DNA from: Saprospiraceae bacterium
GTDB taxonomy: Bacteria; Bacteroidota; Bacteroidia; Chitinophagales; Saprospiraceae
NCBI GenBank assembly: GCA_958295895.1
Contig: CATQHI010000009.1
Coordinates: forward strand, 214,891-278,890
Direction: 5' to 3'
Length of the DNA stretch: 64,000 nt
The position numbers and the translations under genes were made by a program. Positions 1 through 64,000 of the stretch are shown here, in pieces (position 1 is the stretch's first letter; the number at the start of each line of letters is the position of its first letter). The notes under the pieces are model-generated. The model did no database searches. It saw only the letters and a list, made by a program, of their open reading frames with translations, and was not told the DNA's origin.

Positions 1-2242
1 GGGGGCCGTCGAAGGTGAATTCCACCAGCTGCGCCCCATCTTCGGTGCGCTGCGTTACCGACCGCAGGGTAGCCGTGTCCGCGGTGAGCCGGGGGCCATT
101 GCCAAAGGTGATCGGTCCGGCGGTGTTGCGCACGGAGGCGATGGTACCGTTGCCCTTGTCTAGGCTGACGGTGACGCCGGCGGCGGAGAGGGTGATCAGT
201 TCTTCTGTCTCCGTTACTTGGGGCGCTGCTTCCCCTTCGGATGGGGCTAGCGCAGCACCCGTGATTTTAGCCGCCACCTCCGCCGGTTCGCTGATCGGTA
301 GCGTCCAGTGCATGACGGTGCGGCCGTGGGGGTCGGTGGCGAGTAGTTCGAGGGCGTCGTGGTCCGCCCAGTCTTCCGGAAGATCGAGGTCTACGTAGGC
401 ATTCAGACCGGGGACTACGGAGGGTAGATTCACGGTGGAGGTCGCTACCGTGTCCACCCCGGCGGTTGTATTGGGGGCGGGGAAGTCGACGAGGGCGGTG
501 CGCAGGCTACAGTCCGCCAGATCCGTAAAGTCGAAGCGGTTCTCGATCAGTAGCCGCCCGTCGAAGCCGGGGGCAGCCGCTGCCGGTCGATGGCGATGGG
601 CGACCAGATGTCGCGGATGGTATAGTAGCTCGCCTCCCGTTCCCGGTAGGGCCCTACGATGCCGTCCGGGGCCTTGTTTCCCTGGGTGTCGATGCTATCG
701 CCGCGTGTCGATGCCTTCGTCAGCAAAGACCCACAGGAAGCCGCCGGCGGAGAGGGGATTGCCGCGCATCTCCCGCCACCAGTCGGCCAGCCCCGCGCCG
801 TGCCCGCCGTCGTAGAGGCCGTGCAGGAACTCGGTAGGAAAGAACACCTCCGTGGCCGTCGAAGAAGGCCCCGCCGCAGCAGTTGAAGTCGGCGTAGTGG
901 AAGGTGTAAGTGTCGTTGACCAGCCCCCAGGGGTGGATCACGGTACGGTCCTGCGGGGTCATACAGCCGGTAGTCACCGAGCAGAGCGTAGTTGTTGCCG
1001 CCCTCGTTACCGTTGGCCCAGAGCACTACGGCTGGGGTGGTTGACGTCGCGTACACCAGCTCCTCCACCAGTCTGCGGCCCACCACCGTATCGTAGGCGT
1101 CCTGCCAGCCGGTGAGCTCGTCGATGACCAGCAGGCCCAGGGAGTCACAGACCTCCAGGAAGTGCTTTTCCGGAGGGTAGTGGGACATGCGCACCGCGTT
1201 CATGTTCATGTCCTTCATGAGGTTGACGTCCGTGATGCTGAGTGCCTTACTGGTCGTGCGGCCGGAGGTAGGCCAGGCGGTATGACGGTTCACCCCGCGG
1301 AACCGGATCTTCTGTCCATTCAGGTAAAAACCATCGCGGGGGCGCAGCTCGAAGGTGCGAAAGCCGATGCGCTCCATCGTCTCGTGTAGGGTGGTGCCGG
1401 TTTCGTCTTCGATGGATACCACGAGTTGGTACAAATTGGGGTATTCCGGTGACCAGGGCTCTACCCCGGGGATCTGACCGGTGAGCACGATCAGGCCTAT
1501 CGGAGTCGGCAAGTGAGGCGGTAATCGGGGGGCCGACGGGGGTTCCATCAAGGCGTTGCACCTGCGACCGCGCCCTGAGTGAGCTGCTCTGGATGCCCTG
1601 CGGGAAGAGGTGTACGGTGAGGGTGCCGTCGGCCCGGGCGTCGGTGGCGATGCGGCGGATGTGCCGGCGGGGCTTGGCCTCCAGGTAGACGGGCCGGTGG
1701 ATGCCGGAGTGGACCCAGAAATCGGCGTCGCGCTCCGCCCGGTTGACCGAAGCGTTGCGGGAGACATTGTTGACGGTGACCTCCAGCTCGTTCTGCCCCT
1801 GGCGCAGTAGCTCGGTCACGGGGTAGCTGAACTCGTAGAAGCCGCCCTGGTGGGTGGGTCCGGCGCTCTGACCATTGATGCGCACGCTGGCGTCGGTCAT
1901 GACCCCTTCGAAGACGATGCTGATGTAACGGTCGCTCCAGTCGGCGGGTACCGTGAAGGTGGTGCGGTATACGGCGGTAGCGTCGACCTCGGGCAGGAGC
2001 TCGTGCCAGCCGGGGCGGTCGGGACCGTTGGCCTGTCCGTAGGCGAACACCCCGTAGCCTTCGAACTCCCAGTTGCTGGGTACGGCGATCTTGCCCCACT
2101 CCCCGCTGTTGCGGCCGCGGTCGATGCGAAAGTCCCAGTCTAGGCGGTGGTCCTTGTCGGTGCCGGAGAGGTAGCGTGTCTCGGTCATCTGGGCGAGGGC
2201 GGGGGTGGACAGCAGTAGGAGGATGAGGTAGCGGAGTGGCAT
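1..2242 (-). pseudogene. Glycoside hydrolase family 2 (beta-galactosidase-like), interrupted by several frameshifts; 3' end outside the window
   Basis: N-terminal signal MPLRYLILLLLSTPALA and GH2 sandwich (VPSNWEFEGYGVFAYG...VYRTTFTVPADW) in ORF 1247..2266; catalytic-domain text RFRGVNRHTAW...MNAVRMSHYPPE...WANGNEGGNN in another frame (ORF 547..1767); further pieces in ORF 720..977; open minus-strand reading continues to base 1. Confidence 0.8.
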
Positions 2243-2278
2243 AGTGGTATGTCTGGGCGCACCCAAGTTAGGGAATGC

Positions 2279-2297
2279 GGGCGGGGCCGCAGGTGCA
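2279..2297 (-). repeat. 19-bp dispersed motif copy (intergenic)
   Basis: gggcggggccgcaggtgca. Confidence 0.8.
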
Positions 2298-2365
2298 AAG
2301 CAGCGGAAGTGGCGCTACGAACGTCCTGGGAGTGCGTAGTCTCCTCACGCACTATCACTTAGCCG

Positions 2366-3484
2366 ATGAAGACTTACCTGCTTTCCCTCTGTATGCTCCT
2401 GGCCTTCACGCTTACCGCCCAGGAACGAAGGGGTAACTTTTACCTGAGTGGCAATACGGCCCTGCAGTACCTGACGGTAGAGCGGGACCTCAATCAGTTG
2501 AGCGGTGGTGCCAGGGTGTCTCAGCTAGTATCGGGGTTGCGCTTTGAGTCGTTCCGTAGCGGATACTTTCTGACGAACCGCCTGCTGGTAGGCACCCGCA
2601 TCGACTACGCTAGCATCTCGCGTGATGAGCGGCAGTGGCTCGGTGGCCGTAACACCCTCACCCTTCAGCCCTTCCTGCGCTACTACTTTCTTGACCTGGG
2701 TGCGCGGCCGCTTTCCCTATTCGGAGAGTTGGGCTTCGGCACCGTAGGGGTCGGGGATGGCTCCGATTTCGAGACCGACTTTCACCTTGGGCTGGGGGCG
2801 GAACTCACCCTGGCCCCGGGCATTCTGGGTACGGCTAATCTGAATTATGACGCCTACGCTTACGGCCTGAACTATACCGTGCTGAACCTGGGCTTAAACG
2901 TACTCACCGGGCAGCTGCGCGGTACCCCCAGGACAGCCTCCGTGGGGGCGGGTACCCTGACGGCCGCCGGGCAGTTGGCCAGCCTGGCCTACGGGCGTAC
3001 CGCCAGCGGGGGACTGGCCGAATCCAATCTACTACTCCAGCTATCGCCCCGCGTGGGCTACTTCGTGCTGGACGGACTGCTGGTGGAGGCGGACCTCGGC
3101 GTGAGCTACGCGAGCTACCGTAGCGAGCGGGACTTTAGCTCCTCCCCCTTCGGGGACCTCACCACCGCGGACCTGACGGCCGGGGTGCGGGGCCGCTACT
3201 ACTTCCTGCAGCGGAGTCGGCTGCTGCCCTTCGCGGGGGCCGGGATCGGCTACCGGCGACTGCGGCAGGAGGTGGAAGGATTCGGCAATTCGGTCGAGCG
3301 GCGCTCGCGTACCTCCACCTGGCGACTTGGGGCGGGGGCCGCATACTTTCTATCGCCCCAGCTTGCGCTCGATTTCACCGTGGAATACAATTCGGGGACC
3401 GGGCGCTCGGCTTCCGGCCTCGTTGCCGCCGCCGAGCGGGAGTGGGGCGGTACGGCGGCGCTGCGGTTCTTTTTACCTCAGTAA
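2366..3484 (+). CDS. Outer-membrane beta-barrel protein
   Basis: Signal peptide MKTYLLSLCMLLAFTLTAQ, alternating aromatic/Gly-rich strands, C-terminal AALRFFLPQ. Confidence 0.7.
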   Translation: MKTYLLSLCMLLAFTLTAQERRGNFYLSGNTALQYLTVERDLNQLSGGARVSQLVSGLRFESFRSGYFLTNRLLVGTRIDYASISRDERQWLGGRNTLTLQPFLRYYFLDLGARPLSLFGELGFGTVGVGDGSDFETDFHLGLGAELTLAPGILGTANLNYDAYAYGLNYTVLNLGLNVLTGQLRGTPRTASVGAGTLTAAGQLASLAYGRTASGGLAESNLLLQLSPRVGYFVLDGLLVEADLGVSYASYRSERDFSSSPFGDLTTADLTAGVRGRYYFLQRSRLLPFAGAGIGYRRLRQEVEGFGNSVERRSRTSTWRLGAGAAYFLSPQLALDFTVEYNSGTGRSASGLVAAAEREWGGTAALRFFLPQ

Positions 3485-3639
3485 ATTAGGTGATTAGGCG
3501 CATTTATCTTATATCGTAAGTATTTAGGCAGATTCGGTTATTGGTGGGAATAGGACCTATCATTGTTGTTCACACTTGGTGAGTTTGACTTTCACCCGGC
3601 TTATCGCTTCTTGCGCGCTACGTCTCAGTATTTGACTAA

Positions 3640-5409
3640 TTGGCCGACATTGAACACCCCCCCTTCCCTATCCCCGACCCCGTCATGGAGTGGGTGCAGG
3701 CTAATCCCCTGCCCACCCTACTCGCCACGGAAGAGGGGGAGACCGTGGTGACAAACGGGGCCTTCGACGAGTTGCTGGCACAGTCGCAACTGCAGACGAG
3801 GGATTTTCTGGTCGGTGTGCCGGAGGATATTCCCAGTGCCTCGCCGGACAGCAACTTGTTTGAAACCCTGAAGAGTGGACAGTGCGTCGTCAAACGGATC
3901 ACACTCGGCAAAAATCAGCACTACACCACCCATACCGTAAAGCTTACGGTATCCGAGGGTTCCTGCCTGTGCTGTATGCTGATGCCGAGTGAGGAGCCCT
4001 CGCAGACCAGGTTCTCGGGTATTCTTAACGACGTAGCCTGTTTTATTATCGAATTGGACCTGAAGGGCAATCTCTCCTACATCAACGACCAGATGCTGAA
4101 GCACCTGGGCTATGCCCCCCGGGAGCAGGGAAAGCTGTATCACCTGCGGCAGATCATCCACGACTTTCGGGAGGAACGACTACAGCGTCAGATGGAGGAT
4201 GTGGATACCAATGGGTTGACGCATTTTCGGACCGAGTTCCTCCGCAAGGACAGCACGGTGTGTCCGATGGAGATCAGTATCGTATCGAGCCAGGCCCCCG
4301 ATAATAGCCTGTACCTCCTGACGGCCCGCGACATCAGCTCCCAGCTCGAACACGAGGACGCCCTAAAGGACGCGCTCGTACAGGCCGAGCTGGAGGTCGG
4401 TGCGGCAGCGGACGAAAACCACCGCTTGCGGACTCAGCTCGATCATGGTGCCGATGGCACCCACCTGATCTACCACAGCGAGGCCTTTGCGGAGACGGTG
4501 CGGCAGATCCGCATGGTGGCCCCCACCGACGCGACCGTACTCATCACCGGCGAGACCGGTACCGGCAAGGAGCTCATCGCTAAGACCATCCACGATCTCA
4601 GTGCGCGGGCGGAGCGGCCCTTCGTCACCGTAGACTGTGGCTCCTTACCGCCGGAGCTGATCGAATCCGAGCTCTTCGGCTACCGCCGGGGGGCCTTTAC
4701 CGGAGCGGCCAAGGACCGCCAGGGGCGCTTTGAGCTGGCCGATGGGGGTACCATCTTTTTGGATGAGATCGGGGAGCTGCCGCTGCTGATGCAGACGCGC
4801 CTGCTGCGCGTGCTTCAAGATGGCGAATTTATGCCCCTGGGGGCTACCCAGGTAAAGACCGTCGACGTACGCGTCATCGCTGCCACTAATCGCGATCTGC
4901 CGCAACTGGTCAAGGAGGGTGCGTTCCGCCGCGACCTTTTCTACCGGCTCAATGTCTTTCCCATCCGACCCATCCCATTACGGGAGCGCAAGGAGGATAT
5001 CAACCCCCTGGTCCGTCACTTCATCAAGAAGTTCAACACCAAGTTCGAGAAGGACATCTCCGGCATCGATAGCACGACCCTAGACCGGATTAAAGAGTAT
5101 GAGTTTCCCGGCAACGTCAGGGAGCTGGAAAACATGGTCGAGCGCGCCTTCATCATCACCAGCGGCGGCATCCTCCCCCTGGCCCTGCCGCAGCACGAAC
5201 CCGCCCAGACGGAAACCCCCGTGCTGGACCTATTCGACGGTACCCTCACCGAGTTTCTGTCCTTTGAGGAGTACCAGCGCAAGTACATCCAGCTAGTCCT
5301 CGACAACACCGGCGGCAAGGTAAGCGGCAAGGGCGGGGCGGCCGAAATTTTACAGATACACCCCCAGACGCTATTCAGCAAAATGCGCAAACTAGGCATC
5401 CGGCGGTAA
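3640..5409 (+). CDS. PAS-domain sigma-54-dependent transcriptional activator (AAA+ enhancer-binding protein)
   Basis: GETGTGKE Walker A, GAFTGA loop ([34 protein letters not shown]), C-terminal HTH-like [18 protein letters not shown] at 3640; ATG at 3685 is an alternative start. Confidence 0.92.
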
Positions 5410-5445
5410 CCCCACGTTCCTATATCACACCTAAATACTGACCCC

Positions 5446-5727
5446 ATGCAAGTAGTATCCTCCTACCGGTTACATTGGAATACCATTCTCCAGACCGGCA
5501 CCATCAATCTTCGTCTCCAGGACGGCTCGGATGTTAGCCTCACCGCCAACGACCCCGGGCACCTGATCCTCTGGGTAGACATGTTGAAACACGAACAGCC
5601 GGTCTACTACTGGAAAAACAACGACGGCGAGGGCCTCGTCTCGGACTGGGAGAAGGTAGAGGCCTCGCCAGATGGGATGATGAAGCCGGCTACCAAGGGG
5701 GGGGGGGGGGGGTTAATGGGTGATTAG
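5446..5727 (+). CDS. Small hypothetical protein whose C-terminus is encoded by a 16-G tract
   Basis: 93-aa ORF directly downstream of the activator; 3' end reads AAG(GGG)5TTAATGGGTGATTAG. Confidence 0.55.
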   Translation: MQVVSSYRLHWNTILQTGTINLRLQDGSDVSLTANDPGHLILWVDMLKHEQPVYYWKNNDGEGLVSDWEKVEASPDGMMKPATKGGGGGLMGD

Positions 5728-7022
5728 TCGCCGCTACTGGCAAAGTGGCGATTCGCAAAGTCGATGTACTGGTTCCAGTCGTAGTCGAGCACGGCGTGGC
5801 CCCGCCGGCGGATATGGTAGCCAACGGTGGTGCGGTCCAGAGCTTCGTTCGGGGGCGGGAGGGTATCCTGGGGCAGACCGGAGGCACCGAGTAGTCGGTA
5901 GACCGGACCGGCGTGGTAGGCCGCCAGGAACTCCCCTAGGGGGTCGGCCCAGCGGTCATTGACGGCGCTGGCGACGTAGACGGGGCGCGGGGCTACCAGG
6001 GCGATCAGCTCGTGCTGGTCGACGGGCAGGTCCTCCTCCCGGCCGGCGTAGTCCGGAAAGCGGTCGTTGAACCAGTGGGGGAAGGCCTCGTTGATGCTGG
6101 CCACCGTCTCGCCGTAGCGCCGCCGGCTCAGGGCGGCACCGCCGCAGCCGGAGTTGTTGGACACGACCACGGCGGCGCGGGGGTCATTGGCCCCGGCCCA
6201 GAGGGCGGCCTTACCCATGCGCGAATGGCCCATGATGACGATCTGGTCGGGATTGAGCAGGGTGTCCGTCACCAGGTAGTCGATGGCGCGGGAGTAGCCC
6301 CACGCCCAGGCCGCGATCGTGCCCCATTCGTCCACCGCGGGCTGCTGCTGCGTACCGGTGTAGAAGAGGGGGTGCACGCCGTCGGTCCAATCATCGGGGC
6401 GGTCGCCATCGAAGTCCCCGCTGTAGATGGTTGCAAAGGCGTAGCCCCGGCCCACGACCAGTTCGGGGTTCCAGCGGTGGCCGCGCGCGCTACGGGAGCT
6501 CTCCGTGGCCCGGTGATCGGTGATGCCATAGGCCTTCTGATTGGGTAGCCAGTTGGGGGTCAGCAGTACGGCCGTGTCCGGCAGCACGGCGTGGTTGCCG
6601 AAGAAGTTCGTGCCCAGCAGTACCGGTACGGGCCCGTTCGCCTGGTTGGGTACGTAGAGCAGCAGTCCGGCCCGGAGCTCGTGTGGCCCGTAGTACATTC
6701 GAATAGCGACCTGCCGCCGGAGCGCCTTTCCGCGCATTGCTTCGCCCTCTTCTACGATCTGCCAGCTTATGCTGTCCAGCTTGCCGGGTACGCTGCCGTA
6801 GACGTGGTCTTCGAACAAGCGTAGGAGTTCCTCGCGGCGCGCGGGCCAATCGGCGGCGGTTACGGGGGTGCCGTCCCTGGCGACGAGGGGGTCCGGCAGG
6901 GTGTAGGTGGGAACCTGTGTCTCGTCGTAGTTGGGTGGGGGGGCTTGGGCGGGGAGGAATCCGCAGGCGGTCAGTAGGAGGTAAACGAGGAAGTAATTAC
7001 GGTACCGAAGGTGAGTCATCAC
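5724..7022 (-). CDS. CE15-like glucuronoyl/acetyl esterase (alpha/beta hydrolase)
   Basis: Signal peptide; IMGHSRMGKAALWAGANDPRAAVVVSNNSGCGGAALSRRRYGETV and DQHELIALVAPRPVYVASAVNDRWADP are typical of bacterial CE15-type esterases. Confidence 0.75.
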   Translation of the reverse strand: MMTHLRYRNYFLVYLLLTACGFLPAQAPPPNYDETQVPTYTLPDPLVARDGTPVTAADWPARREELLRLFEDHVYGSVPGKLDSISWQIVEEGEAMRGKALRRQVAIRMYYGPHELRAGLLLYVPNQANGPVPVLLGTNFFGNHAVLPDTAVLLTPNWLPNQKAYGITDHRATESSRSARGHRWNPELVVGRGYAFATIYSGDFDGDRPDDWTDGVHPLFYTGTQQQPAVDEWGTIAAWAWGYSRAIDYLVTDTLLNPDQIVIMGHSRMGKAALWAGANDPRAAVVVSNNSGCGGAALSRRRYGETVASINEAFPHWFNDRFPDYAGREEDLPVDQHELIALVAPRPVYVASAVNDRWADPLGEFLAAYHAGPVYRLLGASGLPQDTLPPPNEALDRTTVGYHIRRRGHAVLDYDWNQYIDFANRHFASSGD

Positions 7023-7072
7023 GTTATAGTATTAGGCATGTATGAATAGAAATTTTGGGTACACCCCGCCCC

Positions 7073-7676
7073 CTATAAGCTCCAGGCCCGCCCCCCCAAA
7101 CTAGCCAGCTCCACACACCCATCATACCCCCCCGGCACCGGATCGTAATGCAACACCTCCGTCCCGATCTTTTCGGAGGATAGGTAGCCCCACAACGCCA
7201 TCGACAGCGACCGGTAAAAGCCCACCGGCGGGTGCTCGCCGACGGCCGTGCCCCAGACCTGTGGATTGTATCTGGGTGCCACCCCCTCGGCCGCCGTAGA
7301 GAGCTCGCCCCGCTGCGTAGCGTCGAGCTGGTGGAAGGGCATACCGTACTGGGTGCGCGCCCCCTCGTTGAACTCCAGGATGCCGGCCTGTAGCGGAGAA
7401 GGACCCTCGCCTTCCACGGCGGTGGCGGCCATGACCCGGTCGATGAAAGCCGGTACGCCTACGTCCAGTCCGCCGGGGGGTGTCGGTGCGGGGTAGCAGG
7501 GTGACGACGTAGGAGGTGACGAAGCGGGCCTCGTCGTCATTGAAGTACTGCGGGGTCCAGTCCAGGTCAGGCTCCGCACGACCGCAGGACTGCAAAGCGA
7601 CTAGAAGCGAAGGGGCAGTGATGGCCACCCCACTGAGGTAGCTGAGGTGGCGGAGGACGTCTCTACGGTGCATCAA
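7073..7676 (-). pseudogene. Gluconate 2-dehydrogenase subunit 3 family protein, one frameshift
   Basis: ORF 7122..7676 gives MMHRRDVLRHLSYLSGVAITAPSLLVALQSC...LPRTDTP; ORF 7073..7579 continues PGGLDVGVPAFIDRVM...GYLSSEKIGTEVLHYDPVPGGYDGC. Join at the 6-G run 7475-7480. Confidence 0.75.
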
Positions 7677-7957
7677 ATATTCTGTTTGTTGAGATCGGCA
7701 ACGGTATGGTCGGCGGCGCGGGCCGTGAGGGCCATGTAGGTGAGGGAGGGATTGACGCAGCTGGAGGAGGTCATGCAGGCCCCGTCGGTGACGAAGACGT
7801 TCTCGGCCCCGTGCACCTGGTTAAAGGCGTTGAGCACCGAGGTCTTCGGGTCGCGGCCCATGCGGGCGTTGGCCGCCCAGCCGCCGGAGATGCCGGAGCC
7901 TACTACGATGGCGTCGTAGGTGACGGATTTGTCGGCGTCGATGTTGTAGTTGACCAT
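7673..7957 (-). pseudogene. GMC oxidoreductase reduced to N- and C-terminal ends (94 aa)
   Basis: YDAIVVGSGISGGWAA (FAD-binding N-terminus) runs straight into NARMGRDPKTSVLNAFNQVHGAENVFVTDGACMTSSSCVNPSLTYMALTARAADH (GMC C-terminus). Confidence 0.8.
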
Positions 7958-8000
7958 TTGGGTGGTTCAGGGGATCTTGAAGATACGGCGGTTTAAGTAC

Positions 8001-8187
8001 AATGCTGCCTCCGGCAGCGGCAGAAAAATGCAGCCTCTGGCTGCGCTATGGTAGGTGTAACAAGCTCACCACGGAAAGGGCTAGCGCCCTTCCACGGAGG
8101 GATTCACCGAGGTATCACAGAGCCGGCGGGGGAAGAGGTAAACAGAGGCCAGCGCCTAGCGGCGCTGCGGGAGGGCAGGGCTACTTA
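8001..8187. repeat. Intergenic composite repeat: double mini-hairpin (8001-8047) followed by CACAGAGG-type repeat
   Basis: gctgcctccggcagc (8004-8018), gcagcctctggctgc (8030-8044), agggctagcgccct, cagcgcc-tagc-ggcgctg (8150-8167). Confidence 0.75.
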
Positions 8188-9141
8188 CAAACCCAACGCC
8201 CGCAGCTTCTCTTCCTCATACCGGCTGTCCTCCGCCGGGTACCGCAGCCGATCCTCATACGTTCCTGTGGCCTTAGCTAGTGACCAGATCAGGCTTTCCC
8301 CGGCACGCTCCGTACTCGGTACCAGGGTGTAGAGGGTATCGGCGAAGGCTTCGTGGGAGTCGATCAGGTCCCAGCCCTCCATGCGTAGGGTGTCGATGAG
8401 GTCGTCGAGGAAGAGGGCGGAGGTGAGGTTGTGGTGGAGCAGGAGGGTGTGAGGGACGTGGCGGCCGGTCAGCTCGTAGGCTAGGTCGTCGTAATAAGCG
8501 GCGCGGTCCAAAATATGCGCAAGGTAAAAGCGACGGTAGGTTCCTAGGGCCGGACTATCCATGCCCTTCTCACGTAGGTTAGCGATCAACTCGCTGTTAA
8601 TGTACCAATCGGAGGCGTCGATGGTCACGTAGCCGTTGCGGTAGCCGGCCTCGGCGAGTACGGCGCGGTAGGCGGCGATCTTCTCTGGGGTGTCGCCCTC
8701 CTTGAGGTAGGGGAAGCGGAAGAGCTTGGTGTAGCCGGCGTATTCGGAGATGATGGCATCGGTTTGCCCGAGCTCCCGGCGTAGGTCGGCTGCGGTAGTG
8801 ATTTCCGCGCCGAAGTTGGCGTGGGTGAAGCCGGGGTTGGCGATCTGGTGGCCGGCCTCGGACCAGCTCTGGAGGAGGTAGCGGCCCTTGTCGTCACGCT
8901 TGTTCGCTCCGGTGACGAAGAAGGTGGCCTGGAGGTCTTCGGCGGTTAGGGCGTCGAGGATCATGGCGTTCCAGTCGGTGAAGGGGTAGTCGAGGAGGTC
9001 GGTGGTGCTGCCGTCGTCGAAGGTGAGGGCGAGGATGGGGCGAGACTCGGGGGGTGGAGGGGCGGGTGCGGCAAGTGCGGCGGGCTCGGGCTGGCAACCG
9101 GCTAGGAGAAGGAGGAGTAGGTAGGCGGTGAGTTTGTTCAT
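8185..9141 (-). CDS. Polysaccharide deacetylase-like (CE4) lipoprotein
   Basis: Lipobox LLLAGC; ILALTFDDGSTTDL; ATFFVTGAN; RFPYLKEGDTPEKIAAYRAVLAEAGY. Confidence 0.8.
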   Translation of the reverse strand: MNKLTAYLLLLLLAGCQPEPAALAAPAPPPPESRPILALTFDDGSTTDLLDYPFTDWNAMILDALTAEDLQATFFVTGANKRDDKGRYLLQSWSEAGHQIANPGFTHANFGAEITTAADLRRELGQTDAIISEYAGYTKLFRFPYLKEGDTPEKIAAYRAVLAEAGYRNGYVTIDASDWYINSELIANLREKGMDSPALGTYRRFYLAHILDRAAYYDDLAYELTGRHVPHTLLLHHNLTSALFLDDLIDTLRMEGWDLIDSHEAFADTLYTLVPSTERAGESLIWSLAKATGTYEDRLRYPAEDSRYEEEKLRALGL

Positions 9142-9188
9142 GCTTGTGGTGGGACTTTACCTTCTGAGGCCGGTGCAAACATAAAACG

Positions 9189-9234
9189 GTCAACGTACTG
9201 ACTAAATTTAGCTAAATTTAGTCAGTACGTTGAC
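9189..9234. promoter_or_regulatory. Perfect 46-bp palindrome upstream of AAA_14/DUF4143 ATPase
   Basis: gtcaacgtactgactaaatttag|ctaaatttagtcagtacgttgac, both 23-nt halves exactly complementary; TATATTTA follows at 9235-9242. Confidence 0.95.
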
Positions 9235-9246
9235 TATATTTACGTC

Positions 9247-10383
9247 GTGGAACTTATTGTGCGGCAGATTGAGGAGCAAGTTATCGACTACCTACGACCA
9301 AATAAAGTAGTCGTGCTACTTGGTCCACGACGAGTTGGTAAGACCGTTCTGATAAGACAGATTCTAGCCCGTATTTCCGAGCCCTACTTGTTGCTGCACG
9401 GAGAGGACCTTGATGTGCGCAAACGACTGGCTTACCGGAGCACCCAACGGTACCGGAACGTACTAGGCGACGTTTCGCTACTCATCATTGATGAGGCACA
9501 GAAAATACCTGACATTGGGGCCATTCTTAAGTTGATGGTCGATACGATAGACGGACTCAAAATCTTAGCCACTGGTTCTTCCGCCTTCGATCTGGGAAAA
9601 TTTACCGGGGAGCCACTTACCGGTCGGAAGACCACCTTTCAACTCTTTGCGCTATCCGAAAGGGAGTTCGATCAGGTAGAGACCGTATTTCAGAAGAGCG
9701 CCAATCTGCGTAGCCGGTTGGTATATGGGAACTACCCGGAGCTTATCCATCTACCGGACCCAGTCGATAAAAAAATCTACCTGGACGATCTGATCAAGTC
9801 TTACCTGCTGAAGGATATTCTAGAGTTCGACCTGGTACGCAACTCGGATAAGATCCTACAACTCCTGCGTCTCATCGCCTTCCAGATCGGCGGGGAGGTG
9901 AGCCATACCGAACTGGGTCGCCAGCTGGGCGTGAGCAAGAATACCGTGGACCGCTACCTGGACCTACTCAGCAAGGTGTTCATCCTCCATTCCGTAGGTG
10001 CCTACAGCAGAAACCTGCGCAAGGAGATCGTTAAGGGCAAGCGGTGGTACTTCTACGACAACGGCATCCGCAATGCACTCATCGGCGACCTAAAGCCCCT
10101 GGAAAATCGGGAGGACGTCGGCATGCTCTGGGAGAACTACATCATCTCCGAACGCATCAAGTACCAGCAGTACACCCACATGCTGGTGTACAATTACTTC
10201 TGGCGTACCTACGACCGGCAGGAGATCGACTGGGTCGAAGACCGGGGGGGTACGCTACATACTTATGAATTCAAGTGGAGCCCCAAGAAGAAGGGGAAGT
10301 TTCCTAAGGTTTTCGGTGAGTCGTATCCTAACTCTACGTACACGACTATAAACCGGGAGAATTATCTGGATTGGTTGGAATAA
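9247..10383 (+). CDS. AAA_14 ATPase with DUF4143-like C-terminal domain
   Basis: LLGPRRVGKTVLIRQI Walker A, LLIIDEAQKIPDIGAILK Walker B, ILATGSSAFDL, C-terminal RQEIDWVEDRGGTLHTYEFKW. GTG start. Confidence 0.85.
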   Translation: MELIVRQIEEQVIDYLRPNKVVVLLGPRRVGKTVLIRQILARISEPYLLLHGEDLDVRKRLAYRSTQRYRNVLGDVSLLIIDEAQKIPDIGAILKLMVDTIDGLKILATGSSAFDLGKFTGEPLTGRKTTFQLFALSEREFDQVETVFQKSANLRSRLVYGNYPELIHLPDPVDKKIYLDDLIKSYLLKDILEFDLVRNSDKILQLLRLIAFQIGGEVSHTELGRQLGVSKNTVDRYLDLLSKVFILHSVGAYSRNLRKEIVKGKRWYFYDNGIRNALIGDLKPLENREDVGMLWENYIISERIKYQQYTHMLVYNYFWRTYDRQEIDWVEDRGGTLHTYEFKWSPKKKGKFPKVFGESYPNSTYTTINRENYLDWLE

Positions 10384-10445
10384 TCGGGTCCCAAACACCG
10401 CACCCGCGCCCGCGCCCTTACCTTGTCACACCTAATTCCGCTACC

Positions 10446-12374
10446 GTGACCCGCATCCTCCTGCTCCTATTCATCCTATCCGGCACCCTCCACGCCCAGA
10501 ACAGCCCCCCACCCATCCTCACCCTCCGCCAGCAGGGCGAGCTAGAAGACGCCTGGCTAAAGGAACGCGCCATCACCGTCCTGCCCGACCTTATGCGCCG
10601 CGCCGGCGTCGACATGTGGCTACTCATCAGCCGGGAATACAACGAAGACCCGGTGCTGGAAACGATGCTGCCGAGTACCTGGATGGGCGCCCGCCGTACC
10701 ACCATGCTGGTGATTTACGATCCGGGCGACGGCAAGCCGTTGGAGACCCTGGCCTGTGCGCGCTATGACGTCGGCGACGTATTCAAAAAGGCCTGGGACC
10801 CGGAGGCGGAACCCGACCAGTGGCGGGCCCTCACCAAACTGATCGAGGAGCGCAACCCGCAGCAGATCGCCCTAAACCGCAGCGCAACCTTCGGACTAGC
10901 CGACGGCATCAGCGCCTACCACTACGATCAGCTACAACAGTACCTGCCCACGGAGCTAGCCGACCGCATGGTGAGCGGGGAGGACCTAGCCATCGGCTGG
11001 CTGGAAACCCGCATCCCGGCTGAAATAGAGACCTATCAGCACATCATGGCAGTGGCGCACTACATCATCGCCGAGGCCTTCAGCAACCGGGTCGTGACCC
11101 CCGGCGTGACTACCACCGAAGACGTCGTCTGGCACCTGCGCGAACGGGCCCGGGAGCTGGGCCTGGGCGTCTGGTTCCATCCCAGCGTCGACGTGCAGCG
11201 CGCGGAAAAGGACAGCCTCTACGCCTTCAGTAGCCGGCCCGGCGCGACCGTCATCCAGCCCGGCGACCTACTGCACTGCGACTACGGCATCACCTACTGC
11301 GGCCTCAACACCGATACCCAGCATAACGCCTACGTGCTACGCCCCGGCGAGACGGAGGCCCCGGAGTACCTACGGGAAGCATTCACCCAGGGCCGGCGCG
11401 TCATGGACATCCTTACCGGACATTTTCAGGACGGCACAACGGGCAACGAACTCCTGGCGCGGACGCTGGTGCAGGGCCAGGAGGAGGGGCTGCGGCCTAC
11501 CGTGTACACCCACCCCATCGGCTACCACGGGCACGCGGCCGGCCCTACGATCGGACTCTGGGACCAGCAGGGCGGCGTACCCGGGTCGGGCGATTATCCC
11601 CTCTACCCCAACACCGCCTACAGCATCGAGCTCAACACCCGCGTGGAGCTGGCCGACTGGGGCAAGGACATCCGCATGATGATGGAAGAAGATGGCTACT
11701 GGGACGGGGAGCAGTTCACCTACATCGACGGGCGGCAGGATACCCTGTACCTGATCGCTCCGCAGCCTGACCCTACGCGCTTCGAAGGCGAGATCCAGGC
11801 CTTCGAGCGTGCCGACAGCGTGAATGCCCCGGTCCCCGGTGCCATCCTTTTCACCGGCTCCTCCTCGGTGCGCTTCTGGGAGTCGCTGGCCGAGGACTTC
11901 CCCGATCACCGTGTGCTCAACCGTGGTTTCGGGGGCAGTGAGTTCTCCGACCTACAGTATTACGCCGACCGGGTGGTGTATCCCTACCGGCCCAGCGTGG
12001 TGTTCGTCTACGAGGGCGACAATGACATCAATGCCGGCGATACGCCTGAGCAGGTACTTGCCCAAGCGCGTATGCTGCGTGACTCCATCGCTGCCAACCT
12101 GGGAGCGGATACCCCTGTAGTCTTCATTTCTCCCAAGCCTAGCGTAGCCCGCTGGCACCTCCGAGCGCAGTATGAGGAAGCTAATGCGCTGCTGGAGGCT
12201 TACGCCGATAGTACCGACCACACCTACTTCGCTGACGTCTGGACGCCCGCGTTACGGAAAAACGGGGAGGTGCGCGACGACATTTTCGTGGCGGATGGGT
12301 TGCATATGAATGCGGCGGGTTATGCTATTTGGCGGGAGGTGATTGGGGGGTGGATTGAGCGGCTGGCACGCTAA
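10446..12374 (+). CDS. M24 (Xaa-Pro aminopeptidase-like) domain fused to SGNH/GDSL hydrolase domain
   Basis: M24 text LLHCDYGITYCGLNTDTQH...THPIGYHGHAAGP...SIELNTRV, then SGNH text ILFTGSSSVRFWESL...LNRGFGGS...VFVYEGDNDINAG...DGLHMNAAGY. Confidence 0.8.
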   Translation: MTRILLLLFILSGTLHAQNSPPPILTLRQQGELEDAWLKERAITVLPDLMRRAGVDMWLLISREYNEDPVLETMLPSTWMGARRTTMLVIYDPGDGKPLETLACARYDVGDVFKKAWDPEAEPDQWRALTKLIEERNPQQIALNRSATFGLADGISAYHYDQLQQYLPTELADRMVSGEDLAIGWLETRIPAEIETYQHIMAVAHYIIAEAFSNRVVTPGVTTTEDVVWHLRERARELGLGVWFHPSVDVQRAEKDSLYAFSSRPGATVIQPGDLLHCDYGITYCGLNTDTQHNAYVLRPGETEAPEYLREAFTQGRRVMDILTGHFQDGTTGNELLARTLVQGQEEGLRPTVYTHPIGYHGHAAGPTIGLWDQQGGVPGSGDYPLYPNTAYSIELNTRVELADWGKDIRMMMEEDGYWDGEQFTYIDGRQDTLYLIAPQPDPTRFEGEIQAFERADSVNAPVPGAILFTGSSSVRFWESLAEDFPDHRVLNRGFGGSEFSDLQYYADRVVYPYRPSVVFVYEGDNDINAGDTPEQVLAQARMLRDSIAANLGADTPVVFISPKPSVARWHLRAQYEEANALLEAYADSTDHTYFADVWTPALRKNGEVRDDIFVADGLHMNAAGYAIWREVIGGWIERLAR

Positions 12375-12386
12375 TTTACCCCCTGC

Positions 12387-13841
12387 TTAATACCCCGGAT
12401 TCTGCTCCAGCGCTCCCTGACTCAAGTCCACCTCCGTCTGCGGAATCGGAAACAACTCATTCTTCCCCGGCGTAAAGTTGGGCTTCAGCGGCTGCATGAC
12501 CTCGGCGGCGCGGCCCGTGCGGACCAGGTCGAACCAGCGGTGCTGTTCCAGAGCCAGTTCCGAGCGGCGCTCCCGGTAGATCGCCTCACGCAGGGCGGCC
12601 TGGTCGGTAGTCGTCACATCGGGTAGCACACCGGAGGCACTGCCGCGGGCGCGGGTGCGTACCCGGTTGAGGTAGGTCAGGGCCTGCTCCGACTGGCCGA
12701 TTTCGTTGAAGGCCTCAGCGGCGATCAGAAGCAGATCGGCATAGCGCAGTACGCGGATGTTGCCGGGGCCGTTGCCGTTGCCGCCCGGGTGGTCGGGCAC
12801 GAAGGCCTTCTGATTGTAGCGCTCGTCCTCTAGGTTGGGGTTATCCTCGACGACGGCCGAGCCGTCGGGCAGTACCTCGCCGACGTAGAGGATGGTAGCG
12901 TCGCGGCGGGGGTCGCCGGGTTCGTAGGAGGCCACCAGATTATCGCTGGGCCGATTGAAGCCCCAGCCCAGGTTAGGGTCGCCACGCACGCCCTGTACCT
13001 CGTTGTACTGGGAGCCACCGCCACCGATCTCGAAGGCCGCCGCCTGTACTTCGAAGATGCTCTCGCTACCGTTCTCGCCGGCCAGGGTAAACACCTCGGC
13101 GTAGCTAGGCAGTAGGGCGTACTGACCGCTATTAATTACCCGTAAAGCCAGATCGGCGGCAGTCTGAAAGTCCTGACGGGTCAGGGCCACCTTGGCAAGC
13201 ATGGCGGTGGCCGCCCCACTGGTGATACGGCCTACATCTGCCCCGGAGTAGGAGGTGGGTAGCACATCCGCCGCCTGTAGGTCGGCCTCGATCTGGGCGT
13301 AGACCTCGTCACGTGGGGTACGCGGAATCTCGAAGGTACTCGGGAAGGGCTCCAGGATCAGGGGCACGTCGCCAAACCAGCGCACGAGGTTGAAGTAGTA
13401 GTAGCCGCGCAGGAAGTGGGCCTCCGCAATGAGGCGACTGCGGAGGTCTTCATCCATCTCCGGTACGTCGGGAATGCGCTGGATGGCCAAATTAGCCCGG
13501 AAGATACCCGTATAGTAACCACCCCATACGGTGGAGGGACCGACGTTGGTCGCAGTCAGGGTGAAGTCGTCGATGTCCTGGAGGAAGAGCCCGTCGGTGG
13601 GGGTGCTCCCCTTATCGGCATCGTCGCTTACGATATCGGTCATCCCGATGTAGCTGAAGACGTGCGTTTGCCACTGCCGCAGTTGATTGTATACGGCGTT
13701 GACGGACTGTACGGCCTGCTCCTCGGTCTGAAAGAAGTTCTCCAGGGTATACTCGCCCTGGGGCGTACGGTCCAGGACCTCGGTGCAGGCGGAGACCAGC
13801 AGGAGGGCGGCGGTAGCCAGGGTAATGAAGCGGAATTTCAT
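12387..13841 (-). CDS. SusD/RagB family nutrient-binding lipoprotein
   Basis: LLVSACTEVLDRTPQGEYTLENFFQTEEQAVQSVNAVYNQL; RYADLLLIAAEAFNEIG; LYLNRVRTRA-type C-terminus; NPGY end. Confidence 0.93.
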   Translation of the reverse strand: MKFRFITLATAALLLVSACTEVLDRTPQGEYTLENFFQTEEQAVQSVNAVYNQLRQWQTHVFSYIGMTDIVSDDADKGSTPTDGLFLQDIDDFTLTATNVGPSTVWGGYYTGIFRANLAIQRIPDVPEMDEDLRSRLIAEAHFLRGYYYFNLVRWFGDVPLILEPFPSTFEIPRTPRDEVYAQIEADLQAADVLPTSYSGADVGRITSGAATAMLAKVALTRQDFQTAADLALRVINSGQYALLPSYAEVFTLAGENGSESIFEVQAAAFEIGGGGSQYNEVQGVRGDPNLGWGFNRPSDNLVASYEPGDPRRDATILYVGEVLPDGSAVVEDNPNLEDERYNQKAFVPDHPGGNGNGPGNIRVLRYADLLLIAAEAFNEIGQSEQALTYLNRVRTRARGSASGVLPDVTTTDQAALREAIYRERRSELALEQHRWFDLVRTGRAAEVMQPLKPNFTPGKNELFPIPQTEVDLSQGALEQNPGY

Positions 13842-13867
13842 GGCGGTAAGATTGTAGGGTCAGGGGT

Positions 13868-16858
13868 TTAGAAAGATACGTCGATTCCCGCCGTGATGGT
13901 CCGGGAGATGGGATAGATGTCGCCCCGATCGATGCCGTTGTCGAAAACGCTGCCGTTGTAGATCTCGGGGTTGTAGCCGCTGTACTTCTGGGAGGTGACC
14001 AGGTTAGTGCCGGCTACGTAGAGGCGCACCGACTGAAGCTTGAAGCGGTTCACCAGCGCCGAGGTGAAGCGGTAGCCGAGGGTGACGTTGCGCAGCCGTA
14101 GGTAGGAGGCATCCTCCACGAAACGGGAGGAGAGAGTCTCGATGTTCTGCCCCCCGAGGGTGATACGGGGTTCGGTAGTGCTGCTTCCTTCGCCGGTCCA
14201 GCGGTCGAGGAAACTGGTCTCGAAGTTGTAGGCACCGAAGCGGGCCATCTTCTTGGCGTTGATCACTTCATTCCCGAACTGTCCGGTAATATCGAAGCTA
14301 AGTTCGAAGCCCCGGTAGCTTGCCGAGCCGTTCACGCCCAGGATCATATCGGGGATGGCGGAACCCAGCGCTACCCGGTCACCGGCAGCGGTAATGACGC
14401 CATCGCCGTTCTGGTCGCGAAAGCGTAGGTCACCCACCTGCTGTACGCCGAGCTGGGCAAACTCACCGAGTTGCTCCTCGTTCTGGAACACCCCGTCGAG
14501 CTCGTAGCCGTAGAAGGTACCCGCCGCAAAGCCGGGACGGGAGTTAGTACCGAGCTGCCCACCGACACCCAGCCCCCCGGCGAAGAAGTCGTTCCCCTCA
14601 CCATCCAGTCGGAGCACCTCGTTGTGAACGAGGCTGACGTTACCCCCGATGGAGTAGTCGAAGTTACCCCCACTCTCCCGCCAGCTGGCACTGAGGTCGA
14701 GGCCGCGGTTGAGCACCTCGGCGACGTTGCGCACCGGAGCGCTGGCACCTAGGTAGGCCGGGATGGGCGCATTGAAGAGTACCCCGCTGGTTAACTTGCG
14801 GTACACGTCGGCCTCTAGCAGGAAGCGGTTACCGAACAGACCGAGCTCCACGCCGAGGTCGGTCTGGACCGTTTCTTCCCAGCGCAGGTCGGGGTTGGCC
14901 AGGCTAGTCACGGTAGAACCGACCAGGAGTACGGGGTCACGTCCGAATACTGCCCCCTGACTGCTCGATACCCGGGGCACGTAGGCATACTCGCCGATGC
15001 GGTCGTTGCCGGTCTTGCCCCAACTGGCGCGTAGTTTCAGGCGGCTTATGGTACCTCCATCATTCCAGAAATCCTCCTGGGATACGTTCCAGCCCACGCC
15101 TACGGAGGGAAAGAAGCCGTACTTATAGTTCGCGCCGAAGCGGGAGGAGCCGTCTACCCGGCCCGACAGGGTGATCAGGTAGCGGTCGTTGTATACGTAG
15201 TTGGCCCGGCCCAGGTAGGAGACCAGGCCCCAGTCGCCACCGTCCGGACCGCCCTCGTTGGTCGCCGTAGTCTGGTCGCCACTGTTGAGGTAGAAGAAGG
15301 ACGGGTCCTCGCCGATCAGCCGCTGCCGCCCGCCGGAGATGAACTCCCCGAAGTTGTCCTGGTAGGTAATACCGACCACCCCGTCGAGGTGGTGGATACC
15401 GAAGTCGTTATTGTAGCTCACCGTGTTCTCCCACAGCCAGTTGCGGCGGTAGGCGTTGCGCACGGTGAAATCGTTTTCTTGGTTTTGCTGGATGGGGCTG
15501 ACGTTGAAGACCGGCACGAAGTTGCGCGTCCGCTCGTAGTTGAAATCGAGGCCGAAGTTGGTGCGGAAGGTGAAGTTTTGCAGGAAGACGACGTCGGCGT
15601 AGGCATTGCCTACCGCCCGGTAATTCCGCAGCTGGTCGTTGGTGTAAAAGATGGTAGCGACCGGGTTACCGGTACTGCTGTAGGTCGCCGTATTACCGAA
15701 GTTGCCGTTGGAGTCGCGCACGGGCGTGATGGGGTCGGCCTGGTAGGCCCCGTCGATGATGCTGCCGGCGGGGACCCGGTCGGCGGTATTGTACACCAGC
15801 GAGAGGTTATTACCCACCGTAAGCCAGCTATTCACGTTCCGCGTACTGTTGAGGCGGGTGGTGAAGCGGTCGAAATTGGAGCCCTCGATGATACCGTCCT
15901 GGCGGAAGTAGTTGGCACTCAGGTTGAAGGTGCCCTGGTCACCGCTGCCCCCGAAGGCCAGGTTGACGTTGTAGATCGGTGCGGTGCGGAACACGGCGTC
16001 CTGCCAGTCCGTACCCTCGCCAAACTGCGCGGGGTCGGCGAAGCGGGGGGCACGGCCCTCGTTCACGTCTGCCTCGTTGATCAGCGTAGCGTACTGGGTG
16101 GCGTTCACCAGATCGATCCTGCGGACGATGTCCTGGGAGCCCGCGTAGGCGCTCAGCGTGATCCCCCCCGCACCTGCGGCCCCGCCCCCCTGCTTGGTGG
16201 TAACGATGATGACGCCGTTGGCACCCCGGGCCCCGTAAATGGCCGTGGCGGAAGCGTCCTTGAGCACCGAGACGCTGGCCACGTCCTGGGGATTGAGGAA
16301 GCTGATGTCGTTGAGGATCATGCCGTCGACCACGAAGAGCGGATCGGCGTTGTTGAGCGTGCCCACCCCCCGGATGCGAAAGACAGCATCGGCCCCCGGC
16401 GCGCCGGAGTTGGGGATGATCTGTAGGCCCGATACCTTGCCCTGTAGCGACTGGCCCAGCGACTGGGTGGGAATGTCCGTGATCTGCTCGGAATTGACCA
16501 CGCCCACCGCCCCCGTGAGGTCATCCTTTTGCTGTACGCCGTAGCCGATTACGACCACCTCCTGTAGCAGCTCCGTGGACTCACCGAGCTGCACGTCAAC
16601 GGTCGTGCGCCCATCGATGGCCACCCGCTGCGGCTGGAACCCGATGTAGGAAAAGACCAGGCTGTCACTGCCCTGCGGGACGGATACACTGTAGTTGCCG
16701 TCGAAGTCCGTAATGGTCCCGCTGCTGGTCCCGAGGGCCTGGACGCTGACGCCGATGAGCGGGTCCGTGCCGTCGGTGACCGTGCCGGTGACGGTGGTCT
16801 GGGCAGTGAGGGTGATTGTCAGCAGTAGTGCGGATGTGGTGTAGAGTAGTCGGTGCAT
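13868..16858 (-). CDS. SusC/RagA family TonB-linked outer-membrane protein
   Basis: Carboxypeptidase-like N-terminal domain, plug GVVNSEQITDIPTQSLGQSLQGKVSGLQI, FVVDGMIL, VLKDASATAIYGARGANGVIIVTTK. Confidence 0.95.
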   Translation of the reverse strand: MHRLLYTTSALLLTITLTAQTTVTGTVTDGTDPLIGVSVQALGTSSGTITDFDGNYSVSVPQGSDSLVFSYIGFQPQRVAIDGRTTVDVQLGESTELLQEVVVIGYGVQQKDDLTGAVGVVNSEQITDIPTQSLGQSLQGKVSGLQIIPNSGAPGADAVFRIRGVGTLNNADPLFVVDGMILNDISFLNPQDVASVSVLKDASATAIYGARGANGVIIVTTKQGGGAAGAGGITLSAYAGSQDIVRRIDLVNATQYATLINEADVNEGRAPRFADPAQFGEGTDWQDAVFRTAPIYNVNLAFGGSGDQGTFNLSANYFRQDGIIEGSNFDRFTTRLNSTRNVNSWLTVGNNLSLVYNTADRVPAGSIIDGAYQADPITPVRDSNGNFGNTATYSSTGNPVATIFYTNDQLRNYRAVGNAYADVVFLQNFTFRTNFGLDFNYERTRNFVPVFNVSPIQQNQENDFTVRNAYRRNWLWENTVSYNNDFGIHHLDGVVGITYQDNFGEFISGGRQRLIGEDPSFFYLNSGDQTTATNEGGPDGGDWGLVSYLGRANYVYNDRYLITLSGRVDGSSRFGANYKYGFFPSVGVGWNVSQEDFWNDGGTISRLKLRASWGKTGNDRIGEYAYVPRVSSSQGAVFGRDPVLLVGSTVTSLANPDLRWEETVQTDLGVELGLFGNRFLLEADVYRKLTSGVLFNAPIPAYLGASAPVRNVAEVLNRGLDLSASWRESGGNFDYSIGGNVSLVHNEVLRLDGEGNDFFAGGLGVGGQLGTNSRPGFAAGTFYGYELDGVFQNEEQLGEFAQLGVQQVGDLRFRDQNGDGVITAAGDRVALGSAIPDMILGVNGSASYRGFELSFDITGQFGNEVINAKKMARFGAYNFETSFLDRWTGEGSSTTEPRITLGGQNIETLSSRFVEDASYLRLRNVTLGYRFTSALVNRFKLQSVRLYVAGTNLVTSQKYSGYNPEIYNGSVFDNGIDRGDIYPISRTITAGIDVSF
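16169..16187 (+). repeat. 19-bp dispersed motif copy (inside susC)
   Basis: cgcacctgcggccccgccc. Confidence 0.7.
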
Positions 16859-16888
16859 GGTCGAAAGTGTTTTTTTGGGTAGGTGAAA

Positions 16889-18268
16889 TTATTCCAGCCA
16901 GCCGCCGGTGAAGCCCGCCCGCTCCAGACCGCGGCGGATGTAGGGGTTCTTGCGCATCAACTCCCACACCAGGCCCGTGCGGTAGTTTTCGAGCTGGATC
17001 AGGATGGGGCCCTGGTCGATGCCGAGGTAGTCTACGTCGTACCAGCCCCCCGGGCGGTCGGGGTCGAAGGTGTAGGTGGGGTTAAAGGCGTCCTTGAAGC
17101 CGTAGGGGCCGACCAGGCTATCGTACTGAGTAGTCCACATATGCTCCAGGGCGGCCAGGCACTCCTCGGGGGCGAAGGGCACGGAGCCGCCGGCCGCCGT
17201 GGGCGCGATCGTGCCGTCGTCGATGATGTGAAGGGCCGATGCCCCCCGTGCCCGGTAGCTAAAGAACTTCACCGCTGCTCCGTTGTAAATCGTGTCCAGC
17301 CCGCCGGGTCCGTCGCAGGCCGTGAGCCCCCACTGCTCGGGACCGTAGCCGACGAAGCCGCCGGGGTTCTCGATGCAGTAGGCTTGGTTAGCCAGGGTGG
17401 CCTTGCGGCTATTCTCGAAGTAGTCGCTACCATGCTCGCGCATGTAGGCATCCTGGATGCCGCGAAAGTCCACGTACATCTGGCTGTACTGGTGGCCGAA
17501 GAGCGGCGAGAAGTTCAGGTGATCGAAGTCCTGAAACTCGGCCCACTCGTAGCCGTCGGTCCAGCGCTCCCAGGCGTCGCCCGGCAGCGGGTGGGTGGGC
17601 GAGCCCATGCCGAGTACAAGCAGGATCATGGCCTCGTTGTAGCCCTTCCACTGGGCGGGGATGAACTTGCGATCGGGCCGCCAGCCCATGCTCATGCGGC
17701 CCGCGTCGTTGAGCGTCCAGTCCCACTCCACACGGCGGTACAGTAGGTCGGCGAGCTCGCGGATGCGCCGTTCCTCCTCCGTATCCCCGTCGAAGTAGCT
17801 CTGGGCGGAGAGTATACCGGCCATTAGCAGTCCGGTATCGATGGTAGAGAGCTCCACGTCCTTAAAGCGGAGGGCCTCGTCGTTGGTCAGGAAGTGGTAG
17901 AACAGTCCCTTGTAACCCGCCACGTCCGTCATCTCCGGCCCCTGCGGGAGGCTCCAGAGCCTCTCCAGGGTCAGCAGCGTACGCTCGGCGGCCTGCTCGC
18001 GGGTCACGTAGCCGCGCTCCGCCCCCACCAGGCAGGCGGTGAGCCCGAAGCCAGTGGCGGCTATACTGCTAAAGCGCTCCGTGGGCCAGCGGTCGGGGAT
18101 CTGGTAGTTGCCGGGCAGGGCTGTGTCCCAGAAGTAGTTGAAGGTGCGGTGCTGTAGCGTGTCGATACTGAAGGGCGTACCCACGCGCTGTCCGCCCCGC
18201 TCCGCCGTGGCCCGGGGGGCGGCGGAGCAGGCGCTGAGAAGAAGTAGAAGGAGGATTGCCTTTTGCAT
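16889..18268 (-). CDS. GH144/glucoamylase-like lipoprotein (endo-beta-1,2-glucanase-like family)
   Basis: Lipobox LLLSACS; FNYFWDTA...SSIAATGFGLTACLVGAERGYVTREQAAERTLLTLERLW...YKGLFYHFL...STIDTGLLMAGILSAQSYF...YLGIDQGPILIQLENYRTGLVWELMRKNPYI. Confidence 0.8.
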   Translation of the reverse strand: MQKAILLLLLLSACSAAPRATAERGGQRVGTPFSIDTLQHRTFNYFWDTALPGNYQIPDRWPTERFSSIAATGFGLTACLVGAERGYVTREQAAERTLLTLERLWSLPQGPEMTDVAGYKGLFYHFLTNDEALRFKDVELSTIDTGLLMAGILSAQSYFDGDTEEERRIRELADLLYRRVEWDWTLNDAGRMSMGWRPDRKFIPAQWKGYNEAMILLVLGMGSPTHPLPGDAWERWTDGYEWAEFQDFDHLNFSPLFGHQYSQMYVDFRGIQDAYMREHGSDYFENSRKATLANQAYCIENPGGFVGYGPEQWGLTACDGPGGLDTIYNGAAVKFFSYRARGASALHIIDDGTIAPTAAGGSVPFAPEECLAALEHMWTTQYDSLVGPYGFKDAFNPTYTFDPDRPGGWYDVDYLGIDQGPILIQLENYRTGLVWELMRKNPYIRRGLERAGFTGGWLE

Positions 18269-18314
18269 GGTTTGGCATTTAGCGATCGACCGGATCCTCA
18301 AAGGTCCTCGCTAG

Positions 18315-21029
18315 TTAGCGTTTGACCACCATCGATCGGGCCACTAACTGCCCGCTGCGGTCCTGAGCGGTGAGGAGGTAGGTACCGGTCGGTAGGTCGT
18401 TCAACTCCCACTGCACCTGCGTACGCGCCCCACTGACGTTGAGCTGCTGCAGCTGCTGGCCGAGCATGCTGGTGAGGGTGAAGCGGGTGGCACCCAGGGG
18501 ATTTTCGATGGTAAGCCGGTCGGTGATGGGGTTGGGGTATACCCGTATTCCCTCCACGGTGATGGGCTCGAAAATGCTGGTAATGTTACTGCAGTCACCC
18601 CCGCCCACGGCGATGTCGTCAAAGTAGTAGGTCTGGTCGGTGGCGGGGATCTCCTGGTTGTTCAGGATGAGGGTGATCTGGTCGTAGCGCGCGCTGTCGG
18701 GGGTCTCGCTGAGGTTGAAGGTGAGTTCCTGCCAGGCGTTGGGAGTGGTATAGTCAGCGGTGATGTCGGTGGTCCCCGCCGGGTCCATATCCCCTTGCTC
18801 GAGTTTGAAAACCACGGTAGTGGCTACCGGCATCCACACTTTCATGGTGACTACCTTATTGTCGGTAGGCAGGGCCACGGGGGCCTCCAGGGTGGTAAAC
18901 AAGCCAGCGAAGGTTTCGTCTCCGTCGGCGGCCTCTTCGAAGACGCCCACCCGGGCACTAGTATTGATGCCTGTAGTATCGGGGTTGTCGACGATCATAA
19001 AATCAGCGTCGGTCAGCGAGCCGTTGGCAAAGTAGCTCCAGTCGGAAAGCGTAAGGTCCTCCTCCTCGAAGTTGACGACGCAGGAGCTCACGTAGGCCGC
19101 CCGGGTCAGGCGGAGGTCGTCGATATAGTAGGTCGCCTCGGCCGTGTTGTTTTCGCCGGCGCCGAAGAAGAGTACCAGCCGGGTGTACCCTCCGTCGACC
19201 GCATCACTGAAGTCGACGGTGTAGGTCGACCAGGCGTTGGTCGTATCGATGGCTACGTAGCGCTCGATGTCGACTGCGGTACCGCCCTCCAGTTTGAAGA
19301 GGAGTTGTCCCGCACTGGGGCTCCGGACCGTAGCCGATAGTTGATTGCGCAGACTCAGGTCCAGCCCCGCGGAGTCGAAGTCGATGACCAGGGAATTGAA
19401 GGCCCCGGGCTGGTCGCGGAAGGCTCCCACGCGGCTGCTCGGATTGGGAGAGCCCGGCCCGCCGTTGGGATTGTCCACTACGCTCAAAAACTCGCTACCG
19501 GTCGTGTAGGTCACATTGCGCTGGCACTCGAAGTCATCCAGGATACTCGGATCGGGCTCCACGTCCAGGCAGGCCTCCACGGTGCCCTGCCCCTGTACCA
19601 GGTTATCGAAGTAATAGGTGCCCGTGCCGGTGGTCCCCGGGGCAAAACGTAGGTTGATGCGGTCGAAGTCGGTCACGGCGGCGAAGTCGGCGAAGTTGAA
19701 GCTCAGCGTCTGCCAGCTGCTGGCCTCGGTCACGGTGGCCGTGGCGATGATGGGGCCGGCCACGGTAGCGCTGGTCAATTGCAGGGTCACCACGGTATTG
19801 GCTGCGGGGGCCCACACGTCGAGGTTGAGCTGGGGGTTGCCGCTCAGGTCGAGGCCGTCGGGCAGGGCGGCGGTGAGGGTGGCAAAGTTGGCCGTGCCGC
19901 GCACGTAGGAGCCGACGTTCTCACTCTCGTTACCCTCCGTATCGGGGTTGGCAATCACCGTGAAGGTGCCGTTGAGGGCGGCATTGTCGTTGGCCGGCCC
20001 CCAGTTTAGGCTCGCACCGTCCTCGAAGTCCTCGATGGCCTCCTGCGGCGGGGCGGGGGTGATGGTGATGTCGTCGATATAGTAAATGTCGCCAGCAGTG
20101 CCGTCTACGCCAGCGTTAAAGAAAAACACCAGTTGCTCGTGATTGGCCGCCGACTGGTCGCTGAAGTCGACGCAAACCTCCACCCAGGTCTCGGTCTCGG
20201 TGACGGCCACCGGTCTTTCCACGGCGGCCGATGAGCCGCCCTGCAGCTTCACTAGCAGGTTGCCGGTCACCGGGGCCCACACCTTCATGCAGATGCGGTT
20301 ATTGACCGACAGGTTGAGGGCAGCATTATAGTCGATGACTAAAGCAGCAAAGGCAGTGTTCTCATCGGTATACCGCCCCACGCTATCACTCGTATTGATG
20401 CCGCTCTTATCCGGGTTAGCGATCACCATCAGACTATCGAAGCCCGCCTCATAGGTGGCATTGCGCTGGCACTCGAAGTCGTCGATCACGGTAGCATCCG
20501 CCACCGTTCCCGCGCAGGGGCCGGCGGGGCGCACCGTCAGGTTGTCGAACAGGTAGGTATCGGCGCTTGCCTCCACCCCGGGGTCGAAGAACAGAATCAC
20601 CCGTCCGGCCCGTAGTGTGGTCGCTACCGAACTGAAGTCAAAGGTGTAGGTACGCCAGACATTGGGGGTGGCGATGTTTTTGGTCATCTCTACCGGCGTG
20701 CCCGCGCCCTCCAGTTTCATGATGAACGACGTTGCCGCCCCGGCATTCACCTGGATCGTAAAGCGGCTATTCGTCGTCAGGTCCAGCGAGTCGGCCAGGG
20801 TACCCACAAACAGGCTATAGGCATTCTCTCCGCTCTTAGTGTACGAGCCCACGTTGGCGCTGGAGTTGGCCCCGGTGCTATCCTCCGGATTGGCCACCAC
20901 GCCGTTATACGTCCCGTTGATGGCCTCCCAGGTGATGTCGGAGTCTCCCTCGAAGTCTTCCAGCACGGTCGTCTGGGCGTAGCCCAGGCCGGTGAAGCAG
21001 AGGAAAAGAAATGGTAGCAGTCGGTGCAT
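18315..21029 (-). CDS. 904-aa secreted surface protein with five tandem CBM-like repeats and T9SS-type C-terminal domain
   Basis: Five copies of a ~150-aa unit (DDFECQRN.TY...VIANPD.SGINTS..VGRY...FFF.AG......YYIDDI.I); end IRVYPNPITDRLTIEN...LPTGTYLLTAQDRSGQLVARSMVVKR. Confidence 0.85.
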   Translation of the reverse strand: MHRLLPFLFLCFTGLGYAQTTVLEDFEGDSDITWEAINGTYNGVVANPEDSTGANSSANVGSYTKSGENAYSLFVGTLADSLDLTTNSRFTIQVNAGAATSFIMKLEGAGTPVEMTKNIATPNVWRTYTFDFSSVATTLRAGRVILFFDPGVEASADTYLFDNLTVRPAGPCAGTVADATVIDDFECQRNATYEAGFDSLMVIANPDKSGINTSDSVGRYTDENTAFAALVIDYNAALNLSVNNRICMKVWAPVTGNLLVKLQGGSSAAVERPVAVTETETWVEVCVDFSDQSAANHEQLVFFFNAGVDGTAGDIYYIDDITITPAPPQEAIEDFEDGASLNWGPANDNAALNGTFTVIANPDTEGNESENVGSYVRGTANFATLTAALPDGLDLSGNPQLNLDVWAPAANTVVTLQLTSATVAGPIIATATVTEASSWQTLSFNFADFAAVTDFDRINLRFAPGTTGTGTYYFDNLVQGQGTVEACLDVEPDPSILDDFECQRNVTYTTGSEFLSVVDNPNGGPGSPNPSSRVGAFRDQPGAFNSLVIDFDSAGLDLSLRNQLSATVRSPSAGQLLFKLEGGTAVDIERYVAIDTTNAWSTYTVDFSDAVDGGYTRLVLFFGAGENNTAEATYYIDDLRLTRAAYVSSCVVNFEEEDLTLSDWSYFANGSLTDADFMIVDNPDTTGINTSARVGVFEEAADGDETFAGLFTTLEAPVALPTDNKVVTMKVWMPVATTVVFKLEQGDMDPAGTTDITADYTTPNAWQELTFNLSETPDSARYDQITLILNNQEIPATDQTYYFDDIAVGGGDCSNITSIFEPITVEGIRVYPNPITDRLTIENPLGATRFTLTSMLGQQLQQLNVSGARTQVQWELNDLPTGTYLLTAQDRSGQLVARSMVVKR

Positions 21030-21045
21030 GATCGAGATGGTTGAC

Positions 21046-22917
21046 TTAGTGAATCAAGAAGGGCAGGGAGTACGTCGTCTCCCCGTTAGTCAGGCGGATG
21101 TAGTAAGGCGCGGGTGAGGGGCGGGGCCTCAGGTGCAACGGAATCGAATGCGCTCCGCGCGCAAACGCCGTGGCGGGTAGCAGCCGGGCCAGGTGCCGAC
21201 CCTGTACGTCGAGCAGATCGATGGACAGGGTCTGAGCTCTGGGTAAATCCACCGAAAGGCTGGCGTGTTCGGTGGCCGGGTTGGGAAATATTTCGGGGGC
21301 CCGGACCAAAAAATCCGGTGGCGAAATCACGGCCGTAGACAAGGAATCTTCCACAAAACCGATGGCCGCCAGGGCGGGTGCGATCTCGGGGCTGGACATA
21401 AATAAGTCCCACAGCAGCCCGCTGCGGTAGTTCTCGATCATGGCCACGATGGGGCCCTGGTCGATGGCCAGGTAGCTGTCGGCGTACCAGTTGCGGTCCT
21501 CGTTGTAGGCATCGTAGAAGCCGTAGCGGCCCCAGAGCTTATCCCCCAGGTCACGGTAAAAGTGCTTCAGGGCAGCCAGGCTTTTATCGGGCGTATAGAC
21601 GATGCTGCTCAGGGCGGCGGTGGGCGTCAGGGTTCCGTTGTCGGTCCGGGCGTTGTCGGGGGCGTGGGCCAGGTAGCCGTCCGGATCGTCACTGGCCGTA
21701 AGCCCCCAGGCCTCCGGTCCGTAGCCGGCGTGGTCATAGGGATTTTCGACGCAGTGCGCGTAGTTGATGAGCGTCTGGTTGATGTTGCGCTCGAAATAAT
21801 TCGTGTAGCGATCACGCTTGTCCCGCGGATCGAAGCCGAGGTAACTGTAGTGGGTGAAGAACAGTGGCCCACCCTTCCCCCGACCAACGATCAGGGGAAT
21901 GCCGTAGAAGCTATTGTCGGTGGTGTAGTCGTCACCCACCCAGCCGGTGTGGTAGACCGAGGCCGGTATCCGCTTGGTGGAGTCCGGCGCGGCCGCGGCC
22001 AGGATGTATACGATCTGCGTCTCGTTGAAGCCGCGCAGTGGCAGGTCGATAGCAAATTCATTTGCCGGTGACCAGTGCCAGTACAGCACTCCCTCCCCCT
22101 GCTGGCGGTAGAAATTCCAGTCGACCCCCTCCCAGATGGCGTTGATATTAGCGCGTAGGGCAGTTTCCTCCTCGCTAGCTCCGGCGAAGTACTGCCGTGC
22201 GGTCAGTAGCCCCTGGATTAGGAAGGCCGTTTCCACCAGATCGCCCCCGTCATCGAGTGGGCTGAACGGAATCACCGCCCCGGTAGCCCCGTTCATCCAG
22301 TGCGCGAACGCCCCCCGGAAGCGCGGTACGGTAAGTAAGAAGTCCACGATCTTGATGGTTCGCTCCAGTGCCTGCTCCCGCGTGATGAAGCCCCGCTCTG
22401 CCCCCACGATCAGCGTCATGAGCCCGAAGCCACTGCCGCCGCTGGTCACCGTGGCTGTCGTACTCCGCTCGCGCGCCAGTCCGGACACCGGGTGGCCGAA
22501 GTCGTAGAAGTAGCGCAGGGTGTATTCCTGCACCATGTCCAGCAGTTCCTCGTCGCTAAATTCTACGGTTGTAGCCGTCACCGTATCGGACACCTCGCCA
22601 AGGGTGCCTGAGCCGGTCACTGCCCGTAGATAGTAGCGGGTGGTCACGTCGAAGTCACCGACGAAGTCGATGAAGCCATTATCGGTCAGCGTCCCCGTCC
22701 CCAGCTGCGCAAACTCTCCCTCCCCCCGGCTCCCAAACACCCGTACGCTCCTGACGGCCGGATTGGTGGGCGCCTCCCAGCGCAGTTCCACGTGGTGGTC
22801 GTAGCCGGTGGCGTCCAGGCCGGTAACGGGGCCGGCCTGGGCGGCTATTTCTGAATTGGTTAAAAGCAGCAGCCCCACTATCAACACTACGTACCCTATT
22901 TTCTTGTTTAAACCCAC
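21046..22917 (-). CDS. Fn3-like domain + GH144/glucoamylase-like domain + T9SS-type C-terminal domain
   Basis: VTGLDATGYDHHVELRWEAPTNPAVRSVRVF (Fn3-like); GFGLMTLIVGAERGFITREQALERTIKIVDFLL...AIDQGPIVAMIENYRSGLLWDLFMSSPEI; IFPNPATEHASLSVD. Confidence 0.8.
   Translation of the reverse strand: MGLNKKIGYVVLIVGLLLLTNSEIAAQAGPVTGLDATGYDHHVELRWEAPTNPAVRSVRVFGSRGEGEFAQLGTGTLTDNGFIDFVGDFDVTTRYYLRAVTGSGTLGEVSDTVTATTVEFSDEELLDMVQEYTLRYFYDFGHPVSGLARERSTTATVTSGGSGFGLMTLIVGAERGFITREQALERTIKIVDFLLTVPRFRGAFAHWMNGATGAVIPFSPLDDGGDLVETAFLIQGLLTARQYFAGASEEETALRANINAIWEGVDWNFYRQQGEGVLYWHWSPANEFAIDLPLRGFNETQIVYILAAAAPDSTKRIPASVYHTGWVGDDYTTDNSFYGIPLIVGRGKGGPLFFTHYSYLGFDPRDKRDRYTNYFERNINQTLINYAHCVENPYDHAGYGPEAWGLTASDDPDGYLAHAPDNARTDNGTLTPTAALSSIVYTPDKSLAALKHFYRDLGDKLWGRYGFYDAYNEDRNWYADSYLAIDQGPIVAMIENYRSGLLWDLFMSSPEIAPALAAIGFVEDSLSTAVISPPDFLVRAPEIFPNPATEHASLSVDLPRAQTLSIDLLDVQGRHLARLLPATAFARGAHSIPLHLRPRPSPAPYYIRLTNGETTYSLPFLIH
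21119..21137 (-). repeat. 19-bp dispersed motif copy (inside the GH144-like gene, C-terminal part)
   Basis: gggcggggcctcaggtgca. Confidence 0.75.
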
Positions 22918-23041
22918 TTTTGATCGACTTAAGGGAAGTCAAGGTAGGGGTTTAGCAGCGATTCCACGGGGTTCGGTGGGCAGAAAAAACTCGGAATTAT
23001 TGCTTTGCGCTTGTCCTAGCGCAACCGGAGGCTGCATTGTA

Positions 23042-24646
23042 CTAGTAGCCCGTATTCTGTAGCAGTTCCCCATTGCGCTGCAGCTCCTGCTGCGGCAGCG
23101 GTAAGAGCAAATGCCGCTCCTCAAAGGTCTGCCCCCAGGTATTGCGCTGGCCTACCAGTGGCACGAAATCGATCTCACCCCCCTCCTGTGTAAGGGGGTA
23201 GGTACGCGTGCGCTGCATGTCGAACCAGAGCTTGAAGTTGAAGACGAGCTCGCGGAAGCGCTCCTTCCAGACCTCCTCAACGAAGTCCTGCACGGAGAGA
23301 CCGGCCAGCGCGCCGCTGATCTCGTCCCCGTCCTGCTTGTAGTAGGCCCGGCTGCGGACCTGGGTCAGGTAGTCGACGGCCTCGGCGGTGACGCCCTCCG
23401 AACGGGCAATCGCTTCGGCCGCAATCAGAAGTACCTCGGGGTAACTGTATGCGGCAACCTCTAGCTCCGACTGGCCGGTGGAGAACACCGCATTGTCGTC
23501 GTGCCAGATGTAGGGCGTGTAGGGAAATTCTACCACCTTACCCGCTGTGTCGGTGAGCATAAAGTGGAAAAACTGGCGGTTCTGAATGCGTAGGTCTTCC
23601 TCCTGATCATAGCCGCGGATGAACTCGTCGCGGGGCTGGTAGGCTCCGTTATTGATGGTGAAGCTGATATCGCCCTCGCTAGTCCGGGCCCGGGTCAGAG
23701 TCACGGGATAGCTGTACTCCGAGTAGCCGGAGTTGCTGATGCCGATGGTGAACTCGATCGGGTACACGAACTCCTGGGCTACGGCCTCCTGGCGACGAAT
23801 CTTGTTGTAGGCGCTGTTCGGTAGGTCCACCTCCCCGGAGGCGGTGTAGCTGTTCTCGGCCAGAGAATGACTGCCCCCATTGATCACCCTACGGGCGGCG
23901 GCGGCGGCGGCGGCGTAGCTGTCCTCCTGTACCGGAAGGCCACTACGGGTCAGTTGGACATCGGCAAGCAGGGTGGCGGCGGCCGGCTGGGTAACGCGGT
24001 AGCCGTTGGTGACCATATTACTCGTAGAAAGGCCGGCATCATTGACCGCAAACTCCAGGTCGGCTACGATCTGGGCGTACACCTCGGCGGCGGAAGTGCG
24101 GGCCCGGTAAATGTTCTCGAGCGATTCGTAGGGTTCCACGATCAGCGGCACGTCGCCGAAGAAGCGTACCAGAAAGAAGTATGACCAGGCGCGGAAGAAA
24201 CGCGCCTCGCCGAGCAGCCGGTCGCTGTCGGCCTGCGAGAGCCCCGGGGTAGTGGGGATGTATTTGATGGCATTGTTGGCCCGGCCGATCTCGCGGTACA
24301 TCTGCGACCAGATGCCGTTGATGAAGCCGTCGGAGTTGATGGGGTTGAGCGTCAGCTGCTGGGCGAACTGAATGAAGGGCTCCTGCCCCTTGTACTCGTT
24401 GTCAAAGAAGCCCGTCAGGTAGGAAGGGTACATGATCTGGCGGCCGGAGTACACGCCGCCGTTCATCCACATGGCCGGCGCCCCGTCGCGGTACAGCGCA
24501 TTGACGGAGTTTTCCGCGTGGGCCGGCTCGGTGAAGAATTGATTGAGGCTGATCTCGTCCCGCGGCGCCTCCTCCAGGAAGTCACTACAGGAAAAGGTCA
24601 CCAGGGTCAGTAGCAGGAGCGCGAGGCGGTTGGATAGGTAATTCAT
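23042..24646 (-). CDS. SusD/RagB family lipoprotein
   Basis: LVTFSCSDFLEEAPRDEISLNQFFTEPAHAENSVNALYRDGAP; YPEVLLIAAEAIARSEGVTAEAVDYLTQVRSRA; NTGY end. Confidence 0.93.
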   Translation of the reverse strand: MNYLSNRLALLLLTLVTFSCSDFLEEAPRDEISLNQFFTEPAHAENSVNALYRDGAPAMWMNGGVYSGRQIMYPSYLTGFFDNEYKGQEPFIQFAQQLTLNPINSDGFINGIWSQMYREIGRANNAIKYIPTTPGLSQADSDRLLGEARFFRAWSYFFLVRFFGDVPLIVEPYESLENIYRARTSAAEVYAQIVADLEFAVNDAGLSTSNMVTNGYRVTQPAAATLLADVQLTRSGLPVQEDSYAAAAAAARRVINGGSHSLAENSYTASGEVDLPNSAYNKIRRQEAVAQEFVYPIEFTIGISNSGYSEYSYPVTLTRARTSEGDISFTINNGAYQPRDEFIRGYDQEEDLRIQNRQFFHFMLTDTAGKVVEFPYTPYIWHDDNAVFSTGQSELEVAAYSYPEVLLIAAEAIARSEGVTAEAVDYLTQVRSRAYYKQDGDEISGALAGLSVQDFVEEVWKERFRELVFNFKLWFDMQRTRTYPLTQEGGEIDFVPLVGQRNTWGQTFEERHLLLPLPQQELQRNGELLQNTGY

Positions 24647-24658
24647 GCGGTGCGCGGA

Positions 24659-27600
24659 TTAAAATTTGACGTTAAGGCCGAGGGTGAAGGTGCGGGGACG
24701 CGGGTACTGGAAGAAGAAAATGTTCTGCCCCCACTGGTTGCCCCCCCAGGAGGTAGCCTCCGGGTCCAGCCCCTGAAACTCGTCCGAGTTGACCACGAAG
24801 AGGTTCTGGGCGGAGACATACACCCGCGCGCTACCGAGGCCGAAACGGTCGGCCGAGATGCCCGGCAGATTGTAGCCCAGCGTGAAGGCATTGCCCCGCA
24901 GGTAGGAGCCGGAGACGATCCAGTGGTCGTCGACCTGGCTGTTCTGTCCGGCGTAGGCCTGGTTGCGGATTTCCTGCACCATGGTGTTCTGGTTTTCGGG
25001 CGTCCACCCCTCGGTAAGGATCGTGCGCAGGCCGTTGGCGATGCCGGAGCGGTCCTCGGTAGAGTGGTAGTACTGCTGCATGATGTCCACGCCGAGTACG
25101 AACTGTAGGTCTATCGTCAGGTCAAAGTTGCCGTAGCTGAAATTGTTGATGAAGCTGCCGTTCCAGTCGGGCAGGCCTTTACCGATGATTTCCTGCTCGT
25201 CTGAGCGTTTAGCCTCACCGGGTACGGAACCCACCTCCGAGGCCTCCTCGACCTCGTCGGTGCCCCAGGTACCGAGGCGGCGGTAGCCCCAGAAGGAACT
25301 CAGGGATTCGCCCACCCGCAGGATGGTCTGACTGCCGCTGACCCAGTAGGGGCCGGGGAAGATGTCCTCGTCGTTTTCCCCGAGCTTCTCGATACGGTTC
25401 TTATTGTAGCTGAAGTTGAGGGTGGAGCTCCAGTTGAAGGTGGGCCCGGTTACGTTCTGGGTGTTAAGCAGTACCTCCACGCCGCGGTTAGATACCTCGC
25501 CGATGTTGTCGAAGATACCGCTGAAACCCGTTGACTGGGGGATAGGTCGCGCCAGCAGCAGGTCGGTGGTCAGCTTGTAGTAGTAGTCCATCTCCAGGTT
25601 GACCCGGTAGTTGAACAGGGCCAGGTTGAAGCCTATATCGAACTGCTGGGTCTTTTCCCACTGCAGATCGGGGTTGCTGAGGCGGTTGATGACGGTATTG
25701 GTGACCCGCTGCCCGTTGATTAGGGTGGTACCCGAGGAGAGGGTTGCCAGCGACTGGTAGGCAGCAATCTCCGTATTACCAGTCACGCCGTAACTCGACC
25801 GTAGCTTGAGCGTACTAATCACTGGATTATTTGCCAGAAAGTCTTCATTAGACACCACCCAGCCCACGCCTACGGAGGGGAAGACCCCGTATTTATTGTT
25901 CTCGCCGAAACGGGAGGAACCGTCAATGCGCCCGGTCAGAGTGAGCAAATAGCGGTCATTGAAGGAATAGCCCCCCCGTAGAAAGTAGGAGTTCATCGTC
26001 CAGTCGTCGTAGAAAGAGCTTGGGGCACCGGGCTGACTGGCCGCCTGCAGACTATTGAAGCGGAAGAAATCGTCGGCAAAGCCCTGTACACCAATACCGA
26101 AGCCGTCGGCCTGCCGCTTCTGCCAACTCAGGCCCGCTACGGCGTTGATGCTATGGGGGCCAAACTGCTTATTGTAGCTCAGGTAGTTCTCCTGTTGCCA
26201 GTAGGTGAAGCGGTTGAGACTCTGGCTGGCGGAGCCCAGCGGGGAGGAGATGTTGACCAGGTCCGGCGGCGAGTAGTTCTGGAACAGCCGGTCCTGCTTA
26301 TCGAAGCCGAACTGGGTGCGTAGATCGAGTCCGTCGGCCAGGTGAAAGACCAGGTAGGCATTGCCGAACAGCTGGGTGCGCTTGGCCAGGCGGTCCTGGG
26401 TTTCGAGCACGTGTACGGGGTTGGCCATCGCCTCCAGGTTGTAGGCATCGGAGATCATCTGGCTATTGGAGTAGGTGCCGTCCGGGAAACGAACCGGAAA
26501 GATGGGCGGCATCTCGATCATGGTGCGCCGGGGTGACTGGCCGCCGCCACCCTCCTCGAAGCTGTTCTCCTTCGTCACGTTGGTCAGTATGTTGAAGCCA
26601 AAGGTCAGCCAGTCCTTAGGGTTGCCCTCGTAGGCCACCTTACCGTAGAGCCGGTCGAGATAGTTGTTGAGCATGATGCCCTGGGTGCCGGTGTAGTTGA
26701 GAAATACCCCGTAGGAGGAGTTGCCGGTACGCTGCTGGATCGACAGTTGGTGGCTATGACTCACCGCAGTACGCGTAGCCTCCTCCTGCCAGTCGGTGTC
26801 GTACAGGGGGTTGCCGTTCTCATCGAAGAGGTTGGGGTCGTCGGTGGTAAATACCGGCTCGGTACCGGGGCGGTACTTTGGCGTGTTTTCCATACCGATG
26901 CGTACGACGTCTAGCCATTCCTCGGCGTTGAGCAGATCCATCTTTTTACGTAGCATTCCGGCCGAGACGTAGCCGTCGTAGCCCACCGTAATGCCCTCGG
27001 CATTAGGACCGCGCTTGCTGGTCACGAGGATGACCCCGTTGGCCCCCCGCGAGCCGTAAATAGCGGTAGCCGAGGCATCCTTCAGCACCTCGATACTTTT
27101 GATGTCGTTGGGATTGAGAAACTGGATATCTTCCATCACTACCCCATCGACCACGTAGAGCGGGGCCGAGCTGGAGTTGATGGTGCCCAGGCCGCGAATC
27201 AGTACCCGCGGACTGCCCGTCGGCGAGCCGGAGTTCAGAAATACGTTCACACCGGCTACCTTGCCCTGTAGTCCCTGGATAGCATTGGTGACGGGTGCTT
27301 TTAGTAGCTCCTCGGAACCTACTACGCCGATGGCCCCGGTGACGTCCGACTTACGCTGCGTACCGTAACCCACTACGACCACCTCCGAGAGCGACTCGAT
27401 GTCGGAGCTCATCTGCACGTCGATCACCGACTGGTTGCCCACCTCGATCTCCTGAGTGCCGTAACCGATGGAGGAAAACACCAGCGTCTGCTCCCCCTCG
27501 GGTAAGGTGATGCTATAGTTGCCGTCAATATCCGTAACGGTACCCGTCGTGCCGTCCTTGACCTTTACGGTGGCCCCGATCAGGGTTTCGCTACTCAGCG

Positions 27601-27715
27601 CGTCACTTACCTGCCCGGTCACGGTGCGTTGTGCCTGAAGGCCGAGGGTAAGCAGCAGGCACAGCAGCACCAGCAAGGGCCTTCCCGCGGGAAGTCTCGT
27701 AGAAATGTCCATCAA
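24659..27715 (-). CDS. SusC/RagA family TonB-linked outer-membrane protein
   Basis: QRTVTGQVSDALSSETLIGATVKVKDG; GVVGSEELLKAPVTNAIQGLQGKVAGV; LYVVDGVVMEDIQFLNPNDIKSIEVLKDASATAIYGSRGANGVILVTSK. Confidence 0.95.
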   Translation of the reverse strand: MMDISTRLPAGRPLLVLLCLLLTLGLQAQRTVTGQVSDALSSETLIGATVKVKDGTTGTVTDIDGNYSITLPEGEQTLVFSSIGYGTQEIEVGNQSVIDVQMSSDIESLSEVVVVGYGTQRKSDVTGAIGVVGSEELLKAPVTNAIQGLQGKVAGVNVFLNSGSPTGSPRVLIRGLGTINSSSAPLYVVDGVVMEDIQFLNPNDIKSIEVLKDASATAIYGSRGANGVILVTSKRGPNAEGITVGYDGYVSAGMLRKKMDLLNAEEWLDVVRIGMENTPKYRPGTEPVFTTDDPNLFDENGNPLYDTDWQEEATRTAVSHSHQLSIQQRTGNSSYGVFLNYTGTQGIMLNNYLDRLYGKVAYEGNPKDWLTFGFNILTNVTKENSFEEGGGGQSPRRTMIEMPPIFPVRFPDGTYSNSQMISDAYNLEAMANPVHVLETQDRLAKRTQLFGNAYLVFHLADGLDLRTQFGFDKQDRLFQNYSPPDLVNISSPLGSASQSLNRFTYWQQENYLSYNKQFGPHSINAVAGLSWQKRQADGFGIGVQGFADDFFRFNSLQAASQPGAPSSFYDDWTMNSYFLRGGYSFNDRYLLTLTGRIDGSSRFGENNKYGVFPSVGVGWVVSNEDFLANNPVISTLKLRSSYGVTGNTEIAAYQSLATLSSGTTLINGQRVTNTVINRLSNPDLQWEKTQQFDIGFNLALFNYRVNLEMDYYYKLTTDLLLARPIPQSTGFSGIFDNIGEVSNRGVEVLLNTQNVTGPTFNWSSTLNFSYNKNRIEKLGENDEDIFPGPYWVSGSQTILRVGESLSSFWGYRRLGTWGTDEVEEASEVGSVPGEAKRSDEQEIIGKGLPDWNGSFINNFSYGNFDLTIDLQFVLGVDIMQQYYHSTEDRSGIANGLRTILTEGWTPENQNTMVQEIRNQAYAGQNSQVDDHWIVSGSYLRGNAFTLGYNLPGISADRFGLGSARVYVSAQNLFVVNSDEFQGLDPEATSWGGNQWGQNIFFFQYPRPRTFTLGLNVKF

Positions 27716-27744
27716 TGTGTGATTTGAGTTAGGAAGAAACGCTT

Positions 27745-27773
27745 GAAATATACTAGCTAAATCGTTTTACAAA
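27745..27773 (-). promoter_or_regulatory. Bacteroidota-type promoter candidate for the polysaccharide-utilisation operon
   Basis: Minus strand TTTG (27773-27770), 17 nt, TATATTTC (27752-27745), ~30 nt before the SusC start at 27715. Confidence 0.5.
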
Positions 27774-27854
27774 AGCAATATATGCTGCTTACCACCACAC
27801 CAACAAGAAAGCGAAGAAAAAACTTCGCCTTGTGCAACGGAGCCTCCACGATTA

Positions 27855-29385
27855 TCACTTCACTATCTCAGCAGTCAGCACTCCCACACACTCCATCACC
27901 CCCCTCTCGGAAATTCCCCAGCCGTAGATTCTCGTTCGGGGCATGAATGCTGTTGTCTGGATTAGGGATCCGTAGCGACACCGCCGGCAGCCCCAGTAGA
28001 TTCACAAACGGGCCCATCGGCTGCGAGCCCCCCGTCGTGCGCATCCGTACCGGCTCCTTGCCCAGGGCCCGGGTGACGGCCGCCGTGAGCCAGTGATCGA
28101 TGGGCGTATCCAGGTCCGTACGGAAGGGCACTGATCCAAGGCTGGAGCTGAAGGAGATCAGCTTGGGGTACCTCAGCCGCTCCTCCTCCGTTGGCTCCCC
28201 CTCCGTAAGGTGCCAGCCCCGGTCCACAACGAACTGCCGCAGCAACGCCACCTGCCGTTCCCCCGGCGTCTCCGGCACCAGCCGCATGTCGATCTCTACG
28301 GTTACCGCCTCGGGGATCAGTGTGCGCACCTCCTTACCCACCCAGCCGGCCCGCAGTCCGCGTACGTTCAGACTGGGGTACTGTAGCGCCTCCTGGTAGG
28401 TATCCCCTAGCGCCTCCTGCTCAGCTACGCCCACCATCGCCCGAATCTCCTCCCGCGTCTCCGGCACCTTATTCATCTCCCGCTTGTCGGCCTCGGTTAG
28501 CTTCACCCCATCGTAGAAATTAGGGATCAGCACCCGCCCCCGCTCGTCCTTCATTGCCGCCAGTAGTCGCGCGGTCGCAAAGACCGGATTCGGCGCGAAG
28601 TTCCCGTACTGCCCACTGTGCAGCGCATCCCGCGGCCCGTACACCTGCAATGTGACCGTGGCGATACCCCGCGCCCCGAACGTCAGCGTAGGCTCGTTCG
28701 ATACGTGCCGGGTGCCATCGATGATCACGAGGAGGTCCGCTGTAAATAGGTCGCGATTTGCCGCCACCGCCCCGGGTAGGTCGTCGCTACCGAGTTCCTC
28801 CTGGAAGTCCATGATTACCTTCACGTTGTGGGCTGGCTGTAGTCCCTCCTGCTCCAAAATATCCAAGGCCGTCATGAAAGCAATAGCCGGTCCCTTCGAG
28901 TCGGAGGCCGAGCGGGCGAACAGGCGTAAGTCGGGGTCGTAGGGCGCGTCCGCGGGTGCGGTCACCGTGGTGTAACTCCCATCCTGCTCCTTGCGCTTGT
29001 ACACCACTTGGTAGGGATCGGGCTGGTCCCAGGCGCTGGTATCTACGGGTTGTCCGTCGATCTGAAGGTAGAAGAGTACGGTGGGTAGGGCAGGGTCGAT
29101 CTGTCGCTCGGCGAAGAGCAGGGGCATGCCGGGGGTTTCGAGGCGGGTGACGGTGTAGCCCTTCGTGGTGAAGTTTTCCTGACACCAGGCCAGGTTGGCT
29201 TCTACCTGCTCGGGGTAGTTGCCGTCGTTGGGGATGGCGAGGAAGTCGGTGAGCTGGGCCAGGGCTCTGGGCAGGGCGGCGTCGGTGAGGCGGGTGATGG
29301 TGGGCTGGTCTAGGGGTTGGGCTTGCACCAATGTAGTGATGTATATGTAGATGAGACAAACGGCAAGCAGTCGAAATCGTAGCAT
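27855..29385 (-). CDS. M20 family metallopeptidase/dipeptidase, probable terminal frameshift
   Basis: LTDFLAIPNDGNYPEQ, FARSASDSKGPAIAFMTALDIL, MDFQEELGSDDLPG, HAPNENLRLGNFREG. Removing one C from the run 27899-27904 gives the expected ending NFREGVMECVGVLTAEIVK*. Confidence 0.85.
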
Positions 29386-29460
29386 AGCGGCAATGGTAAG
29401 CCTTGAAGGTATGAGCTCTGTGCATAGGTCGAGGCATTATATGCCGAGCTTATGCGGTAG

Positions 29461-29585
29461 GGTTCACCACAGAGGTCCAGAGGACCACACAAAGGGTTTC
29501 ACGGAGGTATCACGGAGCCGTCGTCGGAGCGAGGTGCACGGAGGAAACCAGAGGCCAGCACCTAGCGGTGCTGGGGGAGGTGAGG
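29461..29585. repeat. CACAGAGG-type intergenic repeat with terminal hairpin
   Basis: ttcaccacagagg...tttcacggaggtatcacggagccg...gaggccagcacctagcggtgctggggg; similar to 8066-8180. Hairpin cagcacc-tagc-ggtgctg at 29556-29573. Confidence 0.7.
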
Positions 29586-29608
29586 CGATTAGCTCAGTTA
29601 ATCGCCTC
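29582..29608. promoter_or_regulatory. Inverted repeat overlapping the expected -33 region of the fic promoter
   Basis: gaggcgatta-gctcagt-taatcgcctc (10-bp arms), followed by TATATTTG at 29618-29625. Confidence 0.7.
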
Positions 29609-29653
29609 ATAATCAGCTATATTTGAGTCGATTAAGTTTTGTAATCGTGTCAT

Positions 29654-30742
29654 ATGTATAACTGGCAGCAACCCGAATGGCCTAACTTTCGCTTTGATCC
29701 CGAAGACTACACTGCTCAACTGGAGAGCTACGTCAATGCTGTGCGCGAGCTTGTCGCTACTATTCGATGCTTAGAAGTAGATGACGCGCAAGCCTACTAT
29801 TTGGAGCGTCTAGTCGCAGAAGCTGTCAGTACATCTGGTATTGAGGGAGAGATTATAAACCGTCAGGATCTCGTTTCGTCAATCACAGATAATGTGAACT
29901 TAGGGATCGAAGCACTAGCAGTGAGGGACGTACGGGCCACGGCAGTCACCCGGCAACTGTTTCTGAATCAGATCACTTACGATAGGCCACTTACCGAAAC
30001 GGGACTGAAGTACTGGCATGAATTACTGATGGGTTATGACCGTACACTCAGTATTACCGGAGACTACCGCCAGGGCAACTCCCCCATGCGTATCGTGAGT
30101 GGTTCTAGCTACCGATTGCAAGTGCACTACGAGGCCCCACCTAGTGCGCATATGCCTCAGGAAATGAAGCGTTTCGTTGCGTATTGCAATACCGGTGATG
30201 CAGTAGGTACTCACCCAGTCCTCAAAGCTGGTATCGCACACCTCTACTTTGAGAACATCCACCCCTTCGAGGACGGGAACGGTCGTATAGGACGTGCTCT
30301 CCTGGAGACATTACTTTCCCAACAGCTCGGTACATTCGTTCCTTACAGTATCTCTCAGGCTATCCTTGCTCGCCAAGGGGAATACTATACCGCACTACAG
30401 CAGTCTTCTACTTCCCTGGAGATCGACGCATGGCTTACCTACTTCTGCGAGGTGCTCAACGAAGCCGTCCGTCGCGCAAATGAGCTGGTAGGCTTCAGTC
30501 TACGCAAACGCCGTTACTTTCATCAATTTGCAGTCCAACTCAATCCCCACCACCGTAAAGTAATAGAAAAAATGTTCGCCACTGGCCCCGCCGGCTTCCA
30601 GGGCAGCATGACCACCCGCAAGTACATGCGCATCAATCGTGTCTCTCAGGCCACCGCCGCCCGCGCCCTTCGCTACCTTACCTCCATCGGTGCCCTCACC
30701 CAGCACGGTGCCGGCCGCAGCACCCACTACCTCCTGCCCTAA
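29654..30742 (+). CDS. Fic family protein with DUF4172-like N-terminus
   Basis: IHPFEDGNGRIGRALLETLLSQ (HxFxDGNGRxxR); N-terminal WQQPEWPNFRFD; SGIEGE. Confidence 0.93.
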   Translation: MYNWQQPEWPNFRFDPEDYTAQLESYVNAVRELVATIRCLEVDDAQAYYLERLVAEAVSTSGIEGEIINRQDLVSSITDNVNLGIEALAVRDVRATAVTRQLFLNQITYDRPLTETGLKYWHELLMGYDRTLSITGDYRQGNSPMRIVSGSSYRLQVHYEAPPSAHMPQEMKRFVAYCNTGDAVGTHPVLKAGIAHLYFENIHPFEDGNGRIGRALLETLLSQQLGTFVPYSISQAILARQGEYYTALQQSSTSLEIDAWLTYFCEVLNEAVRRANELVGFSLRKRRYFHQFAVQLNPHHRKVIEKMFATGPAGFQGSMTTRKYMRINRVSQATAARALRYLTSIGALTQHGAGRSTHYLLP

Positions 30743-30747
30743 ACCCC

Positions 30748-31488
30748 ATGACACCCCAATTTTCGACCGTATTACTGTACTGGCTCATCCTACTACTCAG
30801 CCTAGGTGGCTGCGCCAAGACGGTCACCTTCACCGACACTCCCTACGAAAACCCCCTAGCCGACTACCGCTACAGCTGCCAGTCCATCGACTCGCTCACG
30901 GTAGCCGCCGCCCTGCCCGCCCTGGAAGCGCAGTTCGGTGACCAGCTGGAGGCCTCCGCCTACCGCGATAAGATCCTGGCGGCCCTCTCCTTCTACCCCA
31001 ACCTACGCGGCATCGACATTCGCCTCATCCGCAGACGCCTCCGCACCTCCATGGCCGCCCGCCCCCTCGGCCTCGGCAAGCGCCGGAACCGGAGGACCTA
31101 CGCCGTCTACGTCGACGACGTGAGCGACAAGCCAGCCGATTTCCGCAACGCGTCGTACTCAGCACAGGTAGGCTGCTTCATTCACGAGTTCGGCCATATT
31201 TCCTACTACGTGAGCCGCTCCAACGCGCAGCTAGCTACAGACGGAGCCCGCTACGTCACCAGCCAGCGCTTCAAGAATAAGTACGAACGTATCGCTGACC
31301 GCCTGGCCATCCAGCACGGCGGGGGCTACTACGTATACCAGTACCGCCGGTTCACCTTCGAAGAGGCAGAGCTGCCGGAGGCATACTTGGCGTTTAAGCG
31401 GCGGAATTATACGGATCAGAAAAAGCTGCTGGCGCGGCATATTGCTTACCTCCGCGAGAATAGCGTGGAGAAATGCGTGGATTACTGA
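30748..31488 (+). CDS. Hypothetical lipoprotein with gluzincin-like metalloprotease signature
   Basis: Lipobox LSLGGC; CFIHEFGHISYY (HExxH) and downstream YERIADRLAIQHGG. Confidence 0.6.
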   Translation: MTPQFSTVLLYWLILLLSLGGCAKTVTFTDTPYENPLADYRYSCQSIDSLTVAAALPALEAQFGDQLEASAYRDKILAALSFYPNLRGIDIRLIRRRLRTSMAARPLGLGKRRNRRTYAVYVDDVSDKPADFRNASYSAQVGCFIHEFGHISYYVSRSNAQLATDGARYVTSQRFKNKYERIADRLAIQHGGGYYVYQYRRFTFEEAELPEAYLAFKRRNYTDQKKLLARHIAYLRENSVEKCVDY

Positions 31489-31497
31489 CTGCTCAGT

Positions 31498-31615
31498 GCA
31501 GCTCCGCTGCTTTATAATGAACCACAGAGGACGCAGAGGGCCACAGAGACGTCTTCAGAAGCACCTCTGTGTTCTCTGCGCACTCTGTGGTTGATCCTTA
31601 AAGCAGCGGAGCTGC
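31498..31615. repeat. ~51-bp inverted repeat between convergent genes (possible bidirectional terminator or MITE-like remnant)
   Basis: gcagctccgctgcttta...aaccacagag...gcagag..cacagag (31498-31548) matches the reverse complement of 31565-31615 with few differences; 16-nt spacer. Confidence 0.9.
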
Positions 31616-31618
31616 CTA

Positions 31619-32830
31619 TCATACCTTATCCCTTCGAGTCATCACCCCACTATATTCCAACCAAGCCAGCCCAAAGCAAAGCAGCCCGTACCCCACCAGC
31701 ACCCCCAACCAACCCTCCACCCCCCACCGTAGCCCATAGCTAAACACAATCGGAGCCGCCGCCGAGCTCACCACCACGAACAGCCGCACCGTACTCTTGA
31801 TACTGCCCAGATAGCGCGGTCCGTAACGCTCCGCCCATAGCGCCGGCATCATCACCGCATCCGTACCCGCGCTAGCTCCGAAGAGGCCGAAGAATACCGG
31901 CACCACCCAGCCGTAAGGCACGAATAGCAATAGCAAGAGCCCCGCTACCGCCGGGATCAGCGCAAACCGCAGCAGCGTACCCGGCCCCAACCGGTCAATC
32001 AGATCGCCCCCGAAGAGCAAGAACACCACCCGCACCAGCCCGTAAGCACTCAGTCCGTAGGCCATCAACTCCGCGCTGAAGCCCCGCTCGGCCGCAATGA
32101 CGGACTGATTGAAAACCAATCCCGTAAATACGAAGGGAATAAATAAAAAGATCGGGATGAGTAATTGAAACCGGCGGTCTCTGAGCACCTGCGTCCGCGA
32201 CCAAGAGGTTGCACCTGCGTCCCCGCCCGCCTGTAGTTGGGCCTTGGCTACCGTATCCGCCCGCTGAAAATCGTCGTAGCGCCGCACCAGTAGCCAGACC
32301 GCCGGTTAGAAAGACTACCAGCACCGCACCGCCCCGCCAGGGCCCATACCGTGCCAAAACCGTAGGCCAGAATCGCATAGGTCGCCACCGGCGGCAACAC
32401 CACTTCCGCCACGGAAAGCCCCAGCAACGACAGCGAAAGCGCCCGCCCCCGCCGTGCCTCAAAGTAGCGCCCGATCGTCGTACTCCCGATAAGTGGCAAC
32501 ACCCCCTGCCCGCCGCAGCGCACGATGAATAGTCCCCACCGCTACCAGCGCAAAGCTCGGCGAGAAGGCCAGCAACGCCGTACCCGCCAGCAGCGCCAGC
32601 CCCACGGCCGTGCTCACGTAGCGCACCCGCCCCCGGTCGATCTGCCGCCCGATCACCGGTAGCAGGAAGGCCGCCACCAGGGTCACCGTAGAGTACAGGC
32701 CCGCAAAGGTATTTTCCTCCCAGTCGAGCCGCTCGGTCATCTCGGCTACGAACAGGCCGATGAAGAAGGTCTGCCCGACGGCCGAGAAGAAGAAGTGCAG
32801 GAAGCCGAAGCCGAGGTAGCGCGGATTCAT
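31619..32830 (-). pseudogene. MFS transporter split by two frameshifts
   Basis: ORF 32459..32830 (MNPRYLGFGFLHFFFSAVGQTFFIGLFVAEMTERL), ORF 32248..32523 (GQGVLPLIGSTTIGRYFEARRGRALSLSLLGLS), ORF 31619..32287 (RFQLLIPIFLFIPFVFTGLVFNQSVIA) form one transporter in sequence. Confidence 0.8.
32210..32228 (+). repeat. 19-bp dispersed motif copy (inside the MFS gene)
   Basis: tgcacctgcgtccccgccc; weaker copy agcacctgcgtccgcgacc at 32184-32202. Confidence 0.75.
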
Positions 32831-35800
32831 TAATCCTCGACCGGCTCCAACTCACCGAATACGCTAAGCTGGGCACTAGTCACCTCATCCTGGTAGGCCT
32901 TGAGCTCACCGGAGAGAAAGCCATTGACCTGACCCACGAAGTCACCCGCGCCCTCCCGGAACTGCTCCAGGGTCAGGCGGGCCATCTGGCTAGGCTCGCC
33001 CTCGATCTGGCTGATGTAGCTGCGGGCACCGTAGAGCTTGGACTGTAGGTTGGTGGGGTTGCGCTGAATGCCCTTCTGGTCCTCGGGGTCCATCAGGATC
33101 GCTTCCAACTCGTCAATGCGCTTGACGAGGTCCTTGCCACGCTGAGTAAAGGTGTCTTTGGTAGCCTTAGGGGCGTCACCGAGTAGACCGTCGACGCGCT
33201 TAATGCTCCTGCGGGCCTCCTGCAGGCGGTCGAAGGCGGTCTTGACGCGGTCGATCTCCGTTTCCAGCTCGGCGGTGAGGGCATCACGCTGGACGTAGCG
33301 GCCGCTGCCGTGGTAGTCCTGGCGGGGGTCGGCACCAACGGTCACGGTGGTGGAGCCGGAGTGGTTGCCGTAAGTCATCAGGACACGGTAGGTACCGGGT
33401 ACGACGGGCATCCCGCTGGGGATGTCGGCATCGTCCTTAGGCTCGCGGCGGCTGGGCATTTCCACGCCGTCGGCGCGCATGTTCCAGCTGGTGCGGTTCA
33501 TGCCCCACTGCGGCTTTTCGGTGTAGGTGCGGATGGTGTCGCCGCTCTGTACGTCGATGATCTGGAACTTGACCTTTTCCTTGGGCGGGGCGATGGTTTC
33601 GATCTCGTCGTCCTGGTCGGCGTAGGCCTGCTCGGCGCTGCCGGTCTCGCGGGCGGGAATGTCTTCCTTGATCTCCGGGGCGATCAGGGAGAATTTAGTG
33701 AGCCGGCCCACGTCGATGCTATCGGGATTGGTAGTGGTCGTATCGGCCGGTCCACCGGGGCGCACCCAGTAAGTGAGCAGCGCGCCGTCGGGACGATCCT
33801 CCCCCTGAAACTGTCCCTGGGCGTAGAAGCGGGTGCCCTGGTAGGAACGGTACTCGTATTGGTAAGCGTTCGGCGCGGGGAAGACGGCGAAGCTGTCCTG
33901 CAGCATTTCCGGACCCCGTTTGGCTAGCTCACGCAGGGGACGGATATCATCCATAATGTAAATCGCCCGCCCGAAGGTGCCCACGATCAGGTCGTGCTCG
34001 CGGGGGTGGATCTTGAGGTCGATGGTCGAGACGTGGGGGTAGTCGGCGTCGAAGCGCGTCCAGCTGTCGCCGTAGTCGAGGCTGTACCAGAGCCCCTGGT
34101 CGGTACCCAGGAAGAGCAGGTTTTCCTGCACCGGGTCCTGCACGATGGCCTGGGCGTGGCCGCTGACCTTGTCCTCGTCCACAATCTGGGTGAAGCTGCT
34201 ACCGTAGTCGGTGGTGTGGTAGACCATGGGGCGGGTATCGCCGCGGCGGTAATCGTTGACGACCACGAAGGCTTCACCGGCATTGATGGGGGAAGATTCG
34301 ATGTAGCCGATCCAGCTGCCGGGGGTCATGCCGGGGAGCCGGGCAGACAGGTCGGTCCAGCTGCCGCCGCCGTTGCGGGTGAGGTGCAGCCGGCCGTCGT
34401 CGCTGCCGACCCAGATGTTGCTGTCGCCGAGCGCGTAGGGTACCACCTCGGGCACGATCGTAAGCAGGGTGGTGTGGTTTTCGGCCTGGGTGGCGTCGAT
34501 GGTGAGGCCGCCGCTGCGGTCCGAGCGCTGTAGACTGGTATCGTTGGTGGTAAGGTCGGGGCTGATGAGCTCCCAGTTCATGCCCGCGTCCGTGGTTTTG
34601 TGTACGTACTGGCTGCCCATGTAGATGGTGTTGGCGTCGGTGGGCGACTGGGCGATCGGCGCGTTCCAGTTGAAGCGTAGGAACTCCCCCTCGGGGTGCA
34701 CGGGCCGGATAAAGGTCGTCTTACCCGTAGGCCGGTGCACGGTGCCGAGGTAACCGCCCTGGCTGGCCGCGTAGACCATATCGGGCTGGTCGGGCTTAAA
34801 GATCATATCGAAGCCGTCGCCGAAGAAGACCTCCTGCCAGTCGGCGTCGGTGATGCCGCCGCTCTTGAGTCCCTGACTGGGGCCAACCCAGCTGCCGTTG
34901 TCCTGCATTCCGCCACCCACCAGGTAGGGGTAACTCATGTCGTAGGCCACGTGATAAAACTGCCCCACGGGTAAGTTCTCTACGAAGCGCCAGGTATCCC
35001 CGCCATCGTGACTGATGTTGAGCCCCCCGTCGTTGCCCTCGATGATGTAGTCGGGGTCGTCCTTATCGATCCAGAACGCGTGGTTATCGGGGTGCACGTT
35101 GTTGCCGTAATTGGCGATCTCGGTGAAGGTCTTACCGCCATCCTCCGATTTACTGATGTAGGTGGCGATGTGAAAGACGCGGTTCTCGTTTTGGGGGTCT
35201 ACGTAGATCTCGGCGTAGTAGAAGGGGCGGTCGCCGACGTTTTCTTTGGTCACCAGGCTGAAGGTCTGTCCGCCATCAGTGCTTTTATAGAGTCCGTTAT
35301 CGCCGGTCTCCTCGACCAGGGCGTAGACGATCTCGGGTTGGCCCGCGGCGATGGCCAGTCCGATGCGGCCAAGGTTGCCCTTGGGTAGTCCGTCTTTGGC
35401 CGTGCGGCGTGTCCAGTTGTCGCCCCCGTCGGTGGTTACCCAGATGCCGGAGCCGGGTCCGCCGGAGTTAAAGTAGTCGGGATCGCGGTCGAAGGTCCAG
35501 GTCGCCGCGATCAGTTTATTGGGGTTGGTGGGGTCCATGACCAGCTCGGCGATACCGGTGCCCTCGTCGATGTAGAGCACCTTATCCCAGCTCTTACCGC
35601 CGTCGGTGGTGCGGTACACGCCGCGTTCGGGATTCGGGACCCACATATTGCCGAGGGCACCGACGTAGACGGTATTCGGGTCGGTCGGGTGGGGGTGGAT
35701 GCGGTAGATGGCCTTGGTGTCTTCGAGGCCCATCATCTCCCAGTTCTTGCCGCCGTCGAGGCTCTTGTAGATGCCGCCGCCGTAGTTGGCCGAGTTACGG

Positions 35801-36141
35801 GGGTTGCCCTCACCGGTACCGGCCCAGATGATGTTGGGGTTGGCCTCGCTTACCGCCACCGCCCCAATGGAGAGGTACTTTTGGTCATCAAACAGGGGCC
35901 GAAAGCTGGTGCCGGCATTCTCGCTCATCCAGAGTCCACCCGAAGCGGTGCCAACGTAAATTTTATCCTTATCTACGGGGTGCACGTCGATGCCCGTCAC
36001 ACGCCCCGCCATACCGGCCGGGCCGATGGCGCGGGGGGCTAGGGCCTTCCAGTGGTCTTTGTTGAGGGGTTGCTGTGCGTGCAGGAGGGCGGGGCCGCAG
36101 GTGCAGAGCAGGGCGAGAAGGAGCGGGTAGATACGATTCAT
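32830..36141 (-). CDS. VPS10/sortilin-like beta-propeller glycosyl hydrolase family protein
   Basis: Signal peptide; repeated NAGTSFRPLFDDQKYLSIGAVAVSEANPNIIWAGTGEGNPRNS, SLDGGKNWEMMGLEDT, GRAIYIMDDIRPLREL. Confidence 0.9.
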   Translation of the reverse strand: MNRIYPLLLALLCTCGPALLHAQQPLNKDHWKALAPRAIGPAGMAGRVTGIDVHPVDKDKIYVGTASGGLWMSENAGTSFRPLFDDQKYLSIGAVAVSEANPNIIWAGTGEGNPRNSANYGGGIYKSLDGGKNWEMMGLEDTKAIYRIHPHPTDPNTVYVGALGNMWVPNPERGVYRTTDGGKSWDKVLYIDEGTGIAELVMDPTNPNKLIAATWTFDRDPDYFNSGGPGSGIWVTTDGGDNWTRRTAKDGLPKGNLGRIGLAIAAGQPEIVYALVEETGDNGLYKSTDGGQTFSLVTKENVGDRPFYYAEIYVDPQNENRVFHIATYISKSEDGGKTFTEIANYGNNVHPDNHAFWIDKDDPDYIIEGNDGGLNISHDGGDTWRFVENLPVGQFYHVAYDMSYPYLVGGGMQDNGSWVGPSQGLKSGGITDADWQEVFFGDGFDMIFKPDQPDMVYAASQGGYLGTVHRPTGKTTFIRPVHPEGEFLRFNWNAPIAQSPTDANTIYMGSQYVHKTTDAGMNWELISPDLTTNDTSLQRSDRSGGLTIDATQAENHTTLLTIVPEVVPYALGDSNIWVGSDDGRLHLTRNGGGSWTDLSARLPGMTPGSWIGYIESSPINAGEAFVVVNDYRRGDTRPMVYHTTDYGSSFTQIVDEDKVSGHAQAIVQDPVQENLLFLGTDQGLWYSLDYGDSWTRFDADYPHVSTIDLKIHPREHDLIVGTFGRAIYIMDDIRPLRELAKRGPEMLQDSFAVFPAPNAYQYEYRSYQGTRFYAQGQFQGEDRPDGALLTYWVRPGGPADTTTTNPDSIDVGRLTKFSLIAPEIKEDIPARETGSAEQAYADQDDEIETIAPPKEKVKFQIIDVQSGDTIRTYTEKPQWGMNRTSWNMRADGVEMPSRREPKDDADIPSGMPVVPGTYRVLMTYGNHSGSTTVTVGADPRQDYHGSGRYVQRDALTAELETEIDRVKTAFDRLQEARRSIKRVDGLLGDAPKATKDTFTQRGKDLVKRIDELEAILMDPEDQKGIQRNPTNLQSKLYGARSYISQIEGEPSQMARLTLEQFREGAGDFVGQVNGFLSGELKAYQDEVTSAQLSVFGELEPVED
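36086..36104 (-). repeat. 19-bp dispersed motif copy (inside VPS10-like signal peptide)
   Basis: gggcggggccgcaggtgca, identical to the 2279 copy. Confidence 0.85.
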
Positions 36142-36197
36142 GCCTTTGGGGTAAGTCGGCAAGATACGGCAGCGGAAAAGGCCGGGGAATTATCCGT

Positions 36198-36246
36198 ACA
36201 ATGCTGCCTCCGGCGGCGGCAGCAAAATGCAGCCTCTGGCTGCGCT
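36198..36246. repeat. Double mini-hairpin intergenic repeat
   Basis: gctgcctccggcggc (36203-36217) and gcagcctctggctgc (36229-36243). Confidence 0.75.
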
Positions 36247-36403
36247 AAAAGAGTATCGGTATACCGCGGAGCGTGCCAAGGATTGCGGAAGCACACTTGG
36301 CGAGGCCTCGGCTGCCTCTGTGCCCTCGACGGTTCGTGAACTGCTTACATCGAAAGTGGAGCGCGAAAGCCTTTCACCTAGATCAGTTAAGACCGTGTCC
36401 ATC

Positions 36404-36700
36404 TCACGATAATTCCGCCAGAAGAGTGTCTAAGTCCTCTTCAATATTAGCTTGCTCGACCAGTTTTTCTAATTCACCTGGCTCGAAGGGGCGGATGTGC
36501 TGCTCCGCTTTCAATTGTTCCAAATCAAACTTATGCTGTCGCAGGGTAGCATAAGTACTAAAGCCTGATAGAGAAGTAATCGAGTCGTCTGACTCATGCC
36601 TCACTTGGTCAATCGAAGCAGACACTCGTTCGAGCAAGTCTTCTCCGGAGATTGCTAGGATCCACTGCGCGATACTGGTCTTCTTACTCTCTAATGTCAT
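36404..36700 (-). CDS. Small acidic antitoxin-like protein, orphan
   Basis: 98 aa, MTLESKKTSIAQWILAISGEDLLERVSASIDQV...; architecture like Bacteroidota antitoxin-type small proteins, but no clear toxin ORF follows. Confidence 0.4.
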   Translation of the reverse strand: MTLESKKTSIAQWILAISGEDLLERVSASIDQVRHESDDSITSLSGFSTYATLRQHKFDLEQLKAEQHIRPFEPGELEKLVEQANIEEDLDTLLAELS

Positions 36701-36795
36701 CTTCTGACTGTATTACTGATTCTCAAACGCAAAGCAAAAATAGGAAGTTTCCTGCCCGCTCAATGCGCAACACCTCTATATAGCTATCCAACGCT

Positions 36796-37467
36796 GTGCA
36801 ATCACCTCCATCACTAACCTATGGCTTCATTGCCCTGACCCTCCTGACCGCCTGGTGGTTTTACCGGCTTACCGGCAGCCGGGCTGTGGTGGGAATAGGG
36901 TTCGTCCTCTGGTTGGCGGTACACGGCATACTGGCGTACGGTGGATTCTACGAAGTGACCGATACGCTGCCACCGCGACTGGCCCTGGTCATAGTGCCAA
37001 CGCTGGTACTGGCTCCTGTGATTGGCTTCAGTTCACTAGGTGAACCACTGCGAGCAGACCTGAACCTCGCGCATATTCACTACTTCCACGGTATACGCAT
37101 CTTGGTAGAGGTGGTATTCCTCCATGGATTATTTACCGCCGGCCTGGTCGCCGAAGTTGTAACCTTCAAGGGACAAAATGTAGACTTACTCGCTGGGATC
37201 ACCGGGCCCCTCGTCGGTCTCTTGGTCTTCCGTTTGGGCTGGTTGTCCCCTACCTACGCGATTGTGTGGAACGTGGCGGGTATCGTTTCACTGGGCTGGA
37301 CCGTCAGCCGGGCCGTACTCTCCGCTCCCTCCCCCTATCAGCAGTACGGTTTCGAGCAGCCCACGCTGGCGATTTTTTACTTTCCATTCATCTGGCTGCC
37401 AGCACTGGTGGCCCCGCTGATGATATGGGCACACTGTCTGGCGCTGGGTCGCCTGCTTAGACCCTGA
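36796..37467 (+). CDS. Hypothetical integral membrane protein
   Basis: 223 aa, GTG start, about six hydrophobic segments. Confidence 0.6.
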   Translation: MQSPPSLTYGFIALTLLTAWWFYRLTGSRAVVGIGFVLWLAVHGILAYGGFYEVTDTLPPRLALVIVPTLVLAPVIGFSSLGEPLRADLNLAHIHYFHGIRILVEVVFLHGLFTAGLVAEVVTFKGQNVDLLAGITGPLVGLLVFRLGWLSPTYAIVWNVAGIVSLGWTVSRAVLSAPSPYQQYGFEQPTLAIFYFPFIWLPALVAPLMIWAHCLALGRLLRP

Positions 37468-37485
37468 CCCCGTACCTTTCCTCCC

Positions 37486-38313
37486 ATGACCACCCCCCTC
37501 CTCTCCGTTCACGAGCTCGCCGCCCTCCTCCCCGACCAGCCCCTCCTGCTCGACTGCCGCTTCGACCTCGCCGACCTGGAGCAGGGCCGTCAGGAGTACT
37601 TAATCAGCCACATTCCCGGTGCCCACTACCTGCACCTCAACGACGACCTCTCAGGGGAAATCATCTCGGGCAAGACCGGCCGCCACCCGCTGCCCGACCT
37701 CGCCACCTTCGCCGAACACATGACCGCCCTGGGCCTCACCCCCGACCGCCCCGTAGTCGCCTACGACGACAAGGGCGGCGGCATCGCCGCCCGCGCCTGG
37801 TGGCTGCTTAAAGCGATTGGCCACGATAAGGTCGCCGTACTAGACGGGGGCTACCCTTTCTGGGTTATCGCCGGACAGGCCACCGCGGCCGGTGAGGAAG
37901 AAGCCACGCCGGCTCCGGCTCCTTACCCGGTTGTCATTCCCGAAGATATTTGCACCCGCGAACGCGCCCAAGTGGACGCCCTACGTACCGATCCCGACCA
38001 CGTGCTCGTCGACTCGCGCACCGCCGACCGCTACCGCGGCGAGAACGAAACGCTCGACCCCGTAGCCGGCCACATCGAGGGGGCCATCAACCTGCCGTGG
38101 CCGGATAATCTGGAGGGGGGGCGTACCTTCAAATCGAAGGAGGAACTGCGCGAGCGCTTCCGGGACCTCAAGGAAAAGCCGCAGCAGAATGTCTTCTACT
38201 GCGGCTCGGGCGTGACGGCCTGTCACAATATTCTGGCCTATTACTATACCTTCGGCGAGATGCCGGCGCTGTATGCGGGCAGCTGGAGTGAATACCTGAT
38301 CGACCTAGAATAG
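37486..38313 (+). CDS. Sulfurtransferase (tandem rhodanese domains)
   Basis: PLLLDCRFDLAD...GHIEGAINLPW...NVFYCGSGVTACHNILA. Confidence 0.9.
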   Translation: MTTPLLSVHELAALLPDQPLLLDCRFDLADLEQGRQEYLISHIPGAHYLHLNDDLSGEIISGKTGRHPLPDLATFAEHMTALGLTPDRPVVAYDDKGGGIAARAWWLLKAIGHDKVAVLDGGYPFWVIAGQATAAGEEEATPAPAPYPVVIPEDICTRERAQVDALRTDPDHVLVDSRTADRYRGENETLDPVAGHIEGAINLPWPDNLEGGRTFKSKEELRERFRDLKEKPQQNVFYCGSGVTACHNILAYYYTFGEMPALYAGSWSEYLIDLE

Positions 38314-39213
38314 GGGACTCGGGTAGGTATTCTCGGCGACCAGCATGGCGAAGGCCTCCTGTACCTTGGGCTTATCCTCCTGGTAGGTGACGCCGTACCA
38401 CTTGTCCTCGCTGACGAGCACCTTGACCTTGGCACTACCGTCCTTGATCATGCCATCGACGAGCTCCGGAATGAGGTACTCGGCGCGGGGGTTGTCCTTG
38501 TTGGCGCGGGCAAACTCGGCAAAGCCCTTCTCGATGCGGTCAAAAATGGAGGGGTGGAAGCCCCAGAAATTCATGGATACGACCGACTCGTCGTCGAGTT
38601 CGTACTGGTGGCCGTCCTCGCCGAGGTAGCGCACCTTGCTATCGTCGCCACGCTGGATCTTCAGCCGCTCTTCTACGTCAGTGAGTAGGTAGTCTTCGGC
38701 TACGACGGTGACGCCGCGGTTGACGTGGCCGTGGTCGCTGAGCGTACGGTGCAGGATGTAGCCTACCATAGCGAAGGTCTCCTCGTCGGCCTCGGCAACC
38801 AGGAAGGAGGCCATCTTCTCGAAGGCCTCGATACCGTAGTAGTCGTCGGCGTTGATGACGGCGAAGGGCTCCTTAGTTACTTCCTTAGCTACAAGCATGG
38901 CGTGGGTGGTACCCCAGGGCTTTTCGCGCTTGGAGTAGTCGACATCGGAGGGTACGTAGCTGTCCATACCCTGGAAGGCATAAGCCACCTCGATTTTGTC
39001 GCCGAACTTACCGTCGAACTTCTCGCGGAAGGCCTCCTCGATGTCCTTGCGGATCACGAAGACGACCTTACCGAAGCCGGCACGAATCGCGTCATAGATG
39101 CTGTATTCAATGATGCCCTCTTCGCTGGGGCCGACGCCGTCGATCTGCTTGAGGCCGCCATAGCGACTGCCCATCCCCGCGGCGAGGATGACTAAGGTGG
39201 GTTTACTTGCCAT
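38305..39213 (-). CDS. Nucleotidyltransferase / NDP-sugar synthase-like protein
   Basis: LVILAAGMGSRYGGLKQIDGVGPSEEGIIEYSIYDAI; VINADDYYG. Confidence 0.85.
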   Translation of the reverse strand: MASKPTLVILAAGMGSRYGGLKQIDGVGPSEEGIIEYSIYDAIRAGFGKVVFVIRKDIEEAFREKFDGKFGDKIEVAYAFQGMDSYVPSDVDYSKREKPWGTTHAMLVAKEVTKEPFAVINADDYYGIEAFEKMASFLVAEADEETFAMVGYILHRTLSDHGHVNRGVTVVAEDYLLTDVEERLKIQRGDDSKVRYLGEDGHQYELDDESVVSMNFWGFHPSIFDRIEKGFAEFARANKDNPRAEYLIPELVDGMIKDGSAKVKVLVSEDKWYGVTYQEDKPKVQEAFAMLVAENTYPSPLF

Positions 39214-39228
39214 GTGTGGGTTTTTCTT

Positions 39229-39903
39229 CTAGAGCGAATCGGCCCGCCGTTTGTTTGCTTGCGCGGCCCGAAAATGCGTCGCTTCCCGCCGGCAGCGGTA
39301 GTAGGCCAGGGCGTAGGCACCACCCAGGGTCAGCACCCCGGTCAGAAAAATACCGATACTTATCCAGTTGACCAGCGGCGCGTAGGGGGGGAAAAAATTC
39401 TGTACCACCAGCAAGTTAATGGTCACCGCCAGGGCCGCGAGCAGCAGGCAAAAGATACACACCGCCCGCCCGACTTGCAGCGTCGGCTGCTGCTGCCGAA
39501 ACAGCGTCGTACGTAGGAACCGCCCGTACACGGCCTCACCCGGGTGCATCCGAATTAGCTCGCGCAGCACGTGCTCCGCCGTTGCATACTCCCCGATGCG
39601 AAAGGCACTGGCCGCTTTACGGAACAGCTGCTGCTCGAACACGTGCTCTTCCCGCCCCGGCATGTGACGAATATCGTGCCGAATGCTGGCGTGGATCACT
39701 AAATCCACCATCAGTTGGTGCTCGCGGTAGGCACCGGTCTCGAAGAGGGCATCTACGTAGTGTACGGTAAGCTCGAAGTGCTCCTCCACGTCCAGCCGCC
39801 CGATCTCCTGCTCGCGCTCCTCGTACATGCGGATCACCCGGTGGTAGTCGGTGGGGTCGATGGCGCGGAGCTCGCGGTAGAGGTGGGAGTAGTGGCGGGG
39901 CAC
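39229..39903 (-). CDS. Hypothetical membrane protein with soluble helical N-terminus
   Basis: 224-aa ORF with two C-terminal hydrophobic helices. Confidence 0.5.
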   Translation of the reverse strand: MPRHYSHLYRELRAIDPTDYHRVIRMYEEREQEIGRLDVEEHFELTVHYVDALFETGAYREHQLMVDLVIHASIRHDIRHMPGREEHVFEQQLFRKAASAFRIGEYATAEHVLRELIRMHPGEAVYGRFLRTTLFRQQQPTLQVGRAVCIFCLLLAALAVTINLLVVQNFFPPYAPLVNWISIGIFLTGVLTLGGAYALAYYRCRREATHFRAAQANKRRADSL

Positions 39904-39999
39904 GGAAAGGAGGCTGATTCGTTGCAGTAACTACGGGAAGCTACATCGGGTTGTCACGCCAGTGCCATGCAGCGGCCAAAGTGTAAATTTACCCCCTCC

Positions 40000-40617
40000 A
40001 TGGCCGCCCGCTCTACCCCCCAGCTCGTCCCCTTCGTGATCGTCTCCCTGGTCACCCTGTTCTTTATGCTGTGGGCGATGCGTCGCTGTAGCGCCAACGA
40101 CAGCGACTACGCCATGATCGAGGAGCGCAACACCCGCGAGGATTACCTAGACCGCCGCGACAGCATTCTGCGCGATAGCATCCGCAAGCTCCAGGCCGCC
40201 GCCGTGCTGGGTAGCCCCGGTGAAAGTCTGCTCTCGGAGGCCGAGCAGGAGGTCCTGGCCCGCGAGGCTGCCTTGCTGCGCGCCCGCACCCAGCCACTGC
40301 CCGGCGACAGTGGCGTCTATGTAGGCCGCCCCGCCCAGGTCGTGGTCAAAAACGAAACCACCCTCTACAGCACCATCGACGGGCTCAACGTCCGCGTCCA
40401 GCCCAGTCTCGGGGCCCCCATCCTGGCCCGCCTGCAGCTCTACGAACCGGTCACCTACATGAATGAGGTCACCGACTCGCTATACACCATCGACCTGGGT
40501 GATGTCACCCCCACCGAGCCCTGGGTGAAGGTGCGCCTACAGGACGGCAAGCTCGGCTGGGTCTACGGCGCTGGCGTACGCTACTACAAGTACCGGCTCG
40601 AGGGCGTCATCAACTAA
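40000..40617 (+). CDS. Membrane-anchored SH3-like domain protein
   Basis: TM LVPFVIVSLVTLFFMLWAM; C-terminal LNVRVQPSLGAPILARLQLYEPVTYMNE...WVKVRLQDGKLGWVYG. Confidence 0.7.
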   Translation: MAARSTPQLVPFVIVSLVTLFFMLWAMRRCSANDSDYAMIEERNTREDYLDRRDSILRDSIRKLQAAAVLGSPGESLLSEAEQEVLAREAALLRARTQPLPGDSGVYVGRPAQVVVKNETTLYSTIDGLNVRVQPSLGAPILARLQLYEPVTYMNEVTDSLYTIDLGDVTPTEPWVKVRLQDGKLGWVYGAGVRYYKYRLEGVIN

Positions 40618-40622
40618 AGCCC

Positions 40623-41537
40623 ATGCAGCTCCCCCAACCCACCACGGCTGCTGAACTAGCTGAAAAACTCAGCGCTGAACTCATCGGCGACGGCCACCTC
40701 AGTATCACCGGGGCCAACGAGATTCACCACGTCAAGCCCGGTGACCTCTGCTTCGTCGACCACCCCAAGTACTACGCGCCCACCCTGGCCTCAGCGGCTT
40801 CCGTCATCCTCATCGATAAGGTGCAGGAGTGTCCGCCCGGCAAGGCCTTACTTGTTCATCCCACCCCCTTCCAGGCCTACAACAGCGTCATCCGGGGGGC
40901 GCGGCCGCAGGTGCACTACAACTCGAACGAGGCTCCGGCGAGCGTGGGCAAGGGTACGATAATCGCTCCCGGCGTTCACCTCGGTAAGGGGGTCGTGATC
41001 GGGCGGGACTGCCTGCTAGAACCCAACTGCGTCATTGGCGAGGGCTGCGTACTGGGCGACCGGGTCACGGTCAGTGCCGGTACGGTCGTCGGTGGGGAGG
41101 CATTTTACTACAAGCGCACCGCCGAGGGGCTCACCGCCTGGCGCGGCGGGGGCAGCGTTCGGCTAGAGGACGACGTTTTCCTTGGACCCTGCTGCACCAT
41201 CGCCCGCGGCGTGTCGTCGACAACGGTCATCGGCCGCGGCAGCAAGCTCGACGCCCAGGTACAGATCGGTCACGACTGCCGCATCGGGGCCCACGTACAG
41301 ATGGCCGCCCAGGTCGGCGTGGCGGGTAACTGCGTGATCGGTGACTGGTCCATCCTCCAGGGGCAGGCCGGCATCGCCCAGAATGTGACCATGGGCGAGC
41401 GGACGGTCATTATGGCGCAGAGTGGGGTGGGGCGGGATTTACCGCCGGGGAAGAGCTGGTTCGGGTCGCCGGTGCAGGAGGCTCGCAAGGCGTTCCGGGA
41501 TTTGGTCGCCCTGCGGCGGTTGGGTAACAGGGAGTGA
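40623..41537 (+). CDS. lpxD: UDP-3-O-acylglucosamine N-acyltransferase-like (left-handed beta helix)
   Basis: Hexapeptide repeats (GKGVVIGRDCLLEPNCVIGEGCVLGDRVTV...IGHDCRIGAHVQMAAQVGVAGNCVIGD). Confidence 0.8.
   Translation: MQLPQPTTAAELAEKLSAELIGDGHLSITGANEIHHVKPGDLCFVDHPKYYAPTLASAASVILIDKVQECPPGKALLVHPTPFQAYNSVIRGARPQVHYNSNEAPASVGKGTIIAPGVHLGKGVVIGRDCLLEPNCVIGEGCVLGDRVTVSAGTVVGGEAFYYKRTAEGLTAWRGGGSVRLEDDVFLGPCCTIARGVSSTTVIGRGSKLDAQVQIGHDCRIGAHVQMAAQVGVAGNCVIGDWSILQGQAGIAQNVTMGERTVIMAQSGVGRDLPPGKSWFGSPVQEARKAFRDLVALRRLGNRE
40897..40915 (-). repeat. 19-bp dispersed motif copy (inside lpxD-like gene)
   Basis: gggcgcggccgcaggtgca. Confidence 0.7.
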
Positions 41538-41554
41538 GTGGCGCCTGCGGCGCG

Positions 41555-41652
41555 GGGGTTCACCACAGATTAGGCACAGATTGAACACAGATTTTTACCC
41601 GTCTTCCCTGTAGCTTCAGCTCCGCTGACGTGAAATCTGTGGTGGAAATTTA
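41555..41652. repeat. CACAGATT-type short tandem/inverted intergenic repeat
   Basis: caccacagattaggcacagattgaacacagattttt ... aaatctgtggtgga. Confidence 0.65.
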
Positions 41653-41726
41653 GTGCTGTCAGGCACCCAAATACGGTGGTGAGCGCCACTCGTCCGATAG
41701 TAGCGTAAATTTGTTAGTAGAAGGAT

Positions 41727-43952
41727 ATGGCAGAAGTACTCGATATTACGGTAGCGGAGCAAGTAGCGATCGAGCAGGCCTACGAGGCCATGATCGCCAG
41801 CCTACGCACCCCCTTCTCGCGCGAGGACCGCGAGCAGATGGACCGTGCCTTCCGTCTGGCCAACTACAGCCACCGCCACCAGCGGCGCAAGTCGAGCGAG
41901 CCCTACATCTTTCACCCCATCGCCGTGGCGCGCATCTGTGCCGAGGAGATCGGACTGGGCCCTACCGCCATCTGTGCCGCCCTGCTGCACGACGTGGTCG
42001 AGGATACGCCGGTCACCACCGAGGAGCTACAGGAGCAGTTCGGGGAGCGCATTGCGCAGATGGTCAACGGCCTGACCAAGCTCGACAGCGCCTACCAGTC
42101 GGAGAGCCAACAGGCCGAGAACTTTAAGAAGGTGCTCAGTACCCTGGTGGTCGACGTGCGCATCGTGCTCATCAAGATGGCCGACCGGCTACACAACATG
42201 CGCACCATCAAGAGCATGCCGGAGCACAAGCAGCTCAAGATCGCCGCCGAGACCAGCTACATCTACGCCCCCCTGGCCCACCGGCTGGGGCTGTACAACT
42301 TCCGCTCCGAGTTCCTGGACCTGTGCATGAAGGTGCTGGAGCGCGACGAGTACAACTCCGTAGCCCGCAAGCTGCAGGAGACCAAGGCCGCGCGCGAGAA
42401 GTACATCGAGTCGTTCATCGCTCCGCTGCGCGAAAAGCTTGACGAGCTAGGCTACCGCTACCGCATCTTCGGCCGGCCGAAGTCGATCTATAGCATCGCC
42501 AATAAGATCAAAAAGAAGCAGGTACCCTTTGAGCAGATCTACGACCTGTTTGCCGTGCGTGTGATTCTAGACGTGCCGCGGGAGAAAGAGAAGCTGGCCG
42601 CCTGGGCCGTCTATAGCACCATCACCGATGCCTACCAGGCCGTGCCGAGCCGCCTGAAGGACTGGATAACGATTCCGAAGTCCAACGGCTACGAGAGCCT
42701 GCATACCACGGTAGTAGGTCCCGGGGCCCGCTTCGTGGAGGTGCAGATTCGCAGCGAGCGCATGAACGAGATCGCCGAGCGGGGCTTTGCTGCTCACTGG
42801 AAGTACAAGGGGGTGAGCAACCACCGCGATGTGTACGAGCAGTGGTTCGAAAGTGTACGCGACATCCTTGATAATCCGAATAGCGATACGGTACAGTTCC
42901 TGGGGGACTTCCGGGCCAATAGCTTCTTCAACGAGGAGGTGTACGTATACACGCCCGACGGAGATATGGTCGCCCTGCCCAAGGGCTCTACCGCACTCGA
43001 CTTTGCCTTCAGCGTGCACAGTATGGTGGGGTACCACTGCGTGAGCATCCTGTGCGACGAGCGCATCGTGCCCATGAGCTACGAGCTGCGTAACGGCGAC
43101 CGCCTGCGGGTCAATACCAGCCCAAGTCAGAAACCCAACCCGAGCTGGTTGGATATGGTCAAGACGGGCAAGGCTAAGGCCAAAATCCGCCAGTCGCTCA
43201 AGGAAGAAAAGCGCAAGGCCGGGGAGCTGGCCCGCGAGGCCCTCCTGCGCCGGCTCAAGAAGCTCAATGTCGAGGATGAGAAGCACGCCATCGAAGTGCT
43301 CGCCCGCTACCATACCGGCGGCAGTCACGTTGACCTGTTCTACGATATCGGACGGGAGACGCTGTCGATCGCTCAGGTGCTCAAACCCTTCATCGTAGAG
43401 CATGGTAAACTCACCCTTCCCGCTGCACCCGCGGCCCCGGCCCAGGAGAAGGATGCGGATAGCAAAGGAAGAAGAAACGGGACCAACCGCATCAAGGGCC
43501 ACACCAAGCTGCTCATCAACGGCGAGCCCGGCGACCAGCTTGAATACAGCATGGCCAACTGCTGCAACCCCGTGCAGGGCGACCAGGTGTTTGCCTACCT
43601 GACCTCAAATGCGGGACTGAAGATCCACCGCGTGATCTGCCCCAACGCCGAGAACCTGATGGCCAACTACGACTACCGCATCATGAAGGCCGAGTGGGTA
43701 AGTACGACCGAGCATAGCTTCGTGGCCGAGCTACAATTGACGGGCCTGGACAGTGGCAAGGGCGTGATTGAACGCATCAGTCACGAGATCGCCGAGATGG
43801 ACCTGGATATTCGCAGCTTCCAGATCGCGGCCGAGAGTGGCACCTTTACCGCGCGGGTGAGTCTGCTGGTGCGCAATACCGATCAGCTGCTACTAGCCCG
43901 GCGGGGCCTGCAAAACTTAGATAACGTCTCAACCGTTTCCCGGGTAGAATAG
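41727..43952 (+). CDS. Bifunctional (p)ppGpp synthetase/hydrolase, RelA/SpoT family
   Basis: HD domain YIFHPIAVARIC...ALLHDVVEDTPVT, synthetase YDLFAVRVILD, TGS VYVYTPDGDMVALPKGSTALDFAFSVH, C-terminal ACT-like region. Confidence 0.96.
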   Translation: MAEVLDITVAEQVAIEQAYEAMIASLRTPFSREDREQMDRAFRLANYSHRHQRRKSSEPYIFHPIAVARICAEEIGLGPTAICAALLHDVVEDTPVTTEELQEQFGERIAQMVNGLTKLDSAYQSESQQAENFKKVLSTLVVDVRIVLIKMADRLHNMRTIKSMPEHKQLKIAAETSYIYAPLAHRLGLYNFRSEFLDLCMKVLERDEYNSVARKLQETKAAREKYIESFIAPLREKLDELGYRYRIFGRPKSIYSIANKIKKKQVPFEQIYDLFAVRVILDVPREKEKLAAWAVYSTITDAYQAVPSRLKDWITIPKSNGYESLHTTVVGPGARFVEVQIRSERMNEIAERGFAAHWKYKGVSNHRDVYEQWFESVRDILDNPNSDTVQFLGDFRANSFFNEEVYVYTPDGDMVALPKGSTALDFAFSVHSMVGYHCVSILCDERIVPMSYELRNGDRLRVNTSPSQKPNPSWLDMVKTGKAKAKIRQSLKEEKRKAGELAREALLRRLKKLNVEDEKHAIEVLARYHTGGSHVDLFYDIGRETLSIAQVLKPFIVEHGKLTLPAAPAAPAQEKDADSKGRRNGTNRIKGHTKLLINGEPGDQLEYSMANCCNPVQGDQVFAYLTSNAGLKIHRVICPNAENLMANYDYRIMKAEWVSTTEHSFVAELQLTGLDSGKGVIERISHEIAEMDLDIRSFQIAAESGTFTARVSLLVRNTDQLLLARRGLQNLDNVSTVSRVE

Positions 43953-43964
43953 TCCCCCCGCCCC

Positions 43965-44429
43965 ATGCAGACCAATCCGACCACCGACATCGAGCAGGTA
44001 AAGGAGCTCTTTGCCGAGCACCTGCGGGAGCGCAAGGCCCGTCGGACGCCGGAGCGCTTCGCCATCCTGGAGGAGATTTACAGCCGCGACGACCACTTCG
44101 ACGCCGAGTCGCTATACATCCACATGAAGACCAATAACTACCGGGTGAGCCGGGCTACGGTCTACAATACCCTGGAGCTACTGGTGAGCTGCGATCTGGT
44201 CAAGAAGCACCAGTTCGGCAAGAACCTGGCGCAGTACGAGAAGAGCTACGGCTACAAGCAGCACGATCATTTGATCTGTAACGGTTGTGGTAAGGTGCTG
44301 GAGTTCTGCGATCCGCGGGTGCAGCAGATCAAGAACATGATGGGGGAGATCCTGAACTTCAGGGTGACGGGGCACAGCCTGAACCTGTTTGGGGAGTGTG
44401 CGGGGGCTTGTGAGCGTACCAGGGGATAG
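43965..44429 (+). CDS. Fur family transcriptional regulator
   Basis: RRTPERFAILEEIYSRDDHFDAESLYIHMKTNNYRVSRATVYNTLELL; HDHLICNGCGKVLEF. Confidence 0.93.
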   Translation: MQTNPTTDIEQVKELFAEHLRERKARRTPERFAILEEIYSRDDHFDAESLYIHMKTNNYRVSRATVYNTLELLVSCDLVKKHQFGKNLAQYEKSYGYKQHDHLICNGCGKVLEFCDPRVQQIKNMMGEILNFRVTGHSLNLFGECAGACERTRG

Positions 44430-44526
44430 GGGTGAAGGCTAAGGGCTTTTTCCATAAATTGGGGACTTCACTTGAACCGCAGGCGGGCCTAGCTTGCTTT
44501 CAATAAAAAAGATAAAACACGAACCT

Positions 44527-44907
44527 ATGTCATTCGAAATTACCGGAACGCTCGTCAAGAAATACGAAACCGAAACCAAGGGAGAATCCTTCCGGGTGCG
44601 CGACTTCGTGATCAAGGCCAATGACGGCGGACAGTACGACAATTTCGTCAAGTTTCAGACCACCCAGGACCGCACCTCCATCATCGACGACATGAACGAG
44701 GGCGACGAGATCAAGGTGCACTTCGACCTGCGCGGCCGCCAGTGGCAGGATAAGTACTTCACGAACCTGAACGCTTGGCGCGTGGAGGCGATGAGTGCGA
44801 ATAGTGCGCCAGTTGGTGCCGGTGCGTCGAGCAACAACGGTCCCGGCGACTTCCCCTCGGCCAACGATGAGCCCGTGCTCGAGGCCGACGACGATCTGCC
44901 CTTCTAA
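44527..44907 (+). CDS. DUF3127 (OB-fold/SSB-like) protein
   Basis: MSFEITGTLVKKYETETKGESFRVRDFVIKA...FVKFQ...KVHFDLRGRQWQDKYFTNLNAWRVE. Confidence 0.85.
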   Translation: MSFEITGTLVKKYETETKGESFRVRDFVIKANDGGQYDNFVKFQTTQDRTSIIDDMNEGDEIKVHFDLRGRQWQDKYFTNLNAWRVEAMSANSAPVGAGASSNNGPGDFPSANDEPVLEADDDLPF

Positions 44908-44923
44908 TTCACCCCCCCTGCCC

Positions 44924-45319
44924 ATGACCAGCCAGACCACCCAGCGCGTCACTGTCAGTGCCCAGAGCTTTTACCAGGAGCGGTACTCCCAACCGGAGGA
45001 CGAGAACTACGTCTATGCCTACCGCATCAAGATCGAGAACGAGGGGCACCTACCCGTCCAGCTGCTAAGCCGTGCCTGGGAGGTGATCGATGCGACCGGT
45101 AACCGCCGGCACGTGGAGGGGGAAGGTGTAGTGGGCAAGCAGCCCTGGATTGCGCCGGGCGAGACCTATGAGTACAATAGTTGGGTGCAGTTTGCTACCC
45201 CCATCGGTGCTATGCAGGGCAGCTACGTGATGTACCGGCGGGACGGTCAGGGGGTAGAGAATTACTTTCAGGTAGCGGTGCCGCGGTTTATGCATGTTTC
45301 TTCGGCGGTGCTGAACTAG
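44924..45319 (+). CDS. apaG: ApaG domain protein (Co2+/Mg2+ efflux protein ApaG)
   Basis: YVYAYRIKIENEGHLPVQLLSRAWEVIDATGNRRHVEGEGVVGKQPWIAPGETYEYNSW. Confidence 0.93.
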   Translation: MTSQTTQRVTVSAQSFYQERYSQPEDENYVYAYRIKIENEGHLPVQLLSRAWEVIDATGNRRHVEGEGVVGKQPWIAPGETYEYNSWVQFATPIGAMQGSYVMYRRDGQGVENYFQVAVPRFMHVSSAVLN

Positions 45320-45322
45320 TAC

Positions 45323-46084
45323 TTACTCTTCTTCGGTAGTTAGCGCTTCCAGCCAGAAATCATTCACGCCTGATCCGGGTATGACCATTAGTTGGTGGAG
45401 GTTCAGTAGTTCCAGTAGAGCAAGGAAGGTAACGATGGCATGGATACGCGTCTCACAGGGGCCAAATAGGTCCTGGAAGCTAGGCCGTGGCCTACCATTC
45501 AGCGTGCCCTCCACCAGGTCAAGAATCCGACTCTGCTCCGCCTCAATGGTGAAGGTGAACTGTGCGATCTCGTGGACGACGGGCTTGCAGTTGGCCTCTT
45601 CCAGGCGGGTGAGCATGCGCTCGTAGGCGCGGAGCAGTTTGAAGAGGGTAACGCTTTCTAACTCGACGTCGACTAGGGCCTTAGTGGCCAGATGGGCGAG
45701 TTCGTTGGTGATGTTGCCGCGGTAGTTGCGCAGACCGCGGGCGGACTCGAGGCTACGCAGTTCCTTCAGTACGCTTTTGTAGCGCTTGTACTCCAGTAGG
45801 CGACTCACCAGCTCTTCGCGGGGGTCGATCTCATTGCCCTCCTCGTCGACCGGTTTGCGGGGGATGAGCATCTTAGCCTTGATGCGGCAGAGCGTGGCGG
45901 CTACCAGGACGAACTCGCTGGCCAGGTCGATGTCCATCTGCTCGGCGGCGCGCAGGTAGGCCAGAAAGTCATTGGTGACCTTGGAGATAGGGATGTCGTA
46001 AATATCCAGCTCGTCCCGCTCGATGAAGAACAGGAGAAGGTCAAAGGGGCCTTCGAACTGGGGGAGGTGAATGTGGTAGCTCAT
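45323..46084 (-). CDS. scpA: Segregation and condensation protein A
   Basis: MSYHIHLPQFEGPFDLLLFFIERDELDIYDIPISKVTNDFLAYL. Confidence 0.92.
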   Translation of the reverse strand: MSYHIHLPQFEGPFDLLLFFIERDELDIYDIPISKVTNDFLAYLRAAEQMDIDLASEFVLVAATLCRIKAKMLIPRKPVDEEGNEIDPREELVSRLLEYKRYKSVLKELRSLESARGLRNYRGNITNELAHLATKALVDVELESVTLFKLLRAYERMLTRLEEANCKPVVHEIAQFTFTIEAEQSRILDLVEGTLNGRPRPSFQDLFGPCETRIHAIVTFLALLELLNLHQLMVIPGSGVNDFWLEALTTEEE

Positions 46085-46167
46085 AATCGCTGAGTAGTCG
46101 GCGGACGAGCCAAACTACGTAAACGAAAGCGGGGGTAGGGGCCCCCGATTGAAGTTGGCAGACGACC

Positions 46168-46686
46168 TTAGAACGTGGCGAGTATCTTCTCCAACCACCG
46201 CTGGTCTACCGCATCAAAAGACCCCGTCAATGTACTATCCACATCAAACACCCCCAGCAATGACCCATCCGCCCGCCGCCGCACGGGTAGCACAATCTCC
46301 GAGCGGCTATTGGGGTCGCAGGCGATGTGCTCTTTCCCTTGCTGTAGTGCATGGGTATCGGCCACAATCTTAGTCTGCCCACTAGCGGCCACCGCCCCGC
46401 ACACTCCCCGCCCAAACTGAATAGTCAGACAGCCCAGGGTACCCTGGTAAGGACCAACCACCAGCTCTTGCTCGCCACGCACTAGGTAAAACCCCACCCA
46501 GTAGAAGTAAGGCAGGAAGGTTTTGAGAAGACTATTGATGGTGACCATCTTCAGCAGCTCATCCTCCTCCTCACCGATCGTAGCCTGGATAGCGGCGTGG
46601 GCCCGAACGTAGGCCGCCTCTTTTTCTGTTGCCGTCAGGTTAACGGAGGGCTTGATAAAGTAGGGCATTTCGGCGGAAGCGGACAT
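46168..46686 (-). CDS. GAF domain protein, free methionine-(R)-sulfoxide reductase-like
   Basis: YFYWVGFYLVRGEQELVVGPYQGTLGCLTIQFGRGVCGAVAASGQTKIVADTHALQQGKEHIACDPNSRSEIVLPV; three Cys in fRMsr-like positions. Confidence 0.85.
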   Translation of the reverse strand: MSASAEMPYFIKPSVNLTATEKEAAYVRAHAAIQATIGEEEDELLKMVTINSLLKTFLPYFYWVGFYLVRGEQELVVGPYQGTLGCLTIQFGRGVCGAVAASGQTKIVADTHALQQGKEHIACDPNSRSEIVLPVRRRADGSLLGVFDVDSTLTGSFDAVDQRWLEKILATF

Positions 46687-46766
46687 AGGCGGTGGGTGAG
46701 CCAACCGAACAACTCCCCCCGCGCCCCCGGTTGTAATAAACCCCTACCATTTAAATCCAGTACCTA

Positions 46767-47780
46767 ATGAGCAACAACACATTTGAGCGTCCCCGTACCG
46801 TCGTTATCACCGGAGCCAGCGCCGGTATCGGCCGCGCCATCGCCCGCGAATTTGCTAAGGAACACGCCCGTATCGGCCTCATCGCCCGCAACCAGGAAGG
46901 CCTGGAGGGGGCCCGTAAGGAGATCGAAAACCTCGGCGGTGAAGCCCTCGTACTTCCCGTAGACGTTACCGACTTCCGCGCCCTCGATGAAGCAGCCGGT
47001 AAGGTAGAGGAAACCTACGGTCCCATCGACGTCTGGGTGAACAACGCCATGACCAGTGTCCTCGGCCTGTTCAAAGACATCGATATGGACGAGTTCAAGC
47101 GGGTCACCGACGTGACCTACCTGGGCACCGTCTACGGCACTAAGTGCGCCATGAAGCGGATGCAGCCCCGTAACCGCGGTAGCATCGTCTTCGTCGGCTC
47201 GGCCCTGGCCTACCGGGGCATCCCGCTCCAGACTGCCTACTGTGGAGCCAAGCACGCCATCGAGGGCTTTTACGACAGCCTGCGCTCCGAGCTAAAGTAC
47301 GAAAACAGCAAGATCAAAACCACCATGGTCCAGCTCCCCGGCGTAAATACCACCCAATTCAGCCTGGTACGCAACAAGCTCGATAAGCAGCCCCGCCCCA
47401 TGGGCACCATCTACCAGCCCGAGGTAGCCGCCCGCGCTGTTCTCCAGGCCGCCAATACCAATGACCGCGAGTACTACGTAGGCCTGCCCGCCGTACAAAC
47501 CATTATCGGCAGCAAGCTCTTCCCCGGACTCATGGACATCTTTCTAGGTAAGACCGCTGTGAGTGGACAGAAGACCGACAAGCCCGCCACCCACGAAAAG
47601 GACTATCTCTTCGAGGCCGTGCCCGGCGACCACGGTAGCCACGGCGACTTCGACGATAAGGCTAAGGATAGCGGCATCATCGTCAAGGGATCTACGGTAC
47701 GGGCGTTGTCCCACGCCGTTGTCTTCGGCACGATCATCGCGCTGACCAGTGTGATCACGAGCTCTTTGGTACGACGGTAG
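46767..47780 (+). CDS. SDR family oxidoreductase
   Basis: TVVITGASAGIGRAIAREFAKE; VNNAMTS; SALAYRGIPLQTAYCGAKHAIEGF. Confidence 0.93.
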   Translation: MSNNTFERPRTVVITGASAGIGRAIAREFAKEHARIGLIARNQEGLEGARKEIENLGGEALVLPVDVTDFRALDEAAGKVEETYGPIDVWVNNAMTSVLGLFKDIDMDEFKRVTDVTYLGTVYGTKCAMKRMQPRNRGSIVFVGSALAYRGIPLQTAYCGAKHAIEGFYDSLRSELKYENSKIKTTMVQLPGVNTTQFSLVRNKLDKQPRPMGTIYQPEVAARAVLQAANTNDREYYVGLPAVQTIIGSKLFPGLMDIFLGKTAVSGQKTDKPATHEKDYLFEAVPGDHGSHGDFDDKAKDSGIIVKGSTVRALSHAVVFGTIIALTSVITSSLVRR

Positions 47781-47797
47781 GCTACCTACTAGACATA

Positions 47798-47834
47798 AAA
47801 AAGGCGCGCTGGAGGTATCCGGCGCGCCTTTTCT
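47798..47834. terminator. Bidirectional intrinsic terminator
   Basis: aaaaaaggcgcgc-tggaggtatccg-gcgcgcctttt between convergent genes. Confidence 0.85.
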
Positions 47835-47849
47835 ACTTAGTGGTTTAAC

Positions 47850-48695
47850 CTACATCGACCACTCCTCGATCGACTTTTCGTTCATGCGCACGTAGTCCAT
47901 GTTGCCGGCCTCCTGGGCTAGGTCCTTGGACTGCTTAGCGGCCTCGATGGCCTCGTCCTTGCGACCTAGCGCATCTAGGATAATGGCCTCGCGGCGCACC
48001 ATCCAGTAACGGGGGCTATCGCCCATACCGTTGGCCTTTTGGATGTACTCCAGGGCCTTCTCGTTGTCCTCGCCGGACTCATTGAGGAAGGTAGCAGCCT
48101 GGTAGTAGTCGTTCGCGCTCGGACCGGCCATTACGCGGTCGATGGCGGCCATCACATCCTTTTTGGCATTCGATACGATAGGTAGGGCGACCATAGTCTG
48201 GCCCCACTTCATCTCCAGGTCGGCACCATCCAATGAGTAGTTCATCAGTTCGATGGTGAAGGTTTCTACCTCCTGTTCCATCTGTAGCGGCTCGGCGGTG
48301 ACAGTCACGGCCGGGGTCTTTTCTACGTAGCTGGTCCAGTCGCCGGTCTCGTAGGGGAAGAACATCACCTCCCACTGCTCCTCCGTGGGCTTGCTGAGGA
48401 TGGCGTAGCTGCCGGCGGGCACTTCCTCGCCTGCTACCTGCACGTCGGCACCGAAGGTGATCTTCGTGGCCTGATTAGCGCCAGTGCGCCAGATCTCGCC
48501 GTAGGGTACCAGTCCGTCGGCGGCGAAGAGGGTACGGCCCTTCATGCCGGGGCGGCTGTACTCCAGCATCACGTCGGTAAGGCCCACGGTGGTTTCGAGC
48601 TTAACGGTGGGTGAGGGGGCGGGGGAGACAATCTGCGCCTGCGCCAGACTACCGAACAGGGCAAGGCACAGGGTGAGTAGAGTAATTCGTAGCAT
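47850..48695 (-). CDS. DUF2911 domain secreted protein
   Basis: SPAPSPTVKLETTVGLTDVMLEYSRPGMKGRTLFAADGLVPYGEIWRTGANQATKITF. Confidence 0.88.
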   Translation of the reverse strand: MLRITLLTLCLALFGSLAQAQIVSPAPSPTVKLETTVGLTDVMLEYSRPGMKGRTLFAADGLVPYGEIWRTGANQATKITFGADVQVAGEEVPAGSYAILSKPTEEQWEVMFFPYETGDWTSYVEKTPAVTVTAEPLQMEQEVETFTIELMNYSLDGADLEMKWGQTMVALPIVSNAKKDVMAAIDRVMAGPSANDYYQAATFLNESGEDNEKALEYIQKANGMGDSPRYWMVRREAIILDALGRKDEAIEAAKQSKDLAQEAGNMDYVRMNEKSIEEWSM

Positions 48696-48718
48696 AACAC
48701 GTTGGTTTGTGCAAATGT

Positions 48719-48805
48719 ACGATGCTGCCTCCGGCAGCGCCGTTCGAAGCTCTCTCCGAGAGCGAGAGGCGCTTTAGCGGCGCACCCCGGCTAGAAGCCG
48801 GGAAC
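48719..48805. repeat. Mini-hairpin cluster (variant of the double-hairpin repeat)
   Basis: gctgcctccggcagc (48724-48738); gctctctccgagagc (48749-48763); cccggctagaagccggg near 48785-48802. Confidence 0.7.
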
Positions 48806-48807
48806 CA

Positions 48808-50004
48808 CTAGTGTGCCGACTTAGCCGGCACCGGCGCCGAAGCATGAAAGTCCCGCCCGATCCGCCCCGCATAGTCATCCAGCAGCTCCCGCACCCGCTC
48901 CGTAGACTGCGAGGCCACGATCAGCCCGATGTGGTGCGCTCTATCCATCCGCCACACAATCTCCGCATCGGTAAACGAGGAGGTGTCCGGATGGGCAAAA
49001 CGCGAAAGACTCACCACGATTCCCGCCTGGTCGTACCGCCGCGTCGGCAGGCTGTACCGCTTACCCATTGCCATCGCCGTTTCCAGTTTCGCCCACTCCT
49101 CCCAGAGACTGATGCCGGTGGCCGCCTCCACCATCTCGGCCAGATTCGCCCCGCCCACCCGGCTAGCCGTCTCCAGAAACACGAAGCCCTCCGCCGTTTT
49201 GATGAACTCCGTATGCGAGGCGCTGAACTGCATCCCGAACACGTGCATCACACTCTCCGTCATCCGTCGTAGCGTCACTGCTTCGGGGTCGTTGTAGGGC
49301 ACACTCACCGAGCGGAAGATGCCCCCGCCGTGCGCCACTTCGAAGGGCGTACTCAGGTAGCGCGATACCTGGCAGAAGACCACCTCGCCATCCACCGAGA
49401 TCGCATCCACGTGATACACATCACCGGGCCGGAACTGCTCCACCAGAAAGTCCTTCCGCCGCTCCCCCAGACTATGCACTTTATCCCAAAGCTCCTGCGC
49501 CGAGTGCACCTTGGCGATGCCGGTGGCACTGGCTTCCCCCCGTGGCTTCACCAGGCAGGGATACGCGATACGGTTGGCAAACTCCGTGATCGTCACATCA
49601 TTAAACAGGCTCGTAAACTGCGGCACGGGGATACCCTGGTCGCGCGCTTGGATGCGCATCGCCAGCTTATCGCGAAAGTACCGCGCCGTGGTCTGCCCCA
49701 TCCCCGGCAGCCGGAATTCCTCCCGCAGGTAGGCCGCTTTTTCCACGTCGAAGTCATCCATCGCCACGACCCGGTTCACCTCCCGACTTTGCATGATCCA
49801 GGCCACCCCCTTGGCAATGTTCGCTAGGTTAGCGGGGCTGTTGCTATCGTCCTCCAGGTAGAAAAACTCGTCCACCGCTTCCTGCGGCCAGGCCTCGTGC
49901 TCCAGCTTCTTGGCGGTGAGTAGGTACACCGTGTTACCGGCAGTCTTACACGCGCGCAGGAAGGGCATACCCTTGAAGTAGCAGGAGATACAGAGGAAGG
50001 TCAT
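48808..50004 (-). CDS. ATP-grasp domain protein
   Basis: MTFLCISCYFKGMPFLRACKTAGNTVYLLTAKKLEHEAWP; YPCLVKPRGEASATGIAKVHS; FLVEQFRPGDVYHVDAISVDGEVVF. Confidence 0.85.
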   Translation of the reverse strand: MTFLCISCYFKGMPFLRACKTAGNTVYLLTAKKLEHEAWPQEAVDEFFYLEDDSNSPANLANIAKGVAWIMQSREVNRVVAMDDFDVEKAAYLREEFRLPGMGQTTARYFRDKLAMRIQARDQGIPVPQFTSLFNDVTITEFANRIAYPCLVKPRGEASATGIAKVHSAQELWDKVHSLGERRKDFLVEQFRPGDVYHVDAISVDGEVVFCQVSRYLSTPFEVAHGGGIFRSVSVPYNDPEAVTLRRMTESVMHVFGMQFSASHTEFIKTAEGFVFLETASRVGGANLAEMVEAATGISLWEEWAKLETAMAMGKRYSLPTRRYDQAGIVVSLSRFAHPDTSSFTDAEIVWRMDRAHHIGLIVASQSTERVRELLDDYAGRIGRDFHASAPVPAKSAH

Positions 50005-50069
50005 AGGGAGTAGTTCTGTAGTAGGTAGTTGGGTAGTCTGGTGGGATAGGTGTGGTAGTGTGATAGGTA

Positions 50070-50088
50070 GGGCGGGGCCGCGGGTGCA
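50070..50088 (-). repeat. 19-bp dispersed motif copy (intergenic)
   Basis: gggcggggccgcgggtgca. Confidence 0.8.
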
Positions 50089-50217
50089 ATGCAGGTTGCG
50101 TGTCAACCATGTGTGCGTTCCGGGACTTTATCAAAAGGTCAGCAAACTACATCACAGCGCGCTAATTCAGCAACCCTCCCTAACCCATCTACTCATTCAC
50201 CCCTTAACCCCCTGCTC

Positions 50218-50772
50218 ATGGCACTCACCGAATCCACGATGGTCGACATCGGCACTCCGGCTCCTGACTTCAAGCTCGTCGACACGATGTCCGGCACGAA
50301 ACTTACTTACGATGATGTGAAGGGGGGGAAGGGCACGCTGGTGGTATTCATCTGCAACCACTGCCCGTACGTGATCCACACCATTGACGCCCTGGTCGAC
50401 GTGGCCAACGACTACGAGCCCAAGGGTATTGGCACGGTAGCCATCAGCAGCAACGACGTAGAAAAGTACCCCGTCGATAGCCCCGATAATATGGAGGCCT
50501 TCGCGCTGAATAACTTCTTCACCTTCCCCTACCTCTACGACGAGACCCAGGAGGTAGCCCGCGCCTACGATGCTGCCTGTACGCCCGATATCTACCTCTT
50601 CGACGCTGAGGGTAAGCTCTACTACCGTGGCCGCCTCGACGAGAGCCGCCCGAACTCCGGTAAGCCGGTGACGGGCGACGACCTGCGCAGGGCGATCGAT
50701 GCGATGCTAAAGGGGGAGCCTAGCCCGGAGAAGCAGTATCCTAGCGCGGGCTGCGGCATCAAGTGGAAGTAA
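50218..50772 (+). CDS. Thioredoxin-like/AhpC-TSA family protein
   Basis: MALTESTMVDIGTPAPDFKLVDT; LVVFICNHCPYVIHTIDALVDVANDY. Confidence 0.9.
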   Translation: MALTESTMVDIGTPAPDFKLVDTMSGTKLTYDDVKGGKGTLVVFICNHCPYVIHTIDALVDVANDYEPKGIGTVAISSNDVEKYPVDSPDNMEAFALNNFFTFPYLYDETQEVARAYDAACTPDIYLFDAEGKLYYRGRLDESRPNSGKPVTGDDLRRAIDAMLKGEPSPEKQYPSAGCGIKWK

Positions 50773-50945
50773 AATGCTGCCTCCGGCAGCGGTAGACGTA
50801 GCAGCCTCCGCCTGCGAGAGCCGCCTTGGCGGCGACCGGAGTTAGACGGGAAGCATGATAGGTTTTGATTACTATGCTCCCATCCTACATATCCCAGCGC
50901 AGCCAGAGGCTGCATGTTGCTGCCGCTGCCGGAGGCGGCATTTTA
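50773..50945. repeat. Two oppositely oriented double mini-hairpin repeats filling the gap between convergent genes
   Basis: gctgcctccggcagc (50776-50790), gccgccttggcggc (50820-50833), gcagccagaggctgc (50899-50913), gctgccggaggcggc (50925-50939). Confidence 0.75.
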
Positions 50946-51482
50946 CTTCCTCATCCGCTTAGGCCCGTACCAAAGCCAGAAGCCCGAGACCGTAAACACC
51001 AGCGTAGCCAGTCCCATCACCGTAGAGTACAGCAGCTTTACGGTGTCGCCTAGAACAGAGCCATCGTGGATCGACTCGATCAGATCCGAGCGGCGGGCAC
51101 CGATACTGAGCACCTCGCCCGTAGCCCCATCCAACTGCACCTCCTGAAGGTGACCCTCGAAGAGAAACTTGATCGAGCCCTTGCCCGGCCGGTAGTCAAT
51201 ACGGTCGATGGTGGTAGAGTAGTCCGCTCCGAGGGAGTCGCGCAGCGCCGTCTGGGCAAGGGTAAGGAGGCGATCGGTAGGAAGCCATTCGGCTAGCTCC
51301 GTGCTGCTGCCGCGGCTAGTGGGTGGCATGAGGTAGTCGCTGTCTTTTTTCCAGCCCAGCAGCACGCTAGTCACCCCGATCACGAAGAAGAAGACAAATA
51401 GCGTGATGCCCGACCAGCGGTGAATACGCCGGGTACGCCGTAGCGCCTTAGCCTGCCGCTGCCGTCGGGTACGCTTTACCAT
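50943..51482 (-). CDS. PepSY-associated transmembrane protein
   Basis: RTRRIHRWSGITLFVFFFVIGVTSVLLGWKK; VKLLYSTVMGLATLVFTVSGFWLWYGPK. Confidence 0.85.
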   Translation of the reverse strand: MVKRTRRQRQAKALRRTRRIHRWSGITLFVFFFVIGVTSVLLGWKKDSDYLMPPTSRGSSTELAEWLPTDRLLTLAQTALRDSLGADYSTTIDRIDYRPGKGSIKFLFEGHLQEVQLDGATGEVLSIGARRSDLIESIHDGSVLGDTVKLLYSTVMGLATLVFTVSGFWLWYGPKRMRK

Positions 51483-52222
51483 CGACTAAAGAAACCCCGT
51501 TTTTTGGCGCAGGTGTTAACGCGTTGGGGGTCAATGGCGTCCGCAATATCGTGCTCGTCAAATTTATCCATTAGGGCCTCCATGCCCTTGGTGAGTTTGA
51601 GCTGCATTTCGGCGGGGTACAGGGGGACGAGCTGGTAAAAGTGGATCAGCGTACCGTCCTCGAGGGGTAAGACATCGAATGTTTCGGGAAACGGTCCGCC
51701 GCTTACCGCCATCATACAGCCCAACTCGGTACCCGGACCAAGGGGCGCGGCCTCTTCCCCATTAGGGATCGTATGGCCCGAGGCGATAAAGGTGTGGTAG
51801 GTGTGGGGAAAGCGGGCGATGATTTTGAGCCAGCGGATCGGCCAGTAGTACTCCTCCTGCTGCATCACGTCCTGATCCTTCAGGGGCCAGTCGGCGGGGA
51901 GTTGCAAGTACACTTCGGCGCGGCGGTAGCCTTCGTAGCCCTCCGGCGCGGTCATGGGTAGGTCGCTCATGCCGGAGGTCACCAGGGTGTAGAAGGGGTA
52001 GTCGGCCGTGGGGGCCACAATGTGCACGTCTATGTGTACGATCTCGGACACCACCTCGTGAAACACCGACTCTACCGGACCGATATGCTCCTCGATGTGG
52101 TCGGCAATGGCCTCGATGTGCTCCTCGCCCCGCGCGGGCTGAAACCCCTGCTCCACCTGGTCGGGATCGTAGCGGTAAATGGGTGCGCCGCTCTCGCTCT
52201 TCTCTTCTGGTTCCTCGCTCAT
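51476..52222 (-). CDS. Suppressor-of-fused (SUFU) domain protein
   Basis: EHIGPVESVFHEVVSEIVHIDVHIVAPTADYPFYTLVTSGMSDLPMTAP...RRAEVYLQLPADWPL. Confidence 0.85.
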   Translation of the reverse strand: MSEEPEEKSESGAPIYRYDPDQVEQGFQPARGEEHIEAIADHIEEHIGPVESVFHEVVSEIVHIDVHIVAPTADYPFYTLVTSGMSDLPMTAPEGYEGYRRAEVYLQLPADWPLKDQDVMQQEEYYWPIRWLKIIARFPHTYHTFIASGHTIPNGEEAAPLGPGTELGCMMAVSGGPFPETFDVLPLEDGTLIHFYQLVPLYPAEMQLKLTKGMEALMDKFDEHDIADAIDPQRVNTCAKKRGFFSRW

Positions 52223-52243
52223 ACGACGAATATAGCAAGGCGG

Positions 52244-53356
52244 CTACCAACGGCGGGGCGGTAACGCGGTCGCCACAAGGGCAAAGAGGTAATACGGAGC
52301 CAGCAGCAAATCGCCCAAAAGGACGCTCACCCCCGCATCAACCAACCCAGCACCCGCGGCCCCGCCCGTAAACTGCCGCACGCTGGGTTGCCGGTAGACG
52401 GACAGGACCACCAACGCACGCAGTACGTATAGCGCGACTACTAACGGCCAGTAAGCGGTGAGAAGGAGCATAGTCCCCAGCAAATAGAATCCACCGTGAC
52501 TCAGCGCCAGTAACCCAAGTAACAGCTGATGACGGAGCTGGTAGTGCGTGCCGACGGACTGGTGCCGCACCTTCTGCCGCAGGTAAGCCCGCCAGGTTTG
52601 GGTGGGCTCGGAGTAGGCCCAGGCCGCTGGATCGGTGATGCGGGCGGTGAGGGAGGGCACTGCGTGGGCATTGACGAGCAGGTCGTCGTCGCCGCCTAAG
52701 TGGTGGGCGTGGGCCGTAAAGCCCCCGGCAGCCATAAAAAAACTGCGGTGATAGGCCAGGTTACGCCCTACGCCCATGTACGGATAGCCGTGGCGAGCAA
52801 GCCCCTGGTACTGAAGCACGGTCTGCGTAGCCTCGAAGCGCTGCCACCAGGCTAACGGACCGGGTCGGTAGCGGTAAGGAGAGCAGCCTAGTACGAGCTC
52901 ATAACCATGGGTCAGGGGAGCCACCATCTGTTGCAGCCAGAGGTCGGAGGCTGGGGTGCAGTCGGCGTCGGTAAGCAGCAGTAGGGGGTGGCGGGCGGCA
53001 CGGATACCGGCGGTAAGGGCGTCTTTCTTGCCGGGGCGGGTGGGGCTGGGCTGGAGGAGCCGCAACTGGGGGTAGCGGTCCTGTAGGTAGTGTACGATGG
53101 CTACGGATGCGTCGGTGGAGTTGTCGTCGACGGCCAGGAGCTCGAAGTGGGGGTAGCCCTGAGCTAAAATACCCCGCAGGGTCGCCTCCAGATGGGTAGC
53201 CTCGTTGTGGAAGCAGACGATGACGGTGACCGGGGGCGGGTCGCCGGCAGACTCAGCGGGAAGTAGGCTTGGAGCAGGCGTGAGCGCCGGCCGGTACACC
53301 CACCACCAAACCGTAAGCTGTACGGCGGTAGCGAGAAGGAGTAGGACCGCCACCAA
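52244..53356 (-). CDS. Glycosyltransferase family 2
   Basis: VTVIVCFHNEATHLEATLRGILAQGYPHFELLAVDDNSTDAS; LLTDADCTPASDLWLQQM. Confidence 0.9.
   Translation of the reverse strand: MVAVLLLLATAVQLTVWWWVYRPALTPAPSLLPAESAGDPPPVTVIVCFHNEATHLEATLRGILAQGYPHFELLAVDDNSTDASVAIVHYLQDRYPQLRLLQPSPTRPGKKDALTAGIRAARHPLLLLTDADCTPASDLWLQQMVAPLTHGYELVLGCSPYRYRPGPLAWWQRFEATQTVLQYQGLARHGYPYMGVGRNLAYHRSFFMAAGGFTAHAHHLGGDDDLLVNAHAVPSLTARITDPAAWAYSEPTQTWRAYLRQKVRHQSVGTHYQLRHQLLLGLLALSHGGFYLLGTMLLLTAYWPLVVALYVLRALVVLSVYRQPSVRQFTGGAAGAGLVDAGVSVLLGDLLLAPYYLFALVATALPPRRW
52349..52367 (+). repeat. 19-bp dispersed motif copy (inside glycosyltransferase gene)
   Basis: agcacccgcggccccgccc. Confidence 0.7.
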
Positions 53357-53362
53357 GAGGGC

Positions 53363-53656
53363 CTAAAGCTCGGCCACCACGTCGTTCCACTCCGGGTGGC
53401 GCTGCACGTAGCTGGCCACGAAGGGGCAGGAGGGGATGGCCATAAGGCCATTGTCACGGGCGTACTCAAGGGCGGCAGTGACCAGGGATTTGCCGATGCC
53501 CTGTCCGGCGAGGTCCTCGGGTACCTCGGTGTGCACCAGGTCGATCATATCCTCGCCGCGCATCTGGTAGACGAGCTTGGAGATCTGGGAGCCGTTGACG
53601 ACTTCGAACTGGTGCTTTTCTTTATTATTGACGACGGACTCGGTCGGATTGGACAT
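53363..53656 (-). CDS. Small GNAT-fold N-acetyltransferase-like protein
   Basis: DMIDLVHTEVPEDLAGQGIGKSLVTAALEYARDNGLMAIPSCPFVASYVQRHPEW. Confidence 0.9.
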   Translation of the reverse strand: MSNPTESVVNNKEKHQFEVVNGSQISKLVYQMRGEDMIDLVHTEVPEDLAGQGIGKSLVTAALEYARDNGLMAIPSCPFVASYVQRHPEWNDVVAEL

Positions 53657-53714
53657 GCGGGGGTACTGACTTGAGTAAGAGGCAATAGTACGGACTTTCC
53701 GCCAACATGTTTGC

Positions 53715-55202
53715 TCAAAGTTCCTTACGCAGGCGGGCCACGGGCAGGCCGAGCTGCTCGCGGTATTTAGCCACCGTACGGCGGGCGATGTCGTAGCCGG
53801 CCTCCTTGAGCGCGCGCTGGAGTTTGGAGTCGTTGAGGGGCTTGCGCTTGTCCTCGGCGGCGATGATCTCGCCGAGGGTCTTTTTGACCTGGGTGGTGCT
53901 GACCTCCTCGCCGTCCTCGTTGGTCATGCCCTCGGAGAAAAATTCACGCAGGGAGTAGGTGCCGAAGTCGGTCCTGTACGAACTTCGAGTTTACCACCCG
54001 GCTCACGGTGCTGATGTCGAGCTCGGTGGGTGCGGCGATGTCCTTGAGGATCATAGGCCGTAGGGCCTTGAGGTCGCCGGTGCGGAAGAACTCCTCCTGG
54101 TAGCGCACGATGGCCCACATCACGCTGTACAGCGTCTGCTGTCGCTGCTGGATGGCCTCAATGAACCAACTGGCCGAATCGATATTCTGCCGAATGAAGC
54201 CGGCGGCCTGCTTCTGGGCCGTAGTGAGCTTACCCGATTCTTTCTGCTTGCGGCGGTACTCGGCCAGTTGCTGCTGGTAGTAGTCGTTGATCTTGAGGTC
54301 GGGGGCGTTGCGGGCGGTGAGGCTGAGCTTGAGCTCACCGTCGGTGACCGTGACCAGGAAGTCGGGTACCACTACGCGGGCGGCCCTTCCCCCGGCACGA
54401 CCGGTCAGACCGGAGGCAGGCTTGGGGTTGAGCTTAAGGATCTCCCCAAGGGCATCGCGCAGCTCGTCCTCGTCGACCTCCAGTTTCTCCTGCAGCTTAT
54501 CGTAGTGCTTCTTACTGAACAGTTCGAAGTGATCGCGGATCACGGTCTGGGCCAGTACCAGGTCAGCAAAGGTGTGGTTGTCGAGCAGCTCGCCGTTATC
54601 TACCTTGCTGTTGAGTTGCAGCAGCAGGCATTCGCGCAGGTTACGGGCGGCCAGTCCGGGGGGTCGAGCGACTGTACCACCTTAAGTACATCCTTGATGC
54701 GGCGGCTGTCGACATCGATATCGTAATTGATCAGTAGGTCGTCGGCGATGGCCGAGGGCATCCGCTGTAGGTAGCCGTCGTCGTCGAGGTTCCCGATGAT
54801 TTGCAGGGCGATGGTGCGATCGAGCGGCGAGTCGAACTCCAGGTTAGCGAGCTGCCCCTGGAGGTACTCGAAGAAGGTGTTTTCGTCGGCCGTGTAGCTA
54901 CCGGGGGCGTCGTAGGTATCGTCCGGGCTGCTACTCTGTTGGTAGTTGGTGGGGTCGTCGTCGATGTACTGCTGGAACAGCTCCTCCATTTCGAAGGGGT
55001 CGTCGCCGGCTTTTTCGGCCTCCTGTCCGTCGGGCTCGGCGGGGGCCTCGGGGGCGGCTTCTTCCAGGGTGGGGTTGCGTTCCAGTTCTTCCTTCACGCG
55101 TTGTTCCAGCTCGTAGAGCGGCAGCTGCATCAGCTGCATGAGCTGGATCTGCCGGGGGCTCAGCTTCTGGAGTTGCGACTGTTTGAGGGATTGGCCTAGC
55201 AT
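53715..55202 (-). pseudogene. rpoN: RNA polymerase sigma-54 factor, interrupted by two frameshifts (likely sequence errors)
   Basis: ORF 54600..55202 (MLGQSLKQSQLQKLSPRQIQLMQLMQLPLYELEQRV), ORF 53944..54543, ORF 53715..53927 with RpoN box ARRTVAKYREQLGLP. One-base corrections at ~54658 and ~53970 restore one ORF. Confidence 0.92.
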
Positions 55203-55258
55203 GGGGGCTGCAAGGTAGGGCTTGGCGGGGGAGATGGGGCGGGGCCGCGGTGCGGGGT

Positions 55259-56424
55259 TTATAGAAAAGCTAACTCAGAAGCGGCTTGCCAACTAAGTAG
55301 TTCACCGATGGTATGCTGCTGATAATCCGTACCGCCGTAGACGACCGTGGGTTGCCGAAGGGGTACGTCAGCGATATCTGCGAACCAATCGAGCTGCTTA
55401 AAGAAGTCCCTCCGGTAGGTTGCGCCCGATTTGATCTCCACTGGTCGGAGACCGTTTCCCAGATTGATTAAAAGATCAATCTCGTGCTGGTTGCTATCCG
55501 CCAGAAGTAGAGTGGGGGTTGCGTGCCGCGATTGAAGAAGCCCTTAGCTACCTCGTTGATGATGAAGTTCTCAAAGATGGCTCCCCGCTGATAGTAGGTG
55601 AATAGCGACTCCGGTGAGGTAATACCGAGTAGCGCGCAGGCTAGCCCCGTATCCCGAAAGTATAGTTTTGGGGATTTGACCAGCCGCTTTTTGAAATTCT
55701 TGAAGTAGGGCTGTAACTGATAGGTGACGAAGGAAGTCTCCAGCACGGATAGCCAGGAGGCCGCCGTTGCCGTATTCACACCTGCCGCGGAAGCCAGGGT
55801 GCTTTTATTGATGGTCTGTCCGATGAACCCCGCACAGATACCCAAAAAGCGGGTGAAGGCTCCGAGATCTCCGATGTTCTTTACCTGCCTTACGTCGCGC
55901 TGTACGTAGGTAGCCAGATAGTCCTGATAGAATCGTTCGGCGGCAACGTCGCGATCGTATATTCTGGGGTAGCCACCCCGCCATATAAGCTCCGTTGAGG
56001 TCACTTCGGCAGGTAGATGCTCGCGCAGCTCATCGTAAGAAAGGGGTTGTAGATAGAATAGCGTCGCCCTTCCGGCCAGCGTCTGACTCACGCTTTCCAT
56101 CATCAGCAGGTTCTGCGAGCCACTAAGGACGAAACAGGCCTCCCGGTCATCGTCGACAATTCCTTGAATGTATGATAGTATGATAGGTAGACGCTGTACC
56201 TCGTCCAGTACCATCCGGTGTCCGTACTGCTGGAACAAGCCCCGAGGATCTTGCTCAATCCGCTGCTGTACATCGGGATTTTCTAGTGAAAAATAGGGGA
56301 AGTCGGGAAATAAGGATCGGATCAGCGTAGTCTTTCCGCTCTGCCGCGGTCCGCTTACGATGATGACGGAGTACTTCCCTACCTGGGCTAGAATTGGGGA
56401 GGATACTTGTCTGGCAATCATCAC
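55259..56424 (-). pseudogene. AAA_14 ATPase with DUF4143-like C-terminal domain, one frameshift near 55500
   Basis: VSGPRQSGKTTLIRSLFPDFPYFSLENPD; MVLDEVQRLPIILSYIQGIVDD; FVLSGSQNLLMM. Adding one G to the GG run gives LYFWRDSNQHEIDLLINLGNGLRPVEIKSGATYRRDFFKQLDW. Confidence 0.88.
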
Positions 56425-56438
56425 CTAAAGATAAACTC

Positions 56439-56480
56439 ATTTATGCAAATTGCCTAGTCGTCTAAGCAATTTGCATAAAT
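56439..56480. promoter_or_regulatory. 42-bp near-perfect palindrome upstream of the second AAA_14/DUF4143 ATPase
   Basis: atttatgcaaattgcctag-tcgt-ctaagcaatttgcataaat, one mismatch in 19-bp arms; minus-strand TATCTTTA follows (56433-56426). Confidence 0.92.
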
Positions 56481-56509
56481 CTATGGTAAACTGATAGTTC
56501 ATTCTAATG

Positions 56510-56650
56510 TGGGAAGCCCTGCGTCCGCCTAGCGGCGAACTACAGGCATCCCTAGTTAGGGCTCCCCTTCCAGGGAAGCGCCATAGGCTACCGTCCCTGG
56601 AGGGGGCGCCCTTACCGAGCGGAGGGTGCTAGCCCTCCGCGACTTCGACA
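56510..56650. repeat. Hairpin-dense intergenic region
   Basis: cgcctagcggcg, ccctagttaggg, cttccagggaag, ggagggtgctagccctcc in ~140 bp. Confidence 0.6.
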
Positions 56651-56673
56651 ACCTCCGCAATTTCAACATTCCC

Positions 56674-56692
56674 CGCACCCGCGGCCCCGCCC
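56674..56692 (+). repeat. 19-bp dispersed motif copy (intergenic)
   Basis: cgcacccgcggccccgccc. Confidence 0.75.
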
Positions 56693-56742
56693 GTATCTCA
56701 CACCCCCAATAACCTCCCCCACCCCTCCCGCGTTACCCCCAC

Positions 56743-58428
56743 ATGTCCCACGTATCCTTCCCCGACTTCCAGTACCAACGCCCCGACCTCGACCGCCTCG
56801 AAGCCGCCTTCCAGGCCGTGCTCGAAGAACTCAAGACCGCCGAAACCCTCAGCGACGCCAGCGCCGCCGTAGAGCAGATCGACGCCATCCGCGCCAGCGT
56901 AGCTACGGCCTACAATATTGGCTACATCCGCTACTCGATCAATACGCGGGATGAATTTTACCGGGCCGAAAAAGACTGGTTCGATGAGCACCTGCCGCGC
57001 ACCGAACAGTGGCGGGTCGATTACTACCGCGCCCTGCTCGACTCGCCCCACCGGGAGGCCCTGGAGCAGCACTTCGGTCCCCAACTGTTCGACTCGGCGA
57101 AGGTGAGCATCAATACCTTTCGGCCGGAGATCCTGGAGGAGCTACAGGCGGTGAATAAGCTGAGTAGCGAGTTTACCCAACTGCGCGGCGGGGCAGAGAT
57201 CGAGCTGGACGGCAAGACCTATAACCTGAGCAGCATTGCCCCCCTGGAGCAGGTGCCCGACCGCGAGAAGCGTAAGGAAGCCAGCACGGCGAAGTGGGAC
57301 TGGTTTGCCGGCCACCGCGAGCGCTTCGAGGCTATCTACGCTAAGATGGTAAAGCTGCGCACGGAGATGGCCCACAAGCTCGACTACGCCAACTACGTCG
57401 GCCTGGGCTACGCCAACATGAACCGCACCGACTACGGCCCCGACGAGGTAGCCAACTTCCGCCGTCAGATCCGGGAATACATCGTGCCCATCGCCCAGCG
57501 GCTGTACGAGAAGCAGCGCGAGCGGCTCGGGGTGGAGCGGCTGCACTACTACGACCTGGGCTTCCGCTTCCCGGACGGTAATCCCAAGCCGCAGGGCAGC
57601 CCGGCCGAGATCGTAGCCCACGCCGACAAGATGTACAAGGAGCTGAGCCCCGATACCGGTGAGTTCTTCCAGTACCTGCAGGATGCTAAACTGATGGACC
57701 TGGAAGCTAAGGACGGCAAGGCCCCCGGCGGCTACTGCACCTTCATCAATGAGTACCAGGCCCCCTACATTTTTTCCAACTTCAACGGTACGAGCCACGA
57801 CATCGACGTGCTCACTCACGAGTTCGGCCACGCCTTCCAGGTGTATTCGAGTCGCAATCAGCGGCCGATGGAGTACAACTGGCCCACCTTCGATGCTGCG
57901 GAGATCCACTCCATGAGCATGGAGTTCTTTACCTACCCCTGGATGGAGGGCTTCTTCGGCCCCGACACCGAAAAGTACTACTTCAGCCACGTGGCCGGCT
58001 CCTTCCGCTTCCTGCCCTACGGCTGTGCGGTGGATGAGTTCCAGCACCGGGTCTACGAAAACCCTGACCTCGACAACGCCGGTCGTAATGCCGTGTGGAA
58101 AGAGATGGAGGCCAGCTACCTGCCGCACCTCGACTACAGCGACAACGATCACCTCACCGCCGGCACCTTCTGGCAGAGTCAGGGGCACATCTTTTCGGTG
58201 CCGTTCTACTACATCGACTACTGCCTGGCGCAGATCTGTGCCTTCCAGTTCTTCCTGAAGGATGAGAAGGACCACGCGAGTGCGTGGGCCGACTACGTGC
58301 GGCTGTGTAAGGCCGGCGGCTCTAGGTCCTTCCTGCAACTGGTGGAGCTCGCCGGACTGGAAAATCCCTTCGAGGATGGCGTGGTGGAGAAGATCGCCAA
58401 CCGGATGCGGGAGCGGCTGGATGTCTGA
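56743..58428 (+). CDS. M3 family oligoendopeptidase F-like
   Basis: DIDVLTHEFGHAFQVYSSR (HExxH) and FDAAEIHSMSMEFFTYPW. Confidence 0.93.
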   Translation: MSHVSFPDFQYQRPDLDRLEAAFQAVLEELKTAETLSDASAAVEQIDAIRASVATAYNIGYIRYSINTRDEFYRAEKDWFDEHLPRTEQWRVDYYRALLDSPHREALEQHFGPQLFDSAKVSINTFRPEILEELQAVNKLSSEFTQLRGGAEIELDGKTYNLSSIAPLEQVPDREKRKEASTAKWDWFAGHRERFEAIYAKMVKLRTEMAHKLDYANYVGLGYANMNRTDYGPDEVANFRRQIREYIVPIAQRLYEKQRERLGVERLHYYDLGFRFPDGNPKPQGSPAEIVAHADKMYKELSPDTGEFFQYLQDAKLMDLEAKDGKAPGGYCTFINEYQAPYIFSNFNGTSHDIDVLTHEFGHAFQVYSSRNQRPMEYNWPTFDAAEIHSMSMEFFTYPWMEGFFGPDTEKYYFSHVAGSFRFLPYGCAVDEFQHRVYENPDLDNAGRNAVWKEMEASYLPHLDYSDNDHLTAGTFWQSQGHIFSVPFYYIDYCLAQICAFQFFLKDEKDHASAWADYVRLCKAGGSRSFLQLVELAGLENPFEDGVVEKIANRMRERLDV

Positions 58429-59629
58429 GGGTATGGGGATCAAGCCCCGCCTTTCCCTCCTCCTCTTCCTTCAATTCGCCGTCTGGTCGAGCTGGCTCAT
58501 CAATCTGGGCACTTACCTGCTACAGAGCCTACACTTCACGGGCCTGCAAGTAGGTATGATCTACGCCACCAACGCCGTAGCCGCTACGGTGACCCCGCCC
58601 CTTATGGGGTTCCTAGCCGACCGTAGCTTCGCCAGCGAGCGGCTCATGAGCGTACTCAACACGATCGGGGGCGTGGCGCTCATCGCCTGCTACTTCACGA
58701 CCAGCTTCCCCTGGTTCTACGGCTGGATGCTGCTGTTCAACCTTTGTTTCATCCCCACCTTCAGTCTGGCCGCGGCCATGTGCTTTCATCACCTGCGGGA
58801 GCCGGCCGAGGAGTACCCCTGGGTGCGGGTGTGGGGCACGGTGAGCTTCATGCTAGTAGGCGTGGCGCTGAGTGTGTTCGGGGTGGAGAACTCGGCGCTA
58901 CCCGTCCTGGCCGGGGGTATCGGGTCGCTAGGGCTGGCCGTGTACTGTCGGTTTTTGCCGCACACGCCGCCGCAGTCGGGCTTTGACTGGGGGGCGCTAC
59001 GGGGTGGGGAGCTGGCAAAAGTATTCCGGCAGCGGGGCATGGTGGTACTGCTCATTGCGCTCATCGCCAGTTGTATCCCCTCCTCCTTTTACTACAGCTT
59101 CCTCAACCCCTTCCTGAACGAGGTGGGCTGGCCGGCCGCGGCGGCCAAGATGGCGCTGGGGCAGCTATTCGAGATCGGCGTGGTACTGGCCATGCCGTTC
59201 ATCTTCCGGCGCTTCCGCTTTCGGAGCATCATCTTCTGGGGGCTCATGGCCTGGGGACTACGGTATTTCGCCTTCGGACTGGGCCGGCCGGGGGAGCTGG
59301 AATGGCTACTCTACGCCGGCATTGCGGTGCAGGGGGTGGCCTTTGCCTGGATCATCATCGCCGCTCAGATCTACATCGACAACCGGGTGCCACTGGGACT
59401 GCGGAGTACGGCGCAGGGGCTGGTCTCCTTTGCTGACCTCGGGATCGGTGTATTCCTGGGCAGCTGGATTGCCGGCGAGGTGGTCAGTGCTAATACACTA
59501 CCCACGGGGCAGCACGACTGGTGGTCCATCTGGCTGGTGCCGGGCGGCGTGGGGGTGGCAGCGGCGGTGTTCTTCCACCTGGCCTTTCCACGGGAGGGTA
59601 AGCTGCAGGGCGGGGACGCAGGTGCATAG
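58421..59629 (+). CDS. MFS nucleoside:H+ symporter-like permease
   Basis: MGIKPRLSLLLFLQFAVWSSWLINLGTYLLQSLHFTGLQVGMIYATNAVAATVTPPLMGFLADRSFASERLM. Confidence 0.85.
   Translation: MSEGMGIKPRLSLLLFLQFAVWSSWLINLGTYLLQSLHFTGLQVGMIYATNAVAATVTPPLMGFLADRSFASERLMSVLNTIGGVALIACYFTTSFPWFYGWMLLFNLCFIPTFSLAAAMCFHHLREPAEEYPWVRVWGTVSFMLVGVALSVFGVENSALPVLAGGIGSLGLAVYCRFLPHTPPQSGFDWGALRGGELAKVFRQRGMVVLLIALIASCIPSSFYYSFLNPFLNEVGWPAAAAKMALGQLFEIGVVLAMPFIFRRFRFRSIIFWGLMAWGLRYFAFGLGRPGELEWLLYAGIAVQGVAFAWIIIAAQIYIDNRVPLGLRSTAQGLVSFADLGIGVFLGSWIAGEVVSANTLPTGQHDWWSIWLVPGGVGVAAAVFFHLAFPREGKLQGGDAGA
59608..59626 (-). repeat. 19-bp dispersed motif copy (last codons of the MFS symporter gene)
   Basis: gggcggggacgcaggtgca directly before the TAG stop. 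Confidence 0.8.
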
Positions 59630-59637
59630 AAACAAAC

Positions 59638-59674
59638 AAGCCAGTTTTGCCACCGGAAGCAGCGAAACTGGCTT
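59638..59674. terminator. Bidirectional hairpin terminator
   Basis: aagccagttttgc-caccggaagca-gcgaaactggctt, one mismatch; T-rich flank on the minus-strand side. Confidence 0.7.
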
Positions 59675-59795
59675 TATAAACAGACACTATGAACAAACAC
59701 TAGGGCAAAAATAGCGCATATCGCTTTTTGGTTGTCACATACTGCCGTGTTTATCGCTGTATTCGCGAAATTTAACACAGTGCTTACGCTTTGTG

Positions 59796-62339
59796 CTAAA
59801 ACTCCACCTTAAGCCGCAGATTGATCCGCCGCCCCGTGAGTCGGTTGGGCACGGCGAACTGCTGCTGGAAGATGGTCTTGATGAAGGTATTGCCCGCCTG
59901 GTTGCCCACGTTCATCATGTTGAATACCTCCAGACTGAGGTAGGTAGAGCGGGTAAAACGCAGGGGGGAAGTGGCGCGGTTGCGCGAGGTCATCCGGTCG
60001 AAGAGCCGCCAGCTGAAGCCGATGTCGATGCGGTGGTAGGTGTCGAAGCGCAGGGTGTTACGGGTCTCCGTGTTGTTGCCCGGGATACCGAAGGGTAGCC
60101 CGCCGCCGATGGTCAAGTTTACGTGGGTGCGGAAGTTCTCGTTGTTCCGTAGGTAGTCCTGGAAGAAAAGGGCGAGTTGGAAGATCTGGTCGGTCGGCCG
60201 GGGCACGTACTTGACCGTATCGGCGAGCACCTCGCCCTCAGGCCCACGGCCGGTCACCCGCCGGTGGGTTACTCCCCTGAGCTGCTCGCGGGCGCGCAGC
60301 AGACTTAGGTTAAGCCAGCTATCCGCCCCCGGCACGAACTCCCCGTTGAGCCGAAAATCGAGCCCCGCCACGTAGCCACTAGCATCGTTGCGCCCCGCGT
60401 ACTGGATGCGCACGTTCTCGATCTCGTAGCTGACCAGGTCCCAGAGCGATTTGTAGTAGGCCTCGGTGATGAGGCGAAACTTCTTCGGATTGCGCCTGCC
60501 GTAGTAGAAGTCACTGGTCAGGCCGCCCACGATGTGGAAGGACTTTTGGCTCCGTAGGTCGGTATTGACCGTCCCGTCCGGCGCCCGTAGCTCGCGGTAG
60601 AAGGGCTGCTGCTTATAGAGCCCACCGGCCAGCTTATAGGTGATATCCTTCGTGCCACCCAGGGGTTTGTAGAGGAGTTGGACACGGGGACTGATATCGA
60701 TATCACCGTTCAGGTCCCAGGCCACGGCCCGGATGCCGGCACTGAGACGGATATCGGCACGGTCCTCCTGCCGCCAGGTGTAGGTATCCTGGAAAAAGGC
60801 GCTGAAGCGGTTGCTCTGTAGTTCGTTCTCGGTCTTCAGCACGCTGAACAGCCGCACCCCGTCCTCGTCGAAGGGCAGGCTGTAGCCGGCCGAATCCAGG
60901 CGCTCCCACTCGTTGATGTAATCGTTGATGCGCTCGTGCTGCGCCTTCACGCTCCACTGTAAGAAGTGACTCCTGGTGGTCACCGCATCACCCTGGTTCA
61001 GCTCCAGTCCACCCCGCAGCTCGGCGTTGTAGAGCTGAATATCCAGGAAGTTGCGCACGTACTCCTGCTGCTCGCCCGCTCCGACGATATCGGTCACCTC
61101 CCCGAAGGTCTCCGAGCCCAGGCCGGTATCCAGGGAGCCGAGGATGTAGCGCCCCCGGATGGAGATGCCCTCATCCTCGTCACTGCGAAAGGCCGAGGTC
61201 AGGAATTTCAGGAACAGCGGATTGGCCGCCCGCTCCGGAATGTAGGTCAGCGATAGCCCTCCCATCTGGGTCGCGAAGTCGTCCTGCTCCCCGCCGGCAA
61301 AGACCGACTCTAGCCGCAACGTCTCGAAAAAGCCCCCGAAGGCCGTCGACCGCGCCAGGGGCTCGAAGTTGTACACGCTGCGGTTGTAGTTGCCCAGCAC
61401 CCCCAGCTGCAGCGTTTTGCTGAAGTCGTAGGTCACGTAGGCCTGTAGGTCGTAGAAGTTGGGCTGGTACTCTCCCGTCGTCTCCAGCGTACCCAGAATA
61501 TAGCGCGTGGTCTTGTACCGGGCCCCACCCAGGAAGCGCAGCCGCTGGTAATTGGTCTTGCCCAGCTTTTTACTCCCCTCGATGTGCGCCGAGCCCCCCA
61601 GCAGACTGGCATCCAGCGAGGCCCGCAGGCTATCCGGCCGCTTGTACTTGATGTCGAGCACCGAGCTCAGCTTATCGCCGTACCTGGCCTCGAAGCCCCC
61701 CGAACTGAAGCTCAGGCTCCGCATCAGGTTCGGATTGGCAAATGTAAGCCCCTCCTGCTGCCCCTGCCGGATCAGTTGCGGCCGGTAGATCTCGAAGTCG
61801 TTGACGTACACCAGGTTCTCGTCGTAGTTACCGCCCCGCACGTTGTACTGACTGGTCAACTCGCCCCCCGCCCCGCTACTCACCCCCAGGGCAATACTCG
61901 GCAGGATGCTCTCCAGGTTACCGGTCACGGAGGGCAGTAGCCGCAACTGGGCCGGGTCCTCGCGGATCATGCCCCCTTCCTCCACCTTACTCTCGCGTAC
62001 GATCACCTCCAGCCCGCTCTCGATCGGGGCCATAGCCACATCGATTTGCTTACGTCCGCCGGCCGGCAGTTCCTCCACCCGTACCTCCGTCAGCTGGTAG
62101 CCGATGCGACTGAATACCAGTACGAAGGCTTCCCCCGTAGGCACTGCCGTCACGTAGCGACCGTTCTCCGCCGTCTCCACCGCGCTACTCGACCCCTGCA
62201 CGTACACCGTCGCAAAGTCCACGGGCTGATCACTCACCAGGTCCGTCACCCGCCCCGATATAGTAGCCGTCTCCACCTGGGCGCGTACGCCGGTGCAAAC
62301 CATCAGGAGAAGGCAGAGAAACTGTATCGGTAGCCGCAT
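59796..62339 (-). CDS. TonB-dependent receptor with carboxypeptidase-like regulatory domain
   Basis: TISGRVTDLVSDQPVDFATVYVQGSSSAVETAENGRYV; YNVRGGNYDENLVYVNDFEIYRPQL; C-terminal RRINLRLKVEF. Confidence 0.92.
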   Translation of the reverse strand: MRLPIQFLCLLLMVCTGVRAQVETATISGRVTDLVSDQPVDFATVYVQGSSSAVETAENGRYVTAVPTGEAFVLVFSRIGYQLTEVRVEELPAGGRKQIDVAMAPIESGLEVIVRESKVEEGGMIREDPAQLRLLPSVTGNLESILPSIALGVSSGAGGELTSQYNVRGGNYDENLVYVNDFEIYRPQLIRQGQQEGLTFANPNLMRSLSFSSGGFEARYGDKLSSVLDIKYKRPDSLRASLDASLLGGSAHIEGSKKLGKTNYQRLRFLGGARYKTTRYILGTLETTGEYQPNFYDLQAYVTYDFSKTLQLGVLGNYNRSVYNFEPLARSTAFGGFFETLRLESVFAGGEQDDFATQMGGLSLTYIPERAANPLFLKFLTSAFRSDEDEGISIRGRYILGSLDTGLGSETFGEVTDIVGAGEQQEYVRNFLDIQLYNAELRGGLELNQGDAVTTRSHFLQWSVKAQHERINDYINEWERLDSAGYSLPFDEDGVRLFSVLKTENELQSNRFSAFFQDTYTWRQEDRADIRLSAGIRAVAWDLNGDIDISPRVQLLYKPLGGTKDITYKLAGGLYKQQPFYRELRAPDGTVNTDLRSQKSFHIVGGLTSDFYYGRRNPKKFRLITEAYYKSLWDLVSYEIENVRIQYAGRNDASGYVAGLDFRLNGEFVPGADSWLNLSLLRAREQLRGVTHRRVTGRGPEGEVLADTVKYVPRPTDQIFQLALFFQDYLRNNENFRTHVNLTIGGGLPFGIPGNNTETRNTLRFDTYHRIDIGFSWRLFDRMTSRNRATSPLRFTRSTYLSLEVFNMMNVGNQAGNTFIKTIFQQQFAVPNRLTGRRINLRLKVEF

Positions 62340-62397
62340 GTATACTCGCGAGTGAAAAAGCGCAACGGTAAAGGTAGGGGGCTTGGTATGGCCGTCG

Positions 62398-62976
62398 CTA
62401 CTCCAACGGCCAGAAGATCAGCCCCAGCACCTCCACGAACTCGCCGGCATGCCCGTACAGCCCCCGCACCTCCCCCCGGTAGGTCCCATCCGGCCGCTGC
62501 GTCATCAGGGTACGGAAGGTGGTATCGCCGCCCTGCCCCCCGTACTCCGGCGACACGCTGCCGTCCGAAAAGTGAAACTGCACCGCATCGATATACCAGC
62601 CGCCCCGCCCGCTGATGCCGATAAGCTTGGCCCCCTCCGGCACCCGGTAGGCCGGTGCAAAGTCCGCCCCCGCCGGCCGTCCGATGGTATAGGTCTGCCG
62701 CCGCCCCCGCCCCACCCGGTACTGTAGGCGGATGCACTGCACGATCAGAAAATCTGGATTGCCGGTCGTGCCCGCCTCAATCTCCAGCAGCTCACTGCCC
62801 GGTGCCAGAAACTCCTCGGCAAAGGCGGCCGACTCCGTCCCCGTCACCCCACCCACCGGCGCCGAGTAGTGCATCTCGCCCAGTTGCGCCTTGCGGTCCG
62901 GCACCACGAAGCCCGCCCCCCGCTGGCAGCCCCCCAGAAAGATTCCAAAAACTACTAAGACCAGTACTGTCCGCAT
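62398..62976 (-). CDS. Lipoprotein with jacalin-like lectin domain
   Basis: Lipobox IFLGGC; AKLIGISGRGGWYIDAVQFHFSDGS. Confidence 0.6.
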   Translation of the reverse strand: MRTVLVLVVFGIFLGGCQRGAGFVVPDRKAQLGEMHYSAPVGGVTGTESAAFAEEFLAPGSELLEIEAGTTGNPDFLIVQCIRLQYRVGRGRRQTYTIGRPAGADFAPAYRVPEGAKLIGISGRGGWYIDAVQFHFSDGSVSPEYGGQGGDTTFRTLMTQRPDGTYRGEVRGLYGHAGEFVEVLGLIFWPLE

Positions 62977-63071
62977 CCCCCAAACATATACCTTTCTATC
63001 TACCCCCGAAGGGGTCTAACTCGCCGAAGGCGATCTATTTACTACCTTCGCCCCTCCACCAAGCACCCCGC

Positions 63072-63866
63072 ATGGCAACTGTAGTAAGCTTACTGAACCA
63101 CAAAGGCGGCGTCGGCAAGACGACCAGCGCAATCAACATCGGCGCCGGCCTCGTAGAACTAGGCAAGCGCGTCCTGCTGGTCGACCTCGACCCCCAGGCC
63201 AACCTGACCCTGAGCCTCGGCATCCCCCGCCAGCCGGTGACCATCTACGAGAGTATGATGGGCGAGTCCGACCTGGCCCCCTACCAGGTCAAGCCCGGCT
63301 TCGACGTAGTCACCTCGAGCCTCGACCTGTCGAGCGCCGAGATGGAACTGGTCAACGAGGCCGGCCGCGAGTTCATCCTGCGCGAACTCTTTAGTGGAGT
63401 CGATGAGGACTATGACTTCATCATCATCGACTGCCCGCCCAGTCTCGGCCTGCTCACCCTGAACGCCCTGACGAGCAGCCAGCAGGTGATCATCCCGCTA
63501 CAGACGGAATTTCTGGCCATGCAGGGACTGGCCAAGATCAAGCAGGTGATCCAGAAGGTGAAGCTGCGCCTCAACAAGGAGCTCCACATCAGTGGCGTAC
63601 TGGCTACCATGTACGACCAGCGGAAGGTGCTCAACCGCGACGTGGTGGAGACGATCAAGAAGTACTTCGGTCCGCTGATCTTCGACACCTACGTCCGCAA
63701 CAATGTCTCGCTGGCCGAGGCCCCCTCCCAGGGGCAGGACATTTTTACCTACAGCCGGAATAGTCACGGCGCCAAGGACTACCTCAAGGTGTGTAAAGAA
63801 ATCATCGAGCGCACCGAGCAACCCGTGCACCTGCGTCCCCGCCCGAAAAAAGACGTGCCCGCTTAA
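63072..63866 (+). CDS. parA: ParA/Soj family ATPase
   Basis: MATVVSLLNHKGGVGKTTSAINIGAGLVELGKRVLLVDLDPQANLTLSLG; DFIIIDCPPSLGLLTLNAL. Confidence 0.94.
   Translation: MATVVSLLNHKGGVGKTTSAINIGAGLVELGKRVLLVDLDPQANLTLSLGIPRQPVTIYESMMGESDLAPYQVKPGFDVVTSSLDLSSAEMELVNEAGREFILRELFSGVDEDYDFIIIDCPPSLGLLTLNALTSSQQVIIPLQTEFLAMQGLAKIKQVIQKVKLRLNKELHISGVLATMYDQRKVLNRDVVETIKKYFGPLIFDTYVRNNVSLAEAPSQGQDIFTYSRNSHGAKDYLKVCKEIIERTEQPVHLRPRPKKDVPA
63826..63844 (+). repeat. 19-bp dispersed motif copy (3' end of parA)
   Basis: tgcacctgcgtccccgccc, encoding VHLRPRP. Confidence 0.8.
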
Positions 63867-63916
63867 CCCGCTCGGTTCCGGGTGACCGACCCAGGGACCC
63901 CTACCTCCTGACTACC

Positions 63917-64000
63917 ATGGCCAAGAAACGCTTTACCGACGATCTTTCCGGACTCTTTGAGGACAACTACCTCATCGGCGACGACCCCATGGCCGTCACC
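63917..64000 (+). CDS. Start of a further ORF, truncated by the window
   Basis: MAKKRFTDDLSGLFEDNYLIGDDPMAVT, open to the window end, downstream of parA. Confidence 0.5.
   Translation, partial: MAKKRFTDDLSGLFEDNYLIGDDPMAVT

Follow-up and report, generated by a model that had tools for sequence, protein, structure and literature searches.

PDC-S01 is a phage defence candidate of PADLOC (Payne et al. preprint, cited in PMC12988326). It has been described as the fourth most common defence across prokaryotes and as an ATPase fused to a PD-(D/E)XK domain, with validation pending for most such candidates (PMC12988326); no winged-helix specificity, self-binding or upstream array is mentioned in the passages of that work consulted. 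The corresponding Pfam families, AAA_14 (PF13173) and DUF4143 (PF13635), are descriptive and have no assigned function. One expression datum exists: a Thermus AAA_14/DUF4143 gene (TT_P0211) rose 6.6-fold with plasmid in Argonaute-positive cells (PMC4406477). Autoregulated HTH operators of the toxin–antitoxin, phage-repressor and restriction-controller type would provide a functional parallel to the locus described here, in that palindromic sites at the protein's own promoter are self-recognized with one specificity per paralogue. In the present case the inferred binder is itself an AAA+ ATPase and putative nuclease, and the sites form an open-ended, alternating lattice with a 16 bp step and up to 12 half-sites. 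No description of such an array or of the associated recognition code was found in the open-access literature on DUF4143, COG1373, SSO1545 and palindromes, and a description elsewhere cannot be excluded.

The window analysed was a 64 000-nucleotide stretch of a Saprospiraceae genome (assembly GCA_958295895.1, contig CATQHI010000009.1). Positions 9189–9234 of the window equal their own reverse complement over 46 bp with no spacer, as stated in the preliminary description. About 3e-9 such palindromes are expected in 64 kb at the composition of the window; the GC content is 61% in the window and 33% at 9180–9260. Neither the 23-nt arm nor the 26-bp core (each with up to three mismatches) occurs anywhere else in the 4.77-Mb assembly. 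An assembly fold-back artefact was rejected because the same array architecture precedes the same gene in independently assembled genomes, for example at loci L023 and L272 (L and G numbers denote the loci and genomes compared here). The palindrome is followed by TATATTTA (9235–9242, plus strand) and CGTC and ends 12 nt before a GTG at 9247, which opens a 378-aa ORF (9247–10383, plus strand).

The encoded protein matches the PDC-S01 profile PDLC04789 over its full length (residues 4–377, profile positions 2–373 of 375, E = 1.8e-151) and scores above the curated cutoffs for AAA_14 (residues 19–141, 9301–9669, plus strand; 83.7 bits, cutoff 27) and DUF4143 (residues 189–345; 136.4 bits, cutoff 28.1). 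A winged helix–turn–helix is located at about residues 200–252 (9844–10002, plus strand). The Walker A and Walker B motifs are intact and are conserved in 89–90 of 90 homologues. A putative PD-(D/E)XK core (10132–10275, plus strand) is formed by E296 (88/90), D328 (89/90), E341 (89/90) and K343 (87/90), which, from sequence alone, is consistent with the resemblance to such a core noted in the preliminary description. The best fold match to an AlphaFold2 model (pLDDT 88) was the SSO1545-type archaeal AAA+ ATPase (PDB entry 2fna; E = 7.8e-9, TM 0.51/0.54), but at 15% identity and an r.m.s.d. of 6.2 Å only a similar architecture is indicated and no shared function is shown.

In order to place the palindrome in context, the upstream regions of 79 homologues retrieved by protein similarity were compared. 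The palindrome proved to be the visible centre of a longer, partly imperfect array at 9183–9240. The unit is a 10-bp half-site, TGAnnnAATT; half-sites alternate in orientation and are separated by exactly 6 bp both tail-to-tail and head-to-head, giving a 16-bp step and a 32-bp period (about three helical turns) between sites of the same orientation. In the window the four half-sites are TGACCGTTTT (9183–9192, minus strand; weak), TGACTAAATT (9199–9208, plus strand), TGACTAAATT (9215–9224, minus strand) and TGACTATATT (9231–9240, plus strand), with the tail-to-tail spacer TAGCTA at 9209–9214 and the head-to-head spacer GTACGT at 9225–9230. The perfect palindrome comprises the two central half-sites, their spacers and the TGAC ends of the outer half-sites (46 = 4 + 6 + 10 + 6 + 10 + 6 + 4) and is perfect because the two central sites and both 6-bp outer spacers happen to be symmetric.

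Enrichment of palindromes upstream of homologues, the absence of which had been put forward in the preliminary description as grounds for rejection, was observed: a best-palindrome score of 10 or more was reached in 33/133 DUF4143 upstream regions against 6/400 control ORFs. As many arrays are imperfect, strict palindrome scoring was too blunt and was replaced by a lattice test; a TGA-based half-site pattern gave chance hits in AT-rich DNA, so pairs and phase were required. Among half-site pairs scoring 13 or more of 14, 67 had a tail-to-tail gap of 6 and 63 a head-to-head gap of 6, whereas all other gaps totalled 5. Three or more sites in phase were found in 64–65 of 90 upstream-400 regions, in 4/270 shuffles and in 0/88 downstream regions; homologues carry 3–12 sites in phase, with arrays of 12 and 11 at L025 and L205, respectively, far longer than a usual operator.

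A test that ignores the half-site sequence and asks only for self-similarity at each step from 12 to 23 bp peaked at 16, with 44/60 close homologues positive. In 40 further homologues of roughly 40% identity, retrieved as held-out data, step 16 was found in 28/40 and any other step in at most 3/40. Control ORF upstream regions gave 2/400 at step 16, one of which is the divergent neighbour sharing the array of L003, a paralogue in the window's own genome. About 30% of homologues give no significant lattice. The held-out half-sites are quite different (TCGCAAAAAT, CCGAGAAATA, AATTCTCGCG and others), so that geometry is conserved while sequence diverges. In more distant DUF4143 subfamilies palindromes are enriched (15/56 of the non-close set reach score 10) but the step-16 signal is weak (5/44), and the lattice is not claimed for them. 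Paralogues in the window's own genome have their own arrays: a 56-bp perfect palindrome spans the start codon of L003, and L014 and L008 have others. A second DUF4143 gene in the window (55240–56423, minus strand), frameshifted ahead of its nuclease core, has a separate, unrelated palindrome (ATTTATGCAAATTGCCTAG/CTAAGCAATTTGCATAAAT; 56439–56480, 19-nt arms, 4-nt loop) directly upstream. Other inverted repeats in the window comprise nested repeats between two genes at 31498–31615 (GCAGCTCCGCTGCTTTA and AACCACAGAGGACGCAGAG-like arms) and a 31-nt repeat, 94% complementary and 124 nt apart, at 50765–50950 (GGAAGTAAAATGCTGCCTCCGGCAGCGGTAG).

An operator, a recognition site of the ATPase itself or a hairpin had been offered as readings in the preliminary description, which concluded that this is a candidate self-regulated or DNA-processing unit. 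The hairpin reading (attenuator or cruciform) is very unlikely. Complementarity is perfect in the window, L003 and L156, but adjacent arms agree at variable base 4 in 177/200 cases, at base 5 in 116/200 and at base 6 in only 56/200, as expected for protein contacts and not for maintained base-pairing. No Rfam match was obtained up to E = 1, and neither the step-16 periodicity nor the co-variation described below is explained by a hairpin.

The half-site sequence was found to follow the protein's own winged helix. In a mutual-information scan over the aligned protein columns, K231 ranked first for half-site base 4 and H220 and T221 ranked first and second for base 5. In the AlphaFold2 model H220 (H220/T221, 9904–9909) and K231 (9937–9939) are the first residues of HTH helix 2 and of the recognition helix (S230-K231-N232-T233), respectively. 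The pairing was K–C 51, R–A 8 and G/S–G 4, with two exceptions; new loci agreed (K–C 10/10, R–A 1/1). Across subfamilies, SKNT occurred with TGAC (49/50), SRNT with TGAA (9/10), SG/SSNT with TGAG, DKNT with TCAC (5/5, in divergent lineages), DNQT with TCGC (3/4), DIST/DIET with CCGAG (3/3) and NKST with CG[A/G]CGG (3/3), although two or three of these entries are the same gene retrieved twice. Pairs of under 50% identity with the same tetrapeptide have a half-site similarity of 7.8/10 against 5.1/10 otherwise. L078 (K with A) breaks the code and L210/L214 (V, T) add unclassified residues. On a tree built without the HTH columns, residue and base change on the same branch in 3 of 5 cases (P about 2e-4 by branch-length-weighted placement) and K231 again ranked first, but this P value rests on only five changes. 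Many defence genes may be controlled by separate HTH regulators; nevertheless, binding of the array by a different cellular regulator is very doubtful, as such a regulator could not produce this pattern unless it co-evolved with the ATPase, paralogues in one genome have different arrays and no neighbouring regulator is conserved.

With respect to the promoter, arrays abut or overlap promoter-like elements or the start codon. The last half-site abuts the ATG directly in about 30 genes, a full TAnnTTTG lies near 18/63 arrays and in one large clade TAAATTGC lies inside the second half-site. In the window, TATATTTA overlaps half-site 4 and is only an approximate, inferred −7-like element (not TAnnTTTG), and there is no clear −33 element.

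Searching 41 related genomes for the DNA motif alone identified it in five, in four of which the ATPase is adjacent; in the fifth, the genus mate G284, a four-half-site array (L273, about 1501–1558) stands between unrelated genes with no ATPase nearby. The reversed-pattern control found none. The motif also occurs in three IMG/VR phage contigs (L276 624–649, L277 3384–3409 and L278 4261–4286), each with a third in-phase half-site and without a DUF4143 match in the record; the reversed control again found none. L276 and L278 are related phages with the array at the same place. No close homologues were found in viral contigs, and further phage searches with other array variants and controls found nothing, so the phage signal rests on three contigs and is a lead rather than a result.

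The gene behaves like a dispensable, horizontally spread, active unit. Neighbours are not conserved (among 292 flanking ORFs in 82 loci the commonest neighbour was shared by only four loci), which agrees with a single-gene system, and the gene is patchy (85/299 genomes of the order at E 1e-60). A 1.3-kb block consisting of the gene plus about 85 bp on each side is 94% identical between two species with unrelated flanks, and the window's own genome holds several broken copies. These observations could suggest that the array is the recognition or cleavage end of a mobile unit (a transposon end or a homing site of the ATPase–nuclease). This is unlikely, however, since arrays occur only upstream (0/88 downstream) and are thus not terminal inverted repeats, and the intact site persists in the gene's own genome. 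No target duplication or clean empty site was found: neither flanking gene is syntenic in relatives, the pheT copy of genome G152 sits in a 6-kb difference rather than a clean insertion, and the G046/G261 copy has no clean empty site and abuts a dispersed repeat. A dispersed short repeat abuts the downstream end of the gene at L234/L235 and recurs at several places in G261. In the genus mate G282 (L236 5039–9648) a DUF4143 ATPase lies directly upstream of two genes that, judged by eye, look like McrB/McrC restriction components. A 667-aa protein in the window (10371–12374) joins an M24-peptidase-like part and a GDSL-lipase-like part; in the same-genus genome G046 the two parts match separate genes on different contigs, so this looks like a lineage-specific fusion.

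Taken together, the co-variation favours a recognition site of the ATPase itself in the position of an operator. The palindrome is probably the centre of an operator array which the downstream ATPase binds through its winged helix, with protomers able to pair tail-to-tail and head-to-head and to load cooperatively across the promoter and start region. Binding is strongly inferred in the absence of any experiment. The most likely consequence is autorepression, which would keep an ATPase–nuclease of a candidate defence family scarce until needed, but repression rather than activation, cooperativity, any link to defence and any role of ATP, the nuclease or phage in releasing the protein are inferred only. 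Arrays of 11–12 half-sites exceed what simple repression needs. Together with the intact nuclease and Walker motifs, the candidate defence assignment and the orphan arrays, they leave room for a tentative alternative in which the array is mainly an assembly, sequestration or licensing platform from which parked protomers are released or activated by an invader; against this, in many genes the array sits at a fixed distance from the start codon and near promoter elements, as a plain operator would. It is also possible, although speculative, that PDC-S01 ATPases form a large family of self-addressing ATPase–nucleases in which each array acts as a storage and licensing site as well as an operator, paralogues are kept orthogonal by diverging helix–site pairs and some phages carry decoy arrays that interfere.

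DUF4143 ATPases are among the commonest genes of unknown function. A dedicated cis array with fixed geometry and a helix-to-base code gives a first biochemical handle on them: the predicted site of nearly any member of the close subfamilies can be read from its upstream DNA and tested in one gel shift. It also suggests how genomes keep ten or more copies without cross-talk, and the orphan arrays in phages offer a possible route to the biological role.
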